Under the pieces are notes generated by a model. It saw nothing but the letters and a program-made list of their open reading frames with translations, did no database searches and was not told the origin of the DNA. A DNA stretch of 32,308 bases from Methanobrevibacter sp. (lineage in GTDB: Archaea > Methanobacteriota > Methanobacteria > Methanobacteriales > Methanobacteriaceae), in NCBI GenBank assembly GCA_030539935.1, contig JAUNXF010000002.1:1-32308 (forward strand). Direction: 5' to 3'. Below, in pieces: positions 1 through 32,308 of the stretch (the first letter of the stretch is position 1; each line of letters opens with the position of its first letter). The position numbers and the translations under genes are program-made.

Positions 1-62
1 TAAAATTGCCATATTCCTATCCATCTAATAAATATTTAAAATTACACTTAAATTATTGGAAA

Positions 63-1205
63 TTATTTAATCTTTCTAAACAGTTGACTAAATGATCTTA
101 AAGGCTTGGTTATTTTCCAACTATTAGAACTTAGCATTTCCTTATTTTTTTTCTTAGTTTTACTTAAATCCTTCTTTAGACTTTCATTTTGCTCCTTCAA
201 TGCATTGTAATTATCTGACAGCCTCTTATTTTTATTGGTCAGTCTATGCACTTCAATTTTAGAATTATACTCCTCAATAGAATTTGAGTTTAAAATGGTT
301 TTTGCCTTAAATGAAACATTTTTAGATAAGAGCTCATTTTCCAAATCAATTTCAGACAGCTGCTCCTTTGCTATTAAAAAGTATTCATTTGGCCTTCCTG
401 ATATCTCATAAGTAATACGGTTTATCTTGAAATAATCAAATTCCTTTTTAAATTCTTCAAATAAACCTTCATCCCTTAAGAAATCCTCAACTATTTGAAT
501 AATGCTGAAAATATCCTTAAAATTCTTTAAACGAGTGTTGGAAATTGAATTTGGATTATCCAATCTATAATGATACAAATATTCTGGCACTAAAGAAATT
601 TTAGAAGCCTTTAAAAAAGTTTTCACATGAAACGGAACATCATTATGATTTAAATTCACAGGAAACTCAAAAGAGTATCTATCTAAAAAATCTCTTTTAT
701 ATAACTTAAACCAAGGGGCAAATGGACCTCTGAAAGCGCGAATCCTATAATCGTAACAATCAAATGTGAAATCATTAAAGTCAACATTGGGAAACTGCTC
801 CTCTATATCAAGCCCCAAATGCTTAAAAAATTTATTGTCCCTATATTGGTCATACTTAAAGAATACAATGTCTGAATCATTGATTATCGCATTGGCATAT
901 ACTTTTTCCAAAGCATCCTCAACAAGATAATCATCTGCATCGAAAAAGTAGACATAATCCCCACTGACTTTCCTTAAGGCATTGTTTCTTGCAAAACTTG
1001 AACCTTGGTTTTCCTGTGAAAAAACCTTTAGGCGAGAATCATCGGATGCCAGCTTGTTTAAGATATCTAATGAATTGTCTGTGGATCCATCATCAACACA
1101 AACAATCTCAATATCCTTGAATGTCTGATTAAGAATACTCCTAATTGACTCTTCAAGATACTCCTCACAATTGTAAATAGGTATGACAACTGAAATTTTA
1201 ACCAT
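63..1205 (-). CDS. Family 2 glycosyltransferase with C-terminal coiled coil
   Basis: Transfers a sugar from a nucleotide-sugar donor, probably to a surface glycan, on the cytoplasmic side of the membrane. The GT-A fold shows as SVVIPIYN (about residues 5-12), VDDGSTDNS (about 37-45) and the metal-binding FFDADDY (about 87-93). The last ~70 residues are Lys/Glu/Asn-rich and look coiled-coil. An in-frame ATG at 1283 would add 26 residues, but that stretch (with MSRIYEQI) lies in a locally duplicated upstream sequence. The family begins with the VKISVVIPIYN strand, so I start at 1205, behind a weak GGGA. It diverges from purE. Sugar and acceptor cannot be read from the sequence. Given the phosphoglycan genes opposite, a wall or capsule role is an inference. 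Confidence 0.85.
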   Translation of the reverse strand: MVKISVVIPIYNCEEYLEESIRSILNQTFKDIEIVCVDDGSTDNSLDILNKLASDDSRLKVFSQENQGSSFARNNALRKVSGDYVYFFDADDYLVEDALEKVYANAIINDSDIVFFKYDQYRDNKFFKHLGLDIEEQFPNVDFNDFTFDCYDYRIRAFRGPFAPWFKLYKRDFLDRYSFEFPVNLNHNDVPFHVKTFLKASKISLVPEYLYHYRLDNPNSISNTRLKNFKDIFSIIQIVEDFLRDEGLFEEFKKEFDYFKINRITYEISGRPNEYFLIAKEQLSEIDLENELLSKNVSFKAKTILNSNSIEEYNSKIEVHRLTNKNKRLSDNYNALKEQNESLKKDLSKTKKKNKEMLSSNSWKITKPLRSFSQLFRKIK

Positions 1206-1224
1206 ATTAATCCCAAATTTAAAT

Positions 1225-1322
1225 ATTTGCTCATAAATTCTAGACATTAATGAATAATTACAAAAAGTCCATAATTTGCTCATAAATTCTAGACATTACA
1301 TGTATAATTATAAAAAATTTAT
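1225..1322. repeat. Imperfect 49-bp tandem duplication upstream of the glycosyltransferase
   Basis: A 25-bp exact match starts at 1225 and again at 1274, and similarity runs on through the AT-rich bases after each copy. The period is 49 bp. The duplication creates the alternative upstream ATG of the glycosyltransferase reading frame. Confidence 0.85.
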
Positions 1323-1481
1323 TATTTAAATATTTTTGAAAAATAAAGGAGTGAATTAAAAACCCCTTTTTATATAATTTTATTTTATAAAAAGCATTAT
1401 AAAAATTATAATAATTATATAATAGTAACAATAAATATAAATATAATCTAAATTTATCTTGAAATTCAATGGAATAAAAAC

Positions 1482-1547
1482 ATGGGAAAGATACAAGATC
1501 AGACTAACAATTCATCATATTTTAAGAACGCTTATAGGAGAAATTAA
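1482..1547 (+). CDS. Possible 21-residue leader ORF abutting purE
   Basis: ATG at 1482 opens 21 codons (beginning MGKIQDQTNN) whose TAA at 1545-1547 is immediately followed by the purE ATG. The purE ribosome-binding site AGGAG lies inside its last codons. No good ribosome-binding site precedes its own ATG, so translation is uncertain. No similarity is recognised. Confidence 0.25.
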   Translation: MGKIQDQTNNSSYFKNAYRRN

Positions 1548-2552
1548 ATGATTCCAAAGGTAATGATAATTCTTGGAAGTGCATCTGATAAGGAAATAGC
1601 CATGAAAGCTATTAAAATATTGGAAAAGCTCCAAATTACATATAGTATTAAGGTTGCATCAGCACACAGAACTCATGATAAGGTTAAGAAATTGGTTATG
1701 GATGCAACAAATGAAGGTGTAGAAGTTTTTATAGGAATAGCTGGACTGGCTGCACATTTGCCAGGTGCAATAGCTGCCTATACACATAGGCCTGTGATTG
1801 GAGTTCCCGTTGATGGAGCATTAGGTGGACTTGATGCATTGTACGCTTGCGTTCAAATGCCATTCCCTACAGCCGTAACCACTGTTGGAATCAATAGGGG
1901 AGACAATGCAGCCATTCTTGCAGGGGAAATCATTGCAAGCTATGATGATGAGATTGCAAAAAACATTTCAAAGCTAAGAGAGGAATATCAGCAAAAGGTT
2001 GAAGCTGGAGAAAAGAAGCTTATTGAAAGCATTGAAGGTGAATACTTCCAAAAAGACTTTTTATCAGAAGAGACCTTTGAAAAAATTGAATTTGAAGAAT
2101 TGGATGACACTCCAGATGTAATGATACTTGCAGGCAGTTATTCAGATATGGAAATAGCTAAAAATGTGGCCATTCTGCTGGAAAGAATGCAGATAGAATA
2201 TAAGCTTGATTACATTTCTCCAATAAGACATGCAAAGGATTTTGAATTGTATATGAGCAAAAGAAATAATGCTAAATTATTCATAGCAATCAGTGGATTG
2301 TCTGCCCTTGTAGCAGGATCTGTTGTTGCACTTACCGAAAAGCCGGTTATAGGGGTTCCATGCTCCAAAAAATTAGATGGTCAGGATGCCCTCCTCACTA
2401 TGGCAAACATGCCTCCTGGAGTTCCTGTAGGAACAGTTGGAATAGACAATGGAAGAAATGCTGCAATAGTTGCAGGAGAGATACTTGGAATATCCAACAA
2501 GACAATTGAGGAAAATCTAAAATGGATTAAATACAAAAATGCTGACTTATGA
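1548..2552 (+). CDS. purE: Tandem-domain PurE, N5-carboxyaminoimidazole ribonucleotide mutase
   Basis: Purine biosynthesis in the cytoplasm: forms 4-carboxy-5-aminoimidazole ribonucleotide. The 334-residue chain holds two PurE domains of about 160 residues each. Domain 1 keeps the signatures GSASD (10-14), ASAHRT with the catalytic-type His40, GLAAHLPG (66-73) and VQMP. Domain 2 (about 188-330) has the same fold pattern (AGSYSDMEIA, VIGVP, GTVGID), but SAHRT is replaced by SPIRH and AAHLPG by SALVAG, so it has probably lost catalysis and is structural or regulatory. A two-domain PurE is, to my knowledge, usual in Methanobacteriales. The start follows AGGAG with a 7-nt gap. It leads a long plus-strand run but probably has a housekeeping role unrelated to the wall genes. 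Confidence 0.93.
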   Translation: MIPKVMIILGSASDKEIAMKAIKILEKLQITYSIKVASAHRTHDKVKKLVMDATNEGVEVFIGIAGLAAHLPGAIAAYTHRPVIGVPVDGALGGLDALYACVQMPFPTAVTTVGINRGDNAAILAGEIIASYDDEIAKNISKLREEYQQKVEAGEKKLIESIEGEYFQKDFLSEETFEKIEFEELDDTPDVMILAGSYSDMEIAKNVAILLERMQIEYKLDYISPIRHAKDFELYMSKRNNAKLFIAISGLSALVAGSVVALTEKPVIGVPCSKKLDGQDALLTMANMPPGVPVGTVGIDNGRNAAIVAGEILGISNKTIEENLKWIKYKNADL

Positions 2553-2562
2553 TTGGAGAATG

Positions 2563-2627
2563 ATTTTGATACTGATTGAATGAAATGGATAAATAATTTT
2601 GATACTGATTGAGAGGAAATGGATAAA
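2563..2627 (+). repeat. Imperfect 33-bp tandem duplication between purE and ubiD
   Basis: ATTTTGATACTGATTGA occurs at 2563-2579 and 2596-2612, followed in both by a similar GAAATGGATAAA tract. The period is 33 bp. Confidence 0.8.
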
Positions 2628-2660
2628 ACTGATCTATAAAAAAAGGATTGGGTGATTTTT

Positions 2661-3926
2661 ATGACTAAAGATATTATGAATGTGATTCAGATTGACGATG
2701 AGCTTGATGCTGAATACGAAGCTGCAAAAGTGCTTCGCAAATACCCTAAAGAAACTGTAATGTTAAATAATGTGAAAGGATATGATATTCCAGTGGTTTC
2801 TGGAATCTGCAATACAAGGGAAAAGATAGCGCAATCATTAGGTTGCCAGGTCGATGAAATACTTTACAAAATCATTGATGGGATGAACAATCCCACTCCA
2901 ATTACAAAATTCATTGACTTGAAGGATGAATACAGCAGCAAAAGGGTTGACTTGGGGAAAATACCTATACTAACCCACTATAAGCGTGACGGCGGAGCAT
3001 ACATAACTGCAGGTGTTGTATTTGCAAAGGACCCTGAAACCGGCATTCAAAATGCTTCAATCCACAGAATGCTGGTACTGGAGAAAAATAAGCTCGCCAT
3101 CCGCATTGTGCCAAGAAACCTTTACACCTATTTCCAAAAGGCAAAGGATATGGGTCAGGATCTGGACATTTCAATAGCCATTGGAATGGAACCTTCCATA
3201 CTTCTTGCATGCACCACCTCAATACCAATAGATGCTGATGAAATGGAAGTTGCAAACAGGTTTAAGAATGGGGAATTGGAACTGGTGAATTGTAAAAATG
3301 GAATAAAGGTTCCGGAAGCAGACATTATCTTCGAAGGTAAAATACTGATTGATGAGACTGCACCTGAAGGCCCATTTGTAGATTTGACCGACACTTATGA
3401 TTATGTAAGGGAGGAGCCTGTAATAAAGTTAAGCAAAATGTACATCAAGAAAGAAAATCCGATGTACCATGCAATCCTTCCAGCAGGATTTGAACATAAG
3501 CTTCTTCAGGGCATGCCACAGGAGCCAAGAATATTCAATGCTGTAAAGAACACAGTTCCTACCGTACAGAATGTGGTTCTTACAGAAGGAGGCTGCTGTT
3601 GGTTGCATGCAGCCGTTTCAGTCAAAAAGCAAACTGAAGGAGATGGAAAGAACATTATCATGGCAGCACTTGCTGCACATCCGTCATTGAAGCATGTTGT
3701 TGTGGTGGATGAGGATGTGAACATTTTTGACCCTCAGGATATTGAATATGCAATAGCAACCCGTGTAAAGGGTGATGATGACATAATCATTGTGCCTAAG
3801 GCAAGAGGCTCTTCCTTAGATCCAAAAGCTTCTGAAATCGATGGAACAACTACTAAAGTAGGTGTAGATGCTACAAAATCAATTCTAGAGCCAGAAAAAT
3901 TCGAAAGAGTAAGCTTTAGCGAATAA
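2661..3926 (+). CDS. UbiD-family decarboxylase, probable anhydromevalonate phosphate decarboxylase
   Basis: UbiD enzymes use prenylated FMN to decarboxylate unsaturated acids. In archaea without the classical mevalonate-5-phosphate route, a UbiD homologue converts trans-anhydromevalonate 5-phosphate to isopentenyl phosphate, feeding isoprenoid lipids. The 421-residue length fits that archaeal group. Visible family features are [11 protein letters not shown], the NASIHRM segment, RIVPRNLY and the [14 protein letters not shown] segment with the conserved acidic residue. A GTG at 2652 is in frame, but the GGTGA at 2652-2656 is itself the ribosome-binding site for the ATG at 2661, so I use 2661. 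The specific substrate is inferred from the archaeal setting. A general UbiD role remains possible. Confidence 0.85.
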
Positions 3927-3983
3927 ATTCTACTCAAAATAAGATAATGATTAAAATTTCAATTTATACAAGTTTAGCGAATA
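3911..3983 (+). repeat. Echo of the ubiD 3' end
   Basis: The 11-bp TTTAGCGAATA at the ubiD stop (3915-3925) recurs at 3973-3983, 58 bp downstream, just ahead of the gpsA ribosome-binding site. The match is short, so this is the weakest member of the 3'-end duplication class. Confidence 0.5.
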
Positions 3984-3992
3984 GGTGAAATT

Positions 3993-4964
3993 ATGGAAAA
4001 GGTAGGTATTATAGGAGCAGGCAGCTTAGGAACAGCCTTAGCGCAAATCGTATCCCAAAATGTAGATGAGGTGTGCCTATATTTAAGAAGGGAGGAATTG
4101 GCCAATACCATTAATGAGACAGGCATCAACAATGAATACTATCCTAACACCAAACTGGAGGAAAATATAATAGCTACCAACGATTACAATGATTTGAAAG
4201 ATTGCAATATAATCTTTCTATCAATCCCATCATCAGCATTCAGATCCACATTATCTGAAATCAAAGACTGCATCAATGAAGACACAATTCTTGTCACAAC
4301 TGCAAAAGGCATTGAATATCCTTCACTGAAAACCATGGGAAAGATTATCGAAGAGTATTTTGACAGCGACTATGTAGCATTGTCAGGCCCTAACTTCGCA
4401 TCTGAAATGATATTGAACCTTGCAACCGTTTCAAATATAGCATCCAGAAACAATGAAAATGCCTTAAGGGTTAAAGAGGTATTGTCAACCGACCATTTCA
4501 AGGTCAAGATCATACCTGATGTCATAGGCCTTGAAATTTGCGGCATCATAAAAAACATCAATGCAATAGCCAACGGCATATGTGAAGGGATGAACATCAA
4601 TGAAAATGCAAGATATGGTGTTTTGACCAAAGGTTTCGAGGAAACCAAAAAGATTATTGAAAGCATTGGAGGAGACGAATCCACAGCAGGAGAGTATTGC
4701 GGCTTTGGAGACCTTGTACTAACTTCAACCTCAAGCGAAAGCAGAAATCACACATTAGGCATGTTATACGGCCAAAGGATAATTGTTGATGAAAAGGCAA
4801 GCGGAATCGTTTTTGAAGGGAAAAATTCAATTATGGCCATAAAGGACATATGTGAAAAGACCAATACGAAAAGTGTGGTTGTTGACTTTGTATATGATGT
4901 GATTGTAAATCAAATCCCTCCAAAAATAGCTTTCAAGACATTATGGGAAAACATTGAAGATTAA
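3993..4964 (+). CDS. gpsA: NAD(P)-dependent glycerol-3-phosphate dehydrogenase (GpsA type)
   Basis: Reduces dihydroxyacetone phosphate to sn-glycerol-3-phosphate. The family marks are the N-terminal GAGSLG nucleotide site (8-13), the TTAKGIE segment (102-108), LSGPNFASEM (130-139), catalytic-type Lys187 in IIKNI, and the C-terminal GFGDLVLTSTSSESRNHTLG segment (237-256). The length of 323 is normal. Archaeal lipids are built on glycerol-1-phosphate by an unrelated enzyme, so this gene is not expected for membranes. The next gene is a glycerol-3-phosphate cytidylyltransferase, which gives it an obvious role as precursor supplier for CDP-glycerol. The start has GGTGA 4 nt upstream. Horizontal acquisition from bacteria is likely but unproven. 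Confidence 0.9.
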   Translation: MEKVGIIGAGSLGTALAQIVSQNVDEVCLYLRREELANTINETGINNEYYPNTKLEENIIATNDYNDLKDCNIIFLSIPSSAFRSTLSEIKDCINEDTILVTTAKGIEYPSLKTMGKIIEEYFDSDYVALSGPNFASEMILNLATVSNIASRNNENALRVKEVLSTDHFKVKIIPDVIGLEICGIIKNINAIANGICEGMNINENARYGVLTKGFEETKKIIESIGGDESTAGEYCGFGDLVLTSTSSESRNHTLGMLYGQRIIVDEKASGIVFEGKNSIMAIKDICEKTNTKSVVVDFVYDVIVNQIPPKIAFKTLWENIED

Positions 4965-5020
4965 AATTATAACTTTAAGAAAGACTGATTCAAAAATCAT
5001 TTACTAAAAGAGGCTTAACC

Positions 5021-6334
5021 ATGAAAAAGGTAATTACCTATGGAACATTCGACATGTTTCATGAGGGGCATTATAATATTTTAAAGAGGGCAAGGGAATA
5101 TGGAGATTATCTAATCGTCGGCGTCACTGGAGAGAACTATGACATCGGCAGAGGTAAATTAAGCGTTCATGACACTCTTGCAACAAGAATTGAAAATGTA
5201 AAGAACACCGGCTTAGTGGATGAAATCATCGTTGAGGAATACCTTGGACAAAAGATAGGTGACATAATAAAATATGAAATCGATTCCTTTGTGATTGGTG
5301 ATGATTGGGCCGGAAAATTTGACCACTTATCCAGATACTGCAATATGATATATTTGGAAAGAACAAAAGGCATTTCAAGCACAAAGCTTAGGCAGGAAAC
5401 ATTTGAAAACTATGATATAGGAATAATAACCGATGAAGCGGACGACAACGAATTGGTTAAGGAAGCCAAATTAGTAAATGGATTTGAGGTGAAGAATGTC
5501 TTTTGCGATAATGAAAAGACATTGGAGGCCTTCCAAGAGAAATATAATGTAGAGAATGAATTTGATAGCGAAGAGGAAATGATTGAAGCGTCTGACATTG
5601 TCTTTGTTCGTTGCTCAATCGAAAAAAGATTCAATTACATTCGCCAAGCATTAAAGGCAGGAAAGCATGTCATATATGACTCTCCTGCAACTTTCAAATC
5701 CAGTGAATTGAAAGAGCTGATCAGTCTATCCAAGGAAAATAATGTAATCCTGATGGAAAACATTAAGATGGTTCATATTTATGTATTCAATCAGCTGCTA
5801 TGGATGACACAGGGCGGATTGATTGGAGATATCCTAAGCTTCAACTGTTCCATTTCAAAAAATGATGAGAGCCGTTCCAATCTATTCTACGACCTAAGTG
5901 CATTGAGCCTGCTTCCAATGCTAAAGATTATGGGACAGGATTATGAAAAGGCCGATTTCAAGGTTACAAAAGATGGGGACAATATTGAATTTGCATCCAT
6001 GAACTTTGTATATCCTAATGGAAGAGCCGTCATCAATGTGGGAAATGTTGTTCGTGTTGATAATCAATTGGAAATCATTGGAACAAAAGGAACCATCCGC
6101 ATGAGAGGAAATTGGTGGAGAAGCAAAAACTTTTCACTGCATAAGCCTGGAGAGATTGATGCAGAGCTATACAATACAAACTTTGAGGGAAATGGCTTCA
6201 AATATTTAATCAAGGCAATGTCCAATATGCTAAACAATAACAGCATAGACTCAATGGGCGTATTCGAAGACGAATCCATAAGAATTGTGGAGATTCTTGA
6301 GGAGGTAAAAAGAACTGACGATAATACAATCTAA
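5021..6334 (+). CDS. TagD-type glycerol-3-phosphate cytidylyltransferase fused to a Gfo/Idh/MocA-like domain
   Basis: Residues 1-128 match TagD-type cytidylyltransferases: YGTFDMFHEGH with the HxGH motif (14-17), the VIGDDWAGKFD segment (91-101) and RTKGISSTKLR (114-124). The reaction would be CTP plus glycerol-3-phosphate giving CDP-glycerol. Residues about 130-437 resemble a Gfo/Idh/MocA oxidoreductase (for example the helix ending AGKHVIYDSP, 213-222). However, the usual glycine-rich NAD loop is not evident at its start, and the typical EKP triad reads DSP. The second domain may therefore be inactive, or bind a nucleotide or sugar without catalysis. The fusion is unusual. AGAGG lies 7 nt before the ATG. 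Upstream gpsA supplies the substrate, and the TagB/TagF-like protein at 12565 would use the product. Confidence 0.87.
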   Translation: MKKVITYGTFDMFHEGHYNILKRAREYGDYLIVGVTGENYDIGRGKLSVHDTLATRIENVKNTGLVDEIIVEEYLGQKIGDIIKYEIDSFVIGDDWAGKFDHLSRYCNMIYLERTKGISSTKLRQETFENYDIGIITDEADDNELVKEAKLVNGFEVKNVFCDNEKTLEAFQEKYNVENEFDSEEEMIEASDIVFVRCSIEKRFNYIRQALKAGKHVIYDSPATFKSSELKELISLSKENNVILMENIKMVHIYVFNQLLWMTQGGLIGDILSFNCSISKNDESRSNLFYDLSALSLLPMLKIMGQDYEKADFKVTKDGDNIEFASMNFVYPNGRAVINVGNVVRVDNQLEIIGTKGTIRMRGNWWRSKNFSLHKPGEIDAELYNTNFEGNGFKYLIKAMSNMLNNNSIDSMGVFEDESIRIVEILEEVKRTDDNTI

Positions 6335-6417
6335 CAGTTATTAATGAACAATTAAGTGATGGCGAAGCTAAAAAGCCATGGGCAAAAACAAAAAAACTAT
6401 AAACAAAGCAAATAGGA

Positions 6418-6435
6418 AATACTAAACTTAGTATT
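6418..6435. promoter_or_regulatory. Perfect 8-bp inverted repeat before the licD ribosome-binding site
   Basis: AATACTAA, two bases (AC), then TTAGTATT, ending where the AAGGAG ribosome-binding site begins. It could be a dimeric repressor operator or a short RNA hairpin controlling translation. No TATA box of obvious quality is paired with it. Confidence 0.45.
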
Positions 6436-6450
6436 AAGGAGAAGTTATCA

Positions 6451-8091
6451 ATGAATAGTTTACATGAGAATCTGTTTAAGCTCCTGATTGAGATAGATGA
6501 TATCTGCAATGAACATGACATCGATTATTGCCTTGCCGGCGGAACTGCATTAGGTGCAATCAGAAATCAGTGCTTCCTTCCATGGGATGATGATATCGAT
6601 TTATACATTACTCGAGACAATTGGTTAAAATTCTATGACTTGATAAGCAAACACCCTGAAATATTGCCTGAAAACAGAAACTTGGTCTGCATTGAAAATG
6701 CGCCATATCATAGAAATCCAATTGTTCGCTATGTCGATACATCAAAAACCACAATCTATCCCGCACAATCCATATCTGCAAAAACATGTGGAGATCAAAT
6801 AGAGTTTTTCATCTTGGATCCTATTCCAAATGAAGATGATGGGAGAAAGGAACATTTGAATCAGATGAGAGCATTTTTAGAAATTCTTTCTCCATACTTT
6901 ATGGTATGCCATAGCCTTCCATTGGATGACTATGCGGACCATAGGGATTTAGTGCTGAGTTTATATGATGAAATCAAAAGGAAAGGATACTCTGCAGTGA
7001 TGGATGAGCTATACGAAAAACTATATAATTATCCTATGGAAAAGGCAGATACACTATGTCTGCGTTGGGGAAAGAGAACACTGCTTCATGAAAAGAGATT
7101 TTATAGTGATAAGCGCTACGAAGAATTGGAAGGTCGAAAATTCCCTGTGGCCTATGAATTGGAACATGCATTGAGAACCGATTATGGAGATACTTGGATG
7201 TACATACCTCAAGGAGAGGGAAAGATATCCCATAATCCCTTAGTTGAAGACCCGAATCGTCCATTTGAAGACTTTACAAGCATTTACCTCAAATTCATTG
7301 ATCAGGAAAAGGTTACCCAAGCCTATGAAACCAATAAGCGCAGCAATCTGAAATCATGGATTCCTAGAAGAAAGGTTGAACTTGAAGAAGCCAGGATGAA
7401 GGGAATTCTTGTAAAGGTAGAGCTGGAAAAGAAAATGGAATCTAATGGCTATGATTTAAAACAGCTTCTGGAAGATAAGGACTATGAAATCTTAAATAAA
7501 CTTTTTGAGGACTACTATTCCATTCAATTACATCAGAACTGCAGAAAATACAATTTCCTCATAGACATAGACAAGGATATAATAAAAATAGCCCTTCTAA
7601 ATAAAATCAATCAGGGACAGTTCTATACAGCAAGAAATATAATTAACATTCTTGAAAAGAATTTTGAGCTTGACAGTGATTTTAAGCATTATAAGGACAT
7701 GTGCATCTTCTGCAAGAAACTGTCCATTGCAATTTATGATGACCATGATGCAGAGATGTTGGAAAGCTTATTGAATAATATGGAAGAAGATTGTGAAGGC
7801 TTGGTTGACACTTATAGGGCAATATTATGGTTGGACATGCAGAAGGCTGAAGATAATGATGACTATGAACACATAATCTCTAAAGGAAATGAATTGTTAA
7901 GGGATTACCCTGATGATGGAGAGATTATGGCATATATAGCTGAAGCCCACTATCATCTTGGTGAAGAGGAGAAGGCACGTGAAATCTTTGATAAGGCAGT
8001 TCACCACACAAGAAATGGATTTGTTTGGCAGAATGCAAAACGATATGTCGGCATTGATAGAATGGCGGAGGAAGAGATAGATGTTGACTAA
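6451..8091 (+). CDS. LicD-family phosphotransferase with C-terminal TPR-like repeats
   Basis: LicD proteins transfer a phosphate-linked group such as phosphocholine from a CDP carrier onto glycans. The nucleotidyltransferase-fold core is intact: CLAGGTALGAIR (27-38) followed by PWDDDIDLY (44-52), with the metal-binding Asp cluster. Residues about 420-545 form helical repeats of TPR type (for example DGEIMAYIAEAHYHLGEEEK), an extension beyond a simple ~270-residue LicD. AAGGAG lies 7 nt before the ATG. The stop overlaps the next gene by 11 bp, implying coupled translation. The group transferred is not known. The CDP-activating enzymes nearby at 5021 and 11736 are candidate donors' sources. Confidence 0.88.
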   Translation: MNSLHENLFKLLIEIDDICNEHDIDYCLAGGTALGAIRNQCFLPWDDDIDLYITRDNWLKFYDLISKHPEILPENRNLVCIENAPYHRNPIVRYVDTSKTTIYPAQSISAKTCGDQIEFFILDPIPNEDDGRKEHLNQMRAFLEILSPYFMVCHSLPLDDYADHRDLVLSLYDEIKRKGYSAVMDELYEKLYNYPMEKADTLCLRWGKRTLLHEKRFYSDKRYEELEGRKFPVAYELEHALRTDYGDTWMYIPQGEGKISHNPLVEDPNRPFEDFTSIYLKFIDQEKVTQAYETNKRSNLKSWIPRRKVELEEARMKGILVKVELEKKMESNGYDLKQLLEDKDYEILNKLFEDYYSIQLHQNCRKYNFLIDIDKDIIKIALLNKINQGQFYTARNIINILEKNFELDSDFKHYKDMCIFCKKLSIAIYDDHDAEMLESLLNNMEEDCEGLVDTYRAILWLDMQKAEDNDDYEHIISKGNELLRDYPDDGEIMAYIAEAHYHLGEEEKAREIFDKAVHHTRNGFVWQNAKRYVGIDRMAEEEIDVD

Positions 8092-9256
8092 AAAGGACAT
8101 ACAATTAAAATTGCTTCGTAAATTTAATGAGCTGTGTGATGAGGCAAATGTCAAATACGCATTGCATGGCCAAGGGGCATTATTGGCATATCAAAATGAA
8201 CCTATTGACAGCTTAAAAGAATTGGAGGTAATGATGTGCCAAGGGGATGCTGAAAAGATTTCCAAGCTCTTGGATGATGATGATTTCTATTTCGAAGACT
8301 TCAGGACAAACCCTAAGTTTGACATTCACTTGATGATGTTTGGATACAGAGATTCCCTGGACTTGAAAATGAGGGATGTTGACTTTAGAAAATCCTATCA
8401 CATAGAAAACAATTGCATCCATATCAATATTCGATTTATAGAACATCTTGTCTCAGGTAAAACCAAGCAAATACTGGATCTTGAACGAAAAGCGTGGAAA
8501 CTGAAAAACTTTGACCTTGAAACCAATCATCTGTGGTATCTGAACTATAGTAAAAAGGCATTGAATGCATTCCATCACATTACTGGAAACGGTCGTACAA
8601 TAAACCGAAGATATAAGACCAAAAAGGACAATTATTCAATATGGACTTGGGATGATATTGAAAAATACCAAATCGTAAGCATTGGTGAAAACAAGATCGT
8701 TAACTCTAATCTATTCAAGGATATTATCGAAACAGATTTGGAAGGCATTCCAACCTATATCCTAAAAGACTTTGAGCGTTACGCTGAATTCTGTTATGGG
8801 GAAAACTGGCCTATAAGAATTTGGGAAAGCCCTTATAAATATACAAGCACTCTCATCAATTGGGAGGAATATTCAAGCATTCCCGAAATTCAAGAATCTA
8901 TGGATAAAATGCAAGAGCTTTATGAAGAAATCTACTCCAATAGCATCAAGGCAAGAAGAGCCAAGGTTGTCATTGCGAACATGAAAAACCATGTAAAGCA
9001 AAGCGGAAGGGTTATTCACAGACGTGAAGAGTATATTGAGCAAAAAGAAGAGATTCTTAAATTATATGAGGATGGAAATATTGATGAATTAAGCTTGATC
9101 TTCAAGCCATTGGTTGAGGCCATGGAAAAAGGTGTCAAATTAGGTTATACCTTTTCAGTTGATGATGAAATCGATGAAATATTCGATTCATATTTAAGAA
9201 AGGTTGATCAGGAAAAAATGGCTGATAAGATTAAAAAATTAAGGATAGACATTTAA
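8081..9256 (+). CDS. LicD-like protein lacking the acidic active-site motif
   Basis: The N-terminus parallels the preceding LicD (KLLRKFNELCDEANVKYALHG against NLFKLLIEIDDICNEHDIDY), but where a LicD has a GG..LGA segment and DDDID this one reads QGALLAYQNEPIDSLKELEV (31-50). The Asp cluster is gone. The C-terminal third is charged and helical and resembles the matching part of its neighbour. It is probably a diverged paralogue without catalysis of its own, perhaps a partner subunit. The start ATG lies within the last codons of the upstream gene, with GGAGG 9 nt before it, so the two are made together. This supports a heteromeric complex by inference only. Confidence 0.75.
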   Translation: MLTKKDIQLKLLRKFNELCDEANVKYALHGQGALLAYQNEPIDSLKELEVMMCQGDAEKISKLLDDDDFYFEDFRTNPKFDIHLMMFGYRDSLDLKMRDVDFRKSYHIENNCIHINIRFIEHLVSGKTKQILDLERKAWKLKNFDLETNHLWYLNYSKKALNAFHHITGNGRTINRRYKTKKDNYSIWTWDDIEKYQIVSIGENKIVNSNLFKDIIETDLEGIPTYILKDFERYAEFCYGENWPIRIWESPYKYTSTLINWEEYSSIPEIQESMDKMQELYEEIYSNSIKARRAKVVIANMKNHVKQSGRVIHRREEYIEQKEEILKLYEDGNIDELSLIFKPLVEAMEKGVKLGYTFSVDDEIDEIFDSYLRKVDQEKMADKIKKLRIDI

Positions 9257-9292
9257 AACATGATGAAAGTCAATTTAAGATAAACATTTAAA
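9244..9292 (+). repeat. Echo of the LicD-like gene 3' end, period 35 bp
   Basis: The end of the gene (LRIDI-stop) is followed 35 bp later by a decayed copy that reads FKINI-stop in the same alignment: GATAGACATTTAAA at 9244-9257 and GATAAACATTTAAA at 9279-9292. Confidence 0.75.
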
Positions 9293-9334
9293 TTATGCTA
9301 AACTAGTAATCAAAGAAATTCAAGGAGGAATAAC

Positions 9335-10396
9335 TTGTACTATATAAATGAAGACGTTAAAAATTTATTTAGAATTTTTGACCAAAATTCAAGAGATGGA
9401 TATATTCGTATGGACTTAAACGAAAATCCGGTTGGCCTATCACAGGAGTTTATAGATGAGGTGCTCTCAAAGGTTACACCGGAATTTGTAGCCAAATACC
9501 CGGAACAGTTGGAATTCACAACCAAATTGGCTGAATTCCTAGGTATTGAAATAGAAAATATCTGTTTGGTGAACGGTTCCGCTGAAGGTATTCGTCATGT
9601 TATTCAAGCTTATAGCAGACCTGGAGGAAAGGTATTGTCAGTTACCCCATCATATGCAATGTATGATGTGTACTGTGAAATGTATGGAAGGGAAAGTGTG
9701 CATGTCAACTATGATGAAAAGCTGGAGATGCATGTGGATGACATTGTCAATGCCATTACAGATGACATTGACCTTGTGATAATATTAAATCCAAACAATC
9801 CTGTCGGTGATGTCTATACATATGAAGAGGCAGATAGGATATTGGAAGCATGCAAGGAACATGAATGCACATTGCTGATTGATGAGGCCTATTTCTATTT
9901 CTACCCAAACTCATTCATCAACTATGCATTGGAAAACGACCATGTATTGTTGACCAGAACATTCTCCAAAGTGTTTTCCCTTGCAGGATGCCGTTTGGGA
10001 TATGTTGTCGGAAAGCCTGAAGATATAGCAATAGTGCAGAAATTGTGCACCCCCCACAATGTCAACGCATTTGGAATGCTCTTTGCCCAATCAATCATCG
10101 AAAAGGAGGGCATGATTGATGAGTTGGTTGAAAAGCAATTAAATGGAAAACAACATCTAATTGATAGATTGATTGAAAATGGATACACAGTCAGTGCCAA
10201 AGAGGGAAACTTCATATTCATCAAGCCTAAAAAGGTGGATGCCTCTGAAATTGTAAGGAGAATGAAAGAGGAGAAGAAGATTTTAATAAAGGTCTACAAG
10301 GACGTTCCTGATTTGGGAGACTGCTTGCGTGTTTCCATTGGGGAAAGTGAGGTTATGGACAAGTTCATTGAAGCATTGAAAGACATCGACCAATAG
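9335..10396 (+). CDS. HisC-like PLP-dependent aminotransferase (or decarboxylase)
   Basis: Fold-type I aminotransferase of the histidinol-phosphate/CobD group, 353 residues: DLNENPVG (27-34), NPNNPVG (152-158), DEAYFYFYP (183-191) and TRTFSKVFSLAGCRLGY (207-223), where Lys212 is the PLP lysine. The TTG start is backed by GGAGG 6 nt upstream, and no better ATG exists. No other his gene is nearby. It sits between LicD-like and opine-dehydrogenase-like genes, so histidine synthesis is unlikely to be its main job. HisC/CobD-like enzymes in Campylobacter capsule clusters make serinol phosphate from dihydroxyacetone phosphate or ethanolamine phosphate from phosphoserine. A similar role here is an attractive inference. 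Confidence 0.85.
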   Translation: MYYINEDVKNLFRIFDQNSRDGYIRMDLNENPVGLSQEFIDEVLSKVTPEFVAKYPEQLEFTTKLAEFLGIEIENICLVNGSAEGIRHVIQAYSRPGGKVLSVTPSYAMYDVYCEMYGRESVHVNYDEKLEMHVDDIVNAITDDIDLVIILNPNNPVGDVYTYEEADRILEACKEHECTLLIDEAYFYFYPNSFINYALENDHVLLTRTFSKVFSLAGCRLGYVVGKPEDIAIVQKLCTPHNVNAFGMLFAQSIIEKEGMIDELVEKQLNGKQHLIDRLIENGYTVSAKEGNFIFIKPKKVDASEIVRRMKEEKKILIKVYKDVPDLGDCLRVSIGESEVMDKFIEALKDIDQ

Positions 10397-10442
10397 ACAA
10401 GAATTAATGGATAAGTCCAAAACAGAAAGACATCGACCAATA
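10378..10442 (+). repeat. Echo of the aminotransferase 3' end, period 47 bp
   Basis: An exact 18-bp match (GAAAGACATCGACCAATA) covers the last codons at 10378-10395 and recurs at 10425-10442. Both copies run into a stop (TAG and TAA). Confidence 0.9.
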
Positions 10443-10523
10443 AATGTTAAAGGAGATAAGATTTCTAAAATATTCAACTAAAATTTTATAGAGACTAAAG
10501 GATAATTAAAAGGAATGGTTAAA

Positions 10524-11639
10524 ATGAAGATTTGTATTGTCGGAGCAGGTAACATTGGCTTGGTATTGGCCAGCACAATAGCCTTATTGAAGGAACATGA
10601 AGTGGTCATTTACACCCATAAGGAATTTGATGCATCCAAATTGACATTTGAGGATGCTGAAAACGATAAGGAATATGACAACTTGGACATTAGCGTGGAA
10701 ACCGATATGGAAAAGGCTTTGGCAAATGCAGATTACGTGTTCTGCACATATCCGGCATTCCTGAGAAAGGATTTCATTGAAAAAAGCAAAGCATATTATG
10801 CAAAAGGATGCAAATTAGGTTTCCTTCCAGGATATGGCGGAGCTGAATACATGTGCAGAGAACTGGTGGAAAGTGGAATTTCAGTTTTCGGCCTGCAACG
10901 TGTTCCTTTTGTTGCAAGACAATCCAACAAGGAAATAGCTACCTGCCTATCAAGAAAAACCAATTTATATCTCGCTTCCATTCCTAAAGATAAGGGTGAA
11001 GAGATCTGCAGGGAAATTGAAGAGCTGATTGGCATTCCAACCACTCAATTGAATGAATATTTGGCGGTTACATTGGCCCCATCAAATCCATTGCTCCACT
11101 TGTCTGGAGTCTATAATGTCTTCAAGGATTATGAAGAGGGGGATTCATACGACAGGCAATTGATGTTTTATGAGGAATGGAATGATGAAACCTCTGAATT
11201 GCTATTAAAATATGATGATGAGCTCCAGGAGATTTGCAATCGCATGAAACCATTGAATCTTGAAGAGGTTGTCTCATTAAGAATCTATTATGAATCACCT
11301 ACTGCAGAGGCCATGACCAGAAAGCTGAAAAGCATCAAGGCATTTGAAGTGGTTCAAGTTCCATTGGTTGAAGAGGATGGGAAATTTTACCCTGATTTCA
11401 ACTCCAGAATGTTTTTAGAGGATTTCCCATATGGAATTGCAATCATAAAATACTTTGGAACATTGACAAATGTTGACACTCCTGCAATTGACACAATCTT
11501 GAAATTTTATGAGGATAAGCAGGGAATCTGCTATTTCAATGAGGATGGAAGCCCTGGAAAGGACTTTGAAAACTCTGGCATTCCAGCGAATTATGGTTTG
11601 GATAACTTGGAATCCATTATAGAATATTATAGGATGTAA
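10524..11639 (+). CDS. NAD/NADP octopine/nopaline dehydrogenase-family protein
   Basis: Opine dehydrogenases reductively join an amine to a 2-oxo acid using NAD(P)H. The N-terminal Rossmann motif GAGNIG is at 7-12. The C-terminal helical domain carries the family stretch LAPSNPLLHLSGVYNVFKDY and then FYEEWNDETSELL. Length 371 fits. An ATG at 10515 is also in frame, but the AGGA abuts it, while the ATG at 10524 has the better 9-nt gap and puts MKICIVGAGN at the start as in relatives. Placed between an aminotransferase and a cytidylyltransferase, it may N-alkylate the amino product or modify a sugar amine. The substrate is unknown. Confidence 0.83.
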   Translation: MKICIVGAGNIGLVLASTIALLKEHEVVIYTHKEFDASKLTFEDAENDKEYDNLDISVETDMEKALANADYVFCTYPAFLRKDFIEKSKAYYAKGCKLGFLPGYGGAEYMCRELVESGISVFGLQRVPFVARQSNKEIATCLSRKTNLYLASIPKDKGEEICREIEELIGIPTTQLNEYLAVTLAPSNPLLHLSGVYNVFKDYEEGDSYDRQLMFYEEWNDETSELLLKYDDELQEICNRMKPLNLEEVVSLRIYYESPTAEAMTRKLKSIKAFEVVQVPLVEEDGKFYPDFNSRMFLEDFPYGIAIIKYFGTLTNVDTPAIDTILKFYEDKQGICYFNEDGSPGKDFENSGIPANYGLDNLESIIEYYRM

Positions 11640-11735
11640 AAAAAGTGAAATTCATCTTTAATGCATTATAATAAAAAAATGAATAAAGTCCATAAATATT
11701 TTTAGAATATAGTGAAAAATTATAAAAGGGATAGA

Positions 11736-12503
11736 ATGATTGGCGTAATATTATCTGCTGGCATGGGTACAAGACTGATGCCCCTTACAAAGGAAATTCC
11801 AAAGACCATGCTTGAAATAAATGGGATGACCCTGCTTGAGCGAATGATAAGAAACTGCATTGATGCAGGCATTAACAAATTCATAGTCATAGTAGGTTAC
11901 AACATGGAAAAGGTGACTGAACTATGTCCACAAATAGCTGAAAAATATGACATTGAAATAAAAGCCATTGCAAATGAAAAGTATGACATTACAAACACTT
12001 CCGTTTCAACCTATCTTGCAAGCAAATTCATTGAGGAAAATGATTTGGATGATTTTGTCCTGATAAATGGTGACAATGTCGTTGACCCAAAGATCATTTC
12101 CAATATAGTCGCTTCCAATAACACAGGAATGATAATAGACAATTTCAAGGAACTGAATGAAGAATCATTCAAGCTTATAATCGATGATGAATCCTTTAAT
12201 GAAGAAAGGACAATAGCCAACGGCAAAATAAATTCCATTGGAAAGGGATTGGACATCCCATCATCCACTGGAGAATTCATTGGAGTCTCTAAGGTGGTCA
12301 GCGATGATGTGGCCGAATTCAATAGGATATTGGAAAGCTTGATTGAAGAGGATCCTCAAAACTACTATGATTTTGCATTTAAGGACTTGAGCATTATCAA
12401 AACAATCGACTTTGTCTTGACAAATGGATTGAAATGGACTGAAATAGATGATCATAATGATTGGGAAAAGGCCCAAATTCTGGTAAGGGAATTGGAAGGC
12501 TAA
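11736..12503 (+). CDS. LicC-like nucleotidyltransferase (probable CTP:phospho-alcohol cytidylyltransferase)
   Basis: The N-terminal signature LSAGMGTRLMPLTKEIPKTM (6-25) is the sugar-nucleotidyltransferase NTP-binding loop with the downstream Lys. LINGDNVVD holds the metal-binding Asp. At 255 residues it is the size of LicC-type cytidylyltransferases (phosphocholine, phosphonate or inositol-phosphate) rather than long glucose-1-phosphate enzymes with a left-handed helix domain. A GTG at 11712 is in frame, but AAAGGG lies 5 nt before the ATG at 11736, which I chose. It would activate a phosphorylated small molecule to a CDP form for the LicD proteins. TagD at 5021 already covers glycerol-3-phosphate, so a second substrate is implied. 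Confidence 0.83.
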   Translation: MIGVILSAGMGTRLMPLTKEIPKTMLEINGMTLLERMIRNCIDAGINKFIVIVGYNMEKVTELCPQIAEKYDIEIKAIANEKYDITNTSVSTYLASKFIEENDLDDFVLINGDNVVDPKIISNIVASNNTGMIIDNFKELNEESFKLIIDDESFNEERTIANGKINSIGKGLDIPSSTGEFIGVSKVVSDDVAEFNRILESLIEEDPQNYYDFAFKDLSIIKTIDFVLTNGLKWTEIDDHNDWEKAQILVRELEG

Positions 12504-12564
12504 ACCTTTTAAATGCCTTAAGGAAAAACTATAGGGTAAAAAGGAATTATATGGAGAAACTGTT

Positions 12565-13758
12565 ATGAACATAAAAAAGATTCTTAAGGACATGGCAAAA
12601 TACTCTGTAAGAGGATTATACATTTTAGGGTCCCATATCATTCCTGCCAATGAAAAGATCATTCTTTTTGAATCAGGCAATGGCCGTAATTATTCAGGAA
12701 ATCCAAGATACATTTATGAGGAAATCCTTAATCAAGGTTTGAATGATGAATTTAAGTGTGTGTGGTCACTCATAGATACAGACATCAAAATTCCAGGAAA
12801 TCCAGTCAAGGTGAGGAGGTCCTATTTCAAATTTCTATACTACACTCTTAGAAGCGGCGCCTGGATATTTGATGCAAGGCACCTATACTATCTCAGAAAA
12901 AACAAGAAAGCCAAATACGTTCAGACATGGCATGGAACTCCACTTAAGAAATTGGCGCTGGATATGGAATACATGGACATGAACGGCAGCCAAGACATTG
13001 AAAGGTATCATCAGGAATTTAGGGACAATTCCCTATTATGGCAATACCTCATCTCACAGAATCCATTCTCTTCAGAAATATTTAGAAGCGCATTCGATTT
13101 CAAGGGTGAAATGCTTGAAATAGGCTATCCGAGAAATGACATTCTCATAAACAGAAACAATGCTGAAGACATTGATGAGATAAAAGGCCGATTCAATATT
13201 CCTAAGGATAAGAAGATCATTCTTTATGCTCCTACCTGGAGAGACAATCAATACCACGACAATAACGAGTATAAGTTTGCAACGGAAATGGACTTTGACA
13301 AAATGCATAAGGAATTAGGTGATGAATACACCTTAATCGTAAAGTTCCATTATCTCGTAAAGGAAAACATAGATTGGAGCAGATACGATAACTTTGTAAT
13401 TGAATGTGATGCAGAATGGGACATTCAGGAGCTCTACTTGATTTCTGACATGATGATAACCGACTATTCATCTGTCATGTTTGACTATTCAATCCTAAAA
13501 AGGCCTATGATATTCTTTGCATATGATCTGGACAATTATAAAAACAACTTAAGGGGATTCTATTTCGACATGTTTGAAGAGGTTCCAGGCCCTATATGCC
13601 AAACAAACGAGGAAATGATTGAATTCATAAAAAACTACACTGAAGAGGACTACCAAACCCAATTTGGTGAAAAGTACAAAAAATGGAGTGAGAAGTTCAA
13701 TCCATTCGATGATGGAAATGCATCAAAAAAAGTCATAGAATTGATAAGAAATAAGTGA
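12565..13758 (+). CDS. CDP-glycerol glycerophosphotransferase, TagB/TagF type
   Basis: Transfers glycerol phosphate from CDP-glycerol to a lipid-linked or polymeric acceptor at the inner face of the membrane. Family marks are VQTWHGTPLKKL (119-130) with His123, IGYPRND (186-192), LYAPTWRD (220-227), VKFHYL with His262, and ITDYSSVMFDYSIL (298-311). The two His correspond to the conserved pair of TagF. At 397 residues it has a single transferase domain like the primase TagB, not the ~740-residue TagF, so it could add one unit or polymerise; the sequence does not decide. GGAG lies 8 nt before the ATG. It closes the phosphoglycan run and is the expected consumer of the CDP-glycerol made by gpsA and the TagD fusion. 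Confidence 0.9.
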   Translation: MNIKKILKDMAKYSVRGLYILGSHIIPANEKIILFESGNGRNYSGNPRYIYEEILNQGLNDEFKCVWSLIDTDIKIPGNPVKVRRSYFKFLYYTLRSGAWIFDARHLYYLRKNKKAKYVQTWHGTPLKKLALDMEYMDMNGSQDIERYHQEFRDNSLLWQYLISQNPFSSEIFRSAFDFKGEMLEIGYPRNDILINRNNAEDIDEIKGRFNIPKDKKIILYAPTWRDNQYHDNNEYKFATEMDFDKMHKELGDEYTLIVKFHYLVKENIDWSRYDNFVIECDAEWDIQELYLISDMMITDYSSVMFDYSILKRPMIFFAYDLDNYKNNLRGFYFDMFEEVPGPICQTNEEMIEFIKNYTEEDYQTQFGEKYKKWSEKFNPFDDGNASKKVIELIRNK

Positions 13759-13772
13759 TTGAATAATATTAA

Positions 13773-13832
13773 AAAAAAGAAACTAATCAAATAACATACT
13801 AACCATTTAAAAAAGAAACTAATCAAATATCA
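13773..13832 (-). repeat. Echo of the radical SAM gene 3' end, period 36 bp
   Basis: A 21-bp match lies at 13809-13829 (overlapping the stop of the minus-strand gene) and at 13773-13793. On the minus strand the gene ends MIFD-stop and the echo reads MLFD-stop. Confidence 0.85.
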
Positions 13833-14877
13833 TATTAATCTTATGGCCGCAATTTGTACAGTGGCCATTCCTTATTCTATTTTTATCGCTATTGCAATAC
13901 CTTTCCCTTGCCATCAGCAGCTCACCGCAATTTGGACAATAGGTATTGTTGTCAGCAGGCATGTTTCCCAAGTAAACATATTCCAATCCCATCTCAACAG
14001 CTATTTCCTTTGCTCTCAATAGATAATCGATATTGGTAGGACTCCTGTCATTCATCCTATGCATTGGGAAAAATCTTGAAAAGTGAATGGGAACCTCACT
14101 GCCCAATTCCTCCAAAACGAAGCTGCAGATTGATTTGATGTGGTCTTCATCGGTATTCAAATCATTTATCAAAAGGGTTGTTATTTCCAAATGGGCTTTG
14201 CGCTTGTTTTTCGCTTGATAAATGGCCTTTAAGTTATCAAGTACAATATCCAATCTGCCCCCGCATATTTTCCTATACAGCTCATCGCTATAAAACTTTA
14301 GGTCAATGTTGAATGCATCAATGAACATTAAGGTTTCATCCAATGATTCCTCACTCATGAATCCATTGCTGACATATACATTCCTAAGATTTTTTTCATG
14401 TGCAATCAATGAAGTTTCACGGGCAAAGTCAAAGTATAGTGTAGGTTCATTGTAGGTCCAAGAAATCGATAGGCAATTGTTATTAATAGCATTTTTAACG
14501 ATGGTTTCTGGCAGTATTTTAGTTGAGTTGAATTCATTGAAAGAATTCATTGATAACATATAGTTCTGACAGTTCAAACATGAGAAATTACATCCAAAAC
14601 CACCTAAGGAGTATGTTGAAGAACCTGGCAAAAAGTGATACAAAGGTTTCTTTTCTATAGGATCTATATGAGATGATGCTATTCTTTGATAGTTTATTGA
14701 ATATAATTTGCCTTCTATGTTCTTTTGAGTATTACAGAATCCTAAAGAATTTTCTCGTATTTTGCACATCTTTCCGCATAGATTGCATTGAACTGATTTT
14801 TTAGGTGATGGGCTTTGATTGACTTTGCCATCATCTTCCCCATATAATTTAGTATAGAACCTTGATTCATGTAACAT
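13819..14877 (-). CDS. AmmeMemoRadiSam-system-type radical SAM enzyme
   Basis: Resembles pyruvate formate-lyase-activating enzymes and the radical SAM member of the AmmeMemoRadiSam group. The [4Fe-4S] motif CNFSCLNC (Cys96, Cys100, Cys103) is intact. An N-terminal CNLCGKMCKI segment and a C-terminal zinc ribbon (CPNCG ... CTNCG) flank the barrel. The start could be GTG 14886, but AGGTG at that point is the ribosome-binding site for the ATG at 14877. It sits 30 bp after thiL on the same strand, a likely operon. No AMMECR1 or MEMO gene is in this window. The physiological substrate of the group is not established. Confidence 0.87.
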   Translation of the reverse strand: MLHESRFYTKLYGEDDGKVNQSPSPKKSVQCNLCGKMCKIRENSLGFCNTQKNIEGKLYSINYQRIASSHIDPIEKKPLYHFLPGSSTYSLGGFGCNFSCLNCQNYMLSMNSFNEFNSTKILPETIVKNAINNNCLSISWTYNEPTLYFDFARETSLIAHEKNLRNVYVSNGFMSEESLDETLMFIDAFNIDLKFYSDELYRKICGGRLDIVLDNLKAIYQAKNKRKAHLEITTLLINDLNTDEDHIKSICSFVLEELGSEVPIHFSRFFPMHRMNDRSPTNIDYLLRAKEIAVEMGLEYVYLGNMPADNNTYCPNCGELLMARERYCNSDKNRIRNGHCTNCGHKINMIFD

Positions 14878-14907
14878 TTGAAACACCTGAAAAAGATTAA
14901 TTATGAT

Positions 14908-16062
14908 TCATTCAAGATGTTGGTAGCCTCTTGGACTTATTTTTTCCATATCTCCATTTGAGAGTACCATTTCAACTGTATCATTATCTGTAATCTCTCC
15001 AATTACATAAAAATTCATATCGCTTGACAGCTGTTCTTTCAATTCTTTATTTATTGTGAAAACCAGTTCAAAATCCTCTCCGACATGTAAAAACAAATCC
15101 AAATAATCAATTCCCAAAACATTTGCAATTTGTTTGAATTCATCTTCCACTGGAAGTTTGTCCTCATAAATCCTAATTCCCTTTGCATAAGTCCTTTCAT
15201 TTTCTTCATTGTCGAACAGGAAATGGCTCTTATCCGAATTTAGTATTTCATAAAATTCGCTGGCAATCCCATCTGTAATGTCAGTTGCCGAAACCCTGTT
15301 TTCATTATTGTTGCAATCTCTTAAAATATGGCCTTCCCCATATTTTGCTTCAGGTTTCAATGCCTTAAAAATGGCCATATCGCAGAGAGTCGAATCTATT
15401 TCATAGGCTTTCTTTATCTTTTCTTCAATATCAACCATCTCAAATAGATTATTGTTTAATATCTGCTTTAAATTCAGCAATTCAAATCCAAGCGCTGCAA
15501 GACCAAGCTCTCCACTTATGCAAACAAGGTCCCCCACTTCAAAACCATATTTCATTAGGGCCTTGTCCTTGTGGACTTGACCAATGGCTGTTCCTGAAAG
15601 TATGATTTCATTTGCTTGGTTGGTGTCTCCACCTATAAGTGGGATATCATAATTGTCACAGGCCCTTATCACTCCACAGATCAAGTCGTCAAAATCCTCA
15701 AGGAGCATGTCCTTTGGAATGGCCATGTTAAGTAGGAATCCAATATTATCTGCACCCATGCTTGCAAGGTCGCTTACATTAACTACAACTGATTTGTATC
15801 CCATCTGGAAATAGCTCATTTCATATGGAAAATGGCTTGATTCAATCAGCATGTCAGATGATGAGACCAAATAGCTATTGTCATCTATCCTAATGTCTGT
15901 CAGTGCAGAATCGTCTCCTATTGATGTGGCAAAATCCAAAACAGCACCCTTATGATCCATTGAATTTACTCCACAAGCTGAACAGGTTTTGGACCTTTCA
16001 ATGATTCTTTCTATAAGGCCTTTCTCACCAATGTCAGAGACTTTAATTTGGCTTGATTTCAT
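14908..16062 (-). CDS. thiL: Thiamine-monophosphate kinase
   Basis: ATP-dependent phosphorylation of thiamine monophosphate to the diphosphate cofactor. The AIR-synthase/ThiL fold shows as SIGDDSA (47-53), VSSSDMLIE (66-74), VNVSDLASMGA (94-104) and PLIGGDTNQA (141-150). At 384 residues it is longer than the common ~325-residue form; the extra length includes a Cys pair (SKTCSACG, 25-31) and an insertion in the second half. No ribosome-binding site precedes the ATG, but a TATA-like ATAC box lies about 25 bp upstream, suggesting a leaderless transcript. It is followed by the radical SAM gene. Confidence 0.9.
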   Translation of the reverse strand: MKSSQIKVSDIGEKGLIERIIERSKTCSACGVNSMDHKGAVLDFATSIGDDSALTDIRIDDNSYLVSSSDMLIESSHFPYEMSYFQMGYKSVVVNVSDLASMGADNIGFLLNMAIPKDMLLEDFDDLICGVIRACDNYDIPLIGGDTNQANEIILSGTAIGQVHKDKALMKYGFEVGDLVCISGELGLAALGFELLNLKQILNNNLFEMVDIEEKIKKAYEIDSTLCDMAIFKALKPEAKYGEGHILRDCNNNENRVSATDITDGIASEFYEILNSDKSHFLFDNEENERTYAKGIRIYEDKLPVEDEFKQIANVLGIDYLDLFLHVGEDFELVFTINKELKEQLSSDMNFYVIGEITDNDTVEMVLSNGDMEKISPRGYQHLE

Positions 16063-16079
16063 ATGAGAATATTTGTTTT

Positions 16080-16094
16080 ATTTAGTATAAAAAA
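16080..16094 (-). promoter_or_regulatory. Probable TATA box of a leaderless thiL transcript
   Basis: On the minus strand TTTTTTATACTAAA is centred about 25 bp before the thiL ATG, the usual TATA-to-start distance in archaea, and no Shine-Dalgarno lies between. Confidence 0.45.
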
Positions 16095-16141
16095 TTTTTA
16101 TAATAAATTTTAAAAAACAGTGCAAAAAAGAATGAATAAAA

Positions 16142-16197
16142 TTTTAAGAATAGAAAAAATAGAATAAATAAATTTTTAAGAATTGAAAAAGATGGAA
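16142..16197. repeat. Imperfect 32-bp tandem duplication downstream of the GNAT gene
   Basis: TTTTAAGAAT starts at 16142 and 16174, with similar A-rich sequence after each. Further GATGGAAT repeats lie between here and the gene end. Low complexity makes the exact limits uncertain. Confidence 0.5.
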
Positions 16198-16232
16198 TTG
16201 AATGAGTTGAATGATGAAGAGATGGAATGAAT

Positions 16233-16694
16233 TTAAAAGATCATTGTTTTAAACTCCTTTTTCATACAAATGCACAAGTCGTCTCCTTCAAACTGGCCAA
16301 AGCTTTCTATCACTTCATAGTCCAGTTTCTCATACAGCTTGATGGCCGCTGTATTTTCAGCCCCTGTTTCAATGATTGAGTATTTGAAATTCTCTTCAAT
16401 TGCAAGCTTTTCAAGCTGTTTGATGAGTTTATAAGCTATTCCTTTCCTTCTGTATCTTTTTTTGACATAGACCCTCTTTATTTCAATTGTATCCTTGTCA
16501 AAGAGTTTGAAGCTGGCACAAGCTATTGGCTTTCCCCAATTCAATGCAATAATAACTATATGGGGATCAGCTAAATCATTGTAATCCTCATATTTCTTAA
16601 CAATATCGCCATAAAGCTGGAAATATTCATTGTCAAGTTCTTTTGTAAGCTCTATAAACCTTTCATCCTTCTCATTTGTTATGACCGATTCCAT
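16233..16694 (-). CDS. GNAT-family N-acetyltransferase
   Basis: A 153-residue single GNAT domain. Acetyl-CoA motif A is clear: IEIKRVYVKKRYRRKGIAYK, followed by a helix, then the AAIKLYEKLDYEVIE segment of the final strands. The start has GAGGTGA 5 nt upstream, overlapping the stop of the deaminase gene; only 9 bp separate the two genes, so they are co-translated. The substrate is unknown: a small-molecule amine or protein N-terminus is possible. Confidence 0.87.
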   Translation of the reverse strand: MESVITNEKDERFIELTKELDNEYFQLYGDIVKKYEDYNDLADPHIVIIALNWGKPIACASFKLFDKDTIEIKRVYVKKRYRRKGIAYKLIKQLEKLAIEENFKYSIIETGAENTAAIKLYEKLDYEVIESFGQFEGDDLCICMKKEFKTMIF

Positions 16695-16703
16695 AAGTTC
16701 ACC

Positions 16704-17171
16704 TCATAGCTTGCATTCGGTGCAATTTCCTACCTTAGCAAGTTCCTTCTCCCAAACTCCCGGGTTTTCATTTACGAATTGCTCAAACAATTGCTTGCAT
16801 CTTTCGTCATTTAAGACTATGACTTCAACATCATTGCCCTTCAATAGGTCTTCAGCTCCCATCAAGGTTGTGTTGTCTCCTATTACAACCCTTGGAATGT
16901 TGTAGAGAATAACCGCTCCAGAACACATAGGACAAGGGGAAAGAGTTGTGTACAATGTGCATCTTCTGTAATCCTCATAGCTTAGTCCCTTTGCATTTTC
17001 AATCGCATCCATTTCACCATGGAGAATGACTGAATTGTTTTGAATAAGCCTATTATGGCCTCTGGATATGATTTCATTATCTTTCACAATCACTGCTCCA
17101 ATGGGAATTCCACCTTCAGACAATGATTTTTCGGCCTCCTTGATTGCTTCACTCATGAACTTCTGATGCAT
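16704..17171 (-). CDS. Cytidine/deoxycytidylate deaminase-fold protein, cytosine-deaminase-like
   Basis: Zinc-dependent nucleobase deaminase: HGEMDAIENA supplies one Zn ligand and the catalytic Glu, and TTLSPCPMCSG the two Cys. The 155-residue length, the HGE (not HAE) motif, and the C-terminal QFVNENPGVWEKELAK recall yeast-type cytosine deaminase more than TadA. Guanine deaminase or tRNA adenosine deaminase remain alternatives. A TTG at 17183 is in frame, but its GAGGT is the ribosome-binding site for the ATG at 17171. Coupled to the downstream GNAT gene. Confidence 0.83.
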   Translation of the reverse strand: MHQKFMSEAIKEAEKSLSEGGIPIGAVIVKDNEIISRGHNRLIQNNSVILHGEMDAIENAKGLSYEDYRRCTLYTTLSPCPMCSGAVILYNIPRVVIGDNTTLMGAEDLLKGNDVEVIVLNDERCKQLFEQFVNENPGVWEKELAKVGNCTECKL

Positions 17172-17301
17172 AAAATACCTCAATGACTTAATATCTAATC
17201 TATTATGATTTCAATATTATATTTAAAAAAAGAAAGATAATAATTTTACTAAAAAATAGATAAAAATAGAAAAAATGGAGAAAGAAAAATGATTAAAAGA
17301 G

Positions 17302-18288
17302 CTAAAGAGCATCCTTAACCATGTCTTCCAATATTTCAATTAGGATGTCATCATCACATATTGGTTCAGGGTACAATATTTCCCCTTCAAATTCCATCTT
17401 GACATCATCGTGTCCATGATGATGGTGATGATGTCCGTGGTCATGACTATGGCTGTGGTCATGACTATGTTCATGGTCATGGTCATGACTGTGTTCATGA
17501 CTGTGGCTATGGCCGTGATCGTGATGGTGATGGTGATGATGTCCGCTTCCATCATCTTCAATAAGTCCTAAAATTGTTGGAATGTCCCTTGTGGTATGTG
17601 CTCCAGGTGCAATGAATACAGGAACAACAACCAATCTGTCCACTTCGTTTTCACTTACAAGCTTGTTAATTGAGGTTGGAATGTTAGGCTCTACAAGCTC
17701 CATGAAACCAAAGTCACAAGGGTAGTCACATTGAGCCTCAAACTGTCCAAATAGGTCTGTAATAAATTCCTTGCTGTAGTTTAATCTACTGCCGTGGACA
17801 ACAAGCAAAATTCCTGTTTTGGCATCGCCGTCAAGTGATGAGCCTTCAAGAGCACCGCTTATCTTATTGTTTATGATTTCCAAAAGCCTTGGATTAGGGC
17901 CTATAGGGCCGATCAAATCAATGTCTCCATCAAAGTCAACATCTTCAAGACCATATAGATAATGGCCTTCAGGGTAAATTCCATCAGGCTGTCTTGGATC
18001 TGTCTCCTTAGGTTCAAGGCCTAAAATGATTGGTATGTCAATGTTTGTATGAATTCCGGCAGCTAAGAATACCGGAGTGGCTATAATGCGTTTTAAGTTA
18101 GGATTGCGCTCTTTCAATAAATCAATGGCTTCCTTCAAGTTTGGATGAGCCACTTTCATGTATCCCACTTCAGCATCAAATTCTGTTTTATCCTTGAACT
18201 TTGCACAAATATTTTTAAACACTTCTTCTGCATAGGGAAGAGTACTTCCATGACTTAATAATAATACAGCAGTATCTTCATAACTCAT
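17302..18288 (-). CDS. Two-domain CbiX/CfbA sirohydrochlorin chelatase with His-rich loop
   Basis: Inserts Co or Ni into sirohydrochlorin for B12 or coenzyme F430. Two CbiX domains are fused. Each keeps both active-site His: LLSHGS (His13) and AAGIHTNIDIP (His80) in domain 1; VVHGS (His165) and APGAHTTRDIP (His231) in domain 2. Between about 250 and 298 lies a segment with roughly 28 His mixed with Asp, Ser, Gly and Glu, a plausible metal store like those of nickel or cobalt handling proteins. Archaeal CbiX/CfbA is normally a single ~130-145-residue domain, so this is a long form. GTG 18297 is in frame, but its GTGAT more likely serves the ATG at 18288. Metal preference cannot be read. Confidence 0.88.
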   Translation of the reverse strand: MSYEDTAVLLLSHGSTLPYAEEVFKNICAKFKDKTEFDAEVGYMKVAHPNLKEAIDLLKERNPNLKRIIATPVFLAAGIHTNIDIPIILGLEPKETDPRQPDGIYPEGHYLYGLEDVDFDGDIDLIGPIGPNPRLLEIINNKISGALEGSSLDGDAKTGILLVVHGSRLNYSKEFITDLFGQFEAQCDYPCDFGFMELVEPNIPTSINKLVSENEVDRLVVVPVFIAPGAHTTRDIPTILGLIEDDGSGHHHHHHHDHGHSHSHEHSHDHDHEHSHDHSHSHDHGHHHHHHGHDDVKMEFEGEILYPEPICDDDILIEILEDMVKDAL

Positions 18289-18587
18289 AATAATCACATA
18301 TAAATATAATTAATTTTCATCAAATCTATGACCGTGTAAAATTTTAATTAAATAATCATAAATATTAAAAATCCTAATAAATTTTACTTAAATTCCTTTA
18401 TACTATAAATTATTGGTTTATAGTTAATCAACTTTATTAATAATTATTAAAATTAATTTTAAATTGATTTTAAAGTAATAAATTTTTAATAAAAATATTA
18501 AAAAAAGTATTACTGCACATTCATAAAAAATAAAATAGCTAAAAAGCTATTTTTAAAAGTTACAATTGAATCTTCAAGACCATAAAA
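18289..18587. other. AT-rich region between cbiX and the DUF35 gene
   Basis: About 300 bp. It contains the cbiX promoter, including an inverted repeat CTATAAA/TTTATAG (18403-18409 and 18417-18423) about 115 bp before cbiX, and a hairpin near the DUF35 stop. No small gene was seen. Confidence 0.5.
18532..18553 (-). terminator. Perfect 9-bp hairpin downstream of the DUF35 gene
   Basis: AAAATAGCT, loop AAAA, AGCTATTTT. On the minus strand it follows the stop codon by about 35 bp and is flanked by T-runs. A terminator or processing site is likely. Confidence 0.5.
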
Positions 18588-18986
18588 TTATTTTACAATC
18601 TTAAACTTGAATCCATATGAGATAACACCATCAGGGCCATCTTCACGGATTTTTCTAAAGACCATTTCAACTGGGTCTCCAATTTGAATATCGTCAACAT
18701 CAGCATCAACGATTTGAGCGGTAACCTTAGCACCCTCTTCAAGCTCAATGATTGCAACAGCATAAGGAGCTATTTTCTTAAAGTCAGAAGTAGGTGTTCT
18801 GATTACGGAATAGGTAAATATCTTTCCCTTGCCGGAAAACTGGATATCCTCTATGTTTCCTTTTCTTCTACAATCAGGACAGATTACCCTTTGTGGGAAA
18901 AACACTTGACCACAAGTGGTACATTTAGATCCAACAAGGTTATATCTTTGTTGGATATGACGCCAAGTTCTTACAGTGTCAGACAT
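18588..18986 (-). CDS. DUF35 Zn-ribbon / OB-fold protein
   Basis: A 132-residue protein with N-terminal zinc ribbon (CTTCG ... CPDC, about 22-40) and a C-terminal OB fold (GKGKIFTYSVIRTPTSDF onward). In archaea such proteins bridge acetoacetyl-CoA thiolase and HMG-CoA synthase to channel the intermediate into the mevalonate pathway. That role is inferred from the family, as neither partner gene is in this window. The start has a strong AGGAGG 7 nt upstream. The gene looks monocistronic. Confidence 0.88.
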   Translation of the reverse strand: MSDTVRTWRHIQQRYNLVGSKCTTCGQVFFPQRVICPDCRRKGNIEDIQFSGKGKIFTYSVIRTPTSDFKKIAPYAVAIIELEEGAKVTAQIVDADVDDIQIGDPVEMVFRKIREDGPDGVISYGFKFKIVK

Positions 18987-19214
18987 TAAATTCCTCCTAA
19001 TAAAACATAAGTATAATAAAAATGACTTTTGATCGTTTAAAAAAATTGAATTTTTTTAACTTGTTTTTATTTATTTATTATTTTTTTAGTTTATAAATAT
19101 ATCATTAATTTATAACATTATTCTATTTATATTTCATCTATAATAAGTTTTAAGATAAATGAGTTTTTCTTTACAAAATAAAGTCTTATTATCAAAATTT
19201 TTACTGTAATTATC

Positions 19215-19300
19215 ATATTATGATGAAGGTGATAAATTATAATTAAATAATGAAATTATAATCGTTTAATCAAATTATAATGACTTAAATAAATTATAAT
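19215..19300 (+). promoter_or_regulatory. Array of AAATTATAAT elements with exact 19-bp period
   Basis: AAATTATAAT is found at 19234, 19253, 19272 and 19291, each exactly 19 bp from the last. A degenerate copy (8 of 10 bases) lies at 19215. The 9-bp intervals between copies differ. The array ends about 15 bp before the TATA box of the downstream gene. The arrangement suggests cooperative binding of a regulator along one helix face. Confidence 0.65.
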
Positions 19301-19314
19301 TAAAATTGAGAAAG

Positions 19315-19323
19315 TTTTAAATA
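19315..19323 (+). promoter_or_regulatory. TATA box of the pilin-like operon
   Basis: TTTTAAATA centred about 28 bp before the ATG at 19348. With no Shine-Dalgarno between, the mRNA is probably leaderless or nearly so. Confidence 0.5.
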
Positions 19324-19347
19324 GTATTTTCAATAATAAAGCAATCA

Positions 19348-20388
19348 ATGAAGATTAATGATAAAAATAAGAAAAATAATGCAAATAATAATTCCATAAG
19401 TAAAGACATATTGGAGGATGAGGAAGCCAATCTTCCAATAGCAATCAGCGGCTTACTTTTAATCGGCTTTTTAATCTTATCAATAATTGTCTTAAATACT
19501 GCAATTGAGGAAAGGGAAGAGAACAATCAGATAATATCCTCAAATCAATTCCAATATGTAATGAATGACTATATGCGAAACATTCCACTTATTGAAGGCG
19601 AAGCCTTAAAGGAATTGGGTGAGGAGGTCATCAAGAACAAAAGGCCCTGTTCGGATTCAAAAAGCGACCTGAAGGAAATTATTGATGAGAAGCTTTCATA
19701 TAAAAATCAGGAGTATTGGGACAATTATAAGATCCAAGTCAATTCATCCCTAATTGACATCGAAAATGTATCTGACCCCTTCTCATATAAGTTTAAGGTC
19801 TATGTCTCCAGTGGAAAGGGGGATTATTCCTTTGAGAATGTGGTTTGTGATGATGTTGATTGCATTGGATTGAAGGACCCAGTTCCGCTTCTTTACTGCA
19901 AAGGATATCATGGCCTTGAACTTAATGATACATCATATGAATATGGAAATTCCTTGTCTGAGCTTTTAAGAAGAAATGGTGTTGTAAATTGGTCCTGCTA
20001 TATCAATGCCAGCTCTCCCCTCATAATAAGGAAATGTCCATATGACCCCTACAAACACCATGGTGATGATGGCGGATTGGTGATGAAGAACTGTAGGGAC
20101 AACGGCTACTATCATGAAAGCAGGGATGGTGCCTGTTACCTATGCCGGCTTGAAGGGAAATGCGGTTGTGAGCATTATGGCTTTGAAACATTTATAAATC
20201 CCCATAAGACCAATGAAACAGGGCTTGCATCCGCCTGCGGATCAGACCATGTAATATTCAGTGATGACGTTTATCCCGGCGTTGAGGTCATCTACAATAA
20301 TGAAAGCATTGGAGGGGATTCCGCTTATGAAATCCTATATCTTGACCCTCATGGCCATAAGGTGAAGTATGGGATGGGTGATTACTAA
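19348..20388 (+). CDS. Cys-rich, single-membrane-anchor protein, pilin-like
   Basis: A 346-residue protein with a short polar Asn/Lys/Asp-rich head, one transmembrane helix (about residues 29-52, NLPIAISGLLLIGFLILSII) and a large outside domain. The outside part has roughly 15 Cys, clustered in CYLCRLEGKCGCEHYG and CPYDPYKHHGDDGG, so metal binding or multiple disulfides are plausible. The layout, with hydrophobic helix followed by a helical stretch, resembles archaeal pilin-like surface proteins but no class III cleavage motif is clear. It precedes a second protein of the same type by 22 bp and probably shares its transcript. Function not recognised. Confidence 0.6.
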   Translation: MKINDKNKKNNANNNSISKDILEDEEANLPIAISGLLLIGFLILSIIVLNTAIEEREENNQIISSNQFQYVMNDYMRNIPLIEGEALKELGEEVIKNKRPCSDSKSDLKEIIDEKLSYKNQEYWDNYKIQVNSSLIDIENVSDPFSYKFKVYVSSGKGDYSFENVVCDDVDCIGLKDPVPLLYCKGYHGLELNDTSYEYGNSLSELLRRNGVVNWSCYINASSPLIIRKCPYDPYKHHGDDGGLVMKNCRDNGYYHESRDGACYLCRLEGKCGCEHYGFETFINPHKTNETGLASACGSDHVIFSDDVYPGVEVIYNNESIGGDSAYEILYLDPHGHKVKYGMGDY

Positions 20389-20410
20389 GGTTGAAGAATA
20401 AAAGAGAGGA

Positions 20411-21490
20411 TTGAAAATGAGAAAAAGCATTATAAAGGATGAGTATGGCCTTCTATACTCAACAGAGCTCTTGCTATCAATCATACTCCTCCTTTTCATA
20501 ATAGGTATAATGGCCAATCTAAGTGACGGCTTGAATGAAAGGATGCTTATGGAAGAGGAATCCTCATCACTTGAAGGGATGGCTGTGGAAACATCGGATT
20601 ACCTGTTGAACAATCCTGGAAGTCCTGAGAATTGGGAGGAGAATGAGGGACTCACAAATGGAATGGTTCCATCGAATATCATTCCAGGACTTGCAATAAA
20701 GAACAGGAATGTGGAAAATGGTGAATTTTACAGTGAAAGCAGTGATGGGGAAAAGATAATGTCAAATACAATATCATACAATAAGCTGAAGAAGGTCAAA
20801 GGCAATTATGATGGGCTGGTCAACAGGAATCTATTCAATGGCAGCTTCAAAAGTTCAATGGCAATTTATCCTCTAAATAGTGAAATAGAGCCTATTATAA
20901 TGGGGAATGATTTTGGTGATGGAGATGATAATGTCAATGATAATGACATTGCATCTGTAAATAGGATTGTGAAATGTGATTATTACTCTAACTTTGTGGT
21001 CTATGATTTCAATGATTTTGAAATCCTTGGAGAGGATTATGTCAAGGAAGGGGATTGCAATCATGACAGCAATCCAAATTTGGAAAATCACAGAAATGAT
21101 GGAAGATCCTTTTGGCTGTGCAAGAGCTTTAGGGTTTATAAGGAATCATTGAATGACTACAATTATTATCTGCTTTGTGATGAGTCGGTTAAAAATAGCG
21201 GGTCCTATTGGATTTTGGAAAGTTTGAATAGAACCAATGATGTAAAGGAGAGACTGAATCAGGAAGCCATAGACTTGAATCCTTTTTTTATTCAGGATTT
21301 GGAAAACTCTTCAGGTGAGATATATTCAATCCATTTCAATGTTCCTAAAAATAGCATAGAAGATTTCAGAACCGTTTTGGTGGCTATCCCCAAAAACATG
21401 ACCAATGACCTAATCTCGAATGGTGAATTGAAATATGATTACTTCAAGTCACAGGAGGTCAATTATGTATTGAAAATAGCTTATAAGTGA
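20411..21490 (+). CDS. Type IV pilin-like secreted protein
   Basis: A 359-residue protein. The N-terminus, KDEYGLLYSTELLLSIILL, approximates the class III archaeal prepilin signal (conserved S.E followed by a hydrophobic run), with Leu in place of the usual Gln. NNPGSPENWE (about 55-64) is a short motif I associate with archaeal pilin-like proteins. The rest is a soluble domain rich in Asn/Asp. An alternative start at the ATG two codons later is possible. It follows the Cys-rich protein, and no assembly ATPase or peptidase is nearby, so it would rely on a system encoded elsewhere. Confidence 0.65.
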   Translation: MKMRKSIIKDEYGLLYSTELLLSIILLLFIIGIMANLSDGLNERMLMEEESSSLEGMAVETSDYLLNNPGSPENWEENEGLTNGMVPSNIIPGLAIKNRNVENGEFYSESSDGEKIMSNTISYNKLKKVKGNYDGLVNRNLFNGSFKSSMAIYPLNSEIEPIIMGNDFGDGDDNVNDNDIASVNRIVKCDYYSNFVVYDFNDFEILGEDYVKEGDCNHDSNPNLENHRNDGRSFWLCKSFRVYKESLNDYNYYLLCDESVKNSGSYWILESLNRTNDVKERLNQEAIDLNPFFIQDLENSSGEIYSIHFNVPKNSIEDFRTVLVAIPKNMTNDLISNGELKYDYFKSQEVNYVLKIAYK

Positions 21491-21561
21491 GTAATTCATA
21501 AAAGCAATGTGAAATTCTTATATTAAAACATGATAAAAGGATGATTGAAAAGGAGTTAAAA

Positions 21562-21648
21562 ATGATTTTCTTAGATAGTAGTTATAAAATACTTTCATTT
21601 GATTCTGATTTTGAAAAAATAAAAGGAATAAGAAGAGTGTATCTTTAA
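21562..21648 (+). CDS. Probable 28-residue small protein
   Basis: ATG at 21562 follows a near-ideal AAAAGGAG by 6 nt. It encodes 28 residues (beginning MIFLDSSYKILSFDSDFEKI, ending RRVYL) before TAA. It lies 72 bp after the pilin-like gene and just before a hairpin. The strong ribosome-binding site is the main evidence. It has no recognised family. Confidence 0.45.
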   Translation: MIFLDSSYKILSFDSDFEKIKGIRRVYL

Positions 21649-21664
21649 AAAAGTAAAAAAAAGA

Positions 21665-21688
21665 TTTTCTATTAAAAAAAATAGAAAA
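21665..21688. terminator. Hairpin terminator between convergent genes
   Basis: TTTTCTATT, loop AAAAAA, AATAGAAAA, followed on the minus strand by a T-run. It lies 3 bp after the ABC permease stop and can serve both converging transcripts. Confidence 0.6.
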
Positions 21689-21690
21689 AA

Positions 21691-23985
21691 TTATTCATTG
21701 CTCTTCAATGATTCAACCATATTTACCTTTTTGATCTTTCTTGAAAATGCCAAATTGACAAGAACGGATAAACCGAATGTAATGATAAAGGTTACAATAA
21801 AGTTCCATAGGTAAATGTTGACTGGGAAGCAATAGTCATCTCCTGTTGAACCCATCATGACTCCAATCAAAAGATAGGTTCCAGGTATTGCAAGTATGAA
21901 TCCAATGGTTGAGAACCATAGATTCTGGGTGAGCAAAAGTCTTCTCAAGCTTTTTGAATTGAAACCTAAAACCTTTAATGTGGCCAGTTCCCTTTGAATC
22001 TCGGTAAATGACAAAAGACCTAAATTATACAATACAACAACCGCCAATACAACTGCAAATCCTGTAAGAATGCCCACCATCATATTCAATGGCTCTGTCA
22101 TGACATCCCAACCGCTTCTGATGTCATCACGTGTTGTGATACTGTTGACGCCTGTGTAGTTCTTTTTTATGTTCTCTTTAGTCAGGATAACGTTTGTGCT
22201 GTAATTATACTCGTCCCCACCTTCCTTGTCAAAGACTTTTGGAGACATTATCAATCCTTGGCCAAATGGAATGGAATAGGTTTCTGTAATCTCTGAGTCA
22301 ATCCATTTAGGATTGCCTGCAACATGCCATCTCACCTTATCACCGATTTTGAGGCCTAAAACCTCTGCCATCTTATCTGAAATGGCTATTCCATCAGGGT
22401 CGAGATCAATGTAATTCCTATCGCCATCTGTTACCCTATACAATTCTGTCTGATTCATCACCGTTAAGGTACCTGCCTTCTTATTGCCCTTATACTTCAA
22501 TTCAATGGTTTCTTCCATAATGCCTTCGCCGTTGGTTTCATCCAAGATGCTATCCAACTGTGAATCTGTGATGTTTTCATCCAAAAGCAGCTTGGAATTG
22601 AAGTTATAGATTTGATTGTATTGCCAATCCTCAACATCGTTTATTGAATCACACATTCCAAATGCGGACATTACAAGAAGGGCACATGCAAAGACACCAA
22701 ATACGCTCATTATGGCCCTAAGCTTATTCCTTTTGGCATCCCTATAGTTCCACCTTTCATTGAAGCTGAACCTTTTCCATATTTTGGTCCTTTCAATGAA
22801 TCCTGAACTTACAAGCTTAGGTGCCTTAGGCCTTATTGTCTCTGCAGGATTCTCATCACTGATGCCTTTGACTGAAATGTAGCTGACTAAAACTGAAAAT
22901 ATTACCATCAATGCAGCCACAGCAAAGAAGCTAATATCCCATGAAGGTCCCCAACGTGGAAGGGAATAGGTTGCTGACATGGTCGGATAGAAGAGATATG
23001 GTATTGTCAAAGGCCCCAATACAAGTCCTATGATTGAACCGGTCAGTGACAATACAAATCCATAGGAAAGGTAATGGAGGATGATTGACCTGTTGCTGTA
23101 ACCCATGGCCTTCAAAGTACCAATCTGTGTCCTTTGAGCTGAAATTACACGGGACATGGTAGTGACCAATGTCAACAGTGAAACAAGAACAAATATGGAT
23201 GGGAAGATTCCTGAAAACATCTGATGCTGTGATATCTCATCCTGCAATGTCTTTATTCCAACATTGTTTTCACGAGGGAGGAACTGAACGTAAGCCTTTT
23301 GTCCTAAAGTCTCTTCCATATCAGACTTGAATTCCTTCTCATTGAGTTCTTCGTAGGCATCCAGTGTAATAGTGTTGTATTCAATGTCAAAATCGGCGCC
23401 TTTGGCTGGCATATAGGCATAGCCCACCTGACTGAAATCTGGAAGAAGACTGCCTTCCTGAATATAATAGACATACTCTGGAGAAAACATGATTCCCTTG
23501 ACAGTTTTGGAAACTTCCTTTCCATCGAATTTTAGGGTAATCTTATCTCCAATGTCCAAATCACGGCCATCAGCAAATCTTTTGTCAATCCATATTCCTT
23601 CAGTGTCATCCTCATCAAAGTCTTTTCCTTTAAACAAATGGAATTTGGATATATCCTGCTTTCCTTCGAGAATATGCAATGTGATTTCAGGGTCCGAAGA
23701 GTAGTTTGCAACCGTATCTACAACCATCTCCCTCTGAGCACCCTTTATCTGCTCCATATCCTTAATGTCTCTAAAGATATCATTGTCTATATCCTCTCCA
23801 TAAATCCATCCGTCTGCAAGGTTTGTGCTTTCATAATAGTCTGTTGAAACATCCACCAATCCCACGGCTTCACCGCTGATACCTGTAAATGCATAGACCC
23901 CTATAAGAGCCATTAAAAAAATAGAAATGAATTGGGCCTTATGATCCTTGAAATCACGCAGCATTTTCTTAAACAACATCTTCAT
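21691..23985 (-). CDS. ABC transporter permease, FtsX/MacB type with two FtsX domains
   Basis: A 764-residue membrane protein: one N-terminal membrane helix, a large outside domain (about 45-255), three helices of the first FtsX domain (about 260-375), a further helix near 430 (RAIMSVFGVFACALLVMSAF), a second outside domain, and a final FtsX domain (about 635-750). This is the duplicated permease layout used for export of lipids, peptides or lipoproteins, or for mechanical signalling. GTGAT precedes the ATG. The next gene upstream encodes its ATPase. The substrate is unknown. Confidence 0.9.
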   Translation of the reverse strand: MKMLFKKMLRDFKDHKAQFISIFLMALIGVYAFTGISGEAVGLVDVSTDYYESTNLADGWIYGEDIDNDIFRDIKDMEQIKGAQREMVVDTVANYSSDPEITLHILEGKQDISKFHLFKGKDFDEDDTEGIWIDKRFADGRDLDIGDKITLKFDGKEVSKTVKGIMFSPEYVYYIQEGSLLPDFSQVGYAYMPAKGADFDIEYNTITLDAYEELNEKEFKSDMEETLGQKAYVQFLPRENNVGIKTLQDEISQHQMFSGIFPSIFVLVSLLTLVTTMSRVISAQRTQIGTLKAMGYSNRSIILHYLSYGFVLSLTGSIIGLVLGPLTIPYLFYPTMSATYSLPRWGPSWDISFFAVAALMVIFSVLVSYISVKGISDENPAETIRPKAPKLVSSGFIERTKIWKRFSFNERWNYRDAKRNKLRAIMSVFGVFACALLVMSAFGMCDSINDVEDWQYNQIYNFNSKLLLDENITDSQLDSILDETNGEGIMEETIELKYKGNKKAGTLTVMNQTELYRVTDGDRNYIDLDPDGIAISDKMAEVLGLKIGDKVRWHVAGNPKWIDSEITETYSIPFGQGLIMSPKVFDKEGGDEYNYSTNVILTKENIKKNYTGVNSITTRDDIRSGWDVMTEPLNMMVGILTGFAVVLAVVVLYNLGLLSFTEIQRELATLKVLGFNSKSLRRLLLTQNLWFSTIGFILAIPGTYLLIGVMMGSTGDDYCFPVNIYLWNFIVTFIITFGLSVLVNLAFSRKIKKVNMVESLKSNE

Positions 23986-24067
23986 ATTATCACTTTTCTA
24001 TCACTTTTGCATTTACAGAATATTTTCAAACAGTCCATCATATTTAAGAATAAAAAATAAAAATAAA

Positions 24068-24120
24068 TTTGCTATTCAATCAGAATTAAATAAATATTCT
24101 TACCATTCAATCAAATTGAC
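24068..24120 (-). repeat. Echo of the ABC ATPase 3' end, period 31 bp
   Basis: The coding end (24099-24120) and a diverged copy (24068-24089) share ATTCAATCA at 24105 and 24074. Confidence 0.5.
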
Positions 24121-24804
24121 ATCCAAAGGATTTTCATTGATTGTAACAGCTTCAATCTTTCCGTTCTTGATTCTAATCAGCTTATCTGCCGCTTCAGCCA
24201 ACTTTGAGTTGTGGGTTACAATAATTACGGTTGTGTCCTTTTCATGACACATGTTCTGGAGCAGTGAGAGAATCAAGACTCCTGTATTTGAATCAAGGGC
24301 TCCTGTCGGTTCGTCACAGAGTAGCATTGCAGGCTCCTTTGCCAAAGCCCTTGCAATAGAGACCCTTTGCTGTTCACCACCAGACAGCTGTGCAGGGAAC
24401 TGGTCTCCATGACCTGTAAGGCCAACGGATTCAAGTATCCTGTCACCATCAATGTCTACATCGGTTATGTCCTTCATCAGTTCCACATTTTCCTTTGCAG
24501 TCAGATTAGGAATGAGATTATAAAACTGGAAGATGAATCCAACGCTTTTGGCCCTATATTTAGTCAACTCGTCATCATTAAAATCCACTATATTTTGACC
24601 ATCGACAATTATCTTTCCGCTTGTTGCAGAGTCCAATCCACCAAGGAGGTTTAACAGTGTGGATTTTCCTGCACCGGATGGTCCTAAAATAACAACAAAT
24701 TCCCCTTTATCTATTTTTAAGGATAAATTATCCAAAGCCCTTAACTCATGGTCTCCACTTCTATAAATTCTTGATACATTTTCAAATTCTATCATTGTTG
24801 TCAT
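24100..24804 (-). CDS. ABC transporter ATP-binding protein, LolD/MacB type
   Basis: A 234-residue nucleotide-binding domain with Walker A GPSGAGKST, the signature LSGGEQQRVSIARAL, Walker B MLLCDEPTGALD, and the H-loop VTHNSKL. The sequence is of the subfamily that works with FtsX-type permeases rather than importers. AGGAGG lies 7 nt before the ATG. It is upstream of, and probably co-transcribed with, the permease (115 bp between them). Energises transport or signalling at the membrane. Confidence 0.93.
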   Translation of the reverse strand: MTTMIEFENVSRIYRSGDHELRALDNLSLKIDKGEFVVILGPSGAGKSTLLNLLGGLDSATSGKIIVDGQNIVDFNDDELTKYRAKSVGFIFQFYNLIPNLTAKENVELMKDITDVDIDGDRILESVGLTGHGDQFPAQLSGGEQQRVSIARALAKEPAMLLCDEPTGALDSNTGVLILSLLQNMCHEKDTTVIIVTHNSKLAEAADKLIRIKNGKIEAVTINENPLDVNLIEW

Positions 24805-24963
24805 TTCAAACCTCCTTAAGTCCTTAAAATCACTGAAATATTTTTTAAGATAAGCATAATCATTATAAAATTATTATTATAAAATTAGATTATAAATATT
24901 TTCATCAGTAAAGTTAATATTTTACAATAAAGGGATAAAGACTTTAATATTAAATATATTTTT

Positions 24964-24976
24964 CATCATATATAAT
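24964..24976 (-). promoter_or_regulatory. Probable TATA box of the ABC operon
   Basis: On the minus strand ATTATATATGATG lies directly beside the palindrome. It implies a 5' leader of about 140 nt before the ATPase ATG. Confidence 0.45.
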
Positions 24977-24977
24977 A

Positions 24978-24993
24978 TTTAGGTATACCTAAA
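24978..24993. promoter_or_regulatory. Perfect 16-bp palindrome TTTAGGTATACCTAAA
   Basis: A 16-bp perfect palindrome touching the predicted TATA/BRE of the ABC operon. The TTAGG...CCTAA half-sites recall DtxR/MntR-family metal-repressor operators. Binding there would block the basal promoter. Confidence 0.6.
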
Positions 24994-25047
24994 ATAATCA
25001 TTTGTTTTGATGATGTCTGAAAAGGAATAAATTATAAAAATTTTAGA

Positions 25048-25078
25048 TTAGGGCTTAAAATAAGCTTAAAAGCCCTAA
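25048..25078 (-). terminator. Hairpin overlapping the stop of the SLC41-like gene
   Basis: TTAGGGCTT (25048-25056) and AAGCCCTAA (25070-25078) with a 13-base loop. The stop codon lies within the stem, and T-rich sequence follows on the minus strand. Confidence 0.5.
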
Positions 25079-26395
25079 AGATACTACAATCAAAATTAAT
25101 GTAGATATTGAATCTGTTAGGCTTGTAGATAATGGAATGACGATATTATCAGGATCGAGACCTTTTCTATATGAGATTGTGGATATATAGAACACTACAA
25201 GCAACATGATCAATATTAATATCATTCCTGCAATCAGGCTTATCAAAATTGAATGAAGGTATCCAACACCAATGTTATTGAAGGCTATGGTTGATGATTC
25301 AGCCAAGAATCCGATTAAAGGATACATTATAAGAGACAAGGTTACAATTGCAATGAAGTTTTCCATAGTGTGCTTTTTAGGCTTGAGCACCGGATCGATT
25401 AAACCTGAGTGAAGGCCTGAGGACAATCTTGCTCCCAATATGCTTACCAAACCGCCACTTTCGCCAGAGAACAATGGAACCAATGTCAACAATGTTTGGT
25501 TCTTAAGCAATGTAGACAGTGAGTTATTCAATATTCCACCTGCAACTGTACCTAAAATGGAACAGAAGAAGAGAACTGGAGTTGATTGCCTTACGATATA
25601 TCTGACCTCATTGTCTGATGTGTATCCTGAAATCAGGGATACGACAGTTACGATAACCACTATAGCGAATAGAATCATCTTGACAAATGAATTGAAGGCT
25701 ATCAGGTTTACTGTCAAGACACTTAAGATGATTGCAGGCAAGGTGAAGAAGTCTCCAACAGCTGCAATGAATGGGGTTGTAATGTTGTCAGGGTCCCATC
25801 CGCCTTCAAAGCTCTTGAGTGAAATGAACATGGTTATTGGAAGCATGATTATTGTTGATATCAATCCTGCTATAAATGATATCAATACAAAATCAAAAAG
25901 GCTGATGCTTGGAAACTCGAATATTATGCAGATCACCTTTGCAATTGCACCAAGCAAAACAGAAAGGACCATGGTCAAAATGATGGAGGCTGTGATATTC
26001 TCGTCCAAAAGGTCTGACCTTTTAAATTCAGGGGAAATTGTACCGATGTGGAGATGAGTGCTCAATCTTGAACCGAATGATCCAAAAATGTTTCCCCTCA
26101 TTCCAATCGCTCCTGGAATAATCACCATAAGGCCAGGATAGGTCTTTAGGAAGAACTCCATATTTCCTAAAATGATACCTGCACACAAGTCACCGACAGC
26201 ACAAATGGAAAGAGCTATCAAACTTTCCTTTAAAACAGAATCAGTGTCAGCTAAAAATTCCCTAATATATTCTACAAAACGAGCAGGCAGTGAAACTATG
26301 AACTTTATGCCATTAAACAAAAATAGAATAAAACTGACAACCAATGTGATGAGAGATTCCCCAAATTGACGTATCATCTTCATTAGACTTTTCAA
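25055..26395 (-). CDS. SLC41/MgtE-like divalent cation transporter, two membrane domains
   Basis: About 446 residues with ten or so membrane helices in two related halves. Each half has the MgtE/SLC41 pore signature: PGAIGMRGNIFGSFGSRLST in the first and PLFSGESGGLVSILGARLSS in the second. The cytoplasmic N and CBS regulatory domains of bacterial MgtE are absent, as in SLC41. Mg2+ is the likely ion. GTG at 26404 is in frame, but it lies inside a perfect GGAGGTGA ribosome-binding site that points to the TTG at 26395. Next to a PhoU/RCK_C protein that probably regulates it. Confidence 0.87.
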   Translation of the reverse strand: MKSLMKMIRQFGESLITLVVSFILFLFNGIKFIVSLPARFVEYIREFLADTDSVLKESLIALSICAVGDLCAGIILGNMEFFLKTYPGLMVIIPGAIGMRGNIFGSFGSRLSTHLHIGTISPEFKRSDLLDENITASIILTMVLSVLLGAIAKVICIIFEFPSISLFDFVLISFIAGLISTIIMLPITMFISLKSFEGGWDPDNITTPFIAAVGDFFTLPAIILSVLTVNLIAFNSFVKMILFAIVVIVTVVSLISGYTSDNEVRYIVRQSTPVLFFCSILGTVAGGILNNSLSTLLKNQTLLTLVPLFSGESGGLVSILGARLSSGLHSGLIDPVLKPKKHTMENFIAIVTLSLIMYPLIGFLAESSTIAFNNIGVGYLHSILISLIAGMILILIMLLVVFYISTISYRKGLDPDNIVIPLSTSLTDSISTLILIVVSLGLLSLF

Positions 26396-26536
26396 TTGGT
26401 TCACCTCCTATCATCATAGTGTCACATCCATACATATTAATAAATAAATTAATTGAAAGTTAAATTTGTATAAACTCTAAATCACATTCATTTGATTGAC
26501 TAAAATAACTAATGAATTAATGATAAATCAGTTTTA

Positions 26537-26600
26537 ATTACTCATCATCAATAAATTCTTCAATAAGTTTAATTAGTCGTCATCAATGAATTCTTCAATA
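26537..26600 (-). repeat. Echo of the PhoU/RCK_C gene 3' end, period 35 bp
   Basis: A 29-bp segment ending the gene (26572-26600, IEEFIDDD-stop) has a near-copy at 26537-26565 that reads IEEFIDDE-stop in the matching frame. Confidence 0.9.
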
Positions 26601-27181
26601 TTTCCTAAATCCTCTAAATGCATTTCTCCATCTGCCAATTTTTCAATGATTTCAGTTCCGGTTTCAGATCCTTTAGCTATCAGGACATCCCCTGCAAGGA
26701 TTACGGTATTTTTATCAGGGCCGTAAATCCAAGAGTCTCCACGTCTGATGGAAATGATTCTCATACCGGTACGGTTAAGCAACAACAAATCTCCTAAGGA
26801 CTGATTTGCCAATACGGAACTGTTTTCAACATTTACACGAATAATGTTCTTTTCAGACTCTTCCATAACCATCTTGAATACAGGGTGTGGTTCGAATCCC
26901 TTTAAGGTCAAGTCAGCTAAATCCTTTGCAGCATTACCCATGGATTCAGCAGCTTCTGCAATCTCAAGCAAAGTGGTTAACTTTTCCGCATCCTCAAGTG
27001 AACGTGCAGCTACAAGAGATTGCTTTTTAATCTCATAATTCATGCTGTTAAGTCTATTTTCAAGGGTTAAGACTTCTTCTGCAGCTGCCTTATTATTAAA
27101 TAAAACAGCAGAATAAGCCAAATCAACCATTAATTCCGACATATCTTTCATTTCAATTAAAATATCTTTTACGCTTGGCAT
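26573..27181 (-). CDS. PhoU-domain / RCK_C regulatory protein
   Basis: A 202-residue protein: an N-terminal PhoU-like helical half (about 1-105, with charged three-helix pattern) and a C-terminal RCK_C (TrkA-C) domain (about 115-190; [20 protein letters not shown], then DVLIAKGSE). RCK_C domains bind small ligands and gate cation transporters. It precedes the SLC41-like gene on the same strand with 177 bp between, so it is a likely partner. AAGG precedes the ATG by about 9 nt. Confidence 0.87.
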
Positions 27182-27240
27182 TTTTAAAACCTTCCATTAA
27201 TATGTAGTAAATAAGTATAATTATTAATAATTCATTTAGG

Positions 27241-27322
27241 TCTTCAAAAGACCCCTCAATTTCATTCATTTCAAGTCTTCAAAAGATCCTCTAATTTCAT
27301 TCATTTTAAGGTCTTCAAAAGA
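27241..27322 (-). repeat. Three-copy echo of the CbiH-like gene 3' end, period 35-36 bp
   Basis: TCTTCAAAAGA occurs at 27241, 27276 and 27312. The last is the coding copy, ending LLKTLK-stop. The other two carry further stops. Confidence 0.9.
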
Positions 27323-28407
27323 CACTCACGTCTTAATTTCAATAATTCTATGTGTTTTGTTTTTAAATCATTAGGTTCCTTTAAGATATCATCAAGCCCT
27401 TCCCTAATGGCCTTACATGGTTCTTCAAGATGAATCCAATCACAGTGCTGGCAACTCCAAACATTTTTACCCTTGATCCATTCACCGCCAGTCAGACCAT
27501 CGGCACATGGGTAGAAGGGGCAATAGCAGAAATCGCATGATTCCAATTTCTTATGGCATGGCAAATAGTCACAGTCATAGTCAATGCCCTTTGGGGTTTC
27601 ATCCTTCAAATACCTTTCAAAGAAATCCATGTTTTGTGAAATGAACTTTGGCTTGACTATATAGTCACAGGAGGTTACCATATAATCCTCCAATCTGTAA
27701 GTCAACTTATTGCCAATGATCAAGGTGGAGCTTTCATTTATTACTTCATCCCTAATATCCTTAAATTTGCATATTTCATAAGAATAGTTGTCATTTACGA
27801 TTCCAACCAATAAGTCTTCGTTGAAGTCACTTACAATTTCCTTTAGCCTATTGTAATTATTGTTCTGGTCTTCATTTGAAATAAACTCATTTCCCTTAAG
27901 GTTATGAACAAATAAAACAAAATCATTCTCCAAAGCCATTTTAATCTTATTTTCCAGTTCATTAGAAGATTCAATCGGATTGTTTAAATCAATAGCTGCA
28001 AAATCATTTAATGGAGCGCCTAAAACAGCTGAACTATAATCAATTGGAGAAACTCCAGGATAAATTTTCAATTCAACATCCTCATGTTTTGAACTTATCT
28101 GAATCAAAAGATTGGCTATGCCATAAATGTTTGAACTGTTTGAGCAAATGACTGTCACATTATTATAGGATTTGGAAATGGCCAATTCTATTAGGGAATA
28201 GCCTTTCTTTATATTGGAATAGACATTTGAATCCTCTTCAGATTCATCTTCCTGCCTAAGAATGATTTCCTTATCCCTTATGTATGAATCCAAATCATCC
28301 AAATCAATGTTGTCATAATTGATTATTATGTCAGATTCAATAATTGCATTAAATGCATTTATGGTAAGATCTCCTATATCAAAACTAAGTTTAATAAGAT
28401 TAATCAT
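27301..28407 (-). CDS. Diverged CbiH-like tetrapyrrole methylase with C-terminal Cys-rich domain
   Basis: Residues about 1-250 follow the precorrin-3B C17-methyltransferase pattern (NIYGIANLLIQI, YPGVSPIDYSSAVLGAPLND, VLFVHNLKG, SSTLIIGNKLTYR), but the first GxGPG motif is missing (reads SFDIGDL) and SSGDPG is replaced by SNSS. S-adenosylmethionine binding is therefore doubtful. The C-terminus has at least ten Cys (CDYLPCHKKLESCDFCYCPF ... CQHCDW), matching the Cys-rich small domain found with corrinoid genes. The reading frame extends to 28554, but those 49 residues look non-coding. GGTGAT at 28411-28416 supports ATG 28407 (28410 is equally in frame). Confidence 0.72.
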   Translation of the reverse strand: MINLIKLSFDIGDLTINAFNAIIESDIIINYDNIDLDDLDSYIRDKEIILRQEDESEEDSNVYSNIKKGYSLIELAISKSYNNVTVICSNSSNIYGIANLLIQISSKHEDVELKIYPGVSPIDYSSAVLGAPLNDFAAIDLNNPIESSNELENKIKMALENDFVLFVHNLKGNEFISNEDQNNNYNRLKEIVSDFNEDLLVGIVNDNYSYEICKFKDIRDEVINESSTLIIGNKLTYRLEDYMVTSCDYIVKPKFISQNMDFFERYLKDETPKGIDYDCDYLPCHKKLESCDFCYCPFYPCADGLTGGEWIKGKNVWSCQHCDWIHLEEPCKAIREGLDDILKEPNDLKTKHIELLKLRRECLLKTLK

Positions 28408-28546
28408 CATATCACCTTTAAAAAGGTCTTTCATTTTTTGTATTTTAAAATATAAATTTAAGTTCCATAATGAACTGAAATTAAAATTTAATAGTTTATT
28501 TAAAAATAAATTAAATGTATTATTTAATTCTTCATTTGAAAATAAA

Positions 28547-29353
28547 CTATGCATGAATCAATGAGAATATAGGGGCCAACAACTCACTGGTTCCTTCAGC
28601 AGAACCGCCAGATGAGGAACCGCCTCCAGAACTGCCTCCGGAAGATGAGCCACCAGAAGATGATCCGCCAGAAGATGAGGAACCTCCGCCATCACTTGTA
28701 GAGGAGCCACCGCCAGATGATGAACCTCCAGAATATGAGGAGCTTCCAGAACTTGAACTATAGCTGGAAGAACTGTCAGAACTGTATTTGGAACTTGAGC
28801 TGTATTTGGAACTTGAATTGTAGTCATTTCCTAAGATAGTGTATTTGTTGTTATCGTCAGCATCAAATATCTTTAAGATTGAATCAACCTTAACAGTATC
28901 CAAATCAACTTCAACACCGTTTATGGTGTATTTTGCCATAGCTGTACAGATGATCTTATAGTCAGGCTCATTGCTTATGATAATGGAACCGCCCTTACCT
29001 TTAGGCTTTGAATAACCGTAAGCTGTTACTGTAACATTAAACTCTTCCTTGTTGGTGTCATCAACAGTGGTGACGGTCATGTTTTCCACATTAACACCAT
29101 CCACATCTGCCACCTCTGATACCTTATCAGCCAATTCATATCTGTTTGTAACGTTAATGCTGTCTGGATCCTTAATGAGCAATCCGCCAACATTGTCCGG
29201 GCTGAATATAGAACTTATTGTTTCAACCTGCATGCCTATTAATTCTTCTGGATTAGGAACTTCTCCAGTTGCTAAGGTATAGGAACTGAAAAGCCCTATT
29301 TCAAAAAATACAAAAAATAGCAATAGAATAAGTATAATTCTTGATATTTTCAT
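28547..29353 (-). CDS. Secreted or membrane-anchored protein with Ser/Gly-rich tail
   Basis: A 268-residue protein. Residues about 5-27 form a signal peptide or anchor. The middle (about 40-170) is a beta-rich domain of unknown family. From about 175 to 255 the chain is almost only Ser and Gly with a few Tyr, Asp and Thr, and it ends in a hydrophobic ELLAPIFSLIHA. Such tails can act as flexible surface stalks, and the hydrophobic end could hold it to the membrane. GGGAT precedes the ATG. Single-gene unit. Confidence 0.7.
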   Translation of the reverse strand: MKISRIILILLLFFVFFEIGLFSSYTLATGEVPNPEELIGMQVETISSIFSPDNVGGLLIKDPDSINVTNRYELADKVSEVADVDGVNVENMTVTTVDDTNKEEFNVTVTAYGYSKPKGKGGSIIISNEPDYKIICTAMAKYTINGVEVDLDTVKVDSILKIFDADDNNKYTILGNDYNSSSKYSSSSKYSSDSSSSYSSSSGSSSYSGGSSSGGGSSTSDGGGSSSSGGSSSGGSSSGGSSGGGSSSGGSAEGTSELLAPIFSLIHA

Positions 29354-29417
29354 TTTATCCCTTTTTGAATTAATTTTTTAATTTTTTTAAAACATTTTTA
29401 AACTTGAATTAACTTAA

Positions 29418-29508
29418 AATTCGAATAATTGATTAATCACTGCAAATCTAATCCATAAACTAAAATCGAATAAGTTAATTTATCACTACAATATCTAATC
29501 CATAAACT
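29418..29508. repeat. Imperfect 47-bp tandem duplication
   Basis: TCTAATCCATAAACT at 29447-29461 and 29494-29508, preceded in both by a similar TCGAATAA...ATCACT tract. Confidence 0.8.
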
Positions 29509-29654
29509 TTAAATTTTATGGAAAAATATAATTAAGTATCTTATAATATTAATGTTTTTATTATTTATATATAATAAAATTATCGAGAAAAATCATATCC
29601 TATAGATTATTTTATTAACTAATAAATAGATATATAATATAAGATTTTAAAAAA

Positions 29655-29699
29655 ATGTCGATGAATGTAATGGAACTGTTATACTGGTGTAATATCTAG
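29655..29699 (+). CDS. Possible 14-residue leader ORF upstream of DP1
   Basis: ATG-led frame MSMNVMELLYWCNI followed by TAG. It lies about 20 bp after the TATA box and so may be at or near the mRNA 5' end. No ribosome-binding site. Weak evidence. Confidence 0.2.
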   Translation: MSMNVMELLYWCNI

Positions 29700-29734
29700 A
29701 ATTGCATTGGTTTAAAAAAAGATGAAGTGATAAT

Positions 29735-31573
29735 ATGACAGCTGAAATACTTATTAAATTTGCAAGGAAAGGGATAATATTATCTCCAGAGGCATATGAT
29801 TTGATTGTAAACTCCCAAAATCCTTTAAATTTAAGTTCAGAAATAATTGTAAAATTAAAAAGTGGAAATTATTCCAAAGATATGGTTCCAGTTGATGTCG
29901 ACACTTTAAAAAGCATGAAAGGTCTTAATATAAAATTCAATGTGGATTCAGACCAGAAAAAAATTGAAACACCAACAGAAAAAGCAATTACACCTGCAAT
30001 AGAACAAAAGCCACAGGAAAGAATTGAAGAAAGAATTGAAAAGTCAGAGGCTGAAATACCAAAAGCGGAAGAAAAAACACAGCCACAAACATTAAAAACA
30101 GAAGAAAAACCACAAACACTAGATATTGAAAAGCCAAAGGAGAAAACTGAACAGGCAATGGAAAAACCAAAAGTAGAAGAAAAGCCAAAACCAGGGACCC
30201 CAGAAGCTGAAAAACCAAAAGTAGAAGAAAAGCCTAAAAATTTAGGTGTGGCTAGTGAAAATGTGGTGAAGATTGAAGATACAGAAATATCCGAAGACAG
30301 CAAATTGAAATATAAAAGAAACCTAACAGAATCCAAAGTCAATTTTGACAAATACAAGGTTCTCAAAGATACCAGCAATAAATCTTACACAAGCGGAGAA
30401 ATCGGCAACTTAATCGAATACTTCCAAAACAGATATAAAAAGCTATCAGACATATTGTCTAAAAGGCCAGAGCTTAGGACTTGGCAAAAAATCAATGAAA
30501 TCACTGAAAATCAAACCGATTTAAACCTTATCGTAATGATTACAGATATCAGAAGCACTAAAAATGGCCATTATCTAATAGAAGTGGAAGATGATACCGG
30601 TTCAATGCCTGTTCTCGTAAGCAAAGACAATGATGAATTGATTAGAGCAGCCAAGAATCTCATGAAAGATGAAGTCATTGGAATAGTGGCTCAAAAAAGG
30701 GCAGGTGCTGAAAACCAATTGGCAATATGCCTAAATATCATAGATCCAGGGGTTCCTAGAATGCCTAGAAAGGAGGTTGATTTCGGTACTGTCTTTACAT
30801 CAGACATCCACATCGGCAGTTCAACATTCCTTGAAGATGCATTTGTAAGATTTACCAGATGGCTCAATGGGGATTATGGAAACGAAGCGCAAAGGGAAAT
30901 GGCTAACAACGTTAAATACATGATTGTCGGGGGAGACATTGTAGACGGCATTGGAGTATATCCAAATCAGGATAAGGAATTGGCCATTAAAGACATTACA
31001 CTTCAATATGATGAAGCTGCAAGACTTCTCGGTGACATTAGAAGCGACATTAAAATAATCATCACTCCAGGAAACCACGATGCATCAAGAGTGGCAGAGC
31101 CTCAGCCTGCCGTTCCTGAAAAATATGCAAAATCATTATACAAGCTGAACAATGTGGAATTCCTATCCAATCCAAGTATGGTAAGCCTTGATGGATTGGA
31201 AGTGCTGATCTATCATGGAAGGGGAATAGACGATATGGTAATGGGATCCAATGACTTTTCACATGAGCGAAATGACCTTGTCATGAAAGAATTCCTAAAG
31301 AAAAGACACTTGGCTCCATTGTATGGTGAAAGGACTCCTCTTGCTTCAGAACTTGAAGACCACTTGGTTATTGATAGGGTTCCGGATGTCTTGCATACAG
31401 GGCATGTTCACATTAACACCTATACAAACTACAATGGAATTCATTGCATAAATTCAGGTACTTTCCAGACTCAAACAGAGTTCCAGAAAATCTATAACAT
31501 TGTACCGACACCTGCAGAAGTTCCTATCATTGATGTAGGGGGAAACTACAGACACTTGAAATTTATTGATTGA
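29735..31573 (+). CDS. polB: DNA polymerase D (Pol II) small subunit DP1
   Basis: Replicative archaeal polymerase D exonuclease/proofreading subunit, partner of DP2, in the nucleoid. It has a short N-terminal helical domain, then a long low-complexity linker (about 70-185, rich in Glu, Lys, Pro), an OB fold (about 255-330) and an Mre11-like phosphoesterase domain with SDIHIGS (about 355), GGDIVDG (about 398), PGNHD (about 445) and [10 protein letters not shown] (about 553). The metal ligands are all present, so the 3'-5' exonuclease should be active. GTGAT lies 5 nt before the ATG. Length 612 is typical. It is not next to the large subunit here. Confidence 0.96.
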
Positions 31574-31625
31574 TTTTTAATGACCAGATATCTTTAATTG
31601 ATTTTATATTTATAGGAATGATAAA

Positions 31626-32207
31626 ATGGAAAGAGAAATTGTTAAATCAGTTGTTGAAATGTCAGCCTATGTATTTGAAAGAGGATTGGTTTCAGGCAAG
31701 GCTGGCAATGTAAGTGCAAGATTCAAAGGCGAAAATGGAGATATAGTAGCCATTACACCAACCCTTAAATCCCTTGCTGACTTAAAGGAAGAGGATATCG
31801 TACTGGTTGATGAGAATGGCAAAAACCTGACAAAGGGAAAGCCATCTTCAGAAGTAATTATGCATTTGGAAATCTACAAAAACAGGCCAGATGTCTATGG
31901 AATTGCTCATACCCACTCACCTTATGCAACTGGATTTGCATTTTCCAATAAAAAGATCAGGCGTTTAGAAGGTTTCGGTGCCATTAAATCCGAATACATT
32001 AAGGATATTGAATACTTTAAGCCAGGAAGCATTGAATTGGCCAATGCAGCATCTGAAGCTTTAAAGACAGAAGATGTCATTGTCTTAAAAAATCATGGGG
32101 TTATAGCAACAGGTGAAACTGTAAAGGAAGCAGCCGCTCTTGTTGAATTCGTTGAAGAAATAGCCAAGACACAGTTTGTAACCCATGTCTTAAATTCTAT
32201 AGAATAA
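31626..32207 (+). CDS. Class II aldolase, fuculose-1-phosphate aldolase type
   Basis: A 193-residue class II (zinc) aldolase/adducin-fold enzyme. The zinc ligands are visible: HTHSPY with His95 and His97, and KNHG with His157; the catalytic Glu76 is in SSEVIMH. Homologue MJ1418 cleaves fuculose-1-phosphate and is thought to make lactaldehyde for coenzyme F420, so that is the likely role here (family knowledge, not tested). It is 52 bp after DP1 and probably co-transcribed. AGGAATG precedes the ATG. Confidence 0.88.
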   Translation: MEREIVKSVVEMSAYVFERGLVSGKAGNVSARFKGENGDIVAITPTLKSLADLKEEDIVLVDENGKNLTKGKPSSEVIMHLEIYKNRPDVYGIAHTHSPYATGFAFSNKKIRRLEGFGAIKSEYIKDIEYFKPGSIELANAASEALKTEDVIVLKNHGVIATGETVKEAAALVEFVEEIAKTQFVTHVLNSIE

Positions 32208-32308
32208 ATTATGAAATCTTTTAATGAATTCAAATATTAAATGGTATTTCGTTATAAATTATGAAATCTTTTAATGAATTCAAATATTAAATGGTATTTC
32301 GTTATAAA
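32204..32308 (+). repeat. Exact 50-bp tandem repeat running off the window end
   Basis: Two identical 50-bp units (32204-32253, 32254-32303) and the first 5 bases of a third. The first unit begins in the last codons of the aldolase gene and includes its stop. There is no spacer variation. Confidence 0.9.

Follow-up and report, generated by a model that had tools for sequence, protein, structure and literature searches.

A two-layer locus of Methanobrevibacter predicted to decorate a surface glycan with glycerol phosphate and an amino-bearing phosphate

Eight consecutive plus-strand genes (3993-13758) in a 32,308-nucleotide stretch of Methanobrevibacter sp. DNA, here called the window, are proposed to form a surface-glycan locus of two layers, a glycerol-phosphate core and an amino-phosphate cassette; we put the probability of this reading at a little over one half (about 0.55). 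The core is composed of GpsA, an NAD(P)H-dependent glycerol-3-phosphate dehydrogenase (3993..4964), a LicC-like cytidylyltransferase (11712..12503), and a TarF/TagF-like CDP-glycerol glycerophosphotransferase (12565..13758). The cassette lies between GpsA and the LicC-like gene and encodes a TagD-type cytidylyltransferase fused to a degenerate GFO/IDH/MocA domain (5021..6334), LicD1 with a LicD domain and a TPR-like C-terminus (6451..8091), a divergent LicD2 (8081..9256), a HisC-like PLP enzyme with a TTG start (9335..10396), and an octopine/nopaline-type (opine) dehydrogenase (10515..11639). The original prediction of a teichoic-acid-like cluster had given the same coordinates and the single strand, and its family assignments were confirmed by Pfam and NCBIfam profile matches; its nine genes are in fact eight, and a double count of the two-domain TagD fusion may be the source of the ninth. 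A ribosome-binding site is recognisable for several of the genes. The upstream flank, also on the plus strand (1548..3926), encodes a PurE-type protein of 334 aa followed by a UbiD-type decarboxylase; it is outside the pathway and serves as a marker of the locus in relatives.

We infer the reactions, their order and their products from these assignments. GpsA would reduce DHAP to sn-glycerol-3-phosphate, the LicC-like enzyme would combine this with CTP to give CDP-glycerol, and the TarF/TagF-like transferase would place glycerol phosphate onto a surface glycan, as one unit or as a polymer. Within the cassette the HisC-like enzyme would supply an amino-alcohol phosphate. Serinol phosphate formed from DHAP is the most plausible product and ethanolamine phosphate the alternative; the opine dehydrogenase would couple the amine of this product to a 2-oxo acid. 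Activation of the N-carboxyalkylated amino-alcohol phosphate with CTP would then fall to the TagD domain, and LicD1, probably together with an inactive LicD2, would move the activated amino-phosphate onto the glycan. A more specific version, in which the pseudomurein wall of some Methanobrevibacter carries a polymer of bacterial-handed sn-glycerol-3-phosphate bearing an opine-type (N-carboxyalkyl) amino-alcohol phosphate, with the aminotransferase/opine pair of an exchangeable cassette derived from Firmicutes and CDP-glycerol made by a new LicC branch, would explain the presence of GpsA in this archaeal order, and is offered only tentatively.

The gene order, which the original prediction suggested looking for in related genomes, is kept in two other Methanobrevibacter loci (L025 and L074) with 67-96% identity to the window across the cluster genes and the PurE/UbiD flank; the arrangement is therefore not due to chance. 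This flank is found at the equivalent place in L025, L074, L090, L092, L094, L095, L100-L103, and L105. Comparison of the relatives suggests a division of the locus into a core and a swappable cassette. Throughout Methanobrevibacter, M. ruminantium M1 included, the core is found at one fixed site, and it occurs without the cassette either there or in further genera (L099-L101, L104-L106, L111, L113, L114, L116, L117). The cassette consists of a TagD fusion, an aminotransferase, in many cases also a C-N-bond reductase, and a pair of active and inactive LicD proteins. In the window the aminotransferase is the HisC-like enzyme and the reductase is the opine dehydrogenase, and most cassette-bearing relatives carry a different aminotransferase in that slot. 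Recent acquisition of the cassette, judged by composition, is unsupported, as its GC and GC3 resemble those of the flanks.

GpsA scored 265.5 bits against NF000942, above the cut-off of 257, and was found in 24 of the 37 genomes of the family that were surveyed, the window's own (G000, 75% complete) included. The transferase matched PF04464 (Glyphos_transf) with 382 bits and contains both conserved His motifs (TWHGTP and FHYL). Its closest solved relative is the catalytic domain of S. epidermidis TagF (3l7i; 384 residues, 331 bits). S. epidermidis TagF is a polymerase. With GpsA, a cytidylyltransferase, and a TagF-type transferase at hand, the predicted combination of a glycerol-phosphate pathway with an amino-phosphate decoration module is supported. 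Neither the TagA linkage-unit glycosyltransferase (PF03808) nor the LCP ligase (PF03816) was matched in any of the 37 genomes, the window's included, while the B. subtilis positive control was matched by each model; judged by gene content, the locus is therefore teichoic-acid-like, and the canonical bacterial wall route named in the original prediction was not upheld. A polymer is also only one of the possible products, in that the 397-aa protein finds its best NCBIfam match in TarF, a transferase, with 345 bits and below the cut-off of 550. Single glycerol-phosphate and amino-phosphate groups on a surface or protein glycan, with no teichoic-like polymer, would agree with this match and with the missing TagA and LCP ligase; we consider this a real but minority possibility, against which stand the similarity to TagF, the several further PF04464 genes in these genomes, and the M. 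ruminantium M1 wall, where phosphate is reported to reach teichoic-acid-like levels (PMC2812497).

Which of the two cytidylyltransferases makes CDP-glycerol bears directly on the proposed layers. In the original prediction CDP-glycerol for the TarF-like transferase came from TagD, and activation of an amino-alcohol phosphate fell to the LicC-like enzyme; both assignments have their closest relatives on their side. The TagD domain (109.7 bits against TIGR01518, below the cut-off of 165.4; 60 bits against CTP_transf) is nearest to genuine glycerol-3-phosphate cytidylyltransferases of B. subtilis and S. aureus type (1coz, 116 bits) and has the motifs HxGH and RTxGISST, and the LicC-like protein (62 bits against NTP_transferase, PF00483) has the phosphocholine cytidylyltransferase 1jyk as its best solved relative (56 bits). 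Gene linkage, however, follows the opposite pattern. GpsA and the LicC-like gene are both present in 22 of the 37 genomes, both missing from 12, and discordant in three (Fisher 6e-7, uncorrected for relatedness), and they are also adjacent in L108-L110, which belong to different families of the order. The LicC-like gene stays with GpsA and TarF even where TagD is absent: 13 of the 23 LicC-like-positive genomes have no TagD-type match of at least 99 bits, and among the genomes searched only G015 passed the TIGR01518 cut-off. The companions of the TagD fusion are aminotransferases and, in most cases, LicD. An aminotransferase gene adjoins the fusion or lies nearby in the window, L025, L074, L090-L092, L094, L095, L097, L098, L058, L059, and L027, of which L098, L058, L059, and L027 lack GpsA.

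One amine-contact residue also departs from the original division of roles. Of the two acidic positions (LicC D105/PntC E104 and D192/E196), the first is Asn in the window's LicC-like protein, with NGD replacing DAD/ESD, and in the other GpsA-linked archaeal ones, where bacterial LicC-CobD fusions have Glu; the second is kept in the window's protein as Asp219. The LicC-like protein in the opine cluster of Clostridium (L026) also has Asn at the first site, and the residue is therefore not fully diagnostic. Substrates of the LicC family vary, and include phosphocholine, phosphoglutamine, inositol phosphate, and phosphoglycerate (PMC12275187). Because of the GpsA linkage, the TagD-free genomes and the Asn at the amine-contact site, the LicC-like protein, rather than TagD, is most likely the CDP-glycerol maker, and we regard the original assignment of the two enzymes as unlikely. 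Somewhat less likely again is that both make CDP-glycerol, for instance as isomers or for two transferases, with the HisC-like and opine enzymes producing a separate decoration or metabolite. Each family includes, or plausibly includes, glycerol-phosphate enzymes, and transfer of glycerol phosphate by LicD domains is conceivable, but the position of the TagD fusion beside aminotransferases in both bacteria and archaea would then be hard to explain.

Under the preferred two-layer reading the TagD fusion probably activates the amino-bearing phosphate. Its second domain matched GFO_IDH_MocA (PF01408) with 47.5 bits, and the GxGxxG loop and the EKP lysine are missing in all five TagD fusions aligned, which marks it by sequence as a degenerate oxidoreductase. 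The original prediction of two LicD-like proteins held fully for LicD1, which scored 75.5 bits against PF04991 and has an intact PWDDDID motif. LicD2, which overlaps LicD1 by 11 bases, gave no Pfam match and a weak one to NF045866, and the WDDDID motif is lost in it, in its aligned archaeal orthologues, and in Clostridium L026. Neither this loss nor the degenerate state of the domain fused to TagD figured in the original prediction. Such pairs of intact and degenerate LicD proteins recur among the aligned loci, and LicD2 is probably a non-catalytic partner of LicD1. AlphaFold modelled both LicD2 and the TagD fusion with a mean pLDDT of about 45.

The HisC-like enzyme falls below the cut-offs for both histidinol-phosphate aminotransferase (TIGR01141; 243.3 bits, cut-off 276.55) and CobD threonine-phosphate decarboxylase (TIGR01140; 166 bits, cut-off 290.55). 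In trees it forms its own clade, separate from the other, weaker HisC-type homologues of the same genomes; these scores and the tree would fit either a decarboxylase or an aminotransferase. The HisC-like enzymes Cj1436 and Cj1437 of Campylobacter jejuni reportedly produce ethanolamine phosphate or serinol phosphate for a capsule, where the amine is amide-linked to glucuronic acid. The opine dehydrogenase scored 83.2 bits against Octopine_DH (PF02317; cut-off 30), has a Rossmann N-terminus, aligns with octopine dehydrogenase 3c7a over its full length, and is 70% identical to a protein of a Clostridium MAG. In trees both archaeal genes nest among homologues from Bacillota (Firmicutes). In three Firmicutes loci (L026, L027, L058) orthologues of the HisC-like and opine genes stand next to LicD, a cytidylyltransferase, or both, as in the window, but unlike the archaeal locus these three are without the GpsA core. 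Within 7 kb or less of bacterial opine homologues (n = 19 loci) there was LicD in 13, a PLP enzyme in 13, and a cytidylyltransferase-type gene in about 15. Among the partners are LicC-CobD fusions and one protein joining LicC to choline kinase, and both kinds suggest that an amino-alcohol phosphate provides the amine of the opine; the LicC-CobD fusions form a separate clade from the HisC-like enzyme, and their specificity is therefore not transferable to it. Bacterial metallophores are made via opine dehydrogenases, but a staphylopine-like product of this pair is very improbable given 16.8 bits against a cut-off of 675 for the staphylopine dehydrogenase model, LicD and cytidylyltransferases as partners, and neighbours of the dehydrogenase among which neither a synthase nor a transporter gene for a metallophore was recognised. 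In the literature searched no published characterisation of the three Firmicutes loci was found, nor any paper on opine dehydrogenases in capsule or O-antigen loci or on Methanobrevibacter together with LicD.

Compared with the bacterial wall teichoic acid pathway (TagD/TagB/TagF, TarF), the locus has in common sn-glycerol-3-phosphate, CDP-glycerol, and a TagF-type transferase with His motifs; here the LicC-like enzyme probably makes the CDP-glycerol, which would be a route without TagD, and pseudomurein replaces peptidoglycan. The cassette follows the logic of the Lic and Pnt pathways for phosphocholine and 2-aminoethylphosphonate tailoring, i.e., an amine source, a cytidylyltransferase and LicD (PMC6697681), but with a TagD-type enzyme as the probable activator and an additional opine step. 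No gene for choline kinase (LicA) accompanies LicC in the annotated cluster or in the flanks that were scanned, and a phosphonate route was rejected as unlikely since PEP mutase is absent from the window's 75% complete genome, G009, and G014.

Bacterial-type glycerol-3-phosphate dehydrogenase is sporadic in archaea, where bacterial lipid genes are considered unlikely to serve membranes (PMC6431249); a surface coat would give this enzyme a testable job. The locus also points to an opine/LicD decoration module that occurs in Firmicutes too and is apparently undescribed there. An exchangeable surface chemistry in methanogens of the rumen and gut may be relevant to phage adsorption, recognition by the host, and vaccines against methanogens. 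As a general idea, a teichoic-acid-like polymer in the walls of these archaea goes back to a 2010 paper on M. ruminantium M1 (Leahy et al.; PMC2812497), the main text of which reports homologues of teichoic acid genes without a pathway assignment; the two-layer architecture, the reassignment of the cytidylyltransferases, and the opine cassette are new, and would tie the old observation of phosphate-rich walls to specific genes. The genome taken as M1 (G012) shares the core and its site with the window, but has no TagD/LicD/opine cassette there, and its LicC-like frame is broken near the end by a single-base frameshift.

Positions 3993-13758 hold eight consecutive genes on the + strand, so that the single-strand run of the original prediction stands, with eight members in place of nine. 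In domain searches their products are GpsA, a fusion of a TagD-type cytidylyltransferase with a GFO/IDH/MocA-like domain, a LicD protein whose C-terminus is TPR-like (LicD1, 6451-8091), a divergent LicD (LicD2, 8081-9256), then a HisC-like PLP enzyme and an octopine-type dehydrogenase, and finally a LicC-like nucleotidyltransferase followed by a TarF/TagF-like transferase. This transferase aligns over 384 residues with the catalytic domain of S. epidermidis TagF (331 bits) and has the conserved histidine motifs of that enzyme. Gene content and comparison with relatives argue strongly for a core of teichoic-acid-like type that carries a swappable amino-phosphate cassette; we put the probability of a glycerol-phosphate core at this locus at about 0.8, and the amino-phosphate cassette is probable.

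The suggested search for the same gene order in relatives recovered the run in two genomes of the genus (L025 in G014 and L074 in G009, the contig of the latter stopping short of the LicC-like gene). Many relatives carry at this site only GpsA, LicC-like and TarF genes between an upstream PurE-UbiD and a downstream radical-SAM gene (L099-L101, L103 and L105; in partial context L106, L116 and L117), some of them having further PF04464 or acyltransferase-like genes as well, and another genus has the trio at a different genomic place (L104). In the window this fixed upstream flank includes a 334-aa PurE-type protein (1548-2552) with two PurE-model matches, i.e., tandem PurE-like halves. In five sister loci (L090-L092, L094, L095) the gap between GpsA and LicC-like is filled by TagD-GFO, an aminotransferase of class V (PhnW/BhcA-like) and LicD genes, in some also an ornithine-cyclodeaminase/SbnB-like reductase; the HisC-like/opine pair of the window thus stands where these relatives have another aminotransferase, alone or paired with a reductase. 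The SbnB-like reductase and the opine dehydrogenase are not strict alternatives, since bacterial locus L059 has both side by side with a class V aminotransferase.

The original prediction had TagD make CDP-glycerol and the LicC-like enzyme serve the amine, an assignment which the comparison would reverse. GpsA and LicC-like genes are both present in 22 of the 37 family genomes and both absent from 12, with three discordant, one of which (G009) reflects a contig end (Fisher, 6e-7, kinship ignored); the two are neighbours outside the family as well (L108-L110, same order). Of the 23 genomes with a LicC-like gene, 13 have no TagD-type match of at least 99 bits (M. ruminantium M1, G012, is one of the 13), and the TagD fusion occurs with aminotransferases and without GpsA in L098 and in bacterial L027, L058 and L059. 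The simplest reading would place the LicC-like enzyme in the core, as the probable CDP-glycerol maker, and the TagD fusion in the cassette; evidence for these reassignments is moderate. TagD may suit serinol phosphate, a molecule shaped like glycerol-3-phosphate in which an amine takes the place of the 2-hydroxyl.

Two acidic residues touch the substrate amine in Spn-LicC (D105/D192) and Tde-PntC (E104/E196) (PMC6697681), and one known member of the LicC/IMPCT family, CpgD, acts on phosphoglycerate (PMC12275187). The first contact site is Asn in the LicC-like protein of the window and other GpsA-linked archaeal homologues, and Glu in bacterial opine-linked LicC-CobD fusions. This is support and not proof, because the second site is still acidic and a Clostridium LicC-like protein (L026) likewise has Asn at the first. 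As sequenced, the core LicC-like gene of M. ruminantium M1 (L100:8181-8970) is shifted by a single base shortly before it ends, and the conserved WTEIDDH runs on in another frame. The only TagD above the curated cut-off among 61 genomes (L107:12911-13309, G015:C223; 206 bits) stands alone between two LicD genes at a different locus.

Two cassette domains appear degenerate. The WDDDID motif is lost in LicD2 of the window, its aligned archaeal orthologues and the second Clostridium LicD, and is kept in the LicD1 neighbouring each. In five TagD fusions the GFO/IDH domain has neither GxGxxG nor the EKP lysine, and it therefore probably does not function as a dehydrogenase. Predicted structures of LicD2 and the TagD fusion were too poor for use.

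The general teichoic-acid idea is not new, as gene homologues and high wall phosphate were reported for M. ruminantium (Leahy et al., 2010; PMC2812497). The bacterial wall teichoic acid pathway has TagA and an LCP ligase, whereas neither was found in the 37 genomes, which sets these archaea apart from the canonical pathway. For archaeal copies of bacterial phospholipid genes a membrane-lipid role has been judged unlikely (Coleman et al., 2019; PMC6431249), and a glycerol-phosphate surface glycan would offer GpsA a concrete alternative job. Phosphonate tailoring is unlikely, with no PEP mutase in the window's own genome (Methanobrevibacter-type, 154 contigs, 75% complete), G009 or G014. Four other genomes do have PEP mutase genes (G006:C57:5410-6186, G007:C9:5090-5863, G010:C218:18067-18840 and G020:C1:1105302-1106075) within open frames of about 435 aa, each adjoined in the same frame by a weak TIGR01518 cytidylyltransferase match, suggesting a fusion; that of G010 shares a contig with the cassette.

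Close homologues of the opine dehydrogenase occur in a Clostridium MAG (70% identity) and in Firmicutes bacterium M10-2 (52%), in both of which an orthologous HisC-like gene (57-59%) adjoins it; 16 further genomes with homologues were found among 345 + 295 bacterial genomes searched. The opine genes of the archaea fall into a single clade beside the Clostridium gene, within the bacterial set (support 100/100), and the archaeal HisC-like genes cluster with the same bacteria, separate from the other HisC-type proteins of their genomes and from the fusion domains. Transfer of the pair from Firmicutes to Methanobrevibacter is thus likely.

Within 7 kb of 19 bacterial opine loci there is a LicD gene in 13, a PLP enzyme in 13 and a cytidylyltransferase-type gene in about 15; several encode a fusion of LicC-type and CobD-like PLP domains (~605 residues), and one a LicC-choline-kinase fusion. 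These partner genes suggest an amino-alcohol phosphate as the opine amine; an N-carboxyalkyl amino-alcohol phosphate as the cassette product is a tentative and rather doubtful extension. Two bacterial opine loci (L059:6623-8754 and L073:2-1614) have the SbnB-like reductase beside a PLP enzyme, which may represent a second, undefined C-N chemistry. Elsewhere in the window (17302-18297), a possibly CbiX-like protein contains a long run rich in histidine (HHHHHHHDHGHSH...), which is probably an insert that binds metal.
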